Shown: one piece after another, positions 1 through 64,000 of the stretch
How positions within the stretch are numbered: position 1 is the first letter of the stretch
Layout of the letters: each line of letters begins with the position of its first letter
Origin: Pseudanabaena sp.
Lineage (GTDB): Bacteria > Cyanobacteriota > Cyanobacteriia > Pseudanabaenales > Pseudanabaenaceae
DNA length: 64,000 nucleotides
NCBI GenBank assembly: GCA_003249035.1
Contig: QBMK01000002.1
Coordinates: forward strand, 347,457 to 411,456
Direction: 5' to 3'
The notes under the pieces: generated by a model
Database searches by the model: none
What the model saw: only the letters and a program-made list of their open reading frames with translations
Told to the model about the DNA's origin: nothing
Made by a program: the position numbers and the translations under genes

Positions 1-3000
1 ATTACGATCGGAGCTTTGCCATCTAAGGTGTTTAGTTTGACTGGGTTGGGCGTCACGACAGGAGCATCTAAAAGTTTGCCCTTCGCATCAAAGTGCAGGA
101 GGTTGGGCCCAAACTCATCGCCGATCCAAATTGTGCCGTCTTTAGCGAAGACAAAGGATTCCACATCAAAGTCCGCGCCAGTTAAAATCCGATCTGCCGT
201 TCCTTCGTTAACGATCTTAAAGGGAACTTTTTTGTCTGGGTCGGAGAGCTGAATGAAGTTCGAGATCTTCACGCTGCCATCGCCACCGGGTTCGTAGCCT
301 CGGAAACTGGGATCGACATTATAGAGCCGCAAGAGGAAGTCGGCGCTATTGTTCTTGGCTCCGAAGCCGTTGTCTGGCATGAACCAGTAGGAATTATCTT
401 TACCAAACTGGACGGCACTAAAGCCTTGTACGGGTTGGCTGGCAAATGGAACTGGTTTGCCATTGGTGTTACCCGTGATGAAATTGCCCGATGATGGCCC
501 AGGTGCGAAGGTGTCAGCAGGCAGAGAAGCAAAGCCTTTGAGCGTGACTTTGGGCGATGCATTAATCGTCAGCGCGGTTTGGTCGTCTTCGGTCGCTTTG
601 TGATTGTTAACGATCGAGTCTACATCCGCTTGATTTGCTGCAATAACTTCAGCTTGATTGGTAATGGCACCGACTTTATCGACCTTGCCAGTCAGTTTGA
701 GCGTGGTAGTTCCATTCGCCGCGATCGCACCGACATTCCATTCACCAGTTTGGTTGTTGTAAGTACCTTGTCCAGCGACGGCAGACACAAAACTGAGATT
801 GCTAGGCAAGAGATCGGCAACCTTGATGCCATCGGCGGAAATCGAACCCTTATTGGAAATTGTCAGCGTGAACGTGACATTTTCGCCGACGACAGGATTA
901 GAAGCACTGACAGCTTGACTCAATTCCAAATCGGTGGCAGTCGGTACAACTTCAAATTGGCTGACGATCTTGGGCTTCTGGCTGGTAACTAGGCTGGGGT
1001 TTGCCTCTAGCTGGGCGCGGGTGTAAGCATCGACACCGTAGGTCGTGACCGTCAACTTTTGGGTTTGCTTGTCGATGTTAAACTCAGTCCAACCAAAGGT
1101 ATGCGCCGCGATGTAATCGCCTTGGAGCAATTTGGCGTTAATCAAACCATTCGCTTGAGGCAGGTTGTCATTCAAACCAATCGGATCGTAACCGAACGGA
1201 CTCAGTCCACCGTTCACGATTTGCTTGATGAAGTCATCTTTGTCGTTGGGAATACTGTCGGCATCACCAGCGATCGGCAGGGAATCGTAGAAGGCTTTTT
1301 GTTGGGCGTTAATCAAGCCAACTTGCTGAGCCAATTGCACTACGGTCTGACCGAAAGGTGCGTCGTAAGCCACGGAACCCGTCACTACTTCAAAAGCACT
1401 AGTGGCTTTTTGGGGCTGACCGGGAGCGGTTTGATAAGTGAGGTTGTTCACCAAAGTGCCGTGAATGTCGGCGGAAACAAAGACCACGTTGGCAATCTTG
1501 TTGTCGTCGATAAACTTGAGAATTTCCGTTCTTTCCGCAGCATAGCCTTCAAAGCGATCGCCTGCCGCTAGAACGCCAAGATTTTCAATCGGCTCGGGAA
1601 TCATAATGAACTTCCACAGCACGCCTTTGGTTTGGGCATCCAGCAAATCCTTCTTGAGATCGGCAACCTGTTGTTTGCCAAGCATCGTGCGCGTGGGGTC
1701 GAAGGATTGCGTCAAGAATTTACCAACTTGGGCGGGGTCGTTGAGATTCGTGACATCGGCCAACTCGGTATCGCGGAAAGAACGCGCGTCTAAAACATAG
1801 GTCGCGGCATCGTTCCCAAATGTGTTATAGCGATAGAGCTTGCGTTCGCCAGCCGTCTTGACATCGCCAGTTTGTCCGTAGAACTGATTTTGAATGGGAT
1901 TGTACTCTTGGAAGGCTTGCAAGCCATTCTCATAAAGCTTGCTGTCATTAATCAGCGTATTGGGGTTTTCGTTAGGGAAAGCTGCTAAGAAACGATTCGA
2001 TCCGTTCGCGCCGCCCTTGTCGCTGCTAATTGGCGCACCACCGGCAAAGTCGTTGGTGACTTCGTGGTCGTCAATCGTAGCCAAAATGGAAGTAGAAGCT
2101 CTGAGATCGCCCAAAGTATTCTGTCCGAAGCGGCTGCCATAGACCTCAGCTTGTTTGGCACGGTAGTCGTTCAGCGTTGTAGCCTGTGCTTTTTCGGTTC
2201 CGTCAGGATTCTTTAAGCCAGGTGAGGCAACGTCAGCGTAAATTGTGTCGCCAAACTCAACAAAGAATTTGAGCTTGCTATCATCGGCATTCGAGACGGA
2301 ATTATAAGGGGCAAGTTCGCCGCGCCAGTCACCGCTGACACCAAACTTGAGCCCTGTTTTTTCGCCCAACTCGGCTGCCGTGCTGAACGTACCCGTCCGC
2401 TTCGCACCCGTGGCATCGACGACGCGATAGAAGTAATTGGTATTGGAGTCCAAACCAAAAACATTCACTTTTACAGGTTGCAGCGGATTGGTGACCGTGG
2501 CGATCTGAGAACCAGCGATCGCGCTGAAGTCGGCATATTTAGAGAACTCAAACGTGACTTTGCCCAAGTTCGTCGTTCTCGCCCACAGGACGGTCGAGTT
2601 TTGTGTGGTGTCGCCCGAAGCAATGCCCGAAAGGTCGGTATTCACACCCGCGAGCGCCGTGCCTTGAACTGTAGCGGCTGGCTTTACGCCCAAGATATTT
2701 TCTATCGTTGGGGCAATATCGATGTTTTTGATGCTCTTTTGCGCGATCGCGGTCGGATCGAAATCGGGACCTGATGCGGCAAAGATTGCCTGCATTTGGG
2801 GCAAGGTCGGATCGTAGCCGTGAGCGCCGTAGAAGTTGGGCACGGAAAACACGGGAGTCGCTGCGGCTTGGTCGCCCAAACGAATGACTGGTGTGGACTG
2901 AGTTCCATCAAAGTTGTAGCCGATGCTCAACAGCGCAAACACATCGCCAGAATCTTGTCCGATGAAATCATTCTTGGCATTGATAATATCGTTTGCGGTA

Positions 3001-4727
3001 GGATTTGCCCCAACAGGACGGCTGTAGACCTTATCAAAAACCGATACGTTCGCCGCACCATTGGTGTAGTTGGGATTTGCATCTTTGAAGTTTTGCAGAA
3101 CTTGCGAAATCTTTTGTTGGATCGCCGCATAATCCGCAGGCTCGACCGTTCCATTTGGCTCGCGACCTTTGACATTAATATAGATATTCACCGCTGGGCC
3201 GCTGCTGACTGCCCGAACTTTGGTGGCGTCAGACAGAATCGGATCGCCAGAATTTTTGAGCAGATTGTTGATGCTGACGGCGGTGTGGAAAGGCGCAAAA
3301 CCGTGATCGGAAACGACGATGATGTTGGTGTTGGGTCTGCCATTCGCATCGACTCCCACAGTGTCGATTACCTTCTGCACGGCATTGTTGGCAGCCTCGT
3401 AAGCGGCAACGGTATAGTCCTTGTAGCGTTGGATTTTCGCTTGGTCTTGACCTGCCAAAATTGAATTTGGGTTGGTGAAATCGGTAGCTTGGCGAGGATC
3501 GGTAATTAAAAACTGGTGTTCGGAACCATCGGGCTGCTCGATATAGCCCAATACCAAGTCGGCATTCGGATTTTGCTGAATGCTTCTGACCAGTACCTTG
3601 GTTTGATAATCCACGAAGGTTTTAACTTGATCGGCGTAAATCGCTTCCAATTCGGCATCGCTAAACTTGGTAAGCCCAGTATTAATGCGCTCGGGGAAAC
3701 GGAAATCGGCTTGGGGTGCCCAAGAGCCAATGTTGTTATTGATGTCATCAACATTCGCGATTACGCCGGGGCTTTCGATCGGACGGGGAATATAGCTTGC
3801 CGAGTATCTCGCAATATTGACTGAAGAAAGATCGGGAGCCAAGGTGCTGGCATAGAAAGCCGTGCCGACTTTATTGTTGCTACCTTCAAAAAAGAACGAA
3901 CTGGATTTTTTGTCGCCGATGTTAATAAAAGCAGAACCAGTGGATGGCAGGCTCGTAGCGCCTTTGATGCCAACATTCGCATCGAAGACCACCAAAGTGT
4001 CGTAATTGGTAACGCTGTCATTCGTGGTATCGATCGCTGCCAATTGAAGGTCATAACCACTAATACTTCCACCAGTTAAAGCTGTTGCCGCGATCGTCTC
4101 AAGTTTGGCAACCTTGACCTTACTGTAAGAAGTTTTGCCTAGAGCTGTAAGACCGGTTACTGCTTGAGCGTTATTGACCGTAAAGTCGGCTGCGGTGAGG
4201 CTAAATCCTCTACCGCCGACTCCACCAAAAGCGCCAAATGGAACCGTGTAACTGACGGTGCGGTCTTCTTTTTTGTCTAGGACAATTCCAGTAGAAGACT
4301 TGATGTTAAAGCCATCCGCGCCTGGGAACGTAGCGGCAACAACCGTCTTACCTGCTTCCTGAAGCGTCACCCACAGGGGGATAGCGGTGGGAGTCGTGTC
4401 TTCCGATGGGTCGATGCCAAATTGATAGTTATAACCGCCGATGGGCGCGGCAAAACCACTGGTATTGGTATTAAAGGGATTGGCAATTAAGTGAAACGAG
4501 TTGGAATTAATGTCATTGTTGGCAGCGGTCGAACCCGTGGCGATCGCAATGTGACTGGGAGCCGTCAGCGAAGGCGTAATGGTCGTGTTAGGTAAAAATA
4601 CGCCTTGGCTCTTGAGCAACCCTATGCCTTTGGTGGGGTCTATTTGATTGGTATTAAGGTAACTGTTGAGCAGCGAGTAGGTGCTTCCGTCGAGGGAAAG
4701 CAAAATTACTTTCGGTTGGGTAGCCAT
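1..4727 (-). CDS. Giant multidomain secreted-type phosphatase (type I phosphodiesterase + PhoD + DUF11-like + phytase-like), partial at left edge
   Basis: One minus-strand frame stays open from the ATG at 4725-4727 to the window edge, giving more than 1,570 residues with the C-terminus missing. Residues about 5-650 look like a type I phosphodiesterase/alkaline-phosphatase-superfamily domain: LLSLDG near the N-terminus, [11 protein letters not shown], then SDHGFAPFH near residue 470 as metal-binding motifs. From about 690 there is a PhoD-type domain with its N-terminal beta-sandwich, then GDTIYAD (about 822), DDHEVTNDF (about 887) and SADIHG (about 1083). A DUF11-like repeat follows (about 1265-1370), and from about 1390 a phytase-like esterase domain ([12 protein letters not shown]). 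The roles are scavenging of phosphate from organic esters and diesters. No N-terminal signal peptide is visible, so export by a C-terminal signal (type I secretion) is an inference. The upstream Pho-box array suggests induction by phosphate starvation. Many short frames on both strands here are shadows of this gene. Confidence 0.9.
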
Positions 4728-4921
4728 ATTTTTTGTGTTTCAGGATAATTTTCTGGATGTTTTTGGGTATTGTTCTCCTAAGGATCTTTAGCTATCGAGA
4801 CAGCAAGCTAAAGGTTCCACTTAGACAACAGAAAACCTGACGACAAAAATCTCTGCCATCGAATTGAATTTAGTTAGATCGACAAACCTAGAAACCAAAA
4901 AATATAATCAAATACATTCCG

Positions 4922-5001
4922 AGTATACAGACTTATGTGCTTATGGAAGGTTAAGGTTTAGACTTATGGAAGGTTAAGGTTTAGACCTATGGAAGGTTAA
5001 G
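4922..5001 (-). promoter_or_regulatory. Triple Pho-box-like array with -10 element upstream of the phosphatase
   Basis: Two full copies and one partial copy of a 23-bp unit start at 4941, 4964 and 4987. Each carries CTTAACCT on the minus strand (4948-4955, 4971-4978, 4994-5001), spaced exactly 23 bp. CTTAACCT matches the core reported for cyanobacterial SphR/PhoB binding sites (pyrimidine-TTAA-pyrimidine-pyrimidine-T/A). The boxes read in the same direction as the phosphatase gene. A TATACT hexamer on the minus strand (4922-4927) lies 20 bp downstream of the last box and would be a plausible -10, giving a leader of about 190 nt. Classical Pho boxes have 11-bp spacing; 23 bp is about two helical turns, so the fit is good but not exact. 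Confidence 0.72.
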
Positions 5002-5382
5002 CTATGGCAGGGATCTGTTTAAGAATGGATGAATGTTAGAGATAATTCAGCATTCTTATAGGTGGCGCGGGTCAAGATCGCTTTATCTTTAATTTAGAGG
5101 TTTTCAGTTGAACACGTGCAGCTAAAGCCTGAATTTTGTATGTATTTCAGACCGCTATTTTTGCTCATACTCATATGAAAACCGCTATATCAAGATGCGC
5201 CAACCCTATAATAAGTAGTTAAGGAAAATAAATTAGGGCTTGCTGAAAAAGCAAGAAAAGCATACAAGCAATGGTTTCCAAGGAGATCTAAAACTGGTAA
5301 AATGCAAGGAAAAGCAGGAAAAATAAGCAAAACCGTTGCACAAATAAAATTTCATGTACCGACAATCCCCCCACAGGACAGC
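5002..5382. other. Gene-free stretch with a possible IS-end remnant
   Basis: No convincing reading frame is seen. From about 5233 the sequence starts GGGCTTGCTGAAAAAGC, resembling outer ends of some cyanobacterial insertion sequences, and runs to the edge of the IS630 element without a transposase. It may be the relic of an older element, whose loss also removed the 3' part of the cupin gene. This is inference only. Confidence 0.3.
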
Positions 5383-5384
5383 TA

Positions 5385-6547
5385 CTCCCTTCCCAGTCAA
5401 AGAATAGGCAGAGGGACTAAAGGAAAAATGTATTTTAAAGTTTTTGATATCTGCTCTAAGTTCATCAAAATATGAACATCCTTTAGCTTCTCCTCAATTT
5501 CAGCAATAGTTGTATTTGAGGGTAAGTGATGTAACTTCTCTAATCGTAGAAGATGGATTTCATACTCGGCAAGATTAAGTGATGGCGAGTAAGCGGGTGT
5601 ATGGATGAATTCAATGAGGATTTTATCGTCAATTTCTGCGACTTTTAGGTTCTCAGCCAATAACCTTTTCATCTTCTGTTTATGAGTTGAGTTGTTATCT
5701 AAAACAATAAATAGCTTTTCGACATCTTCTTTTCTGGCATCTTCGCATAGCTCGGCAAAGTATTTGACTACATCTTCAGTTTTTGATTTGAGGTTTAACT
5801 GTAGATAGATTTCTCCAGTTATAGCATCGACTGATATCATCCCATTCACTTTATTCCGTTTCCATTTCTCATTACTGGGGACTTCTGGTTTGCTATCGCG
5901 CTCAGCCCAAGCATAGTAGAGACTTGGTCGATCATAGACAGCAAATTCGTCATAAAAGATTAGCCTTTCTCTAGGTTTCAGTTCTTGCAGTTTTTTTTTA
6001 ATTATGGCAATAAACTTCTGCTGTTGCTCTTTGTCTGCATTCTCGGAGTCACGATGTGCTTTTTGATGTGACAGTCCCATCTCTTGGAGAATGTCATAGA
6101 TCCGACTGTCTTTCAGTTCTACTTGCCATCTCTGGCGAATTACCTCTTGAATTATCTTTCCTGTCCATATCTGTCGGTCAATACCATAGGTAGTTGGCTT
6201 CTGCTCTAGTAGCATCACCTTCATCTCTGCTTTTTGCTCCTTGCTTAAACTCTGTACCTTTTCCCGTTTTACCAATTTTGTCAATCCCTTCATACCCTGC
6301 TCATCATACATGCCTAGCCATGTCGCTATACTCTCTCTGGCACAACCCACTTTGGCGATCACTTCTTTTCTGGATTTCCCTTCATACAGATATTTGATTG
6401 CTTGTAGCCTTTTTCTGATGTATTGCTGTTGATACTTATCCCATGACTTTTGCCACTCTTTTTCATCTAATCCTTTATTTTTCAGTCTTTCTAGTCGATC
6501 CATTTTTTCCCTTTTGCTCTCTGCCTAATCTTACACTGGGAAGGGAG
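5385..6547 (-). mobile_element. IS630-family insertion sequence (copy 1)
   Basis: The element is about 1,163 bp. Its ends are inverted repeats: 15 perfect bases including the TA (5383-5397 and 6535-6549), continuing imperfectly to about 31 bases with 28 matching. A TA dinucleotide flanks each end (5383-5384 and 6548-6549), which is the TA target duplication of IS630/Tc1-mariner elements. It holds one intact transposase gene. It sits in the cupin gene. The sequence beyond its left end does not continue that gene, so an adjacent deletion is likely. Confidence 0.9.
5397..6503 (-). CDS. IS630 family transposase
   Basis: The protein has 368 residues. The N-terminal third is helix-turn-helix DNA-binding sequence (SRKEVIAKVGCARESIATWL). 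The C-terminal part is a DDE catalytic domain: YDEFAVY gives the first Asp, LDNNSTH the second Asp, and SPSLNLAEY the Glu. All three acidic residues are present and the frame is intact, so the enzyme may be active. The stop codon overlaps the inner part of the left terminal repeat, as is common in compact IS elements. It is unrelated at the sequence level to the transposase of the neighbouring element beyond family membership. Confidence 0.92.
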   Translation of the reverse strand: MDRLERLKNKGLDEKEWQKSWDKYQQQYIRKRLQAIKYLYEGKSRKEVIAKVGCARESIATWLGMYDEQGMKGLTKLVKREKVQSLSKEQKAEMKVMLLEQKPTTYGIDRQIWTGKIIQEVIRQRWQVELKDSRIYDILQEMGLSHQKAHRDSENADKEQQQKFIAIIKKKLQELKPRERLIFYDEFAVYDRPSLYYAWAERDSKPEVPSNEKWKRNKVNGMISVDAITGEIYLQLNLKSKTEDVVKYFAELCEDARKEDVEKLFIVLDNNSTHKQKMKRLLAENLKVAEIDDKILIEFIHTPAYSPSLNLAEYEIHLLRLEKLHHLPSNTTIAEIEEKLKDVHILMNLEQISKTLKYIFPLVPLPIL

Positions 6548-6645
6548 TATGCGCTGAGAAATGACTGTTAGGAGCATAGCGCACGACTGAAGTTGCCCTT
6601 GCCACTTCTTCGCCATCGCGTTCGAGCATTCGGCGCTGGACACTA

Positions 6646-7694
6646 TCGCGGTTTGCAAGAAAGTAAGGACAAGGAGTAAAATGGAAAAGGAGTTAAAGGT
6701 GAAAAAATGGGAGCAGCATATTCAGAAGATTTGAGAAGATGCATTATCAAAGCCAGTCAAGAAAGTTCTCAATCGGTCAGAGAACTAGCGAAGCGCTTTG
6801 AAGTAGGTAAAACATTTGTAAACAATTTACTGAATCGGTACAAACAGACAGGAAACTTGAGAGCTAAACCCCATGGAGGGGGAGAAAAACCACAACTAAA
6901 TGCCGAAGATTTAGACTGGCTCAAAGCAAAAGTAGAGCAAAAAAGCGATAGTACCCTAGAAGAATTGAGCCAAGAGCTAAAAAGCATTAGAGGCAAAGAG
7001 GTTAGCCTATCCACGATTTGTCGCGCACTTAAAAAAGTAGGGCTAAAACGCAAAAAAAAACTTTTCATGCCGATGAGCAGCTAAAAGAAGAAGTGCAACA
7101 GTTGAGGCAAGATTATCAAAAAATAGTGTGGGAACTGGACCCAGCCCAGATGATATTTTTGGATGAGTCAGGTATACATCGTGGTATGACCAGATTGTTT
7201 GGACGGGCCTTGTCTGGAGAGAGGGCGCATGGTAGTCGCCCCAAAAATCGAGGCAAAAATATCACCATGATTAGCGCCATCTGTCTTGAACAAGTATTAG
7301 CAACCATGACTTATGAAGGAGGAACTGATATCCATGCCTTTATGACCTTTATTACCAAAATGCTTGTACCAGTCTTATGGGTTGGAGCGATAGTCTTGAT
7401 GGATAACCTCAATGTTCACCTCAATGCAAAAGTTAAAGAAGCTATTGAGTCTGTGGGCGCAAAAGTGATTTTTCTACCCAAATACTCACCTGAGCTATCG
7501 CCGATTGAGCTTTTATGGTCAAAAATTAAGGAGTTTGTCCGTTCTCGACAACCGCGCACTCGTCAAGAACTAGATCAAGCTATCACTGATGCATTTAATA
7601 TCGTCTCCAAGCAGGATCTTTTGGGATGGTTTTCTCATTGTGATGCTATGACCGTTCTTATTTAATTCTGTCCTCACTATCTTGAAAACCGCGA
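6646..7694 (+). mobile_element. IS630-family insertion sequence (copy 2, different subtype)
   Basis: The element is 1,049 bp, bounded by inverted repeats starting TCGCGGTTT (left 6646 onward; right end 7694 backward) with about 25 matching bases, and flanked by TA at 6644-6645 and 7695-7696. Removing the element and one TA restores an uninterrupted cupin reading frame across the junction, which proves the target site. It carries a transposase split over two frames. It is inserted in the same gene as the neighbouring IS630 element but is a distinct type. Confidence 0.92.
6707..7665 (+). CDS. IS630 transposase made by -1 frameshift (ORF A 6707-7084, ORF B to 7665)
   Basis: ORF A (125 residues) carries the helix-turn-helix half (SVRELAKRFEVGKTFVNNLL). 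ORF B carries the DDE domain: FLDESGIHRGM, LMDNLNVHLN and YSPELSPIELLWSKIK supply the catalytic D, D and E. The frames overlap at a run of nine A residues (7052-7060). Moving back one base there joins KRKKK to a THFHADEQ-like continuation, giving one protein of about 320 residues. Programmed -1 slippage on A-rich heptamers is known for many IS630 elements, so this is probably normal regulation rather than decay. ORF B alone could start at GTG 7093. Confidence 0.85.
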
Positions 7695-7775
7695 TAAGCA
7701 TGGGAGAATCCACCCAATCAAGGGATTCACTTTCGACGACAACACGCTCTCTTAGATCTGCACGGAGTTTCATAA

Positions 7776-8369
7776 TTATGAGTTCTTAGCCTCAGCTAGA
7801 AGTTGCTCTAATTCGCTAATTCTAGCTTGCATTGCATCTACCTCTGCTTGCGAATAGCGCACAGGAATATGTTGCGGACAGTTCCAATCACAGCCTTCGA
7901 TTTCAAAAACGATCGCCCGTTCTACAGTAGCTGCATAGTCTAGATCTTGGACTTGAGAAAGTATCACAGGATCATCTTCAACAACCCTTGCGCGACCAAG
8001 GATTTTTAGACGGCGACGATTCCGATAATCCATTAGAAATAGAAATGCTTTATCATGTTCCGAAAGATTACCCACAGAGATATACTGCACATTGCCGCGA
8101 TAATCAGCAAAGCCCAAAGTCTTCTCATCGAGAACCTTTAAAAATCCTGCCTTACCGCCACGAAACTGAATGTAAGGATAGCCATTGGAAGTAACAGTCC
8201 CCAGATAAAATCCTTCCATACTCGCAATAAACTGAGCGATTTCAGAAGTGACCGTATTATTGTCAGCACCTTTCGCCACAAAGCGCTCGTAATTCTCACG
8301 GGAACCCATTTTTTCTTGCATTGCTTTGACTGCGGGAGTGAAAGCGATCGTGCCAAATTGTCTGGGCAT
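7776..8369 (-). CDS. Pyridoxamine 5'-phosphate oxidase-like flavin-binding protein
   Basis: The protein has 197 residues and a split-barrel FMN-binding fold typical of the PPOx-like family: FYLGTVTSNGYPYIQFRGG, then GFADYRGNVQYISVGN and VFLFLMDYRNRRRLKILGRA-like segments. It ends in a coiled-coil-like tail (AEVDAMQARISELEQLL). Such proteins reduce or bind flavin, pyridoxal or haem-like ligands; the substrate is unknown. It is the middle gene of the GST / PPOx / cupin operon, 4 bases after the GST gene. The likely role is detoxification or redox stress, under the divergent TetR regulator. Confidence 0.82.
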   Translation of the reverse strand: MPRQFGTIAFTPAVKAMQEKMGSRENYERFVAKGADNNTVTSEIAQFIASMEGFYLGTVTSNGYPYIQFRGGKAGFLKVLDEKTLGFADYRGNVQYISVGNLSEHDKAFLFLMDYRNRRRLKILGRARVVEDDPVILSQVQDLDYAATVERAIVFEIEGCDWNCPQHIPVRYSQAEVDAMQARISELEQLLAEAKNS

Positions 8370-8373
8370 AGGT

Positions 8374-8934
8374 TTAAGCTCCTAACATAGGCACATAGCC
8401 AGAAAGTTTCTGAAATCGATCCATCCAACTCAAAACATAAATATAGGGATAGATAGCGATATCGGCAGTCGTGGGGCGATCGCACTCTAGCCAAGTTCTT
8501 GTACTCAAATGCTGATCGAGCTGCTTGAGAATGAAATGAGATTTGTCAGTGGCGCGTTCAATGTTGATCTTAGTTCCTGCACCAAATAGATAGAAGAGTC
8601 GCGCATTCTCTGGGCCTTGACGGACTTCACCCGCCGCCGTTGACAACCAACGAACTACTTGTGCCATTGGTAAGGCATCTGTAGGTAGCCATTGTTCGCC
8701 ACCATACTTTCTTGCTAGATAGACCAAAATTGCCTGAGCATCAGCAATTTGAGTTTCGTCATCGACCAGCAAAGGAACTTGTCCAAAAGGATTCTTAGCC
8801 AAATACTCTGGCGATTTATGTTCGCCTTTCATTAAATCGACCCAGACCCATTCGTACTCAAGATTGAGTAATGACAGCATCAAACGTATCTTGTAGCTAT
8901 TACCAGAAATTTCGTGACCATGAAGCTTAATCAT
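8374..8934 (-). CDS. Glutathione S-transferase family protein with a short internal deletion
   Basis: The protein has 186 residues. The N-terminal thioredoxin-like domain has the Ser-type active region (GNSYKIRLML) and the glutathione-binding NPFGQVPLLVDD and ADAQAILVYLA segments. The C-terminal helical domain ends TWLECDRPTTADIAIYPYI, then jumps to VLSWMDRFQKL. Relatives carry about 15 extra residues there, between two helices, and are usually just over 200 long, so this copy seems to have lost a loop while staying in frame. It is first in the operon with the PPOx-like and cupin genes. The substrate is unknown. Confidence 0.85.
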   Translation of the reverse strand: MIKLHGHEISGNSYKIRLMLSLLNLEYEWVWVDLMKGEHKSPEYLAKNPFGQVPLLVDDETQIADAQAILVYLARKYGGEQWLPTDALPMAQVVRWLSTAAGEVRQGPENARLFYLFGAGTKINIERATDKSHFILKQLDQHLSTRTWLECDRPTTADIAIYPYIYVLSWMDRFQKLSGYVPMLGA

Positions 8935-8973
8935 TAATTTACTCGTTTTTTGTGATGAAAATTAATTTTTTTG

Positions 8974-8989
8974 TACCGTTCGTTCGGTA
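8974..8989. promoter_or_regulatory. Inverted repeat, likely TetR operator
   Basis: TACCGTTCGTTCGGTA is an inverted repeat of TACCG arms around a 6-base centre. It lies between the divergent GST operon (start 8934) and tetR (start 9070). Operators of this shape (ACCG...CGGT) are common for TetR regulators that control the gene next door. The regulator identity is inferred from position only. Confidence 0.6.
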
Positions 8990-9023
8990 TAGTGTCAATA
9001 AGTAAATATTGCTAAACCCAAAA

Positions 9024-9056
9024 CAGGAGTGGTGGCGAGAAGCGCCACCACTCCTG
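9024..9056 (+). repeat. Strong palindrome in the tetR leader
   Basis: A 14-bp perfect stem (9024-9037 with 9043-9056) and a 5-base loop end 13 bases before the tetR ATG. There is no T-run after it, and both neighbouring genes read away from this gap, so it is not an ordinary terminator. It could mask the ribosome site of tetR, or belong to the long-palindrome class seen elsewhere in the window. Confidence 0.7.
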
Positions 9057-9069
9057 CTATAAGAAATCT

Positions 9070-9621
9070 ATGTCTAAACAAACCCATGTGCCAACTTTGC
9101 TCAAGCTGTTTCGCCAGTTTGGTTATGAGGGTGTAACCCTTTCTAAAATTTCTCAAGAGACTGGCTTGGGCAAGGCGAGCCTCTATCATCATTTCCCTAG
9201 AGGCAAGGCAGAAATGGCTGAGGTCGCTCTAACTCATGTCAACAATTGGCTAGAAGCTAGTGTTTTGGAAATTCTTAATCGCCCCGAGCCAGCGATCGCT
9301 AAATTTCAGTCCATGTGCGAGGAGGTGGGTAAATTTTTTAATGAGGGACAAAATTCTTGCCTCTGGGCTGTTTTGGTGATGGAGCAGTCTAGTGATGACT
9401 TGTTTCACTCACAGATTCGTGAAGCTTTTTCACTATGGATAGAGACGATCGCTAAGGTTCTAGTCACTGCAGGATTAGATGAGAAATTGGCAAAAGAGCG
9501 AGGTGAAGATGCGATGATTTGCATTCAAGGAGCTTTGATTTTGTCTCATGGTTTGAGAGATTCCACCTCGTTTCAGCGCGTCCTTAAACATTTACCACAG
9601 CAAATCTGTCAGGATATTTAA
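9070..9621 (+). CDS. TetR/AcrR family transcriptional regulator
   Basis: The protein has 183 residues. The N-terminal helix-turn-helix is clear: FGYEGVTLSKISQETGLGKA then SLYHHFPRGKAEM. The C-terminal ligand-binding domain resembles regulators of the YxaF/LmrA type (CLWAVLVMEQSSDD, GALILSHGLRDS). It is divergent from the GST / PPOx / cupin operon, with an operator-like palindrome between, so repression of that operon released by a small toxic molecule is the likely function. The ligand is unknown. Confidence 0.88.
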   Translation: MSKQTHVPTLLKLFRQFGYEGVTLSKISQETGLGKASLYHHFPRGKAEMAEVALTHVNNWLEASVLEILNRPEPAIAKFQSMCEEVGKFFNEGQNSCLWAVLVMEQSSDDLFHSQIREAFSLWIETIAKVLVTAGLDEKLAKERGEDAMICIQGALILSHGLRDSTSFQRVLKHLPQQICQDI

Positions 9622-9819
9622 AATGCTGAATGTTGAAATCATGTCAGAAGTTCAAGATCTATAAATTTACAAATGCTATAGCCATGTAAGTAAACAATGA
9701 CATTGAAACCGATGAAAGTAATGGCTAAAGAAATAACGATTTAATGACTTGTGCGATTGCTGATATGGTTTTCTGATCGATTGAATCCAAGCTAAAGTAT
9801 AGGTGGCAACGTTCTTTAG

Positions 9820-11625
9820 TTGGTTTCTGTGCAAGAAGATTTTCGGTTAATTGTTGATTTAGTAACTGTTCTTGCGGCTGCTTCCTTTGGCGGATTACTG
9901 GCGGCGGCTCTGCGATTACCAGTTTTGTTGGGTTACATCTTTGGCGGCATTGTCGTTGGCCCCACAGGTTTAGGGCTGATCAAAGAATTGATACAGGTAG
10001 AAACCCTCGCTCAGTTTGGGGTTGCTTTTTTGCTGTTTGCCCTCGGCGTTGAGTTTTCACTCAAGCAATTAAATAAAGTGAGAGCGATCGCCCTTGGCGG
10101 TGGCACTTTACAAGTCTTGCTCACGATCGCCCTTACCACAGCTGTATCAGTATTTGTAGGATGGGTCGAGACGCCAACCCAAGGAATCTTCTTAGGCGGA
10201 ATTTTGTCGCTATCGTCAACTGCAGTGGTACTGCGAAGCTTGATGGAAACCAATGCCACTGAGTCCGCACAGGGACAAGTCACATTAGGGATGTTGATTA
10301 TCCAAGATCTTGCCTTGGGCTTGATGTTGGCGGTCTTGCCTGCGCTGGATCATCCTGAATCAGTGGGTATTGAAGTTATCAAAGCATTGTCGGTGACAGC
10401 ATTATTTGCAGGTGGTGCGATCGCGGCAGGGATTTGGGTGATTCCGCCATTTTTGCGATGGGTAGCGAGTACCGAGAGCCGAGAATTATTTTTATTAAGT
10501 GTGATTGTGTTGTGCTTAGGGATTGCGCTCCTAACCGAGTCTTTAGGCTTATCGATCGAAATGGGCGCATTCGTCGCAGGTTTGATGATTTCTGAGGTGG
10601 AGTACGCCGATCAAGCTCTCACCTATGTCGAACCTTTGCGAGATGTATTTGCGACTTTGTTTTTTGCTGCGATCGGGATGCTCATCGATCCTGTATTTCT
10701 GATTCAGAACTGGGAGTTAATTCTCAGTCTGGTCGCGATCGTGATGATCGGTAAATTTTTGATCGTTGTGCCTTTAGTCAGTATTTTTCGATATCCCTTG
10801 CGAGTTGCCATTTTTGCGGGGTTAGGTTTAGCCCAGATTGGAGAATTTTCGTTTGTACTCGCTAGCGAAGGTCAGAAGCTAGGTTTAGTTTCGCGTCGTG
10901 TGTACTTACTGATTTTGGGGACAACGGCTGTAACTTTGGTGATTACCCCATTCTTGCTAAAGGCGACACCACAGATTTTAGAATTGCTTGAAAAAGTACC
11001 ATTCCTGAAAGCTTGGATGAACAAGCTAGATATGCCCCAAGAGCTTTCTGCTAATGCCGAACTTAAGGATCATGTGGTGGTCTGCGGTTATGGTCGGATT
11101 GGACAGGGCATTGTTACTTTGTTGCAGTCCAAGGGCTATCCTGTACTGGTAATTGAGGATGCCGAGTCTAAGGTGGAAATCTTGCGATCGCAAAATATCC
11201 CCTATCTATATGGCAATTGCTCCAGCCCTTTTGTGCTTGAAAAAGCGGAAATAGACCATGCGCGATCGATGTTAATTGCTATCTCTGACCCGATCGCCAC
11301 TAGATTGGCAGTGCAGAGAGCTATCTCTATTTCTCCATCAATTGATATTGTGGTCAGAGCTGAAAAAGATGCTGATATTGATACGCTATACCAACTTGGA
11401 GCCAAGGAAGTTGTACACCCTACCTTTGAGACGAGCTTGGAGCTAACTACGCATTTACTGCTATGTTTAGGCGAAAGCTCTCAAGCTATTCAGGCAGAAA
11501 TTATGTCAGTGCGTAGTAGTCGCTATGCTAATTTCCGACCTGAAATTGCCTGCGTATTGCCAGCGATAGTCCCACTTTTACCACCTAGCCCTAATCTCGT
11601 TGAAATTGATGGCAAGGCTTCATGA
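9820..11625 (+). CDS. Kef-type cation:proton antiporter (CPA2) with TrkA-N domain
   Basis: The protein has about 601 residues. Roughly residues 8-380 form a membrane domain of a dozen segments typical of Na+/H+ or K+/H+ exchangers of the CPA2 family (GGIVVGPTGLGLI, FLLFALGVEFSL, GLGLAQIGEFSFVLA). Residues about 405-535 are an RCK/TrkA-N nucleotide-binding domain (HVVVCGYGRIGQGIV). It would exchange K+ or Na+ for protons across the membrane under NAD(H) control. The start chosen is TTG at 9820; GTG at 9829 in the same frame is also possible. The next gene follows 10 bases after the stop. Confidence 0.88.
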   Translation: MVSVQEDFRLIVDLVTVLAAASFGGLLAAALRLPVLLGYIFGGIVVGPTGLGLIKELIQVETLAQFGVAFLLFALGVEFSLKQLNKVRAIALGGGTLQVLLTIALTTAVSVFVGWVETPTQGIFLGGILSLSSTAVVLRSLMETNATESAQGQVTLGMLIIQDLALGLMLAVLPALDHPESVGIEVIKALSVTALFAGGAIAAGIWVIPPFLRWVASTESRELFLLSVIVLCLGIALLTESLGLSIEMGAFVAGLMISEVEYADQALTYVEPLRDVFATLFFAAIGMLIDPVFLIQNWELILSLVAIVMIGKFLIVVPLVSIFRYPLRVAIFAGLGLAQIGEFSFVLASEGQKLGLVSRRVYLLILGTTAVTLVITPFLLKATPQILELLEKVPFLKAWMNKLDMPQELSANAELKDHVVVCGYGRIGQGIVTLLQSKGYPVLVIEDAESKVEILRSQNIPYLYGNCSSPFVLEKAEIDHARSMLIAISDPIATRLAVQRAISISPSIDIVVRAEKDADIDTLYQLGAKEVVHPTFETSLELTTHLLLCLGESSQAIQAEIMSVRSSRYANFRPEIACVLPAIVPLLPPSPNLVEIDGKAS

Positions 11626-11635
11626 GGGTGATGTT

Positions 11636-12664
11636 ATGAAGCTAAAGCTTAGAGAAATTTCCAGAATTATCCTTATAGGATTCCTATCTTCTTCTGTTGC
11701 AGCTTGCCAAGGCTCAAACCTTGGCAGCTCATTAGAGGTGGCTCTTGCTCCTGCGAGTCCTTCAAGTCCTGAGCAGATCCGTGAAAAGCCCCCTCAACCG
11801 ACCCCGCTTGCCACATCTCCCATCACCTCAAACCCAACCGCAAACCCTGAACCAAAACCAACTAATTCTCCCGCCAGTTCCGTTAATTTTATTAATAGCG
11901 ATCGCTTTTCTGCTCAATTGAAAGCGCTCGCTCTACAATCCCTGCTTAAAGAGCCAATTACAGAAAGAAACTTACTAAAAGAACTTTTTTATATAAACTT
12001 TACGAACTCCCAGCCGCAGTACGATCAATTTATTGATCTGGATACAGCACCGGCACCTCTCAAAGCTTGGATTAGGGACTTAAATAAACTAGGAACGATC
12101 GCTCCTAAAACAGGGCAAGAATTTAAGCCCAATATATTAGTTGCGCGTCGTGAATATGCTCGATGGCTATTAGAAACTAATAATCGACTTTACAAAAAAC
12201 AACCCAGTCGTCAAATTCGACTTGCCCAACCAACCGATAGTGTCAGCTTCCCTGATATTCCCCAAAGCCATCCTGACTTTGCAATTATTCAGGGTTTAGC
12301 CAATGCAGGACTAATCGGCGGAACAGGCGAACCTTTTCGTCCAAACGATCCTCTATTGCGCGAAGAACTTGTGCAGTGGAAGATTCCACTTGATCTCAGG
12401 CAACCTCTACCAAATGCCACATTAGAAACTGTTAGGCAATCTTGGGGATTTAAAGATAGCGATCGCATTAGCGAGAAGGCGCTAAGTGCAATCTATGCTG
12501 ATGCGCAACTGCGAGATATTTCTAACATTCGTCGCAGCTTTGGGTTTACGACATTACTGCAACCTCAAAAGCCCGTCACTCGCGCCGAGGCTGCTGCTTC
12601 GCTTTGGTATTTTGGCACTGCGGTAGATGGCACATCGGTTAGCAAGGTTTTAGAAACTGAGTAA
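11636..12664 (+). CDS. SLH-domain lipoprotein
   Basis: About 342 residues from the ATG at 11636; the frame is open further upstream, but this start places a lipoprotein signal at the N-terminus with lipobox SSVAAC. A Pro/Thr/Ser-rich linker follows (about residues 35-90). Two segments then resemble S-layer homology modules, common in cyanobacteria: FIDLDTAPAPLKAWIRDLNK and FPDIPQSHPDFAIIQGLA with GLIGGTGEPFRPNDPLLREE. SLH modules bind cell-wall-linked polymers, so a cell-envelope role is likely. It may be co-transcribed with the antiporter. Confidence 0.82.
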   Translation: MKLKLREISRIILIGFLSSSVAACQGSNLGSSLEVALAPASPSSPEQIREKPPQPTPLATSPITSNPTANPEPKPTNSPASSVNFINSDRFSAQLKALALQSLLKEPITERNLLKELFYINFTNSQPQYDQFIDLDTAPAPLKAWIRDLNKLGTIAPKTGQEFKPNILVARREYARWLLETNNRLYKKQPSRQIRLAQPTDSVSFPDIPQSHPDFAIIQGLANAGLIGGTGEPFRPNDPLLREELVQWKIPLDLRQPLPNATLETVRQSWGFKDSDRISEKALSAIYADAQLRDISNIRRSFGFTTLLQPQKPVTRAEAAASLWYFGTAVDGTSVSKVLETE

Positions 12665-12826
12665 CAATCAACTTTACGGAGTGCCGACCCTTACTTCTGA
12701 GATTTATATAGGCGACAACTATGTAGAAATGAAAAACGTTGTTAAGCGCTGCTTTCATTTTGCAATTTTTGATATAGAGACGCTAGAATATTAGTAATTG
12801 TTATTGTTGAGAAAAATTAATACATC

Positions 12827-13045
12827 ATGTCGCAGTATCAACGTATCGAGTACTTAATCGGGAAAGATGGAAAAATCGTTGAACGAGCGATTGATATATC
12901 TGGCAGCGAATGCGTGTCAATCACTGCCGAAATAGAGTCGAATTTAGGAAAAGTCGAAACTCGCCAATTATTACCTAATTATTACGATTCATCTGATCAA
13001 AATCTCGATTGCAATGCGATTGAGCAAGTTCAGTACGACCAATAA
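12827..13045 (+). CDS. DUF2997 small protein
   Basis: The protein has 72 residues: MSQYQRIEYLIGKDGKIVE and a GSECVSITAEIESNLGKVE segment that match the DUF2997 family of cyanobacteria and plastid-related lineages. Its relatives often sit beside Ycf35 (DUF1257) and a ferredoxin; neither is adjacent here. No biochemical function is established. It stands alone, with 160 bases upstream and 270 downstream. Confidence 0.7.
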   Translation: MSQYQRIEYLIGKDGKIVERAIDISGSECVSITAEIESNLGKVETRQLLPNYYDSSDQNLDCNAIEQVQYDQ

Positions 13046-13113
13046 ACCTAAATTTTGTAAACTATGTTTGCTTTTTAGGTCGTATTAAAGGAACAAATGT
13101 GTCCGGAGACTAA

Positions 13114-13203
13114 ATGGATTTACCTAATGTCTTAGAGTTGCTAACTTTCTTGATAGCAATTATTGAAGTAAATATAGGTAAATTGGCTTATTTTGACGGT
13201 TAG
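13114..13203 (+). CDS. Candidate 29-residue membrane microprotein
   Basis: ATG at 13114 follows a GGAG ribosome-site-like sequence (13105-13108). The product MDLPNVLELLTFLIAIIEVN... is mostly hydrophobic, long enough for one short membrane helix. It fills an otherwise gene-free gap. No family is recognised, and a chance reading frame cannot be excluded. Confidence 0.22.
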   Translation: MDLPNVLELLTFLIAIIEVNIGKLAYFDG

Positions 13204-13314
13204 TTTTTTTTAGAATCTGTATCGATAGAAGTACAAGATGCTTACCCTTATATGGGTAAAATTGTGATTAAGAAATTAAGAATTGTTAAAGATTTGCTTA
13301 TGTAGAGATTTGCC

Positions 13315-14013
13315 ATGGTACTCCAAACTCCATCATTGATATCAGAATCGAGTGCAACTAGTAGGCTCCGAAAGATTTTCGCGTCTGTCGATGCCGTGAG
13401 TTGTCCGCATAGGCTAAATTTCCATTTACATACGATGTATTCTGATGGCAAAATGCAACCTGTGGATTTAATCCAGCAGGCAATCGCTTTGCGAATATCA
13501 GATCTTGCTATTACCGATCACCATGCGATCGCGGGCTATTACATCGCCAAGCAATATCTTGAGAAATCAATTAGCCAATCCAATGATCCCCAATCTTTTC
13601 CAACTCTCTGGTCTGGGATCGAGGTTAATGCCAGTCTGATTTTTACAGAAGTGCATATTCTTGGCTACGGATTTGATCCCCAACATGAGGCAATGCATCC
13701 TTATTTGCACGGTAAATCTACTGCTGGGCTGGACTATCAAGCAATAAGTGTGATTAAGGCGATGCATTTGGCTGGTGGTTTGGCAGTACTTGCTCATCCT
13801 GCTAGATATAGGAGATCTCCTGAAGACTTGATCCCTGCTGCTGCTGCTTTAGGAATTGATGGCATTGAAACTTACTATGGCTATGACAATAGCGATCCTT
13901 GGAAGCCAAGTCCACGTCAAACCGAAGAAATTCGACAACTTGCAGAATCATACGGGTTAATGCATACCTGCGGAACCGACTCGCACGGGTTTAAAATTAG
14001 TAAAAGACTTTAG
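13315..14013 (+). CDS. PHP domain metal-dependent phosphoesterase
   Basis: The protein has 232 residues. The PHP signature is complete: NFHLHTMYSDG (motif I), ITDHHAIAG (II), GIEVNA (III), AVLAHPARY and GTDSHG near the C-terminus, all expected to bind a trinuclear metal centre. Stand-alone PHP proteins of this length (YciV/RnaAM-like) remove phosphate from nucleotides or trim RNA 5' ends; the substrate is not shown by sequence. A strong hairpin with a T-run follows. Confidence 0.88.
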   Translation: MVLQTPSLISESSATSRLRKIFASVDAVSCPHRLNFHLHTMYSDGKMQPVDLIQQAIALRISDLAITDHHAIAGYYIAKQYLEKSISQSNDPQSFPTLWSGIEVNASLIFTEVHILGYGFDPQHEAMHPYLHGKSTAGLDYQAISVIKAMHLAGGLAVLAHPARYRRSPEDLIPAAAALGIDGIETYYGYDNSDPWKPSPRQTEEIRQLAESYGLMHTCGTDSHGFKISKRL

Positions 14014-14019
14014 ACTCTC

Positions 14020-14056
14020 GGAAAGAAAAAACTCTCTACGCGAGTTTTTTCTTTCC
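14020..14056 (+). terminator. Rho-independent-type terminator after the PHP gene
   Basis: A 15-bp perfect stem (14020-14034 with 14042-14056) with an A-rich left and T-rich right arm, 7 bases after the stop codon. Confidence 0.8.
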
Positions 14057-14082
14057 AAATTAAATTGCCATTCAGATAAAAA

Positions 14083-15585
14083 ATGACAGAAAAACCAAAA
14101 GTAATCGTCGTTGGCGCAGGTTGGGCGGGGCTAGGAGCAACTTATCAACTCACAAAGCAAGGATATGACGTAACCTTGCTAGAGGCGGGAGCGCAAGCAG
14201 GTGGACTAGTTGCTGGTTGGAAAACTCAAGCGGGGAAATCTGTTGAAGCTGGCATTCATGGCTTTTGGTATCCTTACTGCAATATTTTTTCCTTAGTAAA
14301 AGAATTAGAGCTTGATCCATTTACGGCTTGGACGCGATCAGCACAATATTCTCCCGCAGGATTAGAAGTTGAGTCACCTATTTTTCAAGACTTACCACGG
14401 TTGCCTTCTCCTCTTGGGACATTTGCCTATACCCAATTTAAAAGATTGCCCTTAAGCGATCGCATCTCAGCGTTGCCTCTGATGTATGCAGTGGTGGATT
14501 TTGATAATTCCGACGATGCTTGGAAACGTTATGACGGCATGACCGCCCGCGAATTATTCCGTCAATATGGTGTCTCAGAAAGGTTATACCGTGAATCCTT
14601 TGAGCCAATGCTATTAGTCGGTCTCTTTGCCACTGGGGAGCAATGCTCGGCGGCGGCGGCTTTGGGAATGCTGTATTACTTCATCTTGGCACATCAAGCA
14701 GATTTTGATGTAGTTTGGTGTCGCGGCACTGTTGGCGAAAAAATCTTTAAACCTTGGTGTGATCGCATTAAAGAGTTAGGCGGCAAAATCCTCACCGAGC
14801 GACGTGTTAGTGATGTAAGAGTTGATGATTCTGGCAAAATTACGGCGGTAATTTGTGGAGATGAAAGCTTTGATGCTGATGCGGTGATCTTCTCCGTGGG
14901 CATTTCAGGAATGCAGAAAATTGTGTCAAATAGTCCTACTTTGCAAAAGCGCAGCGAATTTCGTAACTTGATGAACTTGGGTGCGATCGATGTACTAGCG
15001 GTGCGACTATGGTTCGATCGCAAAATCAATATTCCCCGTCCATCCAATGCCTGTTTTGGCTTTGACGTAACTACAGGCTGGACATTTTTTGATCTCAATG
15101 CTCTCCATGATGAATATGCTGATGAGATAGGCTCCGTAATCGAAGTCGATTTTTATCATGCAAATCAATTTTTACCCCTTGATAATCAGGAAATTATTGC
15201 GATCGTCCAGAAATATCTTGCTTCCTGTTTGCCAGAATTTGAGACGGCTAAGGTTGTTGACAGCAGCGTAATTCGTTTGCATCGTGCCGTGACTCATTTT
15301 GCTCCTGGTAGTTATCAGCATTTGCTTGGAGCGATCACCAGCTTCCCAAATTTATATATGAGTGGTGACTGGGTGATTACTAATCATGGCTCTTGGTCAC
15401 AGGAAAAAGCTTATGTCACTGGTTTAGAAGCAGCAAATCTAGTGATGCAACAATTTAGTCAGGGAAACATGACTCAGATTTTGCCAATTGAATCCGACGA
15501 GCCCCATATCCAGATTGCGCGATCGCTTAATCAAGCCCTAAGAAATATCGCAAAATCCTTGATCCCTAATTTCTCACTGTCATAA
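14083..15585 (+). CDS. FAD-dependent oxidoreductase, carotenoid desaturase-like
   Basis: The protein has 500 residues. An N-terminal Rossmann motif (VIVVGAGWAGLGATYQL then EAGAQAGGLVAGW) binds FAD, and a C-terminal MSGDWVITNHGSWSQEKAYV segment is the matching FAD-contact motif of the phytoene/zeta-carotene desaturase and amine-oxidase superfamily. It differs from CrtP, CrtQ and CrtH core enzymes that I would recognise, so the substrate is open. Carotenoid or quinone-type lipid metabolism is a guess. It is a single gene between a terminator and the response regulator. Confidence 0.8.
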   Translation: MTEKPKVIVVGAGWAGLGATYQLTKQGYDVTLLEAGAQAGGLVAGWKTQAGKSVEAGIHGFWYPYCNIFSLVKELELDPFTAWTRSAQYSPAGLEVESPIFQDLPRLPSPLGTFAYTQFKRLPLSDRISALPLMYAVVDFDNSDDAWKRYDGMTARELFRQYGVSERLYRESFEPMLLVGLFATGEQCSAAAALGMLYYFILAHQADFDVVWCRGTVGEKIFKPWCDRIKELGGKILTERRVSDVRVDDSGKITAVICGDESFDADAVIFSVGISGMQKIVSNSPTLQKRSEFRNLMNLGAIDVLAVRLWFDRKINIPRPSNACFGFDVTTGWTFFDLNALHDEYADEIGSVIEVDFYHANQFLPLDNQEIIAIVQKYLASCLPEFETAKVVDSSVIRLHRAVTHFAPGSYQHLLGAITSFPNLYMSGDWVITNHGSWSQEKAYVTGLEAANLVMQQFSQGNMTQILPIESDEPHIQIARSLNQALRNIAKSLIPNFSLS

Positions 15586-15698
15586 TTTAGTTTGAAGTTT
15601 GTCACCATAGGTGCGGCAAACATTTAACCTTCCCGCATAATTCGCCAGCAATCAATGTAAAATTGGATACGGTTAGACTAACCTAATAAAACTTTTTT

Positions 15699-16427
15699 AT
15701 GCTCCTAACAGAACAACCTCCCTCTTCTGCTAAAAACACTGTCGGTTTTGTCTTAGTGGTGGAGGATGAAGCGATTATTCAAGAGGCGATCGCGCTATCT
15801 TTGCGTGAAGAAGGTTATAGCATTCTACTGGCTGAAGATGGCTACAGTGCTTTACAAATTGCGAAAACTACAGCAAGGCTGGATTTAGTAATTTTAGATG
15901 TAATGTTGCCTTCCATAAATGGACTAGATTTTTGCCGCATTTTGCGTCACGAAGGCAATAATGTCCCTGTATTGATGATTAGCGCTAGGGGTAATGAATC
16001 TGATCGGATTGTTGGCTTGGAAGTCGGAGCTGATGATTACCTCAGCAAGCCTTTTGGCATGAAGGAACTAGTTGCTCGTTGTCGAGCTTTGCTACGCCGT
16101 AGTCGTCGCGACTTTGTGGCAAATAATGCTGCGGTTTACAAATTTGGTGATATCACCATGTATCCCGATGAATGCCGCGTGACGATTAAAGAAACTGAGA
16201 TTAATCTTTCGCCTAAAGAATTTCGCTTGCTTGATCTCTTCATGAGTCATCCTCGCCGTGTCTGGTCACGAGAGCAACTCCTAGAAAAGGTTTGGGGTGT
16301 AGATTTCGTTGGGGATAGCAAAACAGTCGATGTCCATATTCGATGGTTGCGCGAAAAAATCGAAGTTGATCCAAGCGACCCCAAGCATATTGTTACCGTT
16401 AGAGGTTTTGGTTATCGCTTAGGCTAG
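15699..16427 (+). CDS. OmpR/PhoB-family response regulator
   Basis: The protein has 242 residues. The receiver domain (about 18-130) has acidic residues VVEDEA, the phospho-acceptor Asp in LDLVILDVMLP and the Lys in YLSKPFG. The C-terminal winged helix (about 145-240) has EINLSPKEFRLLDLFMSHP and DVHIRWLREKIE. It is a two-component transcription factor. No histidine kinase is adjacent, so the partner and targets are unknown. Confidence 0.9.
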   Translation: MLLTEQPPSSAKNTVGFVLVVEDEAIIQEAIALSLREEGYSILLAEDGYSALQIAKTTARLDLVILDVMLPSINGLDFCRILRHEGNNVPVLMISARGNESDRIVGLEVGADDYLSKPFGMKELVARCRALLRRSRRDFVANNAAVYKFGDITMYPDECRVTIKETEINLSPKEFRLLDLFMSHPRRVWSREQLLEKVWGVDFVGDSKTVDVHIRWLREKIEVDPSDPKHIVTVRGFGYRLG

Positions 16428-16428
16428 T

Positions 16429-16456
16429 AGCGCAAAGCGCTCCTTTTTACTATGTA
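16429..16456. terminator. Short hairpin between the response regulator and yidD
   Basis: AGCGC AAA GCGCT followed by CCTTTTT right after the response regulator stop. It lies at the convergent end with yidD and probably stops the response regulator transcript. Confidence 0.55.
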
Positions 16457-16671
16457 TAGTCTTCAGGAACTGGATCGTAACCCCCAATATTCCAAGGGTG
16501 ACAACGACAAATCCGTTTTACTCCCATTACGCTTCCTTTCGCTAGACCAAACCGATCAATTGCAGTTGCTGTGTACTGTGAACAAGTGGGTTGGAATCGG
16601 CACCTTGGGCCTAACAAGTGTGAAATAAGGAGTTGATAAAACTTGATTAGCAAAAGTGAAATTTTTTTCAT
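16450..16671 (-). CDS. yidD: Membrane protein insertion efficiency factor YidD
   Basis: About 73 residues from the ATG at 16671. The family signature is clear: [49 protein letters not shown]. YidD is a small membrane-surface protein that aids YidC-dependent insertion of inner-membrane proteins. In many bacteria it sits with rpmH and rnpA, but here it is alone. An upstream in-frame ATG (16680) is also possible. Confidence 0.92.
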
Positions 16672-16713
16672 GATTTCCAAAATCTATTATTCTTATTTTA
16701 ATTAATTACAAGC

Positions 16714-16762
16714 CCAAATTTGTAAGGTTTCGCTCAGCAGGGGCGAAACCTTACAAATTTGG
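16714..16762. repeat. 20-bp perfect palindrome in a divergent intergenic region
   Basis: Left arm 16714-16733 and right arm 16743-16762 are perfect complements over 20 bases with a 9-base loop. The flanking genes, yidD (minus) and the amidase gene (plus), read away from it, so it cannot be a terminator for either. It may be a regulatory site or one of the dispersed palindromes of this genome. Confidence 0.85.
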
Positions 16763-16771
16763 ATAATTCCT

Positions 16772-17626
16772 ATGTCACCATCCAAAAACATCACGATCGC
16801 TGTTATTCAGGCATCCCTAAATGCTGATGTTGCTAATAATGTTGCCAAGATCTCTGACTTAGTTAGCAAAGCAGCCCATCAGGGTGCACAGGTGATTTTG
16901 CCACCAGAATTATTTGAAAGCCCTTATTTTTGTCGAGAAGAGCGAGATCGCTTTTTTGATTGGGCGCAACCTGTGGAAAATCATCCGACGATTGCTCATT
17001 TTAAAAAGCTGGCTCAAGAACTAAATGTAGTAATTCCAGTTTCTTTTTTCGAGAAATCAGGGCAGGTCTATTACAACAGTCTCGCCATGGTTGATGCTGA
17101 TGGCTCAGTATTGGGAGTCTATCGTAAAAGCCATATTCCCGACGGGCCAGGCTATGAAGAAAAGTTTTATTTTCGTGGCGGCGATACGGGCTTCAAAGTT
17201 TGGGATACTGCTTTCGGTAAAATCGGCGTGGGCATATGTTGGGATCAGTGGTTTCCTGAATGTGCCAGAGCAATGGTACTGATGGGTGCAGAGATTTTGC
17301 TATACCCAACTGCGATCGGCTCAGAACCAGAGGAGCCAAATCTCAATACTAAAGATCCTTGGCAACGCGCAATGATTGGTCATGCCGTTAGTAACGTGAT
17401 CCCAGTTGCTGCCGCGAATAGGATTGGTTTAGAGGGAAATCAAACTTTTTATGGGCATTCCTTTATCTCCAATCATCGCGGAGATAAGGTTGTAGAGTTG
17501 AATGATATTGAAGAAGGTGCGATTTTAGCCAGTTTTGATCTCGATCAAGTACGACTAAATCGGGCATCCTTTGGATTTTTTCGCGATCGCCGACCTGATT
17601 TATATCAGGCTTTATTATCTCCATAA
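16772..17626 (+). CDS. aguB: N-carbamoylputrescine amidase
   Basis: The protein has 284 residues, of the nitrilase superfamily. The catalytic triad is visible: Glu46 in PPELFES, Lys119 in VYRKSHIP and Cys156 in GICWDQWFPE. The protein closely follows the plant/bacterial N-carbamoylputrescine amidase pattern (DGPGYEEKFYFRGGDTGF, FGFFRDRRPDLY). It hydrolyses N-carbamoylputrescine to putrescine, CO2 and ammonia, the last step of the arginine-decarboxylase polyamine route. Agmatine deiminase is not in this window. Its 5' region contains the long palindrome. Confidence 0.92.
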   Translation: MSPSKNITIAVIQASLNADVANNVAKISDLVSKAAHQGAQVILPPELFESPYFCREERDRFFDWAQPVENHPTIAHFKKLAQELNVVIPVSFFEKSGQVYYNSLAMVDADGSVLGVYRKSHIPDGPGYEEKFYFRGGDTGFKVWDTAFGKIGVGICWDQWFPECARAMVLMGAEILLYPTAIGSEPEEPNLNTKDPWQRAMIGHAVSNVIPVAAANRIGLEGNQTFYGHSFISNHRGDKVVELNDIEEGAILASFDLDQVRLNRASFGFFRDRRPDLYQALLSP

Positions 17627-17646
17627 AACTATAACTACACGCAAAA

Positions 17647-17686
17647 AAAATTGGCGATGGCAATACTTTGTGTCATTGCCAATTTT
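17647..17686 (+). terminator. Hairpin terminator after the amidase gene
   Basis: Outer arms AAAATTGGC (17647-17655) and GCCAATTTT (17678-17686) with further inner pairing, about 20 bases after the stop; T-rich at the end. Confidence 0.65.
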
Positions 17687-17867
17687 CTTATTTGAGACCG
17701 ATCCCAAAGAAATTGCTAAAAGATTACAAATAAATGCCCCGCATTCTGTAAATGGATGCAAGTATAGACAGTATGTAAATCTGTCCTAATTTAGAAAATG
17801 AGCTGCCTGTAAGCTCCACTTGATCCAAATGCAATTTATAGGAGCAGCAAGATAGGGCAACCTAATC

Positions 17868-18842
17868 ATGAGAAAAAACAACTTAATTTCAGTAGTCGTC
17901 ATCATTGGGCTGATTTTTGCAGCTAGCATTTGGTATGGGCGAAACAATGGTCTACTACCAGTTGCCGCAGGCGACGAGGCTGTCTTATATGACGGACTGT
18001 TTAATACGATCTTAGCGATCGCCTTCGGATTTTTCCTCGTAGTTGAGGGCGTATTAATTTACTCAATCATCAAGTTTCGTCGTCGCAAAGGAGATGACAC
18101 CGATGGTCCCTCCATTCATGAAAACTTAAGTCTTGAAATAGTCTGGACAGCGATCCCTACAGTTATCGTGATGTGGGTAGCGATTTATAGCTTTGATGTC
18201 TATACAGCCATGCAAGGAACACAAGATCTTAGCGGAATGGCTCACGGAGGAATGCATCAGACTGTAGCTAAGGCTGAAAGAGGAGGTATGCCAATGTCAA
18301 AAGCCACTCTAGCCTCTTCAAATAGCGACGGAGTATTGATGGCAGGTACTCTTCCCGCTGGTAGCGAAGATGTGTTGGCGATCAATGTTAGCGCCATGCA
18401 ATTTGCTTGGATTTTTAACTACACAGACGAAATTGCCATTGCTGAATTGCATGTTCCTGTTGGCAAAAAAGTTCGCCTTAACATGAATGCAGTCGATGTC
18501 CTTCATGCCTTTTGGGTTCCTCAATTACGCATCAAGCAAGACGTAATTCCTGGTCGCGAAACTTATCTCGAATTCACACCTCGTGTTGTTGGCGAATACC
18601 CTGTAGTTTGTGCCGAGCTTTGCGGTTCATACCATGGCGGTATGAGAACAACAATGGTAATTGACACTCCAGAAGACTATTCAAAATGGTTAAAAGAGCA
18701 ACAAGAAATTGCTAGTAACGATCCCGATGCGATCGTGGCATCTCGTCCAACATCAGTCACCCAGATGTCTGAGCAAGAATACCTCGCAGGTAAAGTCGCT
18801 CAAGCTGGTGGAGATATGCACATGATGCATATGAGTCATTAA
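17868..18842 (+). CDS. ctaC: Cytochrome c oxidase subunit II
   Basis: The protein has 324 residues. Two membrane segments (about 5-25 and 45-70, plus 90-108) precede a periplasm/lumen-side cupredoxin domain with the CuA centre: VLHAFWVPQL supplies a His and CAELCGSYHGGM supplies two Cys, a His and a Met. It accepts electrons from cytochrome c6 or plastocyanin and passes them to subunit I. The loop after the second membrane part is Met/His-rich (MAHGGMHQ...MPMS), and the C-terminus ends MHMMHMSH, a possible copper-handling tail. It is the first gene of ctaCDE. Confidence 0.94.
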   Translation: MRKNNLISVVVIIGLIFAASIWYGRNNGLLPVAAGDEAVLYDGLFNTILAIAFGFFLVVEGVLIYSIIKFRRRKGDDTDGPSIHENLSLEIVWTAIPTVIVMWVAIYSFDVYTAMQGTQDLSGMAHGGMHQTVAKAERGGMPMSKATLASSNSDGVLMAGTLPAGSEDVLAINVSAMQFAWIFNYTDEIAIAELHVPVGKKVRLNMNAVDVLHAFWVPQLRIKQDVIPGRETYLEFTPRVVGEYPVVCAELCGSYHGGMRTTMVIDTPEDYSKWLKEQQEIASNDPDAIVASRPTSVTQMSEQEYLAGKVAQAGGDMHMMHMSH

Positions 18843-18885
18843 AAGCAGAATACTGATAACCAAATTACCAATAATCAATTACCCT

Positions 18886-20556
18886 ATGACCCAGACACTC
18901 ACACCGACCCAAAGTTCGGGCGCAATGGGAGCTGAACCCCAAAAGACTCTCTGGTGGGAATTTTTCACCTTTAGTGTCGATCATAAAATTATCGGCATTC
19001 AGTATCTTGTCACTTCATTTGTTTTTTATCTAGTTGGCGGTCTGCTGGCTTCTATAGTTCGTGCAGAGCTAGCAACCCCAGACTCCGATTTAGTGGATCC
19101 CGCTTTTTACAACAGTCTTTTCACAATGCATGGCACGGTCATGATCTTTTTATGGATCGTTCCTGCTGTGACTGGAGGCTTTGGCAACTATCTGATCCCA
19201 TTGATGATCGGAGCGCGGGACATGGCATTTCCTCGTCTGAATGCGATCGCCTTTTGGTTGACCATTCCTGCTGGGATGCTGTTGATGAGCAGCTTCTTCT
19301 TTGGACCTGCCTCAACTGGTTGGACTGCCTATCCCCCTTTAAGCATTTTGACAAATGAGCATGTCGGCCAAGTTATCTGGATTGGCAGCATTCTTTTAGT
19401 GGGTACTTCCTCGATTCTGGCGGCAGTGAACTTTATCGTGACGATATGGTCGATGCGGATGCCTGGAATGGATCTGTTTAGTATGCCGCTATTCTGCTGG
19501 GCAATGATGGCAACATCTGTGCTAGCCCTACTAGCTACACCTGTATTAGCAGGAGCTATGGTTTTACTAGGTTTTGACTTACTGATTGGCACAAACTTCT
19601 TTAACCCCACTGGCGGTGGCGACCCAGTAGTGTATCAACACTTATTCTGGTTTTATTCGCACCCTGCCGTTTATGTTATGGTCTTGCCAGTATTTGGCAT
19701 CATCTCTGAAGTTTTGCCTCCCCACAGCCGCAAGCCAATTTTTGGTTATAAGGCGATCGCCTATTCCAGCATGATGATTTGTGCATTGGGATTGTTTGTA
19801 TGGGCGCACCATATGTTTACCAGTGGCACACCTGATTGGTTGCGAGTATTCTTCATGGTAGCGACTTTGCTGGTAGCCGTACCGACAGGGATCAAGGTAT
19901 TTAGTTGGGTTGCTACGCTTTGGGGTGGCAAGTTGCGTTTAGAGAGTCCTTTGCTATTTGCTATGGGATTTATCTCCACATTCTTAATTGGTGGCTTGAG
20001 CGGCGTAATGCTGGGTTCAGCTCCCATTGATATTCATGTTCACGATACTTATTTCGTGGTAGCCCACTTCCACTACGTTCTTTTTGGCGGCAGTGTGTTT
20101 GGTATTTACGCGGGACTATATCATTGGTTTCCCAAGATGACTGGTCGCATGTTGAATGAGTTTTGGGGCAAGGTTCACTTTGTCTTAACATTCATCGGAA
20201 TGCATCTAACCTTTGGTCCCATGCATATTCTTGGATTGCAAGGAATGCCTCGCCGAGTCGCCCAGTACGATCCTCAATTTGCACCGATTAATGTGATCTG
20301 CACGATTGGAGCATTTATTCTGGCGATTTCCACAGTTCCTTTTGTGATAAATGCTGTCTACAGTTGGTTTAAGGGCGAACAAGCTCCTGACAATCCTTGG
20401 AACGCTCTGACTATGGAATGGACAACTTCTTCTCCACCAATTCCCCATAACTGGGTTGGTGAACCAGTCTTATTGACTGGCCCCTATGACTATGGCGAAG
20501 AATATAAAGAAGCCCGTAAAGAAGCTGCGATCGCAGCTTCCCAAGCTGCAACTTAA
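18886..20556 (+). CDS. ctaD: Cytochrome c oxidase subunit I
   Basis: The protein has 556 residues with twelve membrane helices of the haem-copper oxidase core. The haem a ligand is in TMHGTVMIFLW; YSHPAVYVMVLP carries the CuB His and cross-linked Tyr; WAHHMFTSG gives two more CuB His; DTYFVVAHFHYVLFGG carries the haem a3 and second haem a His. The YSHPAVY motif lacks the Glu of mitochondrial-type enzymes and fits the A2 class. It reduces O2 to water and pumps protons. It starts 43 bases after ctaC. Confidence 0.95.
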   Translation: MTQTLTPTQSSGAMGAEPQKTLWWEFFTFSVDHKIIGIQYLVTSFVFYLVGGLLASIVRAELATPDSDLVDPAFYNSLFTMHGTVMIFLWIVPAVTGGFGNYLIPLMIGARDMAFPRLNAIAFWLTIPAGMLLMSSFFFGPASTGWTAYPPLSILTNEHVGQVIWIGSILLVGTSSILAAVNFIVTIWSMRMPGMDLFSMPLFCWAMMATSVLALLATPVLAGAMVLLGFDLLIGTNFFNPTGGGDPVVYQHLFWFYSHPAVYVMVLPVFGIISEVLPPHSRKPIFGYKAIAYSSMMICALGLFVWAHHMFTSGTPDWLRVFFMVATLLVAVPTGIKVFSWVATLWGGKLRLESPLLFAMGFISTFLIGGLSGVMLGSAPIDIHVHDTYFVVAHFHYVLFGGSVFGIYAGLYHWFPKMTGRMLNEFWGKVHFVLTFIGMHLTFGPMHILGLQGMPRRVAQYDPQFAPINVICTIGAFILAISTVPFVINAVYSWFKGEQAPDNPWNALTMEWTTSSPPIPHNWVGEPVLLTGPYDYGEEYKEARKEAAIAASQAAT

Positions 20557-20571
20557 ACCCAAACTCCGCGA

Positions 20572-20593
20572 GCAATGGGCTAAAGCCCATTGC
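20572..20593 (+). repeat. Compact hairpin between ctaD and ctaE
   Basis: GCAATGGGCT and AGCCCATTGC form a 10-bp perfect palindrome with a two-base centre in the 69-base gap between ctaD and the ATG of ctaE. It may tune the subunit ratio or protect the upstream mRNA; no T-run follows. Confidence 0.7.
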
Positions 20594-20625
20594 CTAAATT
20601 ATCCATATTATCCAAACATTTACCT

Positions 20626-21252
20626 ATGCAAGGATCGATCTCTCCAGTTACTAACCCGACGCAAGATGATGCAATCCATGCTCATGCAGCTGAAGCGGGT
20701 CATTACGAACACCCAGATTTACGGGTTTTTGGCTTAATTGTATTCCTTATTTCTGAAGGGATGCTATTTTTTGGCTTATTTGCCGCCTACTTAACCTTTC
20801 GTTCTGTGGCAACATCTTGGCCCCCAGAAGGTACGCCTGAACTCGAATTACTACTGCCAGGAATCAATACAATTATTCTGGTATCTAGCAGCTTCGTGAT
20901 TCATCAAGCCGATCATGCGATCAAAGAGAATAAAGTCAAAGCAGCTCAGCTATGGTTTCTCGCCACTTTTATCATGGGCGCAATATTCATTGCTGGACAA
21001 ATCTATGAATACCAACATCTAGAGTTTGGGCTAACCACCAATCTTTTTGCTAGTACTTTTTATGTGTTAACTGGCTTTCATGGCTTGCACGTAATTATTG
21101 GCTTATCGTTGATTGCAACTGTGTTAGTGCGATCGCTCAAAGCTGGACATTACAACAACACCAGTCACTTCGGGATCGAAGCTGCCTCTATATATTGGCA
21201 CTTTGTCGATATTGTCTGGATTGTCTTATTTTTACTGCTATACATTCTCTAG
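20626..21252 (+). CDS. ctaE: Cytochrome c oxidase subunit III
   Basis: About 208 residues from ATG 20626; the frame extends upstream to TTG 20590, but that lies inside the hairpin. Five membrane helices are visible, in the short bacterial form: VFLISEGMLFFGLFAAYLTF with the family Glu, TFYVLTGFHGLHVIIGL, and a terminal YWHFVDIVWIVLFLLLYIL. It stabilises the oxidase core. It closes the ctaCDE operon and is followed by two hairpins. Confidence 0.93.
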   Translation: MQGSISPVTNPTQDDAIHAHAAEAGHYEHPDLRVFGLIVFLISEGMLFFGLFAAYLTFRSVATSWPPEGTPELELLLPGINTIILVSSSFVIHQADHAIKENKVKAAQLWFLATFIMGAIFIAGQIYEYQHLEFGLTTNLFASTFYVLTGFHGLHVIIGLSLIATVLVRSLKAGHYNNTSHFGIEAASIYWHFVDIVWIVLFLLLYIL

Positions 21253-21268
21253 CAATAAAGGAAAAAGT

Positions 21269-21297
21269 GAGGCGTAGCATTGAGACGCCTCTCTTTT
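21269..21297 (+). terminator. Terminator after ctaE
   Basis: GAGGCGT (21269-21275) pairs with ACGCCTC (21285-21291), followed by TCTTTT; 17 bases after the ctaE stop. Confidence 0.7.
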
Positions 21298-21301
21298 GAT
21301 A

Positions 21302-21332
21302 AAAAAATGGGGTGCCTCGCACCCCATTTTTT
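21302..21332. terminator. Bidirectional terminator between ctaE and the minus-strand lipoprotein gene
   Basis: A perfect 14-bp stem (21302-21315 with 21319-21332) with six A before and six T after the GC-rich core and a three-base loop, at the convergent boundary. Confidence 0.85.
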
Positions 21333-21996
21333 ATTTCTCAATTTTGAAAGATTTGATAAAGCGATCGACATCGGCAGCTGCAATTTTATCGGCAGCACCT
21401 AGCGCAAATACTTGATATAAACGATTGCCCGCAAGGCAAAATCTACCCCTCATTGATACATCAGTTGTCTGGACTTTGCCAGTAGCTTCAAAATCACGGC
21501 AAGGGACATCTCCAAGCATATATTCTTTCTCAGACTTAATTACTCCCTTAAGGTTTGCGACAGATCCTTTAACTGATTCTCCTAAACCTTTTTGGACATC
21601 AGCAGGATTGGCAATTTTGTTAGGAAAGTCTGCATATCCAACAAAAAATCCTGATTCACTCGCTTCAGCTATCACCATATTTAGCTTGATTGTTCCCACA
21701 TTAGTCTTTTGCTCTTGAGACTGCTCTTGTGGCTTGCTAGGCAGTTGCACGCTAAATTTCCCAGTCGATGATTTGTAATCTTGCCAACTATTAGCACTGG
21801 TGGTTTCTGACTTTTCACTCGTTTTGGCTTCTGGCGTTACAGCATCTTTCGATTTTTCAGGAGGCTTCTCAGAAGCTGTAGTTGAAGGAGCTGCTGATTT
21901 AGTTGGATTGGCATTCTCTGCTACAGGGGTAGAAGATGTGCAAGCACTGACTGCAAATAAAACTAAACCAGCCGCAAGGGAAATATACTTTTTCAT
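21331..21996 (-). CDS. Hypothetical lipoprotein
   Basis: The protein has 221 residues. It has a lipoprotein signal peptide with lipobox AVSAC near residue 19, a Ser/Thr/Pro/Lys/Glu-rich disordered linker (about 20-70), then a folded domain (about 70-221) starting WQDYKSSTGKFSVQLPSKPQ. It has paired cysteines (VPCRDFEATG and RFCLAGNRLYQV). The pattern is widespread among cyanobacterial envelope lipoproteins of unknown role. It ends at a bidirectional terminator. Confidence 0.78.
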   Translation of the reverse strand: MKKYISLAAGLVLFAVSACTSSTPVAENANPTKSAAPSTTASEKPPEKSKDAVTPEAKTSEKSETTSANSWQDYKSSTGKFSVQLPSKPQEQSQEQKTNVGTIKLNMVIAEASESGFFVGYADFPNKIANPADVQKGLGESVKGSVANLKGVIKSEKEYMLGDVPCRDFEATGKVQTTDVSMRGRFCLAGNRLYQVFALGAADKIAAADVDRFIKSFKIEK

Positions 21997-22083
21997 GTGC
22001 GATTAAGATACGACCTTCGATTAGGGAACAAGCTTGAAGCTCGTTAGATACTATATCGTGACTTGCAGGCGCATTAATAAAAC

Positions 22084-22130
22084 TTAGAATTATGTATTCC
22101 CTGCCAACGCCAGGGAATACATAATTCTAA
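22084..22130 (-). terminator. 20-bp perfect palindrome at the rsgA 3' end
   Basis: Arms 22084-22103 and 22111-22130 are perfect complements over 20 bases with a 7-base loop. The palindrome overlaps the last codons and stop of rsgA. There is no clear T-run beyond the A/T-rich arm, so terminator action is plausible but not certain. Confidence 0.65.
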
Positions 22131-23200
22131 TCATCGTCTGTTTCTATATTTTGATGTTCGCTCCGACGGGACTCTCGACGATATCGTTTCTTCAGTAATC
22201 TAGGCTCTTGCTGTTGCTTCCCATCACTCGTATCTTTCACTTTGACTGATGCATCTGCATTAGCCGTATTTTTTAGCTTTTGTTGATAAGCAATCGCCTC
22301 TTCTAAATAGGCTATGTAATGCTCATAGCGCTCCCAATCACCGCGCACCAAACAATTTGGCTCGTCACGGCGGTGTAAACAATCATTAAACTGGCAACTT
22401 TCTCCTGAAGCTAATCTTTGTCTTGCTTCAGGGAAACAATCAGTTAATTCCTGAGGTGTCATGGTCAGGTTAGGTTGCATAAAACCTGGAGTATCAGCAA
22501 GATAGCCTCCCGCAGGCAATGCAAATAGCTCCACATGGCGAGTAGTGTGTTTCCCATGTCCTAAACGTTGGGAAACTTCACCAACACGAGCTTGTAAATT
22601 GGGAATTAATAAATTAATTAGGCTAGATTTACCGACTCCTGACTGCCCTACAACGACGGTTACCCCAGTTCGTAAATGTTGAGCTAGCTCGTCAATACCT
22701 TCACGAGTGTAAGTGCTAATTGCGATCGGTGAATATCCCCAAGACTTTAGGCGATCGCGACATGATTGCCATATTTGCTCACTAACTAAATCGCGCTTAT
22801 TTAGGCACAACAAAACATCAACCCCAGTGCTCTCGGCTTTTACTAAAAAGCGACTGAGTTGATGTGAATCAAGGTTAGGTTCGGCTAAGGCGAAAACTAA
22901 TAAAATGCGATCTACATTAGCTACGGTAGGGCGATCGAGCAAATTACGGCGCGGCGCTACTTCCGAGATTGCACCGCGTCCACCTTGCCAATCTGGTTCT
23001 TCGATGGTGATGCGATCGCCTACGCAGATCTGTTGGCCAATTTTTTTGAGTCGGGCACGTCGTGTGCACAGTAACTCATGGACAAGCTGACTAAATTTTT
23101 GACCAGATTCATCAAGCAACTCTAGATTGAAAGCTTGATCTAAGATCACGCGATAATAGTTGGCTTGTACAGCCAAGACCGTACCTGTTATCGCCAGCAT
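22127..23200 (-). CDS. rsgA: Ribosome small-subunit-dependent GTPase A
   Basis: The protein has 357 residues with the circularly permuted GTPase order of RsgA: an N-terminal OB domain, then NKRD (G4) before the P-loop VVGQSGVGKSSLINLL (G1) and DTPGF (G3). The C-terminal zinc-binding stretch has Cys, Cys, His, Cys (GESCQFNDCLHRRDEPNC). It checks late 30S subunit maturation. A basic/acidic tail (about 310-357) extends beyond the usual end. It follows the TusA-like and dnaJ genes in the same direction, an arrangement common in cyanobacteria. Confidence 0.94.
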   Translation of the reverse strand: MLAITGTVLAVQANYYRVILDQAFNLELLDESGQKFSQLVHELLCTRRARLKKIGQQICVGDRITIEEPDWQGGRGAISEVAPRRNLLDRPTVANVDRILLVFALAEPNLDSHQLSRFLVKAESTGVDVLLCLNKRDLVSEQIWQSCRDRLKSWGYSPIAISTYTREGIDELAQHLRTGVTVVVGQSGVGKSSLINLLIPNLQARVGEVSQRLGHGKHTTRHVELFALPAGGYLADTPGFMQPNLTMTPQELTDCFPEARQRLASGESCQFNDCLHRRDEPNCLVRGDWERYEHYIAYLEEAIAYQQKLKNTANADASVKVKDTSDGKQQQEPRLLKKRYRRESRRSEHQNIETDDD

Positions 23201-23213
23201 GAGTTTGATTGCA

Positions 23214-23447
23214 TCATGCTTTTTGGACTGTCAAAGCAAAAAAGCGATCGCGTTCTTCGATCCATTTTACCATGTGACCATCAGAAATAAGGCTATTCGG
23301 AACTTGCTCAATTGGTTCACCACTATCTAGCAGTACTTCTAGCAATTGCCCTGTTTCCAGTTTTTCCAGATGCAGTTTTGCTCGCACAAAACTAAGCGGA
23401 CAGGGAACACCACGTAAATCAATTGATTTGATTGCCTGTATACACAT
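23214..23447 (-). CDS. TusA-like sulfur carrier family protein
   Basis: About 77 residues from ATG 23447; the frame is open 23 codons further upstream, but that part is unlike the family. DLRGVPCPLSFVRAKLHLEK is the TusA/SirA signature with the Cys-Pro pair, the persulfide-bearing Cys being in PCP. It is placed between dnaJ and rsgA, 13 bases before rsgA. Sulfur relay for tRNA thiolation or cofactor synthesis is the family role; the partner here is unknown. Confidence 0.85.
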   Translation of the reverse strand: MCIQAIKSIDLRGVPCPLSFVRAKLHLEKLETGQLLEVLLDSGEPIEQVPNSLISDGHMVKWIEERDRFFALTVQKA

Positions 23448-23540
23448 ATATCTTTTTTTTGTAGAGGTCTTTAAAAATATTATATGAATAAAGCTTTTAA
23501 AAGCCTTGCAAAGCAAGGTTTTTAAAAGCTTTGTTTAGAT

Positions 23541-24674
23541 TTATTTTTGGTTGCCAAATATCCCGCCTAAGATGTCACCAATACCACCTTTAGCAGCACT
23601 TCCAAGTTGCTTCTCTTTTAATTTCTCAAGCACTTCTCGCTCTTCATTACCGATTTTGGTGGGAATGTCGATCTTGATTCTAATTAAATGATCGCCGCGA
23701 GCGACAGGATTTCCTAACTTGGGAACACCCAATCCTTCTAAGGTCAAGACAGTATCAGATTGTGTGCCTGAGGGAATCGTGAGAGGTTTCTTGCCATCAA
23801 CAGTATTAACAGCAATCTTGTCACCCAGAATCGCTTGCAAATAGCTAATCTTGATTTCTGATAGAACGTTGATGCCTTCACGTTCAAATTCATTGTCAGC
23901 TTGAACAAACAAGTAAACGTATAGGTCTCCTGAAGGACCGCCACGCTGTCCTGCATCGCCTTCACTAGAAACGCGCAATCTAGTTCCGCTATCAACACCT
24001 GCGGGAATGGTGATTTTTAGCTTTTTAGTAACTTGGTTTAGCCCTAAGCCATTACAGCTTTCACACTTATCCTCAATGGTCTGACCAGTGCCGTTACAAG
24101 TTGGACAGGTAGAAACTTGAGTAAAGCTACCAAACGGAGTACGTGTAGCACGGCGAACTTGACCAGTCCCACTACAAGTACCACATGTCCGAGGTCGAGT
24201 GCCTGGTTTCGCTCCACTTCCTGCACAAGTGCCACAAGTTTCGAGATGAGAGATTTTAATTTGCTTTTCACCACCAAAAACGGCTTCGCGAAATTCTAGC
24301 TTTAAATCAAAGCGCAAATCTTCTCCGCGAGAGGGTCCACTGCGACGGCGAGCTTGCTGCTGTTGACCCGTGTTAGAAAAGCCGCTAAAAAAGCTCTCAA
24401 AGATATCGGCAAAGCCACCCATATCGCCCATATCAGGTGAACCACCGCCGCCACTTGAGACTCCTGCTTCACCAAAACGGTCATATCTCGTACGGGTTTC
24501 AGGTTCAGATAGAACCTCATAGGCACGGTTAATTTCTTTAAATCGTTCATCCGCCCCCGCTTCTTTGTTAACATCGGGGTGATATTTTCGAGCTAAACGT
24601 CGATATGCTCGTTTGATTTCCTCTTTGTCAGTACTGCGATCGACTCCAAGGATTTCGTAATAATCACGCGCCAT
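23541..24674 (-). CDS. dnaJ: Molecular chaperone DnaJ
   Basis: The protein has 377 residues, type I. It has a J domain at 1-70 with HPD in KYHPDVN, a Gly-rich region (about 75-120), and four zinc-finger repeats ([32 protein letters not shown]). The C-terminal substrate-binding beta domains follow. It stimulates DnaK ATPase activity and delivers clients. DnaK and GrpE, often upstream in cyanobacteria, are not here. It is the first gene in the dnaJ / tusA-like / rsgA group. Confidence 0.95.
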
Positions 24675-24797
24675 AGGGGGTTTCTCTGTCGCCTAAAGGA
24701 TTCATAAACAAATATTCTAATTTAACGTAGCACTGATTGTTTGTTTGTGGATACTCATAAGTAGTACGTTTTACCGCACATAGCTTTTTACTAAAAA

Positions 24798-25097
24798 CTA
24801 TGGTTTCGTCTTTACACTTACATTCCCTTGATTTACCAAGGTTTGACAGGCGAGACGGTAATTATTTGGTTTATTTTTAAGCTTTTTCTCTTCGAATTCA
24901 GTTTTGGGGGAGAGATTCTCAAGACCATCAACAATCTCGACTACACAGGTGGCGCATTGTCCATAACCATTACAGTTGGTGAGCTTCGCAACAAATTTAT
25001 AAATGTCAATGTTGTTTTCGAGAGCTTTTATGCGAAGGTTAACCCCATCCATAGCGATCGCTTCTTTTCCTTCATTCACAAACGTAATGTTCGCCAT
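24798..25097 (-). CDS. 2Fe-2S ferredoxin
   Basis: The protein has 99 residues. The cluster-binding pattern is [14 protein letters not shown] plus a distal Cys in YRLACQT, i.e. four Cys in the plant-type ferredoxin spacing with a slightly shifted first gap. It is similar to the minor soluble ferredoxins of cyanobacteria rather than PetF. It is an electron carrier with an unknown partner. It is monocistronic, divergent from the LOG-family gene. Confidence 0.88.
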
Positions 25098-25248
25098 AAC
25101 TGAGTGTTAATTCTTTGTTAATTTTTATTACTTAATTATTATCTTATCAAATGGGGAACAATAAAGCGCAGATAGTAAAAATGACAAAGCACACCGCTGG
25201 TTTGTCAGAAGGCAACAAGATGCCAATCAAGTCTTAAAATTAATTTAT

Positions 25249-26319
25249 ATGGCTACAATTCCTTCACGTTCAGATATCGATGCTCTTTCTCATGATTTGT
25301 ACAAGTTGGTAAATAATCTTGAATCAAATGAGCATGGGGAGCTGATTTACAATGCATTAAAGTCGATCTCTCAACTCAGTCAGACTGATGCTGAGCGCCT
25401 AGATTGGAAAATTTTGGCGGGTTCTTTGCAAGATATGCAAAAAGCGATCGCTATGTTTTATCCCCATCGCTTTAATCGGAAAGTGAGTATTTTTGGCTCA
25501 GCTCGTACTGATGCAAACGAGCCTGAATATCGACAAGCCTTCGAATTTTCCGAAAAGATCACCAAACAAGGATTTATGGTGATTACTGGGGCTGGAGGCG
25601 GCATCATGGCGGCGGGCAATAAAGGCGCAGGGAATAATTCTTTTGGTTTAAATATCAGTCTGCCCTTTGAGCAATCGAGTAATGGATTTGTATCTGAGGC
25701 TTCGCACTTAGTAAAGTTTCGTTATTTCTTTACGCGCAAACTTTACTTTATTAAAGAGAGTGACGCGATCGCTCTTTTCCCCGGAGGGTTCGGCACTCAA
25801 GATGAGTTTTTTGAATGCTTAACGCTCTGTCAGACAGGAAGAACAACGCCTTGTCCCATAGTCTTAATTGATAAACAGGGTGGAGATTATTGGAAAGATT
25901 GGGATGTATTTGTACAGAATAATTTACTCGAAAGAGGCTTGATTACCAAAGAAGACCGCAGCCTATACAAAATCACTGACGATATTGATGAAGCTTGCCA
26001 ATTTATTGCTTCGTTTTATAGCGTTTATCACTCTTGTCGATGGGTGGGGGATCAGTTTGTGATTCGTTTGCACATAGAAATTACTGACGAGCATCTTGAT
26101 CGCCTAAATGACAATTTCAGCGATATTTTAACTAGTGGCAAGATCGAGCGGAGTGCGGTTCTTCCTAAAGAAGCAAATGAGACACATATATTGGATTTAC
26201 CGCGTTTAAAGATGCATTTTAATCAACATGGATTTGGACGCTTATATCAGTTGATCGCAGCAATTAATGACACTTGCGACAGCGAGAATCCCTTGATTTG
26301 TCATCCTGAACAACGTTGA
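25249..26319 (+). CDS. LOG family (lysine decarboxylase-like) nucleotide-binding protein
   Basis: The protein has 356 residues. A Rossmann core (about 75-270) contains SIFGSARTDANEPEY, MVITGAGGGIMAAGNKGA and the LOG motif LFPGGFGTQDEFFE. Plant LOG proteins release cytokinin base from the riboside monophosphate; bacterial members hydrolyse nucleotide monophosphates. The longer form here has about 75 N-terminal and 85 C-terminal extra residues, as in many cyanobacterial homologues. The physiological substrate is unknown. Confidence 0.85.
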   Translation: MATIPSRSDIDALSHDLYKLVNNLESNEHGELIYNALKSISQLSQTDAERLDWKILAGSLQDMQKAIAMFYPHRFNRKVSIFGSARTDANEPEYRQAFEFSEKITKQGFMVITGAGGGIMAAGNKGAGNNSFGLNISLPFEQSSNGFVSEASHLVKFRYFFTRKLYFIKESDAIALFPGGFGTQDEFFECLTLCQTGRTTPCPIVLIDKQGGDYWKDWDVFVQNNLLERGLITKEDRSLYKITDDIDEACQFIASFYSVYHSCRWVGDQFVIRLHIEITDEHLDRLNDNFSDILTSGKIERSAVLPKEANETHILDLPRLKMHFNQHGFGRLYQLIAAINDTCDSENPLICHPEQR

Positions 26320-26413
26320 AACAGCTTAAAACCTTTACTGTCTGCTGTGCGAATGGTAAGGGTTTTGTCTCTGTTTTTTTAATTGTGCCAATGCACCTGA
26401 AAACAAAGGCTCA

Positions 26414-26449
26414 ATCTTAGGTGCAATGCATGAATTGCACCTAAGATTA
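26414..26449 (+). repeat. 15-bp perfect palindrome upstream of the protease-like gene
   Basis: Arms 26414-26428 and 26435-26449, with a 6-base loop and no T-run, about 95 bases after the LOG gene stop and 138 bases before the next start. Confidence 0.75.
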
Positions 26450-26586
26450 AGTTGGATACAGCTTCATCTATACAGGAGTAAAAGTGTACTTACCAAACCT
26501 TTACTCTTAAACATTTTGATGATTACTATAAAATGTAATCAAAAGCTTTTAGCGCCAATCAGTACAAAAAATAGGACAGGCACATC

Positions 26587-27852
26587 ATGAGAGGCGGTAT
26601 CCGCATCGGCAGCATTTCTGGCATTCCTTTATATATTGATTCATCATGGTTTCTCGTCCTTGGCTTTCTGGCTGTGTGGCTGAGTGCTGCCTATACGAAG
26701 TTATCGCCATCTTTTTCTTTAGGCTATGGCGCCATTACCGCTATTCTTTTCTTTTTGTCGATCGCGTTTAATAAAATTGCCCATGCTGTCACTTCTAAGG
26801 CACAGGGTGTAGAAATCAACGCTATAAATATACAGTTTATGGGAGGAGCAAATACGGTTGAGCAGGAAGCTAAAGCCCCTCTCTCCGTATTTAGTATTGC
26901 CATCTCAGGGCCATTAGTGAGTTTAGTTCTAAGTGCGATCGGATTTGTGGTGGCTTGGTTGATTGCTGGGGATGTAATTTTTTCTAACAATCCAAAAGCT
27001 ATTGAAACATTACCTGACAGTATTGGCAGCTTTCGAACTATTTGGACTATGATTGCCCTTAATATTGCCCGAATCAACCTTATATTTGGATTGTTTAGTC
27101 TTGTTCCTGCGTTACCCTTTGAAGGTGGACATATTCTCAAAGCAGCTGTCTGGAAGTTGACTGGCGATCGCATTATTGGTATCAGATGGGCTGCGAGATC
27201 GGGGCAATTTTGTGGAATCTTGACGATGATTCTGGGGGGATTGGTAATTCTAAGCAGTCCTATTGGCGGGCTCTTTCTGGTCTTTATTGGATGGTTCTTG
27301 TTTGGTAGTGCTGGTGGCTATCTCTATCTCAATAATTTGCAACAAGCTCTACTTGATATAAATGCTGAGACTGCGATGACGCGCGATTTTCGCTTAGTCA
27401 ATGCCGAAATCTCATTACGTGAATTTGCTGACAAATTTTTGCTAATGGAAGATAAAGATGCAAATCCCATTTATATCGCTTCATCAAATGGGCGCGATCG
27501 CGGGATTATTGCGGCTAATGCCATTCGCAATATTGATAGCAGCGAATGGCAAACAAAGTCTTTGCAAGCGCTAATTAAATCCTTTGACGAAATTGATACT
27601 GTCGAGCTTAAAGTGCCAATCTCAACAGTTGTGAATTTACTTGAGCAAAAACAGTTGCGTTATGTAATTGTGCGATCGCCTGTGGGATCGGTAGCTGGAG
27701 TTATCGATCATGGAGATATAATCAAGGCTCTTGATAGCAAACTGCTTTGGCGTATTCCTTCGGAGTATGTTAAACAGATTAAAGCAGACGGAAAATTTCC
27801 GGCAAACTTTCGGTTAGTTGAAATTTGTGCACAGTTAGACAAATCCAAGTAA
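26587..27852 (+). CDS. Site-2 protease (M50) homologue with degenerate metal site, CBS domains
   Basis: The protein has 421 residues. Membrane helices and spacing match cyanobacterial M50 site-2 proteases fused to CBS domains (SSWFLVLGF at the N-terminus, SGPLVSLVLS, then LFSLVPALPFEGGHILKA). The expected HExxH motif reads N62-K63-I-A-H66 (FNKIAHAV), so the first zinc His and the catalytic Glu are gone; the LDG Asp is replaced by Glu179. The rest of the fold is conserved. It is probably a pseudoprotease that binds membrane clients or nucleotides (CBS domains at about 265-400) rather than cutting. The frame is intact. Confidence 0.85.
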   Translation: MRGGIRIGSISGIPLYIDSSWFLVLGFLAVWLSAAYTKLSPSFSLGYGAITAILFFLSIAFNKIAHAVTSKAQGVEINAINIQFMGGANTVEQEAKAPLSVFSIAISGPLVSLVLSAIGFVVAWLIAGDVIFSNNPKAIETLPDSIGSFRTIWTMIALNIARINLIFGLFSLVPALPFEGGHILKAAVWKLTGDRIIGIRWAARSGQFCGILTMILGGLVILSSPIGGLFLVFIGWFLFGSAGGYLYLNNLQQALLDINAETAMTRDFRLVNAEISLREFADKFLLMEDKDANPIYIASSNGRDRGIIAANAIRNIDSSEWQTKSLQALIKSFDEIDTVELKVPISTVVNLLEQKQLRYVIVRSPVGSVAGVIDHGDIIKALDSKLLWRIPSEYVKQIKADGKFPANFRLVEICAQLDKSK

Positions 27853-27899
27853 TAAATTCTCCAAATAAGATCCGAGATTGTGGCGGTGATAGGATCCTT

Positions 27900-27995
27900 A
27901 CTAAAAATGGCTACGCCATTTTTAGTTTTTAAAACCCTTACTGGGTTTGTTTTTTAATTCACAAAAGTATGCCGACACCTTTGTGAATTGGTATT
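27900..27995. repeat. Composite two-hairpin repeat, copy A
   Basis: The first hairpin is 27900-27911 with 27915-27926 (tip GGC TAC GCC). A spacer with ACTGGGTTT follows, then a second hairpin 27956-27968 with 27977-27989 (AATTCACAAAAGT arm, one mismatch) and GGTATTAAAG. The whole order is repeated in inverse orientation at 47131-47244. It is a dispersed repeat rather than a simple terminator. Confidence 0.75.
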
Positions 27996-28044
27996 AAAGC
28001 TTTCAGAGATAGATTGGTTGCAATGCAAACCATCTTGACCAAAT

Positions 28045-28075
28045 AAAAAAAGCCTCGCTAAGCGAGGCTTTTTTT
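28045..28075. terminator. Bidirectional terminator
   Basis: AAAAAAAGCCTCGC pairs with GCGAGGCTTTTTTT around a three-base loop. It stops transcripts from the protease-like gene region. The stretch 28080-28324 after it shows no gene. Confidence 0.85.
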
Positions 28076-28324
28076 GAGTCATTGATGATGCTTATATCTG
28101 AAGAGAACGAAGAAATACTCGTTTATATCAATGTATTGTCAATAGCTTCTATGATTCTCTCAGATTAATTTTGATAATTCCCTAGACTTATTTCTTACTT
28201 TCAATGTTGTGAAATAGTATTTTTAGCTGGTACTTTTAGCTTTTGTGGGCAGTGAACACAAACTATCAAGCGCAAAATTATTAGAAAATAAATTAATAAG
28301 CCAATTGCCTATTAATTTAGTAAT

Positions 28325-28540
28325 TTAACGAGCGATCGCAGCTTCGCGCATAGGAATTACAGTTACGGACTTGACATCCTTGCTCTTGTTACGAGTGTCG
28401 TTAATACTAACAACTGTGTAGGTTTTAGTATTATCTGCACGAAATACATCGCCTACAGAGAGAGGCTTGTTGTAGTTCAATGCGCCAATAAAGCGTTGGT
28501 GAAGATCTGTCATTAAATACTGCATAAACTCCTCGTTCAA
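28325..28540 (-). CDS. Hypothetical 71-residue protein
   Basis: A short, charged, soluble protein with no membrane segment: MNEEFMQYLMTDLHQRFIGA, then FRADNTKTYTVVSINDTRNK and VTVIPMREAAIAR. The second half reads like a small beta domain. No family is recognised. An alternative start is the internal Met at residue 6 or 10. It is divergent from queA with about 165 bases between. Codon use looks native. Confidence 0.6.
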   Translation of the reverse strand: MNEEFMQYLMTDLHQRFIGALNYNKPLSVGDVFRADNTKTYTVVSINDTRNKSKDVKSVTVIPMREAAIAR

Positions 28541-28704
28541 TTTCTAAAGTCTGAAAACGCGATCACAACACATATAAAGCATGTGTTACTGCTGCCATCT
28601 GTATACCACTGTTTCTGTGATTGGTATATAAAATTTCTTATATTTTTTTGTAACTTCGTCACTTTTTGTCAAACACTTACAGTAGTACTGCAAATTATTA
28701 AGTA

Positions 28705-29793
28705 GTGCCAATGTCCCAAAGTGTAACTTTCTCTATGACTTCATCGCCATCGTCTGAACTCGATCCTGATTATGCGTTAAGCGCCTATGACTATGAATTG
28801 ACAACCGATCGCATAGCTCAAGACCCAGTTACACCTAGAGATACATCACGGCTATTTGTAATTGATCGCGATCGCAATATCCAACATCAGCACTTTTACG
28901 ATTTGCCAAATTTTTTGCAGGCAGGAGACTTGCTTGTTTTTAATAACACCAAAGTTATTCCTGCGAGAATGTATGGGCATAAGCAATCGGGTGTTCCTGT
29001 CGAGATTTTGCTGATGGAGCCTGTTGGACATGATCGTTGGTTAGCATTAGTTAAACCTGGAAAACGTCTACCGATTGGAAGCACGATCATATTTGCGGAA
29101 AATGTCAAAGCGACTGTGGAGGGGATTGAGACAACCACCAGAGCAAGAGAATTACAGTTTCACATCCCTACTGGTGCCGACCTTGACAAAATAATCGATC
29201 AACTGGGTACAGTTCCCCTCCCACCCTATGTCACTGATTCCCATACCGATCCTGATCGTTATCAGACAATTTATGCAGAGATTTCAGGGGCGATCGCCGC
29301 ACCCACCGCAGGTTTACATTTTACCGAGTCGTTATTTCAAAAACTTGCGGATATGGGCATTTATACATCCTTTGTGACTCTACATGTCGGTATTGGTACA
29401 TTTCGTCCTGTGGAGGTAGAGGACATTACTCAGCACGTGATGCATAACGAGTGGTGTGAAGTGACTGAGGCGACGATCGCTAAAATAAAAAACACGAAAG
29501 CAAATGGTGGGCGCGTGATTGGCGTTGGAAGCACGGTAGCAAGATCGCTGGAGAACTCTAATTTTCAAGCTTTTAAGGGCAAAACGAATTTAATGATTTA
29601 TCCTGGTTATGAATGGAAAGTTTTAGATGGAATGATTACCAATTTTCATTTACCAAAGTCAACTTTGTTAATGATGGTGTCGTCTTTTCTGGGTAAAGAT
29701 GGACGAGAATTTTTAATGTCGGCTTACAAAGAAGCGATCGCTAAAGAATATCGCTTTTATTCCTTTGGCGACGCTATGTTAATTCTCCGATAA
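28705..29793 (+). CDS. queA: tRNA preQ1 S-adenosylmethionine ribosyltransferase-isomerase
   Basis: The protein has about 362 residues from GTG 28705; ATG 28711 is equally possible. The family signature is clear: YELTTDRIAQDPVTPRDTSR, DLLVFNNTKVIPARMYG, GAIAAPTAGLHFTE and MITNFHLPKSTLLMMVSSFL. It transfers and isomerises ribose from SAM onto preQ1 at the wobble base of GUN tRNAs, making epoxyqueuosine. No other queuosine gene is in the window. Confidence 0.95.
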   Translation: MPMSQSVTFSMTSSPSSELDPDYALSAYDYELTTDRIAQDPVTPRDTSRLFVIDRDRNIQHQHFYDLPNFLQAGDLLVFNNTKVIPARMYGHKQSGVPVEILLMEPVGHDRWLALVKPGKRLPIGSTIIFAENVKATVEGIETTTRARELQFHIPTGADLDKIIDQLGTVPLPPYVTDSHTDPDRYQTIYAEISGAIAAPTAGLHFTESLFQKLADMGIYTSFVTLHVGIGTFRPVEVEDITQHVMHNEWCEVTEATIAKIKNTKANGGRVIGVGSTVARSLENSNFQAFKGKTNLMIYPGYEWKVLDGMITNFHLPKSTLLMMVSSFLGKDGREFLMSAYKEAIAKEYRFYSFGDAMLILR

Positions 29794-29814
29794 CCGATAG
29801 CTTGAAGTACTTTG

Positions 29815-30627
29815 CTATAAGTACATGGCGTAATTGATGTCAGGTGGTGAAATAGCTGCCAAACATTTTTGCGTAACTCTAATTAGTAGCAATCTCCTAA
29901 TAGCTATTTCATGAGAAACTCCAAAAATCCGACAGCGATCATAAAACTGTAAAAAAGCTTCGGCTAGCGATCGCGATAGTTTCTGTCTTTTCGGGCTATT
30001 TGAAAGTAACAAATTTTCATTTTCCAAATAATCTGCGATCGCCAAATTTCGTAATAACAAACTAACTTCCTCAGTTTTCATCGATTCTATTTCGCGAATA
30101 GTTTTGATATGTAGAGAATTTTCTCCGTCAGTTCTGTCTATCAATCTGATTAATGCACAACATCTTGCATATGCATACTGCTGCATTGGTTCGGGAGAAT
30201 GCTGAGAAGGATTTATCGAAATATCGCGTTTTTGCCAAAATTGAAATTGATCGCTACTTTCCTCAAAAAATGCTTCGTCAAGTCGCCAACTCATCAGAGT
30301 ATGTATGCTTTTGCTTAGATATAAATCTTTTAAATGAATATTTAACAAGCCTTGGTTTGATGGTTTAATTGCCCATTCTGCAAATATTTGCGAATTGCTT
30401 AAACATGTCTCTGTGATTGCCTCACTTACTCTTTCAGCTATTTGGTTCGCCTCTATTCCTACTCGATGGTAAATCCCCAAAGCGATCGCTGACACATAAT
30501 GAGAATTGTATTTTGGATAGCAAATGTCTAGCCCAATTTCTCTAGGATCTAGCAAAATCTCAAATTCTGACTTAATGGCTAAGGCGATCGCATTTTGTAT
30601 AGTTCGAGATGGAGAAGTAAATTTCAT
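29815..30627 (-). CDS. DALR anticodon-binding protein, ArgRS-like without catalytic core
   Basis: The protein has 270 residues. The N-terminal part (about 15-110) resembles the beginning of arginyl-tRNA synthetase, and the C-terminal half (about 145-270) is a DALR anticodon-binding helical bundle (QQYAYARCCALIRLID, RNLAIADYL, YDRCRIFGV, RLLLIRVTQKCLA). The Rossmann catalytic domain with HIGH and KMSK-like motifs is absent. Such stand-alone proteins occur in cyanobacteria; a role in binding tRNA-Arg or regulating synthetases is inference. It ends by queA, convergent. Confidence 0.82.
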   Translation of the reverse strand: MKFTSPSRTIQNAIALAIKSEFEILLDPREIGLDICYPKYNSHYVSAIALGIYHRVGIEANQIAERVSEAITETCLSNSQIFAEWAIKPSNQGLLNIHLKDLYLSKSIHTLMSWRLDEAFFEESSDQFQFWQKRDISINPSQHSPEPMQQYAYARCCALIRLIDRTDGENSLHIKTIREIESMKTEEVSLLLRNLAIADYLENENLLLSNSPKRQKLSRSLAEAFLQFYDRCRIFGVSHEIAIRRLLLIRVTQKCLAAISPPDINYAMYL

Positions 30628-30638
30628 GATAATTACTT

Positions 30639-30669
30639 TAAGTTTGCGCCCCTGCGGGGCGCAAACTTA
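30639..30669. repeat. 14-bp perfect palindrome between the DALR protein gene and the channel gene
   Basis: Arms 30639-30652 and 30656-30669 with a three-base loop, GC-rich tip GCGCCCC. It lies just upstream of the DALR gene start (30627) and just past the channel gene stop on the minus strand, so it may terminate the channel transcript, though no T-run follows. Confidence 0.75.
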
Positions 30670-30677
30670 ACTTACAC

Positions 30678-31781
30678 CTATTTCATGCGGGGTAACCGTA
30701 ACACATTTGTTTTTTTGGAAAGCGGACTTAGGATTTGATTCAGCGCTCTTAATTGCTCAGGTGTTCCCATGGAGATCAATACATCTCCTTCCAAAATTTC
30801 TGTATTACCATCCGGTCCTGCAATTACATCGCCACCAGCGCGGCGAATTGCTAATACTAAAGCTCCAGTCTGCGATCGCAAACTTGCTTTTTTCAAAGTG
30901 ACTCCGACATAGCTAGAGTCATCAATGCGATATTCCTCAATATAAAATGATCGATTTGCCCCAGCAATAATGCCATCAACAAAATCCATCACCTGTGGAC
31001 GTAGCGCCACCGCCGCCATGCGCTTGCCGCCAGTAATATATGGCGAAATTACTTCATCTGCTCCACCGCGCCGTAGCTTTTGCATCGACTCTTCAGTACT
31101 TGCTCTAGCGATCGCTCTAATCTGCGGATTTAAGGTTTTTGCCGATAACACGGTATATAGATTTTCGGCATCCGATGGCAAAGCTGCCACAATACAAACA
31201 GCCCGTTCAATCCCCGCAAGTAGTAAGGTGTTGTCAAGAGCCGCATCTCCTTGCAGAGCTGGATGTCCTTCTAGCTCTGCTTGTTCGATCGCAATTGGGT
31301 CGCTATCTATCACTACAAATGCAATACTTCCCTCAGCCGCAAATTCGGCTGTAACCTGACGCCCCGTTCGACCGAATCCACAAACTATGTAATGTTTATC
31401 TAATGCATCCATAACCTTTCGCTGTCGCCTCGCTTGAAATATATTGTAGATATGACCATTAGCGATCGCTGCTGTAAACTGGGCAGCAATATAACTAATG
31501 CTTAAAACTCCCATCACAATTAAGGCAAGCGTAAAAATACGCCCCTCAGAATCCAGAGGATTAGTTTCACCATAGCCAATCGTGGCAAGTGTAATAATCG
31601 TCATATAGAGAGCATCAAACCAACTCCATCCTTCTATGAAGCGATAACCTAATGTCCCAAATGCAGTCAGACCAACTAAAATTCCGACATTAGCTAGTAA
31701 AGTCCGCTGATATTGCTGCAACTCACGCTGCAAATAAATTGGTTGTAATTGTTGGTAGTTAAGCGAACTTTTAGAGTGCAT
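30678..31781 (-). CDS. Two-helix potassium channel with RCK (TrkA-N/TrkA-C) domains
   Basis: The protein has 367 residues. A two-transmembrane pore domain (about 28-110) has the filter ATIGYGETNPLD; the usual Asp after GYG is Glu. A TrkA-N domain (about 127-245, KHYIVCGFGRTGRQVTAEF) binds nucleotide or cations and a TrkA-C domain (about 275-355) closes the gating ring. It is MthK-like. It probably gates K+ flux in response to ligand binding. Upstream are 130 bases shared with the next, divergent gene. Confidence 0.9.
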   Translation of the reverse strand: MHSKSSLNYQQLQPIYLQRELQQYQRTLLANVGILVGLTAFGTLGYRFIEGWSWFDALYMTIITLATIGYGETNPLDSEGRIFTLALIVMGVLSISYIAAQFTAAIANGHIYNIFQARRQRKVMDALDKHYIVCGFGRTGRQVTAEFAAEGSIAFVVIDSDPIAIEQAELEGHPALQGDAALDNTLLLAGIERAVCIVAALPSDAENLYTVLSAKTLNPQIRAIARASTEESMQKLRRGGADEVISPYITGGKRMAAVALRPQVMDFVDGIIAGANRSFYIEEYRIDDSSYVGVTLKKASLRSQTGALVLAIRRAGGDVIAGPDGNTEILEGDVLISMGTPEQLRALNQILSPLSKKTNVLRLPRMK

Positions 31782-31915
31782 ACATATCTATACAGTTATG
31801 AGCTAAGAGTAATTTAACTAAGGAACTTATTTAAAAGAATGTTAAGCTGCTTATAGGTAATTGCTTCAGCTTTTAGGCATTTTTAGTAAGATTGTTTATT
31901 GCATCGTTCTAGCTT

Positions 31916-32491
31916 TTGCAAATAAATGCTGTCACTCATGAGACAAGTATGACATCAGAGCCGCCTTCAGAAACAACACAAATCAACCGTGTAGTAACCT
32001 CTCCTTATCGTTCTGCAGTAGATATTAATGACGATAATTTAGAGAGATTTCATGATTGGACTGGGTACAACACCCACACAGATATGAGTAGTAACACGAA
32101 ATTCCAAATGCGTGACTTTCATATCGATTTGGGTATGGCTGTAATTGGCTTTGGCGTATTGTGCGGATGGGAAGTGCGATCGCGTAAAATCGATTTCAAG
32201 GGCAAAACGCATATTATTTACGAATTGAGGGGTGAGACTGATCCACAAGTTGTGCCGATGTTGCGTCAAAATTGTAGTGACGAAATGGCAACATTTCTGC
32301 ATAGCCGATTAATCAGAACTTTAGATTTTTTGCGCTCCTGTTCAAAATTCTCTGGTATTCCTCATGTTCATATCATATCCATTCGTAATCACTATGTTAT
32401 GAGTGCGGTATGGCGACCATACCAAAATAAGATTTGGATGGTTCCTATAGACCAGATTGAGGGTTTATCTTTTTCTAGTAATTTAATCTAG
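31916..32491 (+). CDS. Hypothetical protein upstream of rsmD
   Basis: The protein has 191 residues from ATG at about 31916; a start at 31949 (MTSEPPSE) is possible. It is soluble, with a disordered first 35 residues and a single alpha/beta-looking domain with a central GMAVIGFGVLCGWEVRSRK segment. No known family is recognised. Its stop abuts the rsmD start directly (TAG then ATG), so the two are translationally linked, hinting at a shared translation or RNA-related role. This is inference from position only. Confidence 0.65.
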   Translation: MQINAVTHETSMTSEPPSETTQINRVVTSPYRSAVDINDDNLERFHDWTGYNTHTDMSSNTKFQMRDFHIDLGMAVIGFGVLCGWEVRSRKIDFKGKTHIIYELRGETDPQVVPMLRQNCSDEMATFLHSRLIRTLDFLRSCSKFSGIPHVHIISIRNHYVMSAVWRPYQNKIWMVPIDQIEGLSFSSNLI

Positions 32492-33028
32492 ATGGCTATT
32501 CGAATCAACGGCGCACGAGCGATTAAAACTTCAACGGATCTATCAATTCGTCCAACTGCAAGTAAGGTTAGGGCGGCAGTTTTTAATATTTTACAAACTC
32601 GCGTTAAAGGTGCAAATTGGTTAGATATCTGCACTGGGTCAGGTGCTATGGGTGCTGAGGCTCTAGTAAGAGGTGCTGCTAACGTTGTAGGCATTGAATT
32701 ATCAGCGATCGCCTGTCAGATTGTGCGCGAAAATTGGCAAAAATTTGCGAAGCAGGATCAAACCTTTCAAGTCATTAAAGGCGATGCGGTCAAGACATTG
32801 CGGAAATTACAACCTCAATATTTTAATTTAGTTTATTTCGATCCACCTTACCAAAGCGATTTATATCAGCCAGTACTTACATCAATATCTCCATTACTTG
32901 CCGATAGAGCTCTAGTGATTACTGAATGCGATCGCTTACGTCCGATGCCTGATGTGATGGGAGATCTCATCTGTTGCGATCGCCGTCAATATGGGCAAAC
33001 GTCATTAATCTTTTACGAGAAAGAATAG
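32492..33028 (+). CDS. rsmD: 16S rRNA (guanine(966)-N(2))-methyltransferase
   Basis: The protein has 178 residues. RPTASKVRAAVFNIL and LDICTGSGAMGAEALVRGA form the SAM-binding start, and the catalytic FDPPYQSDLY motif is present, as expected for a guanine-N2 methyltransferase of 16S rRNA. It methylates G966 in 30S subunits. It starts at the base after the previous stop codon. Confidence 0.93.
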   Translation: MAIRINGARAIKTSTDLSIRPTASKVRAAVFNILQTRVKGANWLDICTGSGAMGAEALVRGAANVVGIELSAIACQIVRENWQKFAKQDQTFQVIKGDAVKTLRKLQPQYFNLVYFDPPYQSDLYQPVLTSISPLLADRALVITECDRLRPMPDVMGDLICCDRRQYGQTSLIFYEKE

Positions 33029-33069
33029 ATTCCACTCTAAGTATGATGACGATCTTGATACATCAACAT

Positions 33070-33130
33070 AAAATATTTTAAATCTAGAAGCTTGTGCAGG
33101 TAGCACAAGCTTCTAGATTTAAAATATTTT
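33070..33130. repeat. 28-bp perfect palindrome
   Basis: Arms 33070-33097 and 33103-33130 are perfectly complementary over 28 bases with a 5-base loop. It ends 21 bases before the hydrolase gene start and lacks a T-run after a GC core; the outer arms are AT-rich. It is far longer than a normal terminator and would be a strong cruciform site. Confidence 0.9.
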
Positions 33131-33151
33131 TCCCAAATAAGAGTCACCGCA

Positions 33152-34063
33152 GTGTTCACCATAGCTAATCCCGAAATTCGCGATCATCTTTTATCTCCCT
33201 TTCAAAATTGGACATGGCGCGGACATCAAATTAAATATTCTGTCACTGGAAAAGGTACTCCGCTTGTCCTAATTCACGGTTTTGGAGCATCGATCGGTCA
33301 TTGGAAAAAGAATATTCCTGCATTTGCTGAGGCTGGCTATCAAGTATTTGCGATTGATTTGCTCGGCTTTGGCGGTTCGGCTAAACCCGCTTTAGCTTAC
33401 TCATTGGAACTTTGGGAAGAACTGCTCAATGATTTTCATCAAGAATTTGTTCAGCAATCAGCGATATTTATCGGCAATTCCATCGGTGCTTTGCTAGCAT
33501 TAATGGTAGTGACTAATTCCCCTGAAATTGCGATCGGAGCAGTCTTGCTCAATGCCGCAGGTGGATTAAACCATCGTCCTGAAGAGTTAAATTTACCCTT
33601 GCGCCTTGTGATGGGTGCTTTTGAGAAGTTAGTTAGCTCTGAGGTCACAGGTAAGTTTGTATTCAATCAAGTTCGAAAAAAGCGAAATATTCGTAATTCT
33701 CTACGTCAGGTTTATCGCAATCATCAAGCGATCGATGATGAATTGGTGGATATGCTCTACCAACCATCCTGTGATGAAGGCGCACAAAAGGTTTTTGCTT
33801 CAATTTTGACGGCTCCTGCTGGTCCCCGCACTTCCGATTTATTGGCTAAGTTAGAGAAGCCCCTATTAGTTCTTTGGGGTGATGCCGATCCTTGGACTCC
33901 AATTAATGGAGCAAAGGTTTATGAAGAAGCAGGCAAGACCAAGGATATTCAATTAATTCCCATTCCCAATACAGGACATTGCCCCCACGATGATCGCCCG
34001 GAAATTGTTAATGCTCTGGTGATTCATTGGTTGCAAAAGTTAGAGACATCCAAATGTAACTAA
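33152..34063 (+). CDS. Alpha/beta hydrolase
   Basis: The protein has 303 residues from GTG 33152. The fold signature is complete: LVLIHGFGASIGHWKKNI (oxyanion hole), the nucleophile elbow FIGNSIGALLALM with Ser, an acid in LWGDADPWTP and the catalytic His in NTGHCPHDD. It is close to widespread cyanobacterial hydrolases with a large lid. The substrate is unknown. The gene is followed by a terminator. Confidence 0.88.
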   Translation: MFTIANPEIRDHLLSPFQNWTWRGHQIKYSVTGKGTPLVLIHGFGASIGHWKKNIPAFAEAGYQVFAIDLLGFGGSAKPALAYSLELWEELLNDFHQEFVQQSAIFIGNSIGALLALMVVTNSPEIAIGAVLLNAAGGLNHRPEELNLPLRLVMGAFEKLVSSEVTGKFVFNQVRKKRNIRNSLRQVYRNHQAIDDELVDMLYQPSCDEGAQKVFASILTAPAGPRTSDLLAKLEKPLLVLWGDADPWTPINGAKVYEEAGKTKDIQLIPIPNTGHCPHDDRPEIVNALVIHWLQKLETSKCN

Positions 34064-34102
34064 CCTTGATGGATCGCTCATAGAAAACATCTCATTGCAA
34101 TG

Positions 34103-34137
34103 TATCAAAAAGGCTCGCTTTGCGAGCCTTTTTGATA
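34103..34137. terminator. Bidirectional terminator
   Basis: A 16-bp perfect stem with flanking A/T runs and a three-base loop between the hydrolase and the convergent glycosyltransferase gene. Confidence 0.88.
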
Positions 34138-34139
34138 GT

Positions 34140-35084
34140 TTATCCTTCCCAGATTTTAGCTAGGATAGTCTGTGCGGGGATATCTCTAAGCGATTGACCA
34201 GCGATGGCTTGAACATATTTGATGCGCTTTTCGGAAATTGGAAGTAGTTTACTTGCAGGAGTATTTGCTCCTAAAATCGCTACTAATGACGTACCAACGG
34301 CAACGCCTAGCTGCATGGCATCTCCTTCGGCACAAATAAATAGATTAGCTGAAGCAATAAAGGCAGTTAGCTTACCGATATCACTCGGACTTGTAATTAT
34401 AAGATTTGGGACTTTAGCGATTAAGCGCTTCAGTAAATCGGCATTATTAACGCTGTCAATCGCTACGATTGGGATGTTTGGCAGTTTAGCTTGAATATCG
34501 GTCGCAATCGCTGCCCAACTGTCCGCAGGATAGTTGGCATAAGCACCGCAATTCAGCAGAATAAAACCACTTTGTTGAATGCCAAGACGTTTCTGCTCGG
34601 CTGATGCCCAGTCCAAATCGTTTTTTTGGAGATTAACTTTAATCGGCGGACATTGGTTCTGGAGGTTGAGTGCTATCAGCAAGTTATGCTTTTGAACTGC
34701 AGCATATTCTTGAGGATCGACGGTAATTACATCCGTCAGCAAGAAGTCACCCTGCCCCGCAAAAGATATGCGCTTAGGAATACCGCTTAACCATAACAAG
34801 ATATTCATCGAAAGGCTAGGCTGCATAATGATCGCTGCGTCATATTCGCGATCGCGTATGGTTCCGAGCAAGTTGCCAAAATCTGCTAACGAGTTGCGAT
34901 CGTTGAAATCAAACTTGAGGACTCGGTTCACAGATTGGCAAACGCGATAAGCTGCTATTGCCCGTGGCTCGATTACCACATCAATCTCGGCATTGGGATA
35001 CTGTTGTTTGAGGGTATCCAGTGTCGGGAAAACCAGTAACTGATCGCCAGTTCCACCTGGAACCAAGGCCAGTATTCGCATCAT
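34140..35084 (-). CDS. Glycosyltransferase family 9 protein
   Basis: The protein has 314 residues. ALVPGGTGDQLLVFPTLDTLK is the N-terminal start of ADP-heptose:LPS heptosyltransferase-like family 9 enzymes; the C-terminal domain has SANLFICAEGDAMQLGVAVG, the nucleotide-sugar-binding region. It probably adds a sugar to a cell-envelope polysaccharide. A single gene on this strand, with a terminator downstream. Confidence 0.85.
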   Translation of the reverse strand: MMRILALVPGGTGDQLLVFPTLDTLKQQYPNAEIDVVIEPRAIAAYRVCQSVNRVLKFDFNDRNSLADFGNLLGTIRDREYDAAIIMQPSLSMNILLWLSGIPKRISFAGQGDFLLTDVITVDPQEYAAVQKHNLLIALNLQNQCPPIKVNLQKNDLDWASAEQKRLGIQQSGFILLNCGAYANYPADSWAAIATDIQAKLPNIPIVAIDSVNNADLLKRLIAKVPNLIITSPSDIGKLTAFIASANLFICAEGDAMQLGVAVGTSLVAILGANTPASKLLPISEKRIKYVQAIAGQSLRDIPAQTILAKIWEG

Positions 35085-35225
35085 ATTTATACATCTCTAG
35101 ACGAAGACCGTATGTAATATTACTTTGTTTTTGGGAGTTGAGACAGATAGCATTAATACAATTGAATCAAAAATAGAAAGCTACAGACTCTAGTCCGTTC
35201 CAGCTTTGGCTTTACGTGAAGATAG

Positions 35226-36830
35226 CTATATCAAATCGCCTAACATACTTGATACTTCACCTTGCATATTAGTGCGGTTGTCGTCATAGAGCATAAGGGT
35301 ATCAAGCTTCTTGTGGCGAGATAGTTTCTGGACTTTACGTACATTACCATTCGTCGCATCAAGGGCAGCGGTAATCGCAGAGTGGCGAATACGGTGGGGA
35401 GACATTTGTTTAGAAATTTGTGAGTCTCGCGCAATGCGATCAACAATTTGATAAATAGCCGTACCAGTCAGTCTGTGTCCACGATTAGCATGATCGAGAG
35501 CTTGAAATAACGGCAGATCTGCTTTTTTTGTCTCAAAGCAAGATAGCCAGTCTTGAACTGCGTTAGTACTTCCCATGCTAAGACTAATGAGACTCTTTTG
35601 AGAGCCACGTCCTTTGCCTAAGATTTGAAGCGATCGCCGTTCAAAATCAAAATCACCGATGTTAGCGCTTACAACTTCGTTACGACGTAGAGCATTGTCC
35701 CAAAGCAATCGCAAAATTGCAAAATCACGCTTTCCTTTAATCGTGTCGCGGTTAATGCTCAGCAACATTGTGCGAATTCCTTCAGGCTTAATCCCAGTAG
35801 TATCACGATAGGACTGAACTACCTCGGTTTGGACATCATCAAGATTCCAATTGCATTTTCCCAATTTGGCGGCAAAGTTCACTAAGGACTTCAGCGCAGA
35901 CAAACGGCGGTTAATCGTGGCTTCTTTTAAGCCTCTGACTATTAAGTCGGATTTATATCTCAAAGCAATCGCGATCGCCTCAAATCTATTCAATTGTAGA
36001 AATTGAGCAATTACTGCCTCAGTGGGCTTCTGCGCATAGGCTGCAAGAAAAAAATATCGCAAGTCCTTTTCATAGGCTCGTCTAGTGTTTAGACTCCGTT
36101 TATCGCTCAGCAGCGCCGTTAAGATGTCAGGACTAAATTCTGAGAGAGCATAGGAAAGGTTTGGGGCTGGTAAAATGATTTCCTCACCTATTCTCTCCTG
36201 AGTCGCTATAACCTCTATTTGAGTCCTATCGTGATTTCCATACTTAAGTTTTGATACATTAATTGCTCTCAATTGAGTCTCATTAGTCTCAACCATGGTC
36301 TCGTTATGCGTATCATTGTCTTTATTTAAGGCGAATCTCCTTTGGCTAAATCGCAACTGTTCGGGCGCGATCGCTTCGTTGTTAATACCTGCATTAGCTG
36401 CAACTCGCTTGACAAGCCCATAGATGGCTGTTCCTGTCAGTCTATGTCCATAATTAGCTCGATCTAGCGATATAAATAGCGGAGCTTGAGAATCTTCTAA
36501 TCCATTCTCAGCAGGTATATGAATCAAATTTAGCCAGTCTTGTAATGCAGTAGCTGTGTCTAAACTGAGACTGATAATCTCTGGTGAATTTTGTTGAGCT
36601 TGACGTTTATATCGCTGTTGAATCTGGAGCGATCGCGCTTTAAAATCAAAATCACTAATACTAATCGCAGATACCTGTTGACGTTTCAGCGAATTATCAA
36701 TTAACAAACGTAAAATTGCATAATCACGTTGACCGGCTAACGTGTAGCGATCGCAAGCCATGAGAATTCTCTCTGCAAAATTTGCAGTAGGAAAAGAAGA
36801 CAAGACTTTTAAAGGACTCTTTTTAGGCAT
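35226..36830 (-). CDS. Tyrosine recombinase with an inactive N-terminal duplicate of the catalytic domain
   Basis: The protein has 534 residues. The C-terminal catalytic domain (about 350-534) has all residues: Arg382, Lys406, His479/Arg482 (SPHRIRH), His506 and Tyr515. A SAM-like core-binding domain precedes it (about 230-330). Residues about 17-170 repeat the catalytic domain (both contain GHRLTGTAIY and DYAILRLL-like motifs), but Arg382 is Lys49, His479 is Glu157, and the His/Tyr end is missing. The duplicate cannot cut DNA. It may tether, regulate or dimerise the enzyme. It overlaps the preceding gene by 22 bases. It is unlike XerC, XerD or IntI. The frame is intact. Confidence 0.85.
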   Translation of the reverse strand: MPKKSPLKVLSSFPTANFAERILMACDRYTLAGQRDYAILRLLIDNSLKRQQVSAISISDFDFKARSLQIQQRYKRQAQQNSPEIISLSLDTATALQDWLNLIHIPAENGLEDSQAPLFISLDRANYGHRLTGTAIYGLVKRVAANAGINNEAIAPEQLRFSQRRFALNKDNDTHNETMVETNETQLRAINVSKLKYGNHDRTQIEVIATQERIGEEIILPAPNLSYALSEFSPDILTALLSDKRSLNTRRAYEKDLRYFFLAAYAQKPTEAVIAQFLQLNRFEAIAIALRYKSDLIVRGLKEATINRRLSALKSLVNFAAKLGKCNWNLDDVQTEVVQSYRDTTGIKPEGIRTMLLSINRDTIKGKRDFAILRLLWDNALRRNEVVSANIGDFDFERRSLQILGKGRGSQKSLISLSMGSTNAVQDWLSCFETKKADLPLFQALDHANRGHRLTGTAIYQIVDRIARDSQISKQMSPHRIRHSAITAALDATNGNVRKVQKLSRHKKLDTLMLYDDNRTNMQGEVSSMLGDLI

Positions 36831-37024
36831 GAATCAGCAGTAAATGCAATGCAAATCAGTGTCAGTATTCCATACCTTTCGTTAATACCAAAGCTCAACC
36901 ACTTTAGAGCTTGAGCTATAGATGAGCCACTGCCAGTAGAAGTGTTTGCTAGTTGCATCATGATATGGAAAATTAGATATGTAAAAACAATCGCTAGAAT
37001 CTTACTAATGAGTTTTTTATTCAT
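36809..37024 (-). CDS. Small membrane protein upstream of the recombinase
   Basis: The protein has 71 residues with two hydrophobic segments (about 7-26 and 50-66): ILAIVFTYLIFHIMMQLAN and YGILTLICIAFTADSC. Unknown family. Its end overlaps the recombinase start by 22 bases, which points to co-transcription. No catalytic motif. Confidence 0.6.
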   Translation of the reverse strand: MNKKLISKILAIVFTYLIFHIMMQLANTSTGSGSSIAQALKWLSFGINERYGILTLICIAFTADSCLKRVL

Positions 37025-37030
37025 CTATGT

Positions 37031-37216
37031 TTAGGATTTGCTGCTTAAGACTTTGTATGCGATCGCGATTAAAACTACGCCTGCTAAAAAGGGCAACCAA
37101 TGATAGCGAACATAATAAAGTAGGCTATTAAAGAAGGCGTTAGCCTCGCGAGAAACCCATGCAGCGATTACGATCGCACCGACAAACATCGCAAGATACA
37201 TGGCAAACTTAAGCAT
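37031..37216 (-). CDS. Small membrane protein
   Basis: The protein has 61 residues with a strongly hydrophobic N-terminal segment (about 2-20) and another at about 38-57 (WLPFLAGVVLIAIAYKVL). It lies 6 bases before the next small membrane gene and is the first of a three-gene run ending in the recombinase. Unknown function. Confidence 0.6.
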   Translation of the reverse strand: MLKFAMYLAMFVGAIVIAAWVSREANAFFNSLLYYVRYHWLPFLAGVVLIAIAYKVLSSKS

Positions 37217-37280
37217 TTGATTACCTCTTAATGGATTTTAATCTTAATATTAGCTTTAGTTAGTTAAGTGTGGAAAAACA

Positions 37281-37961
37281 ATGAAATCTCCAACTTCTCC
37301 ATATCAACCTTTACTTTTGCGGCTACTACATAATGCGATCGCATTACTTGTCTTTGCATCATTGATTACAGGCTTTATGGTCTATGACCGTTTTGACAAG
37401 CGATTTGGCACTCTTAACTTACCAATAGTTCCCAATACTCAGGGTATTCATGGCACGATCGCTTTAACATTTTTGGTTCTATTACCAATTTTCGCTTTAT
37501 ATTGCTTCCATCTAGGCTCACGACGTTTGGTTCAGCCTCAATCTCTGAAACATCTTAATGAATTTGAAAAATCTATTGGGTGGATATCCCTACAGCGTCT
37601 TACCAATACCTTAATACTTCTATCTGGAACCTTTGCGGCGATCACAGGCAGAATGATGCAAGAGGAATGGCTACCTAATGAAGAATTGAACCATGCTTGG
37701 TACATAGGACATCTGATTGCATGGGTATTAATGATTGTTGGTATAGCAATGCATCTATTGATGAGCGCTAAAGTAGGTGGATTGCCACTATTGTTATCTA
37801 TCTATAACTGGAAAATTCGCGCTGAAGATATGCCAAATTCTTGGTTTAAAGGTTTCAAAATTAAGCCTTCTAGTACAATTCTACTCATTTTTGAAATGCT
37901 AGTCATCGGTGGTATTGCGATCGCCTTTGTTTTACCTAGGGTTGCTTTATTCAAGCAATGA
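37281..37961 (+). CDS. Cytochrome b/b6-domain (cytochrome b561-like) membrane protein
   Basis: The protein has 226 residues with four main membrane helices. His residues in the helices (RLLHNAIALLVFASLITGF, GIHGTIALTF, YIGHLIAWVLMIVGIAMHLL) fit haem b ligands of the cytochrome b561 family. It likely moves electrons across the membrane; the donor and acceptor are unknown. It is divergent from the small membrane protein genes. Confidence 0.78.
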   Translation: MKSPTSPYQPLLLRLLHNAIALLVFASLITGFMVYDRFDKRFGTLNLPIVPNTQGIHGTIALTFLVLLPIFALYCFHLGSRRLVQPQSLKHLNEFEKSIGWISLQRLTNTLILLSGTFAAITGRMMQEEWLPNEELNHAWYIGHLIAWVLMIVGIAMHLLMSAKVGGLPLLLSIYNWKIRAEDMPNSWFKGFKIKPSSTILLIFEMLVIGGIAIAFVLPRVALFKQ

Positions 37962-38009
37962 CTCCCCACCTAATAAAATTATTGTAGTTTTTACACCCTA
38001 TTTAAAAAT

Positions 38010-38564
38010 ATGAGAAAAAAAGACCTAACTTTACGCAGCGATAATGGTTGGGAGTCTGAAGAAGGATACAAGATATTTGTTGCCGATCGCGGTGCGGTGC
38101 GGTTTGATTTCCCAAAAGATTGGATCGTTAAGTTTAAAGAAAAGTCTGTAAGCTTTCACGATTTTGAGCCAACCGACGATACAGGCGCTTTAGAAATGTC
38201 TTTTAATCGTTTACCTCCCCACGACTGGAATACCTTCCCGCTCAAAAAAGCCCTGCAACAAGTCCTAGATGATGACGATCGCGAAATTCTCGCTAAAAGT
38301 AAAATTACCAGTGCTAATCGAGATGGCATGAAGCTAGTCTGGGCTGATTTGCGATATATCGATGCTACTGAGAAGAGAGAAGCAACTTCCCGCATCCTTA
38401 TCGGCATCGGTGGCAATGTCCAAGTCCTCTTTACCTTTGACTATTGGACAGAAGGTGAAGAACAAATGAGCGAAGTCTGGGAAGTGGTATTGCGATCGCT
38501 ACGCCTTGGCTTATTTATTCCTGATCCCACTAGAGGTCATGTGGTTAACCCAAATCTAAACTGA
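38010..38564 (+). CDS. Hypothetical protein, PsbP/Mog1-like
   Basis: The protein has 184 residues: soluble, no signal peptide, one alpha/beta domain beginning FVADRGAVRFDFPKDWIVKF. The RFDFPKDW start resembles domains of the Mog1/PsbP-like fold, but the match is weak. It lies 48 bases after the cytochrome gene in the same direction, so may share a transcript. Function unknown. Confidence 0.6.
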   Translation: MRKKDLTLRSDNGWESEEGYKIFVADRGAVRFDFPKDWIVKFKEKSVSFHDFEPTDDTGALEMSFNRLPPHDWNTFPLKKALQQVLDDDDREILAKSKITSANRDGMKLVWADLRYIDATEKREATSRILIGIGGNVQVLFTFDYWTEGEEQMSEVWEVVLRSLRLGLFIPDPTRGHVVNPNLN

Positions 38565-38741
38565 AAACCACTAGAAAATGCCTATAAACCAACTAGAAAA
38601 AGACTTAGAGAAAAATCTTTGTATAAAGCTAAATATAGTGACTTTTTACCGATGACTTAGGGGTTTAATAGTGTAATGTTAACTCACTAAAAATGATTTA
38701 GGATAAGCGACTCAGAATGAATCGTCTTAAAACTTTATTTT

Positions 38742-39716
38742 GTGGGTATTGAAATAATGGGAAAAGTAATAGCAACCGTAAATATGAAAGGTGGAGTCGG
38801 TAAAACTACCTTAACTGTCAATATAGCCACTTGCTTGGCGAAAATCCACCGCAAAAAGGTTTTAGTCGTAGATTTAGATACCCAAATAAGTGCCACGCTC
38901 AGCATGATTTCACCAGCCGAGTTTGCCAAGTGCCGCAAAGAAAACCGCACATTGCGAAATCTCGTTAGTCAGGCGATCGCTCGTTATGGTGTTCAAGTAA
39001 ATAATCCAGATGAAAAAGTATACCAAATTAAAGATCTTGTCATTCCTCATGCTTGTAAAGTCCAAGGTTTAGATCTATTAGTTGGTGATATTGACCTCTA
39101 TGATGAATTTCTAGTATCGGAAATGCTCTATAACCGATCGCTGCTGTATGAAGAGAAACAAACCTTTCAGCAGACTTGGAGCAAGTTCGAGCAGACCTTA
39201 ATCAAAGGTATTCTCGCTTCTGCTATTAATAATTATGACTTCATTATTCTCGACTGCGCCCCTGGATATAATTTGATCACTCGTAGTAGTCTTGTAGCAA
39301 GTGATTTTTATTTAATGCCAGCGCGACCTGAGCCTCTATCGGTTGTAGGTATTCAGTTATTAGAAAGACGAATTGAGAGACTTCGAGAAGTCTATCGAGA
39401 AGATGAATCGGTTAATATTCAGCTATTAGGGATTGTATTCAGTATGTCGGCAGGTTTTACGCTGAGCAGATATTATCAAAAAGTCATGGATCGTGTAGCT
39501 GCTGACTATAGCGTCGCCAAGATTTTTAAAACGAAGATTCCCAATGATGTCAACATCGCTAAAGCTGTAGATAATTTCATCCCTGCTTCCTTAGCTAATC
39601 CCAATTCAAGCGGTGCAAAAGCTTTTGCTGAGGTTACAGTTGAGCTTTTGAAGAAGTTAGAAGTCTCTCTAGGGAAGAAAGAACAAACTTCAAGGTTGAG
39701 TTTAGTTGATTTGTAA
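38742..39716 (+). CDS. ParA-family ATPase
   Basis: The protein has 324 residues from GTG 38742; ATG 38757 gives the normal start MGKVIATVNMKGG. The deviant Walker A KGGVGKTTLTVNIA, switch I region VVDLDTQ and LDCAPGYN are present. No ParB gene is adjacent. The long insertion (about 60-135) and YDEFLVSEM region are typical of cyanobacterial orphan ParA proteins that position complexes or plasmids rather than chromosomes. The cargo is unknown. Confidence 0.85.
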   Translation: MGIEIMGKVIATVNMKGGVGKTTLTVNIATCLAKIHRKKVLVVDLDTQISATLSMISPAEFAKCRKENRTLRNLVSQAIARYGVQVNNPDEKVYQIKDLVIPHACKVQGLDLLVGDIDLYDEFLVSEMLYNRSLLYEEKQTFQQTWSKFEQTLIKGILASAINNYDFIILDCAPGYNLITRSSLVASDFYLMPARPEPLSVVGIQLLERRIERLREVYREDESVNIQLLGIVFSMSAGFTLSRYYQKVMDRVAADYSVAKIFKTKIPNDVNIAKAVDNFIPASLANPNSSGAKAFAEVTVELLKKLEVSLGKKEQTSRLSLVDL

Positions 39717-39782
39717 TGATAAAGATAGATTAAGCATGTCAACTTGAGATGCTAATCTTTAATTGTTCGTAATCGCTTATCG

Positions 39783-40196
39783 ATGATAAACAGAATACAG
39801 AATTTACTTTTTAATTTAGGTTTAGCAACTCTGGCTACCCACGAGTTAGATGCCGTCACCCAGTCAGAGTGGCATTTGCTTTATATTTTGAACAGTCTGC
39901 CAGAGCAGATTGCTGCAACTTCTTTTGTAATTATTCATGTTCCATTTTTTGCAATCATTTTCTGGCTAGGATTTAACGAAAAGACAAGGGTTAGGGAATG
40001 GGCAAGAATTGTTTTTGCAGTATTTTTGATTATTCATGCAAGTTTACATAAAGCGCTAGAAAATCATACTCTGTATACTTTTAACTTGCCGATGTCGCAA
40101 GGGTTGATTTTTGGAGCGGGATTATTGGGATGTATGTACTTGATAACGGTTTATATAATTCATAGAGCCAACATCCAGACTGAAAGCTATTCCTAG
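39783..40196 (+). CDS. DUF6713-like small membrane protein
   Basis: The protein has 137 residues with four hydrophobic stretches. THELDAVTQSEWHLLY, HVPFFAIIFWLGF and HASLHKALENH resemble the DUF6713 / HXXEE-like group of conserved membrane proteins with His residues in helices. The role is unknown. It precedes another small membrane protein gene by 11 bases. Confidence 0.6.
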   Translation: MINRIQNLLFNLGLATLATHELDAVTQSEWHLLYILNSLPEQIAATSFVIIHVPFFAIIFWLGFNEKTRVREWARIVFAVFLIIHASLHKALENHTLYTFNLPMSQGLIFGAGLLGCMYLITVYIIHRANIQTESYS

Positions 40197-40207
40197 ACTA
40201 GAGGAGT

Positions 40208-40546
40208 GTGACGATGTTTGAGACTAATAGCTATAGTTTCTTAGCGTTGATTTGGGCAATGGTTGCGATGGGGGTAGCGATCGCAACTTTGGCAATGCAG
40301 GGGAAAGTCGATGCTAATATGATTACTGTGCTTTGGGCAATACGAGCTGCGATCGGTGCGGTTGCCTCTAATCTTGCGTGGTATGGAATTACCAAGAAGC
40401 AGAGTGTGACGATTGCTTCGACTGCCTTGATAATAGCGATATTAGCAATTTCTTTAGAAATGCTGTTCTTGCTTTGGGTGGTTGGTAAGTTGATTTGGGC
40501 ATTTCTCGAATGGTTGGGTCATATACACATTCACTGGTATTCCTAG
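40208..40546 (+). CDS. Hypothetical small membrane protein
   Basis: The protein has 112 residues with three to four hydrophobic segments and no recognised motif: ALIWAMVAMGVAIATLAMQG, then a C-terminal helix ending WLGHIHIHWYS. It is probably in one unit with the DUF6713-like gene. Preceded by a GGAG ribosome site at 40202. Confidence 0.55.
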   Translation: MTMFETNSYSFLALIWAMVAMGVAIATLAMQGKVDANMITVLWAIRAAIGAVASNLAWYGITKKQSVTIASTALIIAILAISLEMLFLLWVVGKLIWAFLEWLGHIHIHWYS

Positions 40547-40580
40547 CGATCACAAGAAAGAATAGAGCAGATTAAATTTT

Positions 40581-40757
40581 ATGCAAATTAGCAAAAAAAA
40601 TATAGAAAGCGATCGCCTTACAACTCCTCAACAAACAACTAAATCTTGTCATCACTGCGAAGGTAAGGGTTACATATCAATTCGTGATTGTTCTGGTGAA
40701 ATTCAACGCGAAGAAAATTGCTCATTTTGCAATGGCTCAGGCAAAATCGGTATATAG
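40581..40757 (+). CDS. DnaJ-type zinc-finger microprotein
   Basis: The protein has 58 residues, with an ATG at 40581. Two CxxCxGxG motifs (CHHCEGKG and CSFCNGSG) are separated by about 21 residues, which is the spacing of half a DnaJ cysteine-rich domain. It would form a small zinc-binding hairpin pair without a J domain. A gene of this size is easily missed. The function may be chaperone-like or zinc-linked, by inference. It sits between the membrane gene pair and the FecR gene. Confidence 0.72.
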   Translation: MQISKKNIESDRLTTPQQTTKSCHHCEGKGYISIRDCSGEIQREENCSFCNGSGKIGI

Positions 40758-40915
40758 GTTTGAGTTCCCACTTATCGTGCTCCATGTAAAGCTTTTGAGT
40801 TTTGAGTAGTTGCCAAGAGGGTATTTTGACTTAAAACATAAAGTATACTTGCTTGCTTATAAAGACTGTGCAAACATCAATCTAGAAGTACCGCCTAGAA
40901 TTTGGTTTAGATATT

Positions 40916-41668
40916 GTGATGAAACGTTTTTTGTTGATGACATCTGTAGCGATCGCACTATTTAGTTGCGAATCTCAACCAACTTCTGCGCCTACTACTC
41001 CAGTAACTAATGCTACGCCTAAGCCCATAGTAGTTCAAGAACAAGCGATCGCCAAAGTATCATTAGTTGAAGAAAAGCCTGTGTCAGTAATATCAAAGAA
41101 TGACACTAAAGAAACCGACGCTAAGGTTGGAATGGGTTTACATGTATCTGATACAGTGCGTACGCAAGGAAAAGGGAAAACTCAAATTGAATTTGATAAT
41201 GGGGTTGGATTTCGGATTGGTGGTGATTCAAGTGTACAGATTAAACCCAACAATCGGCTTAACCTTACAGAGGGAAGGATGATCACATGGGTGAAACCAG
41301 GTTTAAAAGTTCCGACTGAAATATCTACAACCTATGCCACCGCAGCAATTCGTGGCACGACAGCCTTTGTCGAAATTCCTAAGGATATCAATAAGGGAAT
41401 TCGGTTTTTCTCTTGGGAAGGAACTGTGGTGGTTAAGTTAGCCAATCAATCACAAGAAATTATTTTGTTGACAGGCGAAGAAATAATTGTTAAACCCAAT
41501 TCTAAAACTCCACCTGTTGTCCGACGTATGGATCTAAATCAGTGGAAAGAAATCTCTAAAACCAGTCCTTTGTTGAGAAGCTTTGATTCTCCTCTGCCCA
41601 CTCAAACTATTATTGACAAGCTCGTTCCTGGACAAGCAAGCCTCAGTCAAACGCTTCCAAATAGATAA
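40916..41668 (+). CDS. FecR-domain lipoprotein
   Basis: The protein has 250 residues. An N-terminal signal peptide with lipobox IALFSC leads to a short Pro/Thr linker, then a FecR domain (about 75-190: VRTQGKGKTQIEFDNG, GGDSSVQIKPNNRL, ATAAIRGTTAFVEI). Stand-alone FecR domains in cyanobacteria are envelope proteins not tied to iron-citrate sigma factors; the partner is unknown. A 16-bp perfect palindrome begins inside the stop region. Confidence 0.82.
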   Translation: MMKRFLLMTSVAIALFSCESQPTSAPTTPVTNATPKPIVVQEQAIAKVSLVEEKPVSVISKNDTKETDAKVGMGLHVSDTVRTQGKGKTQIEFDNGVGFRIGGDSSVQIKPNNRLNLTEGRMITWVKPGLKVPTEISTTYATAAIRGTTAFVEIPKDINKGIRFFSWEGTVVVKLANQSQEIILLTGEEIIVKPNSKTPPVVRRMDLNQWKEISKTSPLLRSFDSPLPTQTIIDKLVPGQASLSQTLPNR

Positions 41669-41700
41669 TCCTAGAGTTGCTTATCAACTCTAGGATTATC
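41664..41700 (+). terminator. 16-bp palindrome at the end of the FecR gene
   Basis: Arms 41664-41679 and 41685-41700 with a 5-base loop. It overlaps the stop codon. AT-rich arms; no long T-run. Confidence 0.65.
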
Positions 41701-41799
41701 TATCTTCATCTATATTTTTACCCGCTAGATTAGGGTATAAAAGCCAAATGAGAGTTTTTTTGGTGATTGCTGACTGACTCTAGTTTGCGGTACAGGGTA

Positions 41800-41906
41800 T
41801 AAACCAAAGCAAGCTTACGAATTTAGTTTTACTATCTAGCTTGCGTAAATATCTATTATCGTAAACTAACAAATTTTATGTAAATTCGTAAGCTAGCTTT
41901 GGTTTA
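41800..41906. mobile_element. MITE-like element with 26-bp terminal inverted repeats
   Basis: The ends 41800-41825 and 41881-41906 are inverted repeats of 26 bases with one mismatch (AAACCAAAGC...). A TA flanks each end (41798-41799 and 41907-41908), compatible with TA-targeting IS630 elements. The interior (55 bp) has no gene. It lies in the gap between the FecR and VOC genes. A source transposase with these ends is not in the window; the two IS630 copies here have different ends. Confidence 0.65.
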
Positions 41907-42060
41907 TAGTTAGCTACAGGACATGAGATTGATTTCTTGCTAAGATTTTGCGATCGCGCGCGCTACTTGGCTAGCAAGCAGGATGTAGAGTAGATAAGAC
42001 GAGAGCTACACTTGCGCTGATCGTCTTACCCTATTGGTAAACCTAGGTAAAGCTGAATTT

Positions 42061-42531
42061 ATGTCATCCAATAGCTCAACTATGATTTCTACCCAAACGG
42101 CGATCGCGAATGGAGCTTTACGAAGAGTGCATCATATTGCTCTGAATGTGCGGGATATGAAGGTTTCTTGTGCTTTTTATGGCAACATTTTGGGACTGCA
42201 TCAACTTGTTGGTGATGAAGTTCCTAGTACTTTAGTTAATCTAGTATCAGCGGGCAAAGTAGCGAATTTTAGAACTCCCGATGGCACTGTTCTCGATTTG
42301 TTTTGGGAACCTGAACTTATGCCGCCCGATCCTGATCCGCAGCGGCAATTTACTCGCGCTAATCATCTAGCCTTTGATATTGCTCCTGAACTTTTTGAGC
42401 AAGCGGTGGCGGTATTGCGATCGCATCAAGTCCAAATTGAGGGCGAGCCTGTTACTCGTCCTACTGGTAGAGGTATTTATTTTTATGACCCCGATGGATT
42501 TTTAATTGAAATACGCTGCGATCCTAGTTGA
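42061..42531 (+). CDS. VOC-family (glyoxalase/dioxygenase superfamily) protein
   Basis: About 156 residues from ATG 42061; the frame is open to 42034. RRVHHIALNVRDMKVSCAFY, then ILGLHQLVGDE, ANHLAFDIAPELFEQA and YFYDPDGFLIEIR show a vicinal-oxygen-chelate fold with metal ligands His (HHIAL), His (NHLAF) and Glu (LIEIR). It may be a glyoxalase, fosfomycin-resistance-like or ring-cleaving enzyme; the sequence does not decide. Confidence 0.85.
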   Translation: MSSNSSTMISTQTAIANGALRRVHHIALNVRDMKVSCAFYGNILGLHQLVGDEVPSTLVNLVSAGKVANFRTPDGTVLDLFWEPELMPPDPDPQRQFTRANHLAFDIAPELFEQAVAVLRSHQVQIEGEPVTRPTGRGIYFYDPDGFLIEIRCDPS

Positions 42532-42593
42532 CACAAAAGTTCTGATACTAAAAAAAGCTGATGCTTGCGAAGTGGATAGCATTAGCTATGGGT

Positions 42594-43145
42594 TTAAGTG
42601 AGTTTTGCATCAATAAATTTTTGCCAAGTCTCGTTGGGCTGCCAAATTTTATGTAAATCAGCGATCGCTTGTTTGCGATCGCAATTGAGATTCAAGCGAC
42701 GATAGAGATAGACAAAGGCTGAAACGCGCATATTCTTAGCACAATGGACGAAGATTTTTTGTTGTTGGCGTTGTTCCATTGCCTGCAGGAATTTGTCTAA
42801 ATCTGTCATCGTTGGAGCGTCCCAATTTACAGGAATGACAATATATTCCATTCCGAAAGATTGAACTAGTTGTGCTTCATTGGCGATCGCTCCGTCAGAA
42901 GTCGGTAAAGCCAAATTAATTATTGTTTCATAACCAGCATCAGCAATCGATCGAAATTGCTTGATAGTTGGCTGTCCTGATGCGGCTAGTTTGTCAGAAA
43001 TTTACAGAAAGTTAATAATTTCTGCAAGGCGATCGCTATTTTGGTTCATAAACAACTTAGTTCCCATTTCTGTCTTGGCTGAGAAAAATAGATACAGAAT
43101 CAAAAATGTGATTCCTCCCAAAAGTTGAAGCCAACGATTATCCAT
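42594..43145 (-). pseudogene. Membrane-anchored PTP-like phosphatase gene with an in-frame stop
   Basis: One frame runs from ATG 43145 to 42594. It starts with a hydrophobic anchor (LLGGITFLILYLFFSAK), then a second Met, and breaks at codon 48 with TAA (43002-43004). Downstream the same frame reads ISDKLAASGQPTIKQFRSIA and on to the active site HCAKNMRVS (Cys and Arg of the protein-tyrosine-phosphatase loop), the pattern of cyanobacterial dual-specificity-like phosphatases of about 150-180 residues. Only the stop disrupts it. It could be a sequencing error, a true nonsense mutation, or restart at the TTG at 42914 giving 106 residues. Confidence 0.8.
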
Positions 43146-43394
43146 AGTTTTTTTGTATTAAGGATATTTGATTTCACAATTGAATTGATCGGCATTTTTT
43201 TGAGTCTTAAAACAAGAAATATAGTCTATTTATAAGTCCAATAGCGTGTCTCATTTTCTTGGAATTGAACAAAAAAAATTGCGATCGCAATTAGTTTAAA
43301 CGTGACAATATCAAAAGTGCCATAACTTGAAAAGTCAAAAATATAGTAAAGTTCGCTAAGATAAATAGGAATTAATTGCAAGTAGTTATAGTTA

Positions 43395-44411
43395 ATGGAT
43401 TGGCAACGCAGAAAAATATTAGAGTTGGGGCTAGGGGGGATGGGATTAATAGGCGGCGCGATCGCCTGTAGTCCGATCATCTCAAATCGCAATAACGAAC
43501 AGGATAAATCTTCAATTAATCCGCCCAAAAAAATTGTGATTCCATCGATGAAACTTACAGAAGCATCGCAGGAAAGAATCAAGCTAAGTGGACTCGACCC
43601 GATCGCTACTTTACGAGAATTTGATTATGGAAAAGTTACTCAAGAAAATGGTCGCACAGTACGAGAGTTTCAGCTAACGGCACAAAGTAAGACCGTAAAG
43701 TTGGATGCAGCGACTGACTTTATTACTTGGAATGTGAACGATCGCGTGCCTGGCCCAACCCTCAGAGCCACAGAAGGAGATCGGGTGCGAATTGCTTTTG
43801 CTAACAAAGGCGGACATTCTCATTCATTGCACTTTCATGGCGAACATCCTTCGGAAATGGATGGCGTTAAACCAATCCGCAATGGGGCCGCGACTATCTA
43901 TGAGTTTGATGCGATGCCCTATGGAGTTCATCTCTATCACTGTCATATCGAACCAGTTGCCCGACATATCGGTAAAGGTCTGTACGGCATGTTCATCATT
44001 GATCCGCCCACACCTCGACCACCTGCGGATGAGATTGTTTTAATCATGGCTGGCTATGACACCAATGGAGTTGGGCGTAATGAGATGTATGCCTTTAATG
44101 GGCTTCCCCACTTTTATATGCAGCAACCGATCGCAGTTCAGCAAAATCAGTTATTGAGGTTATATGTCCTTAATATGATTGAGTATGACCCAGTAGCAAC
44201 ATTTCATGTCCATGCCAATATGTTTCAGGTTTATCGTACTGGGCGCAGCATGTCTCCAAGCGAGGAGAGTGATGTGATCACAATGGGGACTGCCGAGCGA
44301 CATATTCTGGAGTTGACATATCGATTTACAGGCAAATATATGTTTCATCCGCACCAAGATACGATCGCTGATGCTGGCTGTATGGGTTTGTTTGAGGTGA
44401 TTGCTAGTTAA
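43395..44411 (+). CDS. Two-domain multicopper oxidase (cupredoxin) protein, likely ferroxidase
   Basis: The protein has 338 residues. A twin-arginine-like start (WQRRKILELGLGG) leads to a possible lipobox ending in Cys25, then two cupredoxin domains. Copper ligands are visible: HSHSLHFHGEHP, LYHCHIEPVARHIGKGLYGM (type 1 copper with Cys, His and Met), TFHVHANMF and MFHPHQDTIAD. This looks like the trimeric two-domain laccase/nitrite-reductase group. Lying just before the HHH lipoprotein and FTR1 genes, it is probably a ferroxidase for iron import rather than a nitrite reductase; that role is inferred from context. Confidence 0.85.
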   Translation: MDWQRRKILELGLGGMGLIGGAIACSPIISNRNNEQDKSSINPPKKIVIPSMKLTEASQERIKLSGLDPIATLREFDYGKVTQENGRTVREFQLTAQSKTVKLDAATDFITWNVNDRVPGPTLRATEGDRVRIAFANKGGHSHSLHFHGEHPSEMDGVKPIRNGAATIYEFDAMPYGVHLYHCHIEPVARHIGKGLYGMFIIDPPTPRPPADEIVLIMAGYDTNGVGRNEMYAFNGLPHFYMQQPIAVQQNQLLRLYVLNMIEYDPVATFHVHANMFQVYRTGRSMSPSEESDVITMGTAERHILELTYRFTGKYMFHPHQDTIADAGCMGLFEVIAS

Positions 44412-44554
44412 AGAGAATAAGCATTTTTATTTGCAAAAATACTTATTGACAAAAATTTGCAAGTTTTATGTTGTAATATTTGTAGATTACTTATTGCAAA
44501 TCAATAGCATTACCTAGTTTTTTAATTACCTTTTTTCAACATTTATCTATCTTC

Positions 44555-45646
44555 ATGTCTTATCTCTTTTCTCTCGTTAAAAAACTATTTCAAACCGTAA
44601 TTAAAACCAAAGCGTTTTTAGTCCTGTTTTTACTCTCACTAGTAAGCGCGATCGCGATCTCGGCATGTACTAATGAGCCTAAGGTCTCAACACCTCCGAC
44701 TACGACCGCTAATAGCGCGACAGTTGAGTCCAAAGATGGGTCTAAAAGCGAGACTCCTAAAGACTCAAAAATGGCTGGTCACAATAGCAAGGTCAAAATC
44801 AATATTAACGAAGCAATTTTATCTTCGCTAGATAAAATCGAAGCCGAGTTAGGAATTGCTGGCTTGTCTAACAAAATCCAAGCAGCCAGACCCTACGCAA
44901 AGGTCGAAGACTTAGTTTCAAAAAAGGTGATAAACGCCGAACAATTTGAAAAGATCAAAGACATGGTTAGCGTCGAAACTATTGTCTTGACAGGTGAAGC
45001 TAAGGATGTCGATTATTTGACAAAACTTGGATTGATGAAGGGGCATATGATTGTGGCAAAAGAATTACTGGATCTTCAGAAGCCAGATCAAGCTTTTCCT
45101 CACATCGAGCATCCTGTAGAAGAAATTTATGCTGATGTAGAAGCTCAACTTAAAGAGCGCAACGTCAAAGAATTTAAGCAGCCATTAATTGATTTGCAAC
45201 AGTTGGTCAAGTCTAAGCCAACCGATCCAAGTGTCACAACTAAGTATCAAGAGGCTATGGCTAGCATTGATACTGCGATCGCAGCAGTGCCAATAGCTCA
45301 ACGTCAATCTCCAAAGCTCGCGTTGCAAGTAATTAATGCGATTCTTGATACTGCTGGTACTGAGTATACTGCGGCGATCGCTAATGACAAGATCAAAGAG
45401 ATTGTCGAATATCAAGACTCTCGCGGATTTACTCTCTATGTCGAGCAATTGTATAAGAGCATTGCGCCGGCTATGGAAAAAGAACATCCCGGCACTCACA
45501 AACAGTTTACGGCAAGTCTAGAAAAGCTTAAATCAGCTTATCCTAGTCCTCTTGCTCCAGAGAAACCAGTTCTATCTGTTGCAGATATGTCGGCGCTGAT
45601 CAAAGCGAATGAACAAGCGGCTGCTAAAGTTTATGCGAAAACATAG
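44555..45646 (+). CDS. Lipoprotein with helix-hairpin-helix and helical domain
   Basis: The protein has 363 residues. A signal peptide with lipobox AISAC and a Ser/Thr/Lys linker lead to a helix-hairpin-helix module (KININEAILSSLDKIEAELG, NKIQAARPYAKVEDLV) similar to ComEA-type HhH. The rest is helical with His residues (HMIVAKELLDL, FPHIEHPVEE). Relatives accompany FTR1 permeases in cyanobacteria and may be the periplasmic partner that delivers iron or docks the oxidase. Exact function unknown. Confidence 0.75.
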   Translation: MSYLFSLVKKLFQTVIKTKAFLVLFLLSLVSAIAISACTNEPKVSTPPTTTANSATVESKDGSKSETPKDSKMAGHNSKVKININEAILSSLDKIEAELGIAGLSNKIQAARPYAKVEDLVSKKVINAEQFEKIKDMVSVETIVLTGEAKDVDYLTKLGLMKGHMIVAKELLDLQKPDQAFPHIEHPVEEIYADVEAQLKERNVKEFKQPLIDLQQLVKSKPTDPSVTTKYQEAMASIDTAIAAVPIAQRQSPKLALQVINAILDTAGTEYTAAIANDKIKEIVEYQDSRGFTLYVEQLYKSIAPAMEKEHPGTHKQFTASLEKLKSAYPSPLAPEKPVLSVADMSALIKANEQAAAKVYAKT

Positions 45647-45651
45647 ATAGC

Positions 45652-45692
45652 TAAAAATTGTAACGCCTGCTGCGCAGGCGTTACAATTTTTA
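45652..45692 (+). terminator. 19-bp palindrome between the HHH lipoprotein gene and ftr1
   Basis: Arms 45652-45670 and 45674-45692 with a three-base loop and a T-rich right arm, 6 bases after the lipoprotein stop. It may act as a terminator or attenuator before ftr1. Confidence 0.7.
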
Positions 45693-45734
45693 ATTTATAA
45701 ACGCCCCACCCACTAAACACAATCTAGAAACTTC

Positions 45735-46655
45735 ATGGACTTCAGCTTAACTCTTCCAACCTTTGTCATTACCTTACGTGAAGGCGTTGAAGCCGCCTTA
45801 GTGATTGGTATTGTCATGGCATATCTCAAACGTGCCAAGCGATCGCACCTCAATCGATGGGTATTTGCAGGTATCGGGGCTGGACTCATAGTTAGCGGAA
45901 TAGTCGGCATAATATTTAATTGGTTTATGCAGATCGTCGGTAGTAGTAATCCTTCTATATCACCGGTTTTTGAGCCATTACTCGAAGGAGTGTTTAGTGT
46001 TGCCGCGATCGTCATGTTGACTTGGATGTTGATCTGGATGACAAAACAGAGTCGGGCGATTAAAGGAGAAATTGAAGGTTCTTTATCGAATGTGTTAGGC
46101 AAAGGGAGAAAAGCTGGCCTAGGGATTTTCGGACTAATCTTATTTGCAATTTTGCGCGAAGGTTTTGAAGTAGTTTTATTTATTTCGGCAAAGTTCGAAG
46201 AAGGATTTATGCCTGCGCTCGGAGCCATAAGTGGAATCGCAGCCGCCACAGCGATCGCTTTTGCACTATTTAAATTTGGTGTTCAGATTAATATCCGTGC
46301 CTTTTTTAAAATCATGGGATTTATGCTGCTATCGATTGTTTCGGGCTTGGTAATCTCTGCTCTCGGACATTTCGATAATGCTTTACGGATTTTGTCTCAA
46401 AGCGATCGCAAGTCTGAATCAATTTGTTTTTATTATGAGCATTTTGTCCGAGAGCATTCTTGCGTCCTTGGCAATATGGTTTGGAATAGCAGCAAAGTAT
46501 TACCTGCCGAGAAATTCCCAGGAGCAATCCTCAGTTCATTATTTGGCTACACTGATAAACTTTATCTAGTCCAAGCGATAGCCTATGTGATGTTTTTTGC
46601 GATCGTCGGCACAATTTATTATCGAAGTTTAGGCGATCGCTTAAAAACAAAATAA
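45735..46655 (+). CDS. FTR1-family iron permease
   Basis: The protein has 306 residues with seven membrane helices. Two REGxE motifs typical of Ftr1 iron transporters are present: REGVE (residues 15-19) and REGFE (141-145). Such permeases move Fe(III) made by a coupled oxidase across the membrane, as in the yeast Fet3/Ftr1 pair. The oxidase and the HHH lipoprotein genes directly upstream fit this. The C-terminal half departs from the usual helix (NRKSESICFYYEHFV), suggesting divergence. Confidence 0.88.
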   Translation: MDFSLTLPTFVITLREGVEAALVIGIVMAYLKRAKRSHLNRWVFAGIGAGLIVSGIVGIIFNWFMQIVGSSNPSISPVFEPLLEGVFSVAAIVMLTWMLIWMTKQSRAIKGEIEGSLSNVLGKGRKAGLGIFGLILFAILREGFEVVLFISAKFEEGFMPALGAISGIAAATAIAFALFKFGVQINIRAFFKIMGFMLLSIVSGLVISALGHFDNALRILSQSDRKSESICFYYEHFVREHSCVLGNMVWNSSKVLPAEKFPGAILSSLFGYTDKLYLVQAIAYVMFFAIVGTIYYRSLGDRLKTK

Positions 46656-46690
46656 AAAAAGGGTTTCGCAAAGCGGAACCCTTTTTTATT
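46651..46690 (+). terminator. Terminator after ftr1
   Basis: AAAAAAAGGGTT-TCGC pairs with GCGGAACCCTTTTTT around a small loop, directly at the ftr1 stop codon region. Confidence 0.8.
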
Positions 46691-46777
46691 GAAAGGTTAA
46701 GTTTTAGCTGTTGCTTCCCGTAGCAAGCAAAACCTATGATGAGATCTAGGTGAACTCTAGTTTTTGAGGAAATTTTT

Positions 46778-47116
46778 ATGACTACCATCCGTGAAGTAAC
46801 TGGCGATCCTAATGAATTTTGGAGTGAAATAAGCTGGTCAGATATGACTAGTGCTGAGCAAGCACTCTGGTCACAATTAGGTTGGAGTGAAGAAAGTTGG
46901 GAAGATGAGGAAGATTTTCCTGAATGGGATGATTTATCCGATGAAGATAAAAAGCTTTGGGGCATCCTTGGCTGGACTCAAGCTAGCTGGGAGGGAGAAG
47001 ATGACATCCCTGAATCCGCAGAAAAACTCTGGGAAGACCTCACCAGTGAAGAGCAATCAGCAGCAACTCAGCTTGGCTATACCCAAGAAAAATGGGATGA
47101 CGACGAGGAAGTCTAA
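46778..47116 (+). CDS. Acidic Trp-rich repeat protein
   Basis: The protein has 112 residues made of three repeats of about 25-30 residues: WSDMTSAEQALWSQLGWSEE, WDDLSDEDKKLWGILGWTQ and WEDLTSEEQSAATQLGYTQE. Each unit has W..(L/M)(T/S).(E/D)(E/Q/D)..(L/A).(Q/I)LG(W/Y)....W. It is strongly acidic and looks like a small repeat scaffold. Related proteins occur in cyanobacteria; no function is known to me. It follows the ftr1 terminator and precedes composite repeats. Confidence 0.75.
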   Translation: MTTIREVTGDPNEFWSEISWSDMTSAEQALWSQLGWSEESWEDEEDFPEWDDLSDEDKKLWGILGWTQASWEGEDDIPESAEKLWEDLTSEEQSAATQLGYTQEKWDDDEEV

Positions 47117-47130
47117 GTCTCAAAAAAATA

Positions 47131-47244
47131 GTCCTACCAATTCACAAAAGTGTGACGACACTTTTGTGAATTAAAACCAAAACCCAGTCATTGATACCAA
47201 AGCACAAAATGGCGTAGCCATTTTGTGCTTTGGTATCAATGACT
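47131..47244. repeat. Composite two-hairpin repeat, copy B (inverse to copy A)
   Basis: Hairpin 47139-47153/47158-47172 (15 bp, 4-base loop) is followed by a second, 28-bp perfect hairpin 47186-47213/47217-47244 with a three-base loop (GGC GTA GCC tip). Read on the minus strand the order is tip hairpin, ACTGGGTTT, then the AATTCACAAAAGT hairpin and AATTGGTA, exactly as in 27900-27995. It lies between the acidic repeat gene and tRNA-Leu. Confidence 0.85.
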
Positions 47245-47336
47245 GTTCGTTGACTATGTTTTTTTAGCGATCACTATAATTTTAAAATTTCCGATCATAA
47301 ATTTACCCATTTCGCGTTAGAATAGCAAAGCTCTTC

Positions 47337-47419
47337 GGGGGTATGGCGGAATGGTAGACGCTACGGACTTAAAATCCGTTGATCGTAAGGTCGTAAGGGT
47401 TCAAGTCCCTTTACCCCCA
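47337..47419 (+). tRNA. tRNA-Leu(UAA)
   Basis: 83 nt cloverleaf: acceptor GGGGGTA (47337-47343) with TACCCCC (47412-47418), anticodon loop CTTAAAA giving anticodon TAA, a long class-II variable arm, and T-arm AAGGG-TTCAAGT-CCCTT. CCA is not encoded. It has no intron, although tRNA-Leu(UAA) of many cyanobacteria carries a group I intron in the anticodon loop. It decodes UUA and UUG. Confidence 0.95.
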
Positions 47420-47476
47420 CTTCTCTTTCCTAAGCAAAACATGGTATCGCGGCAATGTAAGTTTTGCTTAGGACAT

Positions 47477-47531
47477 AAAACCCAAATAAGTGAAGGCGGC
47501 ACTTCGTGCCGCCTTCACTTATTCGGGTTTT
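47477..47531. repeat. Long palindrome related to the composite repeat (copy C)
   Basis: Arms 47481-47502 and 47506-47527 (22 bp with one mismatch, extending to 26 bp) with a three-base loop. It is followed by GGGTTTTGAATTGGTATCAAG, the outer end of copies A and B without their AATTCACAAAAGT hairpin. It sits between tRNA-Leu and the DUF350 gene and may also stop the tRNA transcript. Confidence 0.75.
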
Positions 47532-47548
47532 GAATTGGTATCAAGCGA

Positions 47549-48412
47549 CTAAAATGCCCATGAGACTAAGAAAGAACTAACGATATAGGTAAATGCTTCG
47601 ATAAAACCTACACCCAAGTTTGGCGTTTCTTGCTTGGCAATTTCGTCAGATATTTTGACTCCTGGAACAAGAATCAAATCGGCTAGCCACCGAATCACTG
47701 CTAATAAAATTAACCCGCCGCCCAAAGCGATGCCGTAGAGAGAAAAGCTTACTGTCCAGTTCTCAAACTCTGGAATAAAGGCATTGCGAATGACAATAGC
47801 CACGCCAACGATCGCACCTGCAAAGGCAACCCCAGCAGCAGGATTGTTTCGCTTGGTGATTTCACCATAGACATCATAAGCAGCGATTCGGGGATAGATG
47901 ATACTTACTAAAATCAAAACACCTAACCCCAAAAGCCAACAGACCACACCCACAAATAAATTGCCGCTATCACCGCCGAGAGCGCTACTAAGTATCAGCC
48001 CATTGCCAATATGACAAGCTGCTTCCAAGCTTCCAGCACCAACATTATGTTCTTCACGGACTTCTCTCGCACAGTCACATCGCCGTAAAATCGTAAAATC
48101 GCAGATCCAAGCTCCAGCAAGCATTAATAAAATGGAAAACGCTCCATAACTAGCTAAGTTAATCAATACATCTTGCCAAGAGGAACTAGTTCTGGTTAAT
48201 GTTCCACCCATAGCGATCGCAATGCCCATGTAATAACCGACTAGGGCGATCGCAACAGCAGGATTATCGCGAACAAAAAGCTGGAGATTAAGATTCATGC
48301 GGCGAAATAGCTTTTGGTAAGCAAGCTGTCCGAGCCAGAATAGAGCAAACCCTAAAAGCAGTTCCATCACTACTAGAGGAATGCGATTTATCTCTTGCAA
48401 AATTCTTTCCAT
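47549..48412 (-). CDS. DUF350 membrane protein
   Basis: About 287 residues from ATG 48412 (the frame is open to 48442). Seven to eight membrane helices form two related DUF350 halves: NPAVAIALVGYYMGIAIAMG and NPAAGVAFAGAIVGVAIVIR. DUF350 proteins are often next to SpeE-like, DUF4178, PspA and ATP-grasp genes in bacteria, a neighbourhood linked to membrane stress. Here FemAB, SpeE-like and DUF4178 genes lie upstream on the same strand. Confidence 0.82.
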   Translation of the reverse strand: MERILQEINRIPLVVMELLLGFALFWLGQLAYQKLFRRMNLNLQLFVRDNPAVAIALVGYYMGIAIAMGGTLTRTSSSWQDVLINLASYGAFSILLMLAGAWICDFTILRRCDCAREVREEHNVGAGSLEAACHIGNGLILSSALGGDSGNLFVGVVCWLLGLGVLILVSIIYPRIAAYDVYGEITKRNNPAAGVAFAGAIVGVAIVIRNAFIPEFENWTVSFSLYGIALGGGLILLAVIRWLADLILVPGVKISDEIAKQETPNLGVGFIEAFTYIVSSFLVSWAF

Positions 48413-48436
48413 ACTCAAGCTTCTCCAGTATATGCC

Positions 48437-48473
48437 AATCATTTGTGTCTGCCATCGGCAGACACAAATGATT
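48437..48473 (-). repeat. 17-bp palindrome between femAB-like and DUF350 genes
   Basis: Arms 48437-48453 and 48457-48473, perfect with a three-base loop. It overlaps the stop region of the femAB-like gene and precedes the DUF350 start; possible attenuator or repeat. Confidence 0.75.
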
Positions 48474-49515
48474 AAAGTTTCTCTAGTAGTCCTATGATTG
48501 TATCTGCTAAGCGATCGTAGAAGACATAGTCATACGCGCCGATAGTTTTGGCGATCGCGCCGCCAAACTGTTGCTTAAACCGCGAAAATTGAAAATAGGG
48601 ATGATTGGGGTCAGTAGTGAATCCATAAAAATCATAGATCTTGCAACTTCTAGCTTTCGCTCGTTCCATAGCTGCCCAGTGAATCGCATAACTTGCCATC
48701 ACATGGGGATGCTTAGTACTTCGTCCGCCGTACAGATAGGTACAGCGATCGCCCCAGTAGATTACGAGAATCACCGCTAATGCTTCACCTTGCCAGCTAG
48801 CTATCCCTATTTCTGCCATATTTGCTGGAAATAAAGTTTGGCAAAGGTTGATAAAAAAGCCAAAGGGTTCACCAAAAAAATTTTGCCGTTGTGAAGTTTC
48901 CCAGAACAGGTCGTAAAACAAAGCGATCGCATCATCATCTTGGCGGAATTCGGTAGTTACGCCATAGCGCCAACTGAGGCGCAAATTGTAACGTCCCTTA
49001 GTCTGCATCTGGGCAAGGAGTTGCTCAGTCGTCAGTTGCAGGTCGATCAACAGAGTGTCCGTAGGCATGAGATCGGCAGGCGATCGCACAAAATCTGCAG
49101 GTAGCCACTGCGGTTTGCATTCCCACAAAGGCTCAATGCGTAAGGCAATAATGCTGGTACTAAATGATTCGCTATACTCATAAGCCAACTGTTCAGCGGC
49201 TTCCAATAATAATTGCATTCCCATAGTTGCCCATTCTGGTGCGAGAATTGCCCCCCCTGCTGCCAATAGAATGTTCGCTCCTCCTAACTGCGGATAAAGA
49301 TAGAAGATACAACCCCCAACCAAGTTTTCAGAAGTGCATTCTGGTGTTGAGTCCAGACCGCAAAGCAATCCATACCGCCAAGTCTTGTAGCCCTGTAGTT
49401 CTTTGAAATCTGCCCAAGTCCATGACTGCATGAAACAGCTATGTGGATTGGCTTTGACCATGCCATCCCAAGCAAGTCGATCGCGATCGGATAATAATTC
49501 TAGATGTAAATTCAC
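48472..49515 (-). CDS. FemAB-like peptidyltransferase
   Basis: The protein has 347 residues with two GNAT-fold halves of the FemABX family: HSCFMQSWTWADFKELQGYK at the start, and FYDLFWETSQRQNFFGEPFGF, then LAVILVIYWGDRCTYLYGG and ASYAIHWAAMERAKARSCK. FemABX enzymes add amino acids from aminoacyl-tRNA to peptidoglycan precursors; cyanobacterial homologues are poorly characterised. It lies between DUF350 and the SpeE-like gene. Confidence 0.82.
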   Translation of the reverse strand: MNLHLELLSDRDRLAWDGMVKANPHSCFMQSWTWADFKELQGYKTWRYGLLCGLDSTPECTSENLVGGCIFYLYPQLGGANILLAAGGAILAPEWATMGMQLLLEAAEQLAYEYSESFSTSIIALRIEPLWECKPQWLPADFVRSPADLMPTDTLLIDLQLTTEQLLAQMQTKGRYNLRLSWRYGVTTEFRQDDDAIALFYDLFWETSQRQNFFGEPFGFFINLCQTLFPANMAEIGIASWQGEALAVILVIYWGDRCTYLYGGRSTKHPHVMASYAIHWAAMERAKARSCKIYDFYGFTTDPNHPYFQFSRFKQQFGGAIAKTIGAYDYVFYDRLADTIIGLLEKL

Positions 49516-49576
49516 AATCTCGCCTGAGTTTAAGATGATTATGGGAGCCAGTCTCTTTGAGACTAACTCTCATAAA

Positions 49577-51094
49577 TTATTTGGACTTTGAATCTCCATA
49601 CAAACTAGATAACCACACTGCCCCAATGGTCGTCATGACAAATCCAACCCCAAATCTAGCATCATCGATGCTTGAGGAACCAGAGGAGCCTTTGGCAAAT
49701 ACAGAATCAGGGGCGATCAGATTTGCGACTAACATTGTAACTGTGAGAGAAATTAACAACTTGGTTGAGGTAGAAAATTGAAATGTTTCGGAACCAATGC
49801 GGTTAAGAGCTACATCATTACTTTCTTCAATCTGCTCCTCTTGATTTTCAGACTTCATCTTAGTCAATAATTGCTTGAGATCCGAGATCGCTTGTGGTGG
49901 TAGATCCTTACCCCTTGTAATTATGCGATCCAGTAAGCGGGGCAAATTAATCTGTCCTAGGAGTTGTGGTACGGAACCTAACCAAGAAGCGGTCATTCTG
50001 GGCGTATGGTAAGAATTCTGAACTGGTAAAAGCTTCTGAAAGTCGGGATGCAATTTTTGCATTTGCTCTAACCACAGCTTTACTAGAGAATCTAACCGCA
50101 GCGGATCGATCTCTAGAGATCGCATCCAAGACTGACTGAGGTGGTTGATTTCCTGTGCGTCATCAAGATCGAGAAAGTCTATATTTCGATCCGTCGATTC
50201 GATAATGTTTGGATGAGGATTGAGGAGATAATAGAGTAACTGTGGCGCTTTCAGACTATGGATATTAACGGCAAACCGCTGCACAGCGATCGCATCGGCA
50301 AAGCTAAAAGCGGCTAATAGGGAATCGAGATTAAGCGATCGCAACCCATCGGGTAAATGGATGTTGGTGAGTTCAGCTTTGGTAATCGCCTGATCGTTAG
50401 CAGCTAGCAAAAAACCCCAATTGCCATAACCATGCTGATGGAATGAGGGAATGCATACCTGCATCGGTTTAGCGATCGCCCCTGCACTCCACATCGTCTG
50501 ATACATACACCAGAAGCCTGAAGTATTGAGATCGGGAGAGACGGCATTCTCGGCGATGAGCCCTTGCGGATGGAGGACTTGTCGGACAAGCTGAAACCAT
50601 TCTTGACTATGTACACGGGTTTCTTCTAGAGATGTTGGATAGGTAAAGTCACAGATGACGACATGATAGAGATCGTCAGATTTGGCTATATTTTGAATGC
50701 GATCGCTCAAAAACAAAAAGGCATCTTGGCAGTGAATGTTAACCTTGCGATCGCTCAAACTATTATGGTTAAAAGGAGCAAAAACTGTTTTGCCAAGTTC
50801 CAATACTTCAAGATTGAAGTCTACTAAATCAATAGAACTCACTTCTGGAAATCGCAACACATCTCTAGCCGCTAGCCCATCGCCACCACCACAAATTAAG
50901 ACTTTCAATCCCTCGTTTGGTGAGTTGCCTTGGGATATAGATAAATCTAAAAACCGTCTTACTGCTAATGCGATCGCAGGAACAACTAAATATTCATGAT
51001 AAATCTGTTCGTCTTCCGTATGAAACTGCAATTCGCCGTTGATATAGAAAGCCAGCCCGTTCGGACAATGTTCAATAAATAATGAAGCTAGCAT
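49577..51094 (-). CDS. Spermidine synthase-like (SpeE fold) protein with membrane C-terminus
   Basis: The protein has 505 residues. The aminopropyltransferase-like Rossmann domain (about 60-235) has LKVLICGGGDGLAARDVL, an Asp-rich strand VDFN and ICDFTYPTSLEETR. A long linker (about 240-420) is unique. Two hydrophobic segments at the C-terminus (about 430-460 and 475-495) would anchor it in a membrane. Classical polyamine synthases are about 280 residues and soluble, so this is the fused variant that travels with DUF4178 and DUF350 genes. Whether it makes polyamines is unknown. Confidence 0.8.
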   Translation of the reverse strand: MLASLFIEHCPNGLAFYINGELQFHTEDEQIYHEYLVVPAIALAVRRFLDLSISQGNSPNEGLKVLICGGGDGLAARDVLRFPEVSSIDLVDFNLEVLELGKTVFAPFNHNSLSDRKVNIHCQDAFLFLSDRIQNIAKSDDLYHVVICDFTYPTSLEETRVHSQEWFQLVRQVLHPQGLIAENAVSPDLNTSGFWCMYQTMWSAGAIAKPMQVCIPSFHQHGYGNWGFLLAANDQAITKAELTNIHLPDGLRSLNLDSLLAAFSFADAIAVQRFAVNIHSLKAPQLLYYLLNPHPNIIESTDRNIDFLDLDDAQEINHLSQSWMRSLEIDPLRLDSLVKLWLEQMQKLHPDFQKLLPVQNSYHTPRMTASWLGSVPQLLGQINLPRLLDRIITRGKDLPPQAISDLKQLLTKMKSENQEEQIEESNDVALNRIGSETFQFSTSTKLLISLTVTMLVANLIAPDSVFAKGSSGSSSIDDARFGVGFVMTTIGAVWLSSLYGDSKSK

Positions 51095-51097
51095 ACC

Positions 51098-51763
51098 CTA
51101 CCAAATCTCCAAAATCATTAGGAATATACCGCCGATAGTTAAAGCCCAAGCCATTAAAAGCTGAAGTGACTTCTGCTCTGATTTACTTAAGCCCTTACGA
51201 GGACTTATGAAACTTGCCTTCTTTGTGTCGGTCTTTACTTCTGAAAAGTCTTGAGGGTTGACTTTTTTTGTGGAATAGAAATGGATCGCGCCATCTTCCC
51301 AAGCCTCGATCGCTAAATTCCACAGATGGTCTTGATCCCAATAATCCCATGTAGTTCGGGAAGCTTTTCCTGCATCGCTCTTATATTTACCATCAGTTTT
51401 TGACTCAAAATAGAATTCTCTGCCTAATGCTCGTAAATGTGGATAGGGTTGTTTGCCCTCACGCATCACTTGCCACATTGTAAATTGGATATTATCGCTT
51501 AAGTTATCGCTAGAAACACTAGAGCCACTAATTTCTTCAGATAAATACCAGTTAACCAAGGTAGCGGGATTCTCCGGATCGACTTCTCGCAGCAAATAGT
51601 ACGATCTAGCACTTTTAGTTTTCAGCAGCCATTCTTCGGTAGCATAGCCCTTGTCGTCATCATAGGAACTGTAGTCTGCAACTTCCCACTGGACACCCCC
51701 ATAGGTAACGCGATCGCCTGCGCGTAGTTGCTGTAGTTGGGCTTGAGTAAACACACTAGGCAT
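51098..51763 (-). CDS. DUF4178 protein with C-terminal membrane anchor
   Basis: The protein has 221 residues. A soluble DUF4178 domain (about 8-165: LRAGDRVTYGGVQWEVAD, EWLLKTKSARSYYLLREVDP) is followed by a single C-terminal membrane helix (about 200-219). Its stop is 3 bases before the SpeE-like start, so both are one transcript. Function unknown; DUF4178 is a companion of membrane-stress and polyamine-like operons. Confidence 0.82.
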   Translation of the reverse strand: MPSVFTQAQLQQLRAGDRVTYGGVQWEVADYSSYDDDKGYATEEWLLKTKSARSYYLLREVDPENPATLVNWYLSEEISGSSVSSDNLSDNIQFTMWQVMREGKQPYPHLRALGREFYFESKTDGKYKSDAGKASRTTWDYWDQDHLWNLAIEAWEDGAIHFYSTKKVNPQDFSEVKTDTKKASFISPRKGLSKSEQKSLQLLMAWALTIGGIFLMILEIW

Positions 51764-52036
51764 AGAATGAAACTCTTTGGAGTTGCTAAACTACTAAGAA
51801 TAATATATGCGTTAGCGCTACTAATTCAGAAATCTAGAAATTTATATTTATTTTTGTCAGATATTCGTTACGCCTAGCCGAGGAGTTGACGTGCGAAGAA
51901 AGTCAAAAAACAATTCAACCTCCTTCATCTATCCTACTTTTTTGGGAACCCGATTGGCGGTAGGCTTTCTTGAAATAGCGATCGCAATTTCTGGAAATTC
52001 TGGACGTTCAGCGATCTCCTCCAACAAACTTTTAGT

Positions 52037-52079
52037 AGATAGAAAAGGAGTGTCGCAACGCGACATTCCTTTTCTATCT
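52037..52079. terminator. 20-bp palindrome at the end of der
   Basis: Arms 52037-52056 and 52060-52079 with a three-base loop and a single G-U pair, overlapping the der stop codon. It is A-rich on one side and T-rich on the other, so it may stop the der transcript (minus strand). Confidence 0.75.
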
Positions 52080-53432
52080 GAGAGCAGAGTTTTTCGACTT
52101 TTCGACTTCGCGATCTTTTTTGCCGCGCCAGATAAATCGTAGCGGAGTACCTTCAAAGCCTAGGGTTTTGCGAAACTGATTTTCGATGAAACGTTTGTAA
52201 TTATCGTTAAAACGATGCGGATCGTTGACGAAGAGAATCACTGTCGGGGGACTATCAGAAATTTGAGTGCAGTAATAGACTTTGCCCTGCTTACCGCCGC
52301 GACTCGTTGGCGGAGCATGCCACGTAACGGCTTCATTGAGCGCTTCATTTAAAATTGCCGTAGGAACGCGACGTTTGTGTTGCTCGGCTGCAGTATCTAC
52401 GCGCTCAAGAATTTGCTCAACTCTCTGACCTGTGACCGCACTCACAAAGATAATCGGCGCATATTCCACAAACATCAGTCTACTCTTCACATCGGCGGTG
52501 TAGTCGTAAATTGTGTAAGAATCTTTTTCAATCGCATCCCATTTATTGACCACGATTACGCAAGCTTTGCCTTCGTCATTAATCCGCCCTGCAAGTTTTT
52601 GATCTTGATCGGTAACACCATCAAGAGCATCGATTACAAGCAAAACCACATCAGAGCGACCAATCGCTTTAAAAGCGCGGTTGATGCTAAAAAACTCAAT
52701 GCCGTAATCAATATTCTTTTTCCGACGTACACCCGCAGTATCAATCAAGCGATATTTCTTGCCATTGCGTTCGACCGACATATCGATCGCATCGCGGGTC
52801 GTACCAGATATTGGGCTAACAATGCTGCGGTTCTCGCCAATAAATGCATTCAGTAAGCTGGATTTACCGACATTGGGACGACCAATAATCGCTACTTTGA
52901 TTTCGTCGCTTTCCTTAACTACTTCTTCGGGCGGGGGTAAATGCTTAACTAACTCGTCTAATAATTCGCCAGTACCGTTTCCATGAATCCCTGACATTGG
53001 AATTGGCTCACCTAATCCCAAGTTCCAAAATTCTGCTGCAAGTGACAGCCCAAATTTGGAGCCTTCGCATTTGTTTACGGCTAGTAACACTGGAATATTC
53101 TGACGCCGCAACCAGCCACCTAGTTGCTCATCAGCATCGGTGATTCCTGCCATACCATCTACAACAAAAATTACTGCAGCCGATTCACGAATGGCAATCT
53201 CCGCCTGTTCGCGAATCATGGGTAAAAATTCAGTTTCGTCGTCAAATACCAATCCACCTGTATCAACAACTTGAAACTCATGTGCGCCCCAAAAACATTC
53301 GCGATAGACGCGATCGCGGGTTACACCAGGTTGATCGAAGACGATCGCATATTGCTCACCTGACAAACGGTTTACGAGCGTAGATTTGCCCACATTGGGG
53401 CGACCGACAACGGCAACAATCGGTAACGACAT
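52074..53432 (-). CDS. der: GTPase Der
   Basis: About 452 residues from ATG 53432; the frame is open 10 codons further. Two tandem GTPase domains are clear: [18 protein letters not shown], then the second P-loop [18 protein letters not shown]; both G3 (DTGG, DTAG) and G4 (NKCE, NKWD) motifs are present. A KH-like C-terminal domain follows. It is an essential 50S ribosome assembly GTPase. A hairpin overlaps its stop codon. Confidence 0.95.
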
Positions 53433-53769
53433 AGCTTTACATTTTTGGAATTCCGAACTCACTACAATAACGTTAAATTACTGCGATAGTCAATACATTT
53501 CTTTTTTGCAATTTCAATTTAAAAAATCAAAGAAGAATATTTAATAACCAAAACCTAAAACTAATATGAATCGACAAAGACTTTGACATCGGTCTAATTC
53601 ACTGTGGCTTTGAGTAGATTTTTGCGTTCTTGATTGGAAAGTTGATGAGATTGTATCAATGTTCTATCTACTAAATGCGATCGCTATTACTGCGATTAAT
53701 GATTTCTAAGCGGATCGCCGCACAATATCTTTGAACGAAACAGATATTTCTAACGGGTGTATTGCTTCT

Positions 53770-53906
53770 GTATAACGGCTGCGTTCATCGGCGCTGAAAC
53801 TATGTAATGCATTTTAACCACAACAGCTTAATTGAGCGGATAAAAGCATAATATTTTGCTCTCAAACAAATATTACGCTTTTGTCTGTTCCAATGATCTG
53901 TCATAC
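53770..53906. repeat. attC-like imperfect palindrome (137 bp)
   Basis: Ends GTATAAC (53770-53776) and GTCATAC (53900-53906) are inverse partial complements, like the R'' and R' boxes of integron attC sites. The interior folds as a hairpin (AAAAGC..TAATATT arms, 53844-53884). The outer flank 53751-53776 (TAACGGGTGTATTGCTTC then TATAACG) is repeated at 55994-56019 beside the other palindrome. No integrase of the IntI type is in the window, so this is an inference. Confidence 0.5.
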
Positions 53907-53909
53907 TCC

Positions 53910-53936
53910 GATCGCATACCAATTCCTCAACTTTGC
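53910..53936. repeat. Dispersed copy of the 79-bp repeat core
   Basis: CGATCGCATACCAATTCCT and the CAACTTTGCG that follows match the core of the tandem units at 55649-55945. It lies 3' of the methyltransferase gene. Confidence 0.6.
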
Positions 53937-53994
53937 GGCGGGACGCATCCTTAAAGGATTCGCTAATTACTTCACCAAACTCAACAACATTAAA

Positions 53995-54585
53995 TTAAAG
54001 CTTTTGCCAGATCAATGAGTAACGCCAGAATATATGTCTTTGGAGGCGACAACCAGGAATTAAAGTATTTGCCATTACCTTGATTTCCTTGAGTGACAAC
54101 TGAGCAGGACGTAATGGAGCAACTTTTCTTGGCATTACAGTTGATGCATGATGCCAGCTTGAATAAAAGAGATTGAAAGGAATTGAGATGAGGCTATACA
54201 TATAATCCAAAATCGTCCGCTCTCGGTAAAGCCCAAGAATGATTAGCTTACCAGATGGTCGAAGAAGTCTCTTTATCTTTTTTAAGGCTACTTCCAAATC
54301 CATGTGGTGCAATGAAGCAATAGAGACGATCGCGTCGTAGGAGTCTTTGGGTAAGTCAGCTTCAAGAAAGTCAGCGTGTTGATAAAAAATATTGGAGGCA
54401 CTATGCTGGGTTGATGCCTCTTTTAGAATTGCTGCATCTGCATCTAGAGCATCGACGATCTCCGCTCTTTCCGCAAGTTTCAATGCAAGAAGTCCAAGTC
54501 CGCAACCTATATCTAATGCACGCTCGATCTTGCTTGGAAACTGGCACAGCAGATAATTATGGAAATGAGAATTGTGATCCCACAT
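53995..54585 (-). CDS. Class I SAM-dependent methyltransferase
   Basis: The protein has 196 residues. The start is YLLCQFPSKIERALDIGCGLGLLALKL (motif I with SAM-binding Gly), then VDALDADAAIL and YDAIVSIASLHHMDLE. The C-terminal half is basic and helical. It is the small orphan type often carried on gene cassettes and islands. The substrate is unknown. Base composition is similar to its neighbours. Confidence 0.85.
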   Translation of the reverse strand: MWDHNSHFHNYLLCQFPSKIERALDIGCGLGLLALKLAERAEIVDALDADAAILKEASTQHSASNIFYQHADFLEADLPKDSYDAIVSIASLHHMDLEVALKKIKRLLRPSGKLIILGLYRERTILDYMYSLISIPFNLFYSSWHHASTVMPRKVAPLRPAQLSLKEIKVMANTLIPGCRLQRHIFWRYSLIWQKL

Positions 54586-54729
54586 TTTTCGAGAAAGAAC
54601 TAAGTCTTAACAGATGTTGTAAAGAAATTGCAGTTTGTTTACCTTTTCAAAGGCAAATTACCGCAGACAGATAATTAAGTCAAGTGCGATCGCCTCAATT
54701 ATTTATCTGCTAAAAGGGTTGCTATAAGC

Positions 54730-54766
54730 GATCGCAGTATCAATTCCTTAACTTTGCGATCGCCAA
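54730..54766. repeat. Second dispersed copy of the repeat core
   Basis: GATCGCAGTATCAATTCCTT and the AACTTTGCGATCGCCAA that follows match the tandem-repeat core. It lies just beyond the stop of the nucleotidyltransferase pair. Confidence 0.65.
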
Positions 54767-54776
54767 CTCTAGTTCA

Positions 54777-55061
54777 TTAATATTTGAATTTTAGTTCAAG
54801 AGCTGCACAAAAGCTGTTGAGGCTATTTAACAAGGCATTGTAGTAAGCATAAGCGTCATCACGTTCGTTCTGAAGGTGGGCATACAATGCTAGTTCTGGT
54901 TCTGATACTAGGGTCACTTTTGGAATGTCTAAGCCTGCTGCGTTTAAGCGTATGGATGCGATCGCGATTAATAGTGACCCGATGGTATTATTTTTGCCTT
55001 GGTAAAGATCTTCCAGTCCAAGTATGATTAAGTCCGATCCTGGTAATTCGTTTAGTTCCAT
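54777..55061 (-). CDS. Hypothetical partner of the nucleotidyltransferase
   Basis: The protein has 94 residues: LPGSDLIILGLEDLYQGKNN then a long helical stretch ending SFCAALELKFKY. Its start codon overlaps the stop of the nucleotidyltransferase gene (TAATG), a hallmark of translational coupling, as in toxin-antitoxin pairs. No HEPN motif is visible. It could be the cognate protein of the nucleotidyltransferase. Confidence 0.6.
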   Translation of the reverse strand: MELNELPGSDLIILGLEDLYQGKNNTIGSLLIAIASIRLNAAGLDIPKVTLVSEPELALYAHLQNERDDAYAYYNALLNSLNSFCAALELKFKY

Positions 55062-55609
55062 TATTTTTCTCTCTCTGATGTACTTTCACAATGTTCAATG
55101 AATTTTTTAACCCTATTTCTCAGGATTTCAGGATTAAGAGAAGGAAATCGGATCAATTCAGGTGCGATCGCTTCAAAGCAATCTCGTAATTTTTCTAAAG
55201 AAAATAACTTCTGTTCATACATGGCTTTAACATCGTCAATGTCGCGGTTATATCCTCTAGATATTTTAGCAAGGGCTTGGGCTGTGAAGTCATAATGATA
55301 AAATGAGATTTCACCGTATTTTCCAATAAAGATGCTTCTGTCACGCCATTCTGGAAGTGGCGGCAAGAAGTCCTGTGGGGAAGCTAGCTCAATATTGATG
55401 TCCAGTTCTTGTTTGAGTTTAGCGATCGCTTGAAAAATCCCTAGTGGTTCAGGATCTAGACGAATATCGATATCTACTGTAGAACTACGCCAACCAATGA
55501 GTAAAGCGCTAGCGCCACCCGTAAAGTAGATAGAGCCAGAACCACGGGCTTCTCTACCTAAGGCTTTCATGAGTTGTTCGATTTTCTGAGGATCGACATT
55601 TGAGCGCAT
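55061..55609 (-). CDS. DUF6036-like nucleotidyltransferase domain protein
   Basis: The protein has 182 residues. The nucleotidyltransferase core has GSIYFTGGASALLIGWRSST and STVDIDIRLD, the GG...D.D pattern of AbiEii/DUF6036-type enzymes, and a C-terminal helical part (RIDDVKAMYEQKLFS-like region). Such enzymes add nucleotides to tRNAs or proteins in toxin-antitoxin and abortive infection systems. The coupled downstream gene may be its partner. It starts close to the tandem repeat array. Confidence 0.75.
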   Translation of the reverse strand: MRSNVDPQKIEQLMKALGREARGSGSIYFTGGASALLIGWRSSTVDIDIRLDPEPLGIFQAIAKLKQELDINIELASPQDFLPPLPEWRDRSIFIGKYGEISFYHYDFTAQALAKISRGYNRDIDDVKAMYEQKLFSLEKLRDCFEAIAPELIRFPSLNPEILRNRVKKFIEHCESTSEREK

Positions 55610-55648
55610 AATTTGACATCAGTTCAAGTGAGCTTCTCTAATTTAGCA

Positions 55649-55945
55649 GATCGCCTATCAATTCCTCAACATTGCGATCGCCAATAACTTCTCGAAACCC
55701 AACAACCAAGTAGATTCGTTATACCCCGATCGCCTATCAATTTCCTAACATTGCGATCGCCAATAATTCCTCGAATCTCAATAACCAAGTAGATTTGTCA
55801 TACCCCGATCGCCTATCAATTCCTTACTCTAAGCGATCACCAACAACTTCTCGAAACTCAACAACGAGATAGATTTGTTATGCACTGATCGCGTATCAAT
55901 TACTTAACTTTGCGATCGCCAATAACTTCTCCGAACTAAATAACA
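55649..55945. repeat. Tandem array of four ~79-bp units
   Basis: Units start at 55649, 55728, 55807 and 55887, i.e. periods of 79, 79 and 80 bp. Each has a HIP1-like core (GATCGCCTATCAATT, then GCGATCGCCAA) and a hairpin-prone part with CTTCTCGAAAC, which in the third unit pairs with CGAGA. Single copies of the core lie at 53910 and 54730. The copies are diverged, so the array is old. It is not CRISPR: no conserved repeat with variable spacers. Confidence 0.8.
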
Positions 55946-56012
55946 AAGAGAATCATTTTTAAATACTTAGTTTTGGCAAGAAATAGATCACTTTAACGGG
56001 GGTATTGCTTCG

Positions 56013-56093
56013 ATATAACGACTAAGATAAGAGGTAGCAGACAACTTTTACAACTACCATCTCTCAACTGTCCGCTTCATCGACTTGTTATAC
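56013..56093. repeat. attC-like imperfect palindrome (81 bp)
   Basis: Ends ATATAAC (56013-56019) and GTTATAC (56087-56093) match RYYYAAC/GTTRRRY-type boxes only loosely. On the minus strand it reads TATAACAAGTCGATGAAGCG onward with GGACA, and the far arm has TGTC-TGCTACCTC with AGTCGTTA. The inner stem AGAGGTAG/CTACC pairs as well. Layout (two simple boxes, a GAAGCGGAC-like arm, imperfect stem) is that of integron attC sites. It lies 17 bases past the end of the ATPase gene. Confidence 0.55.
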
Positions 56094-56110
56094 CGTGATA
56101 TTTACAATTA

Positions 56111-59046
56111 CTACAAGCCGTGGAAGTCTCTCAAGATTTTCTTGATAATTACCTCTAGATCAGGCTTTACAATATCGTTTGCAATGAGGTTTTTAGCAGC
56201 ATCTTTGAAGTTTTGGGCAACAATAAAGCCATCTCCACCACCAGCCTTCTCAGCACGTTTCTCCAACAAACCCTCTAAAGTTAAAAATCTTAGATAATCT
56301 TCTAAAGGAATATGCCCTTTAATTGAAGCCATTCTATAGATACTTTCTGATTTCCATGAGAAACTGCCAGAGCGATAACCAACCTTCAAAATTCTGTAAA
56401 GGTTAGTGCGAACTTGCTTAGAAAGATTTCCAGCAGAGCTTAAGCTGTCGTCAAAAGCCTTTCTTAACTCTTCATTAAGATTACATGTAGAATCAAAAAG
56501 CATAGAATTAAGAGTGGCACTGAATTGTGGATCTATTCCCTTAAAAGTTGAATAATAAAATACAGGAACATCAGAGGGAAACTCACATTTCTCAAAATCA
56601 TGATATTCCTCAAACCATCCCTCATACACTTGAATTGTATGGAAATTTAACGGGAAAAATTGTCCAAATACACACAAGTGACTTAACTTATTAGATCCAA
56701 ATAATCTAATAAGATCATTTGAGTAATCACTTTTGCTCTTTCTATTGTTGTCTGAAAGAACAAGGTATAACAGCCCCCAAAAATAGATTTTCGGGTACAA
56801 ACTAGCTTCTTATTGGGAGCATTAAAATCCTTTATAAGCTTCTGTAGAATATGTCCACCATGCTCAATGTAATTTATTTGAGCGATGCTTTTCATATTAA
56901 TTAATTCTTCCAATAATAATGAGGAGCCATCATAAATCTCAGCCAATAACCTCTTCAAATCTTCGCTAAGAGATTCTTTTATAAAGTTCGACAGAACAAA
57001 TCTAACTTTTGTCCACAGTTCTACAAAGTCGTACTTAATCTTAAACGCATTTCGACTTCTATCGAAGGAAAGAAGTGGACTTATATAAAACTGTGAGTAT
57101 CTATCTGAGTCAAGGTTGGAAGTAGGCTCTATCGACGGAAAAAATATTTGAATATACTCATTTAAATCTTTTTTTGAAATTTCACCTTGATTTCTAACAG
57201 AAATTTCAACTATTAATTCAAAGTAGTCATCACAAGTAATTTCTAGAGATTGCTTTCCAATCTCTCTTTGTAGAAGCTTGTAGATTAAGTTGTCTAGTGT
57301 TGAATTGGAATAGTAATAGTTACTTTCTAATATTTCAGGAAGAGCAATCTTGTCATACTCCTCTCGGTCTACTAAATCACATATCAGAGAAATATAAATT
57401 GGAGTATGGCGAGATTCGTCGGTAATATCAAAATTTAACAAATATTTTTTAGCATCTTTAACTCTTTGCTTAGAAAGCCTCTTGGTTAGATACTCACTAA
57501 CCAACTCATCACTAAATCCTAAAAGAGCAAATACGGTTACAGAGTCTTTCTGTATATATTTATCAAGGTAATAGTCTCTCGAAGTTATTATTATGGAGCA
57601 ACTTTTATATGCTTCATTCAACGAGATTGCAGACTGAATAAATGAATCCAAATCAAACTTTTCTTTTAGTATAGATTCTATTTCATCTAAACCATCAACA
57701 ATTAAAACTAGATTCCCGCAGCTAATATTGATCTCAAAGTTGTTGTACTCCAATGCTTCACTAGCATCTATTTCATTAACCTTCACAAACAACCGATACA
57801 AATCAGTTAGACTCTAAATCGTAAAATCAGCATTTGCATTGCGTAAATCAGTTGAAGAAATAAGTAAAGCTCTCTTTTTATCAAGTCCATTAACTAACCT
57901 TACTACTTGCTCGCAAAAAGTGGTTTTGCCTACTCCTGCACGCCCTACAATTATGTTGACTGGTCTTTGCTTTTCGGGAGAACTAATAAGCTGCTTAACA
58001 TGCTGAAGACTAGGTTGTAAACCTATTTGCTGATCATCCTCAAGTTGAAAGAGTTCCTGATCGACAAAATACTGCTCACTATCTAAGTTTAAATCAAGTA
58101 ATCTGGCATATCCCGACAAACAGTATTTCCAAATAAAATCATCAATATAGAAATATTCTGTTATCTTGGACAAGTTTTTGTCAGCTATCTCCTCAAACTT
58201 GTCTTGTAAGTTAGCTATTCTATTGATTTCCCTCCCATTATCAGGATTTACGACTCTTGGAGAGCATATTGTTAGACTTGCTAGATTGAGTGTCAAGCCA
58301 TCAATAAATTGCTGAAGAGTCACACTCATTGAAATATTCTTTTTAACAAAAACATAGCCTATTAAAAGACTACTACTAACCTCAACTGTCACAAATTCAT
58401 AGCTAATTCTTTTTTGAGTATCGTCAACTTTTTCTTGTAAAACAACTTTTTGCTTTGGATAATAAATTTTTACAATATCTAAACCTCTAACATCTTCATA
58501 GGATCTTGTCTCTTTATTTGTATCAACATAGCTAGATTCTATCTCACTAATGTACGGAAGTATCCGTTGAGGAACAGGCTCTTTTATATATTCTCTATAG
58601 AACCAAGAAATAAGTCTTACTAAAACAACTTTTGTGATTTTTACATCTTCTAAATTACTCGAATCATTCGGGCTGTCAGTATCATGAGAAGCAGGATTTC
58701 CATGGCTTCTAATTATTCCTAAATAGTATTTTATTTTATTCCTTAAAGACTTATTTTTAACGACAACATAGTCCTCATCTTGTTCATGAGTTACAACTTC
58801 TATTAGCCCAAAAAGTTCAAGTTTGTTTCGATATCTTGGGTTTATAAGAGTACCGTTTGCTTTTTCTTGCCCCTCTATAATCTTGCTTCCTTTTACTTCA
58901 TCGTAGTGATGCAATATAACTGCTTTGCATAAAGCTTCACCCGCTTTTCTTGAGTTGTTCAGGATATCTTCTACAACCGTGTCTTCAAACGCTTGCAGAA
59001 CCCATTTGTTTAATTCCTTGATTTTTTCCGATTTTTGAATAGTCAT
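56111..59046 (-). pseudogene. DUF4145-NACHT STAND ATPase (candidate defence gene), broken by amber and frameshift
   Basis: Three fragments belong to one gene of about 978 codons. 57814-59046 has an N-terminal DUF4145-like domain (about 1-155, with IRSHGNPASHD) and Walker A GRAGVGKTTFCEQVV. 56683-57801 has Walker B VLIVDGLDE and SCSIIITSRD in the same frame, separated by TAG (57814-57816). 56111-56800 continues in another frame; the break lies near 56770-56805 where LYLVLSD follows YFWGL. NACHT STAND ATPases sense invaders and trigger defence by effector domains. The frame breaks suggest inactivation, or one nonsense codon plus one indel in the assembly. No HIP1 site is seen in it. Confidence 0.78.
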
Positions 59047-59317
59047 GTGCCTGTATTTCTATAGCAAAAGCCTGCTTCTAATCCAGTTCTGGGTGTAAAT
59101 AATCTTCTAGTATGCCTCAATCAGAGGCTAATCTGTATAAATCAGTACAAATACTCATATATATGACAAGCCTAGCATAAATTGTCATATATAGTAACCA
59201 ATGAGCGTAATAACAAGATTTTTGCAGATTAGTGTACCTAAATATACTTTTATTTAGCAAAATGAAAACTCGTAGATTGCTTTTAGCGAATCTTGCCAAC
59301 TCATACAAAGATCGATC

Positions 59318-59908
59318 TTATTTAGCAGCTTTTGGATAGAGCCACTTAGCAAAGAGCTTGGTAACTCTTGGCATGATAATGTAAGTCATCGCAAATACCA
59401 TCAGCCCTGAAACCAGCAAAGTCGCTAGAGGCGGTGGCAAAAAAGAGAGGTTCGGGATTACCAATCTATTCATGAAATTTATTAGGATAAAGATAATTCC
59501 CCAAGTGAGAAGGAACATCTTATAGCGCGGCGGCGGTAAGATCGCCTTGTTGGTGGATAGAGTAAACCAAGTTTCCAATCCAGTGAGAACCTGAAGTTTG
59601 CTTTCATCTACAAGCAATCGATTGAGCTTGGCAAGATAACCTTTGCGAATTTCCGAACTTTCCCACAACCGATAATTACTAAGGCGATCGAATTTGAATA
59701 CAATCCGATACTGAAGATTCGATGTGTCATCTGGGCGAAAGACATTCACTCCCAGATGACCGTCAAACATTTCGGCAGCAGAAATCATTTCTGTTAAGAT
59801 TCCCTCAAATTCCTGCTCACAAGAAGGCTTAACATTGAGAGCAACATCAACGGTTACGGGAGTATCATCTGATTCCATGCGATCGCTTTGATTCATTTGT
59901 TTCATCAT
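59318..59908 (-). CDS. Antibiotic biosynthesis monooxygenase-domain protein, membrane-anchored
   Basis: The protein has 196 residues. An ABM domain (about 15-105, VNVFRPDDTSNLQYRIVFKF, YRLWESSEIR) is followed by two membrane helices (about 125-150 and 155-180). The domain binds small aromatic compounds or acts as a cofactor-free oxygenase; the anchor suggests membrane location. Alone between the ATPase remnant region and an SMP-30-like gene. Confidence 0.75.
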   Translation of the reverse strand: MMKQMNQSDRMESDDTPVTVDVALNVKPSCEQEFEGILTEMISAAEMFDGHLGVNVFRPDDTSNLQYRIVFKFDRLSNYRLWESSEIRKGYLAKLNRLLVDESKLQVLTGLETWFTLSTNKAILPPPRYKMFLLTWGIIFILINFMNRLVIPNLSFLPPPLATLLVSGLMVFAMTYIIMPRVTKLFAKWLYPKAAK

Positions 59909-59924
59909 TAGTGATTAGCAAGAT

Positions 59925-60812
59925 TTAAACCAATGGCAGTCCCGCAATACCAACCTCAAGCCTTACCACCTTTCCCGATTCAACCCCAGTAGCAGGAGGA
60001 AAAGACATGCCGCCGTTGGTGGTGACATAGATGCTAGTGCGATCGCCTTCAGATGTGCCGAAAGCTAAAGCCGTGCTACCTGCCATGCCCTGCTCTAGTT
60101 GAGCAATGGTAGTGACAGTACCATCTTGAGCGATTTTCACTACACTATTAAAAACATGAGTAGTACCGTAGAGATTCCCTTCGATATCAAAGGCAAAGTC
60201 ATCAATATTAACTCCAGTGAGAAAGATCTCTGGTTCTCCTGCCAAGCCATCAGCGAGAATGGGAATCTTCACAATCTGCTTCTTTTGAGTATTGGAAGCA
60301 TAGAGAAAATCATTGTAAATTTTTAAACCATTCACCGCAGGAGTAACTTCTTCGGGAGAAGTACGCGCAAGATCGGCATGTTCTAGCCAAATGCTAACGG
60401 TTTTCGTTGGCACGTTCAATTTCCAGATTGCGCCGCGATAGGAATCAGCAATTAAGTAGCGATCGCCATCTAATCGAGTCAATCCATTCAAAAATATTGC
60501 TTCAGTCAATTCCGTCAAAAGTTCAACCGTTCCATCGCTAGCAATGAGCCATATTACAGAAGTATCCTTCTCGTTCCAACCTGACAGAAGCAGTTCTCCA
60601 TTTGGTGTCAATGCCAATCCAGTTGCTTTGCCTGCGATCGCTGCATGGGTTGCGACAACTCCATCCGCACCGATGCGAAAGACCTTTCCTTCGTAATGAC
60701 TTGTGATGAATAAAGTATTATCCGCATCGACAACAATGCTCTCTAGAAATGTATTGACAGGAAATTCGGCGATCGCTTGGGCGGGTACTAAGTCAGTTAA
60801 CGTTTCGATCAT
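59925..60812 (-). CDS. SMP-30/gluconolactonase-like beta-propeller protein
   Basis: The protein has 295 residues in several repeated strands (TLFITSHYEGKVFRIGADG, ATGLALTPNGELLLSGW, YLIADSYRGAIWKL, YGTTHVFNSVVKI), the six-bladed propeller of SMP-30/lactonase-like proteins. It is 17 bases upstream of the ABM-domain gene and 18 bases downstream of the SDR gene, so likely in one transcript. The substrate may be a sugar lactone; not proven. Confidence 0.72.
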   Translation of the reverse strand: MIETLTDLVPAQAIAEFPVNTFLESIVVDADNTLFITSHYEGKVFRIGADGVVATHAAIAGKATGLALTPNGELLLSGWNEKDTSVIWLIASDGTVELLTELTEAIFLNGLTRLDGDRYLIADSYRGAIWKLNVPTKTVSIWLEHADLARTSPEEVTPAVNGLKIYNDFLYASNTQKKQIVKIPILADGLAGEPEIFLTGVNIDDFAFDIEGNLYGTTHVFNSVVKIAQDGTVTTIAQLEQGMAGSTALAFGTSEGDRTSIYVTTNGGMSFPPATGVESGKVVRLEVGIAGLPLV

Positions 60813-60829
60813 GATTTTTTAGCTGCGGT

Positions 60830-61690
60830 TTAAGTGGTCTCAAAGTCAGTATTAATGCCCAGATTTTCCCAATCATCTAACTCTTGGGACAGGGAGGCAA
60901 TCTTTTTGCGAAACTTACTGTAGGCATATTTGCCCAAGGCAAGGCGCAGGGGAGGATTTGCCGATCGCACCATTTGCACGATCGCCTTAGCCGCTTTTTC
61001 GGGATCGCCTGGTTGCTTGCCTTCAATGCTATTTAAGAAATTCAGGAATTTACCAACAGTCGGTTCGTATTCTGGCATGGGTTCGGCAACCCGATCGAGC
61101 GATCGCCCGATAAAATCTGTGCGGAAGGGACCTGGTTCGACAATCGTTACCTTGATTCCAAAGGGAGCAACTTCTCCATGCAATGCTTCCGATATGCCTT
61201 CTAAGGCAAACTTCGCGCCGCCGTAAATGGAGAATCCTAACTCGTTAGTAAAACCCGCGATCGCCGACATATTCACGATATGACCGCCGCCCTGCTGTCG
61301 CATGATAGGCAAAATCGCACGAATCGTATTAATCGCACCAAATAAATTCGTTTCAAAATTCCGCCGAATTTGGTCTTCGCTCACTTCCTCTAATGCTCCA
61401 ATCAATCCGTACCCAGCATTATTGACGAGTACATCAACGCGACCAAAGGAAGCCAAGGCTTGTTCAAATGCCATTTCAATCTGCGATCGCTGCGTCACAT
61501 CTAGGGCGATCGCCTTAACAGATTCGGGATAACGCTCGACTAAATCTGCTAATTGTTCGGGTTTGCGAGCCGTAGCAATCAAGCGATCGCCACTTTCCAA
61601 AACTGCCTCAGCAAGCGATCGACCGAATCCAGTGGAACTACCCGTAATTAGCCAAACTTTTGTATCTTGCTCGCTCATACTTAGTACCAT
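60830..61690 (-). CDS. Short-chain dehydrogenase/reductase
   Basis: The protein has 286 residues; the start may be MSEQ at 61678. The nucleotide-binding GSSTGFGRSLAE, NNAGYG and the catalytic YGGAK (Tyr, Lys) with upstream Ser (NMSAIAG) are present: an active classical SDR. The substrate is unknown. Its start overlaps the end of the next gene by 10 bases (61681-61690). Confidence 0.85.
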   Translation of the reverse strand: MVLSMSEQDTKVWLITGSSTGFGRSLAEAVLESGDRLIATARKPEQLADLVERYPESVKAIALDVTQRSQIEMAFEQALASFGRVDVLVNNAGYGLIGALEEVSEDQIRRNFETNLFGAINTIRAILPIMRQQGGGHIVNMSAIAGFTNELGFSIYGGAKFALEGISEALHGEVAPFGIKVTIVEPGPFRTDFIGRSLDRVAEPMPEYEPTVGKFLNFLNSIEGKQPGDPEKAAKAIVQMVRSANPPLRLALGKYAYSKFRKKIASLSQELDDWENLGINTDFETT

Positions 61691-62301
61691 ATACCGACAA
61701 TTTTTTGAAAGTCTTCTTTGTCAATCTCCTGCACGATCGCCGTAGCGACATCATCTGGATAGATTATTTTAAAGCCGCCAGTAAATTGAGAACCCGTCCG
61801 AAAAGAACCTTTTTCGACTCCATCTTTGATATAGGGACAACCAACCAATGTCCAATTAATCTTGGATTGAGCGACTCGATCGTAAGCATTTTGATGATCG
61901 GCGATCGCGTTTTTTACTGGTGTCAACTTTAAAATCTGAATGGTAATTTCTCCGAATAGGGTTTTATCCATTTGAGCAATACCAGTAATCGCAAGATAGC
62001 GCTTGTTGGGCTTGGAGGATAACAATTCAAGGATTAATTTAGTGGCATCGCTAAAAATTGTTGATGGCTTCAAGGGATCGGCTCCAATCACATTGATGAC
62101 AAGATCGAAATCAATGCGCGCTAACTTCTCCAAGGCATCAGCATCATAAATATCGCCCTCTTGAACAGATAAATTTTCGCTTTGAACGGTCAATTTATTT
62201 CGGTTCCGAATGAAAGCCACCACCTCATGTCCTTTTTTCAGCGCCTTCGCAACTATCGATCGCCCAACTCTTCCAGTGGCTCCAAAAATCAAAATTTTCA
62301 T
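61681..62301 (-). CDS. NAD(P)-binding SDR-a type oxidoreductase
   Basis: The protein has 206 residues. ILIFGATGRVGRSIV is the NAD(P)-binding start of the atypical NmrA/YwnB-like SDR family, with YLAITGIAQ and GCPYIKDG near the end and no complete Tyr-Lys catalytic pair. It may be a regulator or reductase. Its 3' end overlaps the SDR gene at 60830 onwards. Confidence 0.78.
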   Translation of the reverse strand: MKILIFGATGRVGRSIVAKALKKGHEVVAFIRNRNKLTVQSENLSVQEGDIYDADALEKLARIDFDLVINVIGADPLKPSTIFSDATKLILELLSSKPNKRYLAITGIAQMDKTLFGEITIQILKLTPVKNAIADHQNAYDRVAQSKINWTLVGCPYIKDGVEKGSFRTGSQFTGGFKIIYPDDVATAIVQEIDKEDFQKIVGIWY

Positions 62302-62373
62302 GACTTAGATAGTTTTGGATTAGATTTTGGCTAAATGCTAAATGCAGAATACGCCTAAATGGTATAGGAGACA

Positions 62374-62475
62374 AGCAAATATTTTAAGCTGAAGTAAATT
62401 CGCAAGTTCATCAGGAGCAGCCGCAAACGGTGAATGTCCAGTCTCGATTTCTAATGCGCGATCGCAGAGTCGGGA
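62374..62475 (-). pseudogene. Remnant of an alpha/beta hydrolase C-terminus
   Basis: A minus-strand stretch encodes EIETGHSPFAAAPDELANLL, the typical last catalytic His motif (GHSPF...P.ELA) of alpha/beta hydrolases, without the rest of the fold. Upstream codons read as frame noise. A decayed gene is the simplest reading. Confidence 0.45.
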
Positions 62476-62507
62476 AAAGCAAATGCTAAATAACATCAAT
62501 TTGACTT

Positions 62508-62667
62508 TGGTTTGTAGGATCTTCAAGAGTTTCAATTACAAACATCTCTTCAAATTCTCGTTCCCATTCTTGAATCTCTTGGATTTCTTCAGCAGTAAGA
62601 AATTTTACTCGGAGATCGTTTAGATTAGGCGCACCCGTCTTCTGAAAAAGAATAGCACCGATTAGAA
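62508..62667 (-). pseudogene. Short unidentified remnant frame
   Basis: On the minus strand a Glu-rich stretch (FLTAEEIQEIQEWEREFEE) is open for about 50 codons without a start codon near its upstream stop. It resembles a fragment of a longer protein. No family is recognised; 62668-62811 shows nothing else. Confidence 0.25.
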
Positions 62668-62811
62668 TTCATAACGCAATTGAGGTTTAATTTCGTTGAC
62701 AAAGATAACTTATAAAAGATTTTTCGGCAATCGATCCGATATTTTAGGATAATAGCATCGCTGTTAATGTTTTACCCTGCTATCTTTAGAAGCTGAGAAA
62801 ATTTAGTCCAT

Positions 62812-63561
62812 CTACCAAGGTAAAGCGATCGCACCGCCAAACTTCCGCATTTCGGCAAAGAAACCACCTTGAGCGCCGCCCTCTGGCAAAGTTGCCAAAT
62901 ACGCCGCAGTTTCCGCTCCTTCATCGGCGGTAAATGGTGCATCAGAACCGCCCATATCCGTTTTCATCCAACCAGGAGAATAGGCATTGATCAAAATGTT
63001 ACTGCCCTGTAGTTCCTTCGCAAAGAGTGCCGTCAATCCATTTAAGCCAACTTTGGATAAACGATAGGAAGGAGCCAAGGGATAATAGTCGCTGCCCATC
63101 GAATTGAGAGAAGCCATTTCTGTAGATACATTCACGATCCGCCCATAATTATTGGCTCTCATCAATGGAATCAATGCTTGGGTGATTCGGGCTACCGCTA
63201 ATACATTAGTGTTGAAAGTCGCCAGCATCGTTTCTATGTCTACCGTGAGCAGACTTGCTTCTTCCTGCTGCATCGTGGGATTGACACCTGCATTATTAAC
63301 GAGAATATCGACTCTGCCATAGGTTTGCTGCAACCAAGTTGTAAACTCCTTTACGCTGTCATCGCTAGTGACATCGAGAGGATGTACATATACTTGAACT
63401 CCTTCATCAGCTAGTCGTTTTTGCGCGGCAATGCTGTCTTGAGGATTGCGGCTGGTGATTACCACCTGAATATCTTCTTTCTGGGCTAAATTACGGGCGA
63501 TCGCATAGCCCAATCCCTTATGGCTTCCAGTAATTACGGCAACTTTCTTAGTCATAGCCAT
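62812..63561 (-). CDS. Short-chain dehydrogenase/reductase
   Basis: The protein has 249 residues. VAVITGSHKGLGYAIARNL, NNAGVNP, VNVSTEMAS and the catalytic Tyr-x3-Lys in APSYRLSKVGLNGL are complete. The pattern is close to NADP-dependent carbonyl-reductase-like SDRs. It faces the divergent LysR gene, which probably regulates it. The substrate is unknown. Confidence 0.88.
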   Translation of the reverse strand: MAMTKKVAVITGSHKGLGYAIARNLAQKEDIQVVITSRNPQDSIAAQKRLADEGVQVYVHPLDVTSDDSVKEFTTWLQQTYGRVDILVNNAGVNPTMQQEEASLLTVDIETMLATFNTNVLAVARITQALIPLMRANNYGRIVNVSTEMASLNSMGSDYYPLAPSYRLSKVGLNGLTALFAKELQGSNILINAYSPGWMKTDMGGSDAPFTADEGAETAAYLATLPEGGAQGGFFAEMRKFGGAIALPW

Positions 63562-63648
63562 CGAAATCCTCTAGTTAAATCTGCTAGGAAATTACCTTAG
63601 CAACCTCTAAACTATTAAACAAGACAATATTTTAGATAGATACTATTA

Positions 63649-64000
63649 ATGAAATCGATAAACTTGGCGGCGATCGATCTCAACTTATTAGTTGCTTTTG
63701 AGGCGTTGATGGAGCAGCGCAGCGTCACGAAAGCCGCCGAAAAACTCCAGATTGGACAACCAGCGATAAGCGCATCTCTCAATCGGTTGCGAGGTTTATT
63801 TGAGGATGATTTATTTGTGCGATTGGGAAGACAAATGCACCCAACCGTGAAAGCTCAAGCGATCGCACCGAGTATTTTGGCTGCTTTACAACAGATTCGC
63901 CACACGATCGTTTCCAGTCAATCCTTCGATGCGACTAATAGCGATCGCACTTTTAACATCGGCAGTGCTGATTACAGCAGTGTTGTGATTGTGCCGCCAC
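63649..64000 (+). CDS. LysR-family transcriptional regulator, partial at right edge
   Basis: ATG 63649 opens a frame to the window end (117 residues). The N-terminal winged helix is clear: LNLLVAFEALMEQRSVTKAA and QPAISASLNRLRGLFEDDLF, followed by the start of the ligand-binding domain (RTFNIGSADYSSVVIVPP). It lies 87 bases from the divergent SDR gene, a classic LysR arrangement. Confidence 0.88.
   Translation, partial: MKSINLAAIDLNLLVAFEALMEQRSVTKAAEKLQIGQPAISASLNRLRGLFEDDLFVRLGRQMHPTVKAQAIAPSILAALQQIRHTIVSSQSFDATNSDRTFNIGSADYSSVVIVPP

Follow-up and report, generated by a model that had tools for sequence, protein, structure and literature searches.

A Pseudanabaena tyrosine recombinase with a duplicated, inactivated catalytic half and a linked dif-like site flanked by helically phased half-sites

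A tyrosine recombinase gene with two catalytic halves

The window analyzed here, a 64-kb stretch of Pseudanabaena DNA, carries on its minus strand a gene for a 534-aa tyrosine recombinase and, directly upstream, two small open reading frames (ORFs). The features of this locus are as follows.

35226–36830, minus strand: tyrosine recombinase with two catalytic halves, 534 aa (ORF, Pfam and BLASTP)
36342–36788, minus strand: pseudo-catalytic N-half, residues ~15–163, a proposed arm-site DNA-binding module (residues, dN/dS, fold)
36393–36434, minus strand: predicted DNA-reading helix of the N-half, residues 133–146 (secondary structure, comparison with XerH [PMC5241119], GHRLTGTAIY near-identical between halves)
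36126–36341, minus strand: linker, residues 164–235, low-confidence and fast-evolving (pLDDT, dN/dS)
35811–36125, minus strand: SAM-like core-binding domain, residues 236–340 (PF02899 at 240–321, dN/dS 0.04)
35229–35792, minus strand: intact catalytic domain, residues 347–534, with R382, K406, H479, R482, H506 and Y515
36809–37024, minus strand: 71-aa small membrane-protein-like ORF, overlapping the recombinase start by 22 bp
37031–37216, minus strand: 61-aa small membrane-protein-like ORF, upstream

Pfam finds two Phage_integrase matches (PF00589) and one Phage_int_SAM_1 match (PF02899) in the protein. A sequence-only reading of this gene had proposed that its N-terminal 170 residues repeat the C-terminal catalytic domain, and BLASTP aligns the two halves at 44% identity over 151 aa (residues 22–172; E 3e-35), bearing out the repeat while shortening it to about 150 residues (about 15–163); at the DNA level the halves are still 70–75% identical, in pieces. 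The C-half has the R-K-H-R-H/W-Y residue set and the catalytic fold of a tyrosine recombinase (PF00589), and all six of its catalytic residues are invariant among the 25 genus proteins compared. In the same proteins the N-half invariably has Lys (K49) at the catalytic Arg position and Glu (E157) at that of the HxxR His, the two substitutions that the reading had named, and it retains the HxxR Arg (R160). The Tyr end, also described there as lost, is absent rather than mutated, together with the His/Trp position, because the repeat ends just past HxxR. The linker between the halves, which ranges from 51 to 85 aa in the genus, is probably disordered or flexible, with a modeled pLDDT mostly below 50.

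AlphaFold models the N-half confidently within the full protein. Folded alone, the N-half is a XerA/XerD-like catalytic domain (Foldseek E 2e-6) that superposes on XerA residues 97–243 with Z 17.0 over 145 residues, and it also matches the MrpR/YopR and SroF proteins (Z 10.5–12.3). The prediction of some other fold would have spoken against an internal pseudo-catalytic domain; the domain exists, its predicted fold is that of a recombinase catalytic domain and it is under selection (see below), so this part of the earlier reading stands.

The two small ORFs lie directly upstream of the recombinase gene in most of the genus; most relatives have them in the opposite order to the window, and the 61-aa ORF usually stays beside the recombinase. 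As the reading had noted, they run into the recombinase gene, and the overlaps suggest co-transcription.

The N-half is old and under purifying selection

We detected the gene in 25/25 other genus genomes searched. The full frame was readable in 24 of these, which with the window's own gives 25 proteins (G006 has a contig-end piece only), and the two-half layout sought in homologues is present in all 25 genus genomes with a readable gene. Named relatives are Pseudanabaena and a few strains labeled Phormidium tenue, Oscillatoriales or uncultured cyanobacterium, and a search of the window's own genome for a close paralogue of the recombinase found none. The neighborhood is conserved and includes ParA-like, cytochrome-b-like and, in some genomes, glycosyltransferase-like genes (names read from their sequences). 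The ParA-like ATPase gene (window 38742–39716, plus strand), ~2 kb from the recombinase gene, is ~87–95% identical genus-wide and keeps its position.

The N-half is under purifying selection: its dN/dS is 0.17, compared with 0.57 for the linker, 0.04 for the core-binding domain and 0.08 for the C-terminal catalytic domain, and 44/144 of its positions are invariant in the 25 proteins. Outside the genus, the N-half is also present in G031 and G032, which represent two other genera of the same family. The N-halves form one clade in the tree (support 91/87; 90% of bootstraps), and because they group together, the duplication and inactivation are old. The other homologues examined have one catalytic domain in open frames of ~300–395 aa, and many are plasmid-borne in cyanobacteria. 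A candidate second two-half protein on a Calothrix plasmid (L051) was rejected, its halves being adjacent separate recombinase genes; this locus (Calothrix sp. NIES-4105 plasmid2, L051 5952–9226) has three neighboring one-half recombinase genes of the same family. On a 33-kb contig (G045:C2; L154 4722–7219), a one-half homologue follows two genes, one ParA-like and the other perhaps ParB-like, an arrangement that is possibly a plasmid partition and multimer-resolution module. As part of the explanation that we think probable overall, the Pseudanabaena protein would be a vertically inherited, single-copy, Xer-like recombinase.

A single-copy dif-like site is linked to the recombinase gene

Among one-half homologues, we found 11-6-11 dyads upstream of the gene in 44/65 loci and downstream in 8/65, against 4% in shuffles, many of these loci being close relatives; one example is GGTTACGGAAA-cgttca-TTACCATAACC. 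A position weight matrix (PWM) was built from 20 dyad sites of one-half homologues and run on the 64-kb window. Its top score (23.4) falls between two genes ~5 kb from the recombinase gene, on a dif-like core that supplies the att-like site which the earlier reading had suggested looking for. The features of the site region, including the flanking elements described below, are as follows.

41839–41866, plus strand: dif-like core GCTTGCGTAAA-tatcta-TTATCGTAAAC, 28 bp (11-6-11), intergenic
41813–41824, plus strand: left accessory half-site GCTTACGAATTT, oriented like the left core arm, gap 14 bp
41882–41893, minus strand: right accessory half-site (AAATTCGTAAGC on the plus strand), inverted, gap 15 bp
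41800–41825, plus strand: left arm of an extended 26-bp inverted repeat around the core, matching its partner at 25/26 positions
41881–41906, minus strand: right arm of the extended inverted repeat

Two other searches gave no usable site: dyads within ~1.5 kb of the gene in Pseudanabaena were mostly G+C-rich, terminator-like hairpins, and the pattern GGAAANNNNNNTTATC from one-half homologues had chance-level matches lacking good dyad arms in three genus genomes.

The core pattern occurs exactly once per genome in 21/26 genus genomes and the reversed pattern has zero matches; 364 other cyanobacterial genomes gave 0 matches. Relaxed searches added core sites in G009, G015 and G016, and no core site was found in G032 or, with relaxed searches included, in G001 and G017. 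Where site and gene share a contig, they are 5–8 kb apart in most genomes and 11–38 kb apart in some. The flanking DNA is unalignable between distant genomes, in which the core can be aligned. The locus thus has the composition of a single-recombinase Xer/dif system: one conserved recombinase and, linked to it, a dif-like site of ~28 bp that occurs once and has two arms around a short center. Linkage of recombinase and dif has been put forward as a possible hallmark of such systems (PMC5357621). Beyond the genus, G028, of the same family and with a one-half protein, has the core GGGGATGGAAA-taacca-TTATCATCCCC with no flanking copies, and cores of the form GCTTACGCAAA-n6-TTATCGTAAGC are found in G031, which has the N-half, and in G277 of the same genus as G031, where a contig end truncates the gene.

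Phased accessory half-sites flank the core of two-half targets

The core is flanked by two accessory elements. The left one resembles GCTTACGAAATT and is oriented like the left arm, and the right one corresponds to the reverse complement of that sequence. Only these two elements and the core are alignable between distant genomes. Allowing at most 2/12 mismatches, the left half-site is found at 21/22 sites and the right at 22/22, compared with 7/482 control windows of the same loci further away; one left match (G020) is far out, at ~85 bp, and the G015 site, examined for accessory half-sites, showed none clearly. The gaps between core and accessory element cluster near 5, 15, 26 and 37 bp, in steps of one helical turn (Rayleigh R 0.95 on the right and 0.91 on the left, with nominal p-values that overstate independence). 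Because the genomes are related, counts across them are not independent events. In G031 and G277, GCTTAY abuts the core on both sides, one turn closer.

The accessory consensus was taken from the same data, and it is supported by the distant control windows and by a second probe, the outer seven bases of each core arm, which avoids a motif read from those data. Both flanks match this probe at 14 of the 22 two-half sites and at none of the 22 one-half sites, against a chance rate of 2%. The accessory arm-type sites that characterize arm-binding recombinases are therefore present beside the core as sequence elements. Linker length showed no overall correlation with the right gap (Spearman 0.15, p 0.49) and no significant one with total spacing; its correlation with the left gap is weak and uncorrected for kinship (rho 0.45, p 0.04). 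Among proteins with a site, the three whose linkers are shortest (51, 51 and 56 aa) all have the minimal 5–7/5 arrangement.

A predicted DNA-reading helix shared by both halves co-varies with the outer arm

In XerH, the equivalent of the predicted DNA-reading helix enters the outer major groove (PMC5241119). Alignment places XerH H309 and Y344 at H479 and Y515 of the Pseudanabaena protein, and the aligned helix at residues 456–469 in the C-half (the GTAIYQIVDRIARD region) and 133–146 in the N-half. The two halves are most alike at GHRLTGTAIY, where they are near-identical. Across homologues, the helix class GTAIY goes with the outer arm G[CG]TT in 4/4 cases and other helix classes in 0/16. Since the helix is shared by the two halves and predicts the outer arm, both halves should read GCTTACG, the sequence common to core arms and accessory sites. 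At loci L051–L115 several helix classes go with distinct outer arms, among them EAIRRL with TAGTGCG and DxIRK with GTTCTCG-like arms, which suggests that the family may have a readable helix-to-arm recognition code.

A proposed arm-binding mechanism and its alternatives

Because helix-phased extra half-sites flank the targets of two-half proteins and are absent at one-half targets, the role of the N-half points to DNA binding, rather than to the control of strand choice or pairing that the sequence-only reading had proposed for it. We therefore favor, as the probable explanation, a Xer-like single-recombinase system in which the duplicated, dead catalytic domain would grip the accessory half-sites while the intact part recombines the core. 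The core-binding and intact catalytic domains would act on one chromosomal dif-like site (window 41839–41866). The N-half, having lost catalysis and kept its DNA-reading helix, would be tethered by the flexible linker and grip the accessory half-sites, one to the left and one to the right of the core; two protomers per site would supply two N-halves for two accessory sites, and the whole-turn spacing would hold the complex on a single face of the DNA. Only the full site would then be a good substrate, as with the arm-type sites of lambda Int, and by the same analogy occupancy of the accessory sites would make binding tighter and more specific and could license the synapse or set its orientation.

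The same half-sites might instead be occupied by extra full-length protomers through their ordinary core-binding and catalytic domains, with the N-half serving protein–protein contacts only. This would fit the resemblance of the accessory 12-mers to the core arm plus one base (GCTTACGTAAAT), with which they share 10/12 positions, yet 22 one-half homologues have the same core-binding and catalytic domains and sites lacking accessory copies, and what accessory sites and core arm share best is GCTTACG, the outer heptamer, the part read by the catalytic domain in XerH (PMC5241119). We consider this unlikely. More doubtful again is the idea that the N-half acts without DNA, as a pseudo-enzyme whose contacts with the catalytic half control strand choice or pairing: invariant loss of catalytic residues (K49, E157) in a domain under selection is what such a regulator would show, whereas the DNA-reading helix is almost unchanged, the C-terminal segment that serves cyclic partner exchange in the family is missing from the N-half, and accessory DNA sites co-occur with it.

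Slightly less probable still is an alternative without recombination at the site, in which an unrelated DNA-binding protein uses the 28-bp dyad, with the repeats beside it, as an operator or another regulatory element. The dyad is intergenic, and dyads are commonly bound by regulators; however, it was located by a matrix built from sites beside recombinase genes of the same family, has 11-6-11 architecture, occurs in one copy per genome and only in the genus, stays alignable between genomes where neighboring DNA does not, and has an outer arm that co-varies with the recombinase helix. That the N-half is a functionless, decaying remnant of a tandem duplication is hardly credible, since, although the catalytic residues and the domain end are gone, its dN/dS is 0.17 against 0.57 in the adjoining linker, 44/144 positions are invariant in 25 proteins, the predicted fold is intact and a single origin is common to other genera.

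Comparison with known recombinase systems

XerH/difH and XerS/difSL (PMC5357621, PMC5241119) likewise comprise one chromosomal tyrosine recombinase linked to one dif-like site with two ~11-bp arms, and their core-binding plus catalytic architecture is that of the C-terminal part of the Pseudanabaena protein. Unlike them, the Pseudanabaena system has an extra pseudo-catalytic N-half and phased accessory half-sites, its site is 5–8 kb away in most genomes rather than adjacent, and its role with dimers is a putative one.

Arm binding is otherwise known from recombinases of the lambda-Int type (PMC8138268, PMC4880445), in which an N-terminal DNA-binding module, as proposed here for the N-half, precedes the core-binding and catalytic domains, and accessory sites flank the core. 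By contrast, the Pseudanabaena module is a copy of the protein's own catalytic domain and does not have the classical arm-binding fold common to those subgroups (a Pfam search of the protein gave no match to an arm-binding domain), and its gene is chromosomal and vertically inherited. A survey distinguishes simple tyrosine recombinases from a monophyletic group that has arm-binding domains, those of the known complex recombinases being thought to share one origin (PMC8138268); the Pseudanabaena recombinase fits neither group. The 'Cyan' subgroup of that survey consists of Xer-like recombinases from cyanobacteria, presumed to substitute for Xer in Oscillatoriophycideae. It may resemble the Pseudanabaena recombinase in this respect, and it differs in that simple recombinases usually have only core-binding and catalytic domains.

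A recombinase fold that has lost catalysis and acts as a DNA-binding protein is known from MrpR (PMC10516654). MrpR/YopR and SroF share with the N-half the tyrosine-recombinase fold and the loss of catalysis; they are phage repressors that stand alone, whereas the dead domain in Pseudanabaena is joined to a recombinase that looks active. RitA also repeats a domain within a tyrosine recombinase, although there the two copies are core-binding rather than catalytic domains and the protein belongs to a transposable element (PMC8138268). A literature search for duplicated or inactive catalytic domains in tyrosine recombinases found no precedent for the layout, which is not proof of absence. We lean somewhat toward the view that arm binding arose here independently, for a second time among tyrosine recombinases, the enzyme's own catalytic domain having been copied and inactivated and its helix reused on phased half-sites, at a putative chromosomal dif site in cyanobacteria. 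If true, this would be a separate route to arm-site control, beginning from the enzyme's own catalytic domain.

A possible role in chromosome-dimer resolution

Genome-wide dif prediction failed in 5/5 cyanobacteria tested (PMC3025954) and some cyanobacteria have no ordinary Xer (PMC8138268). The Pseudanabaena recombinase scores 122 bits over the whole protein against TIGR02225 (XerD; curated cut-off 329.6) and 127 bits against TIGR02224 (XerC; curated cut-off 335.15), and a search of the genus genomes for any gene above the TIGR02225 cut-off found none; other, scattered recombinase genes are also present in the genus. Conservation, single copy and the absence of an XerD-grade gene suggest that the system resolves chromosome dimers. 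This is the weakest step of the proposal, because the site lies 21–29% of the contig away from dnaA, not opposite it, and sampled GC skew was weak and gave no terminus. The recombinase and its site are nameable and testable, and they offer a candidate for the missing dimer-resolution site of cyanobacteria together with a putative helix-to-arm code.

Copies of the site also occur on two other sequences. A 12.6-kb contig that is possibly a plasmid (G021:C8; L309 ~502–529) has the copy GGTTGCGTAAA-ccgcca-TTATCGTAAGC, with a left accessory-like element, GGTTACGATTTT, at a gap of 5 bp. A 39-kb viral contig (IMGVR_UViG_3300018080_000325; L310 237–264) carries the core GTTTGCGTAAA-taacca-TTATCGCAAAC with the common genus center, and it may be a mobile element exploiting the host recombinase.

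Follow-up and report, generated by a model that had tools for sequence, protein, structure and literature searches.

The segment at positions 53738-59046 is, we are confident, a small decaying cluster of integron cassettes without an integrase of its own (CALIN) in a Pseudanabaena chromosome. The window, by which we mean the whole 64 kb stretch of DNA that was analysed, covers positions 347457-411456 of contig C22 in a genome of 4.55 Mb and 60 contigs. CALIN and SALIN are established terms; the former comes from IntegronFinder and is defined in PMC12690207 as at least two attC sites within 4 kb with no intI nearby. The two attC sites of the window share their orientation and are separated by 2.1 kb, genes are present and intI is found on another contig; unlike in a typical CALIN, both sites are partly decayed and a complete integron exists elsewhere in the genome. 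A first-pass annotation had proposed an integron-type cassette region here, a proposal borne out by the recovery of both sites with a model built without window sequence. The cassettes read on the minus strand, and the region is arranged in the order broken NACHT gene, attC-A, gene-less cassette copies, nucleotidyltransferase pair, methyltransferase, attC-B and relics.

For detection of the attC sites we used a covariance model (R1) constructed from 17 attCs of other loci, located beside IntI genes in relatives or elsewhere in the same genome, which were aligned and combined with an imposed structure of a 7-bp R stem, a 9-bp L stem and one extrahelical base. No window sequence entered the model, in order to avoid circularity. 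Applied to the 64 kb window (E<=10), it returned exactly two matches, attC-A at 56013-56093 (53.8 bits, E=2.6e-12, exact ends) and the decayed attC-B at 53818-53906 (37.1 bits, E=1.1e-7), both on the minus strand, which corrects the first-pass annotation. That an independent model gives two matches with exact ends argues for the CALIN reading. The minus-strand sequence of attC-A is GTATAAC-AAGTC-GAT[G]AAGCGG-AC...CCTCTTATC-TTAGTC-GTTATAT, with intact R boxes (R'' GTATAAC, R' GTTATAT), the spacers AAGTC and TTAGTC, and an L-stem (GAT[G]AAGCGG / CCTCTTATC) with an extrahelical G and one mismatch. The corresponding sequence of attC-B is GTATGAC-AGATC-ATTGGAACAG...TCCGCTCAAT-TAAGCT-GTTGTGG; its boxes are R'' GTATGAC and R' GTTGTGG, and its L-stem is maintained via G-T pairs. 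The paired ends typical of attC (R''...AAC with R' GTT...) are thus complete in attC-A and retained in part only in attC-B. The other attC hallmark, L'' and L' boxes that pair around an unpaired central spacer with one base extrahelical, is seen in attC-A with one mismatch and in attC-B in the predicted fold. attC-B is 71% identical to attCs on two other contigs of this genome (C18, C59) and is, as far as sequence can tell, a copy, now decayed, of the CACATCATTGGAGCGGAC family present at C18:31509 and C59:85974.

The imperfect palindromes with GTTATAY/GTATRAC ends noticed in the first pass are present in the sequence, as are the attC-like arms TAACAAGTCGATGAAGCGGAC, which lie on the minus strand. 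Of the two proposed extents, 56013-56093 coincides with the model match, whereas for 53770-53906 the boundary at 53906 is kept and the other end moves to 53818. The GTTATAC at 53770-53776 is a real box but does not end attC-B; it probably forms the right end of another attC, mostly lost, of which the right half would remain at 53770-53800 (minus strand, GCGCCGATGAACGCAGCC GTTATAC) and which resembles the right end of the attC at L003 (GCGCGCCGCTGATTAGAACCGTTATAC). Fold predictions count in part against the CALIN reading: folded as a single strand, attC-A is no stabler than shuffled sequence (z-score +1.0), with a pfold of 0.49 for the R box and weak predicted L-stem pairing, and attC-B, predicted to fold well (z-score about -2) with its L-stem paired and the extrahelical base in place, has a damaged R box. 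Given the weak fold of the one and the damaged box of the other, both sites are probably impaired. An Rfam search over 53400-59400 gave no match.

Three genes lie between attC-A and attC-B, all on the minus strand: a class I SAM methyltransferase gene (53995-54585, PF08241), taken as a cassette gene, a DUF6036 nucleotidyltransferase gene (55061-55609, PF19502) and a 94-aa ORF (54777-55061) whose pairing with the nucleotidyltransferase gene is conserved in relatives. The first pass had placed a methyltransferase, a nucleotidyltransferase and an ATPase between the sites; the first two are indeed there, but the third is a broken NACHT-type NTPase gene outside, upstream of attC-A. This gene (56111-59046, minus strand) is the content of the cassette ending in attC-A and consists of three overlapping or adjoining frames (57814-59046, 56683-57801 and 56111-56800); its match to NACHT PF05729 (E=7e-6) is slightly below the Pfam cut-off, and it may be a dead defence gene. 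We could not place the 5' end of the NACHT cassette, which counts against the CALIN reading. Defence-system profiles gave a sole match, a weak generic one of the methyltransferase to mads_2. Across the 58 genomes searched, the methyltransferase gene and the first part of the NACHT gene occur in this genome only, and such private genes again speak for a CALIN. The nucleotidyltransferase gene is patchy (13/58 genomes) and is flanked by two attCs in a relative, G001 (L174; 71.7 and 67.4 bits); it is thus a cassette gene, a further reason for the CALIN reading. Beyond the other end of the cluster lies der (52074-53462), whose protein is 92-98% identical to Pseudanabaena records.

Much of the remaining sequence derives from one short gene-less cassette of about 216 bp. 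Using an nhmmer profile of its 138-base body, which includes no sequence from the window's genome, we found on the minus strand a full-length copy (model 1-138) at 55882-56019 (E=2.2e-28), a remnant (model 98-135) at 54728-54766 (E=0.0014) and a 3' half abutting attC-B at 53906-54007 (model 58-137, E=7e-6). Also on this strand, three tandem partial copies with a period of 79-80 bp occupy 55647-55873 (E=1e-10 to 1e-11) and comprise the 3' half of the cassette up to the R'' box, so that the 79-bp tandem repeats are, by their alignment to the profile, that half of the gene-less cassette. The reversed-sequence control gave no match to the profile. The full-length copy, running from 56019 to 55882, begins at the G of the attC-A R' box, just as short bodies begin in the array of a relative (G023, below), and this junction likewise favours the CALIN reading. 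A truncated start of a further short cassette (53738-53776, minus strand) agrees with the consensus at 27 of 39 positions, a score equalled by 1 of 2000 shuffles. It corresponds to one copy of the 27-base flank TAACGGG(T/G)GTATTGCTTC(T/G)(G/A)TATAACG that the first pass had reported at 53751-53777 and 55994-56020. The repeat is real (24 of 27 identical), and the profile matches together with the match of the flank to the body start identify it as the last seven attC bases (R') plus the start of the gene-less cassette. Searched alone in its own genome, the flank gave 36 matches as compared with 26 for a reversed-pattern control, mostly chance level, so that the whole cassette is required as the query.

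The first pass had noted that a distant or lost integrase would be needed. The integrase is distant but not lost: a search of the genome revealed a full-length IntI on C11 (72494-73435; TIGR02249, 454.6 bits, cut-off 265), which aligns over its full length to the solved structure of Vibrio IntI4 (2a3v), including the catalytic motifs and the integron-specific stretch. The attI upstream of it and its G023 counterpart can be aligned as far as the core GTTAGGC/GTTATGC, beyond which they diverge. An attC lies at C11:80785 according to the covariance model, and an attC-like site at C11:75434-75527 appeared in a pattern scan only, being missed by the model. The genome thus carries a complete integron: intI with its extra domain, attI and an attC array. 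The product of the first cassette after attI (L061:13869-15362) is a protein of 497 aa that has a PAP2 / vanadium-chloroperoxidase-like domain, and a 1037-aa ORF without Pfam match (L061:15584-18697) is apparently also a cassette gene, of unusual size. Genome-wide there are 19 attC matches at E<=1 (17 at 1e-4) on about a dozen contigs; C18, C59, C14 and the window carry small clusters, and the remainder are mostly single. These 19 matches, the full-length IntI and the attI conserved with G023 add to the case for a CALIN. The dispersal is no effect of assembly, because G023, a single contig, has attC matches near 1.0, 2.2, 3.44, 3.49-3.53 and 4.47 Mb; cassettes in Pseudanabaena are thus spread over the genome rather than confined to one array.

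Among the relatives, attC matches occur in 53 of 58 genomes, which also supports the CALIN reading; within Pseudanabaena they are found in 26 of 26 genomes, with IntI above the cut-off in 13 of these. The comparison of cassette content asked for in the first pass shows, besides the nucleotidyltransferase gene between two attCs in G001, other genes at the syntenic locus of G027, which belongs to another genus. There, synteny covers the genes 59303-60819 (88%), and the nucleotidyltransferase pair is kept (94%); the methyltransferase is absent from the locus, and a 394-aa gene, located between short-cassette remnants, replaces the broken NACHT gene. This difference in gene content at one locus also speaks for the CALIN reading. 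The IntI and attC counts in Pseudanabaena show that gene turnover in this cyanobacterial genus commonly draws on integrons; a search of the open-licence literature yielded no report of integron integrases in Pseudanabaena.

The gene-less cassette is amplified in G023, where a 217-bp unit with a body starting TTATGCCTAACCGATACGCTCATTAAAGTTGTCT occurs three times in tandem directly after attI, each copy ending in a CACATCATT(G/T)GAGCGGAC attC. In the main array of that genome (L147-L149, G023:C1:3487088-3533692), 60 attC matches over 46 kb accompany 30 short bodies, so that the cassette makes up half of all cassettes and is interspersed with gene cassettes. Of these bodies, 28 start at a detected attC and one more at attI; 29 of the 60 attCs are those of short cassettes. 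The cassette is present in 35 of 58 genomes, including 26 of 26 Pseudanabaena (E<=0.001), and also on Pseudanabaena plasmids; phage records gave no match. When the search was widened to 291 genomes of the class, its body turned up in 32, mainly of the host's family.

Most likely, the IntI encoded with its attI on the other contig would have inserted the cassettes here through recombination at G^TT of folded single-stranded attC sites. The gene-less cassette, common in the genus, was captured repeatedly between gene cassettes and thereby accounts for the shared flank as well as for the tandem repeats of 79 bp; the attC sites have degraded in the meantime. It is conceivable instead that the sites were never integron-derived and belong to a non-autonomous palindromic repeat, MITE- or REP-like, that merely resembles attC. 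The short element is indeed repeated and mostly gene-less on many contigs, and its tandem partial copies in the window resemble ordinary repeat slippage; however, the R boxes, the L boxes and the extrahelical base are all retained in its attC, it alternates with gene cassettes bearing unrelated attCs, and in G023 it starts at attI beside intI and at the R' of a large variety of gene-cassette attCs. Chiefly because of the attI junction we regard such an origin as highly improbable. Much closer to an even chance, though still short of it, is a scenario in which homologous recombination, or a rearrangement of the main array, brought the cluster here in one piece, in place of insertion by IntI at a chromosomal attG. 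Remnants of several cassettes share one orientation, the neighbourhood upstream of der differs in aligned relatives (in 19 of them neither synteny nor attC was found), and the same locus carries cassettes in another genus, G027, so the cluster is old. In addition, an unoccupied site was not found upstream of der in aligned relatives, which we count against the CALIN reading. Single insertions by IntI explain more easily the many single attCs elsewhere in this genome and in the one-contig G023. Loot et al. in 2024 (doi 10.1038/s41564-023-01548-y, cited in PMC12690207 and PMC12901181) reportedly described cassette insertion at attG sites (SALIN); the single scattered attCs of an IntI-bearing genome resemble this, but no unoccupied attG was identified in this analysis.

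Cyanobacterial attCs have been modelled previously (Cyanobacteria attC model, PMC8352920), and gene-less cassettes are known to carry promoters in Vibrio superintegrons (PMC11014356) and as ORF-less promoter cassettes from oral metagenomes (PMC6557892). The window feature is therefore a further, partly decayed member of kinds already known. It shares with the cyanobacterial chromosomal integrons (PMC8352920) attC-type sites with conserved boxes and IntI in the same genomes, but differs in that many attCs are dispersed and one relative's array consists by half of a single gene-less cassette. Like the Vibrio and oral cassettes (PMC11014356; PMC6557892), the latter is short, carries an attC and no obvious gene, and stands between gene cassettes; here, however, a single family recurs in every one of the 26 Pseudanabaena genomes searched, with about 30 copies in one array, and its promoter is only putative. 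In the open-licence literature we found no description of one amplified gene-less cassette that is shared by all 26 genomes of the genus searched here and accounts for half of an array with 60 attCs.

What keeps this cassette may be a promoter, or it may travel as a passenger. That it is retained because its promoter drives the next gene cassette seems to us plausible yet rather doubtful. In the G023 array 14 of the 31 other attCs directly precede a short cassette, gene-less Vibrio cassettes contain sense promoters (PMC11014356), and promoter-like hexamers recur in each copy; these matches are weak (9/12), such promoters are not identifiable in silico according to the same study, and passive amplification accounts for the pattern equally well. 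More broadly, we tentatively propose, at somewhat less than even confidence, that the cassette behaves across the genus as a mobile repeat, which IntI inserts at attI, attC and probably other sites, which has been amplified to half an array and which is possibly kept because its neighbours gain from it a promoter (or else a conserved antisense peptide tail). It would then represent a natural system in which selected portable promoters can be set against spreading minimal selfish cassettes. No intact reading frame is conserved across all copies, and an antisense small protein (..IANNFSELNNEANHF..) was not accepted, as stops break its frame in many copies. In the antisense frame third positions are more variable (p about 0.02) and a 21-nt insertion in 22 copies preserves the frame; the conserved part, ..FA[AGRILKG]IANNFSELNNEANHFCLPNLG and a stop (e.g. 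L064:5339-5476), has stops upstream in many copies. In a genome of another cyanobacterial family, 43 bases (G276:C253:26957-26999) match the start of the gene-less cassette at 98% identity, which suggests a recent transfer.
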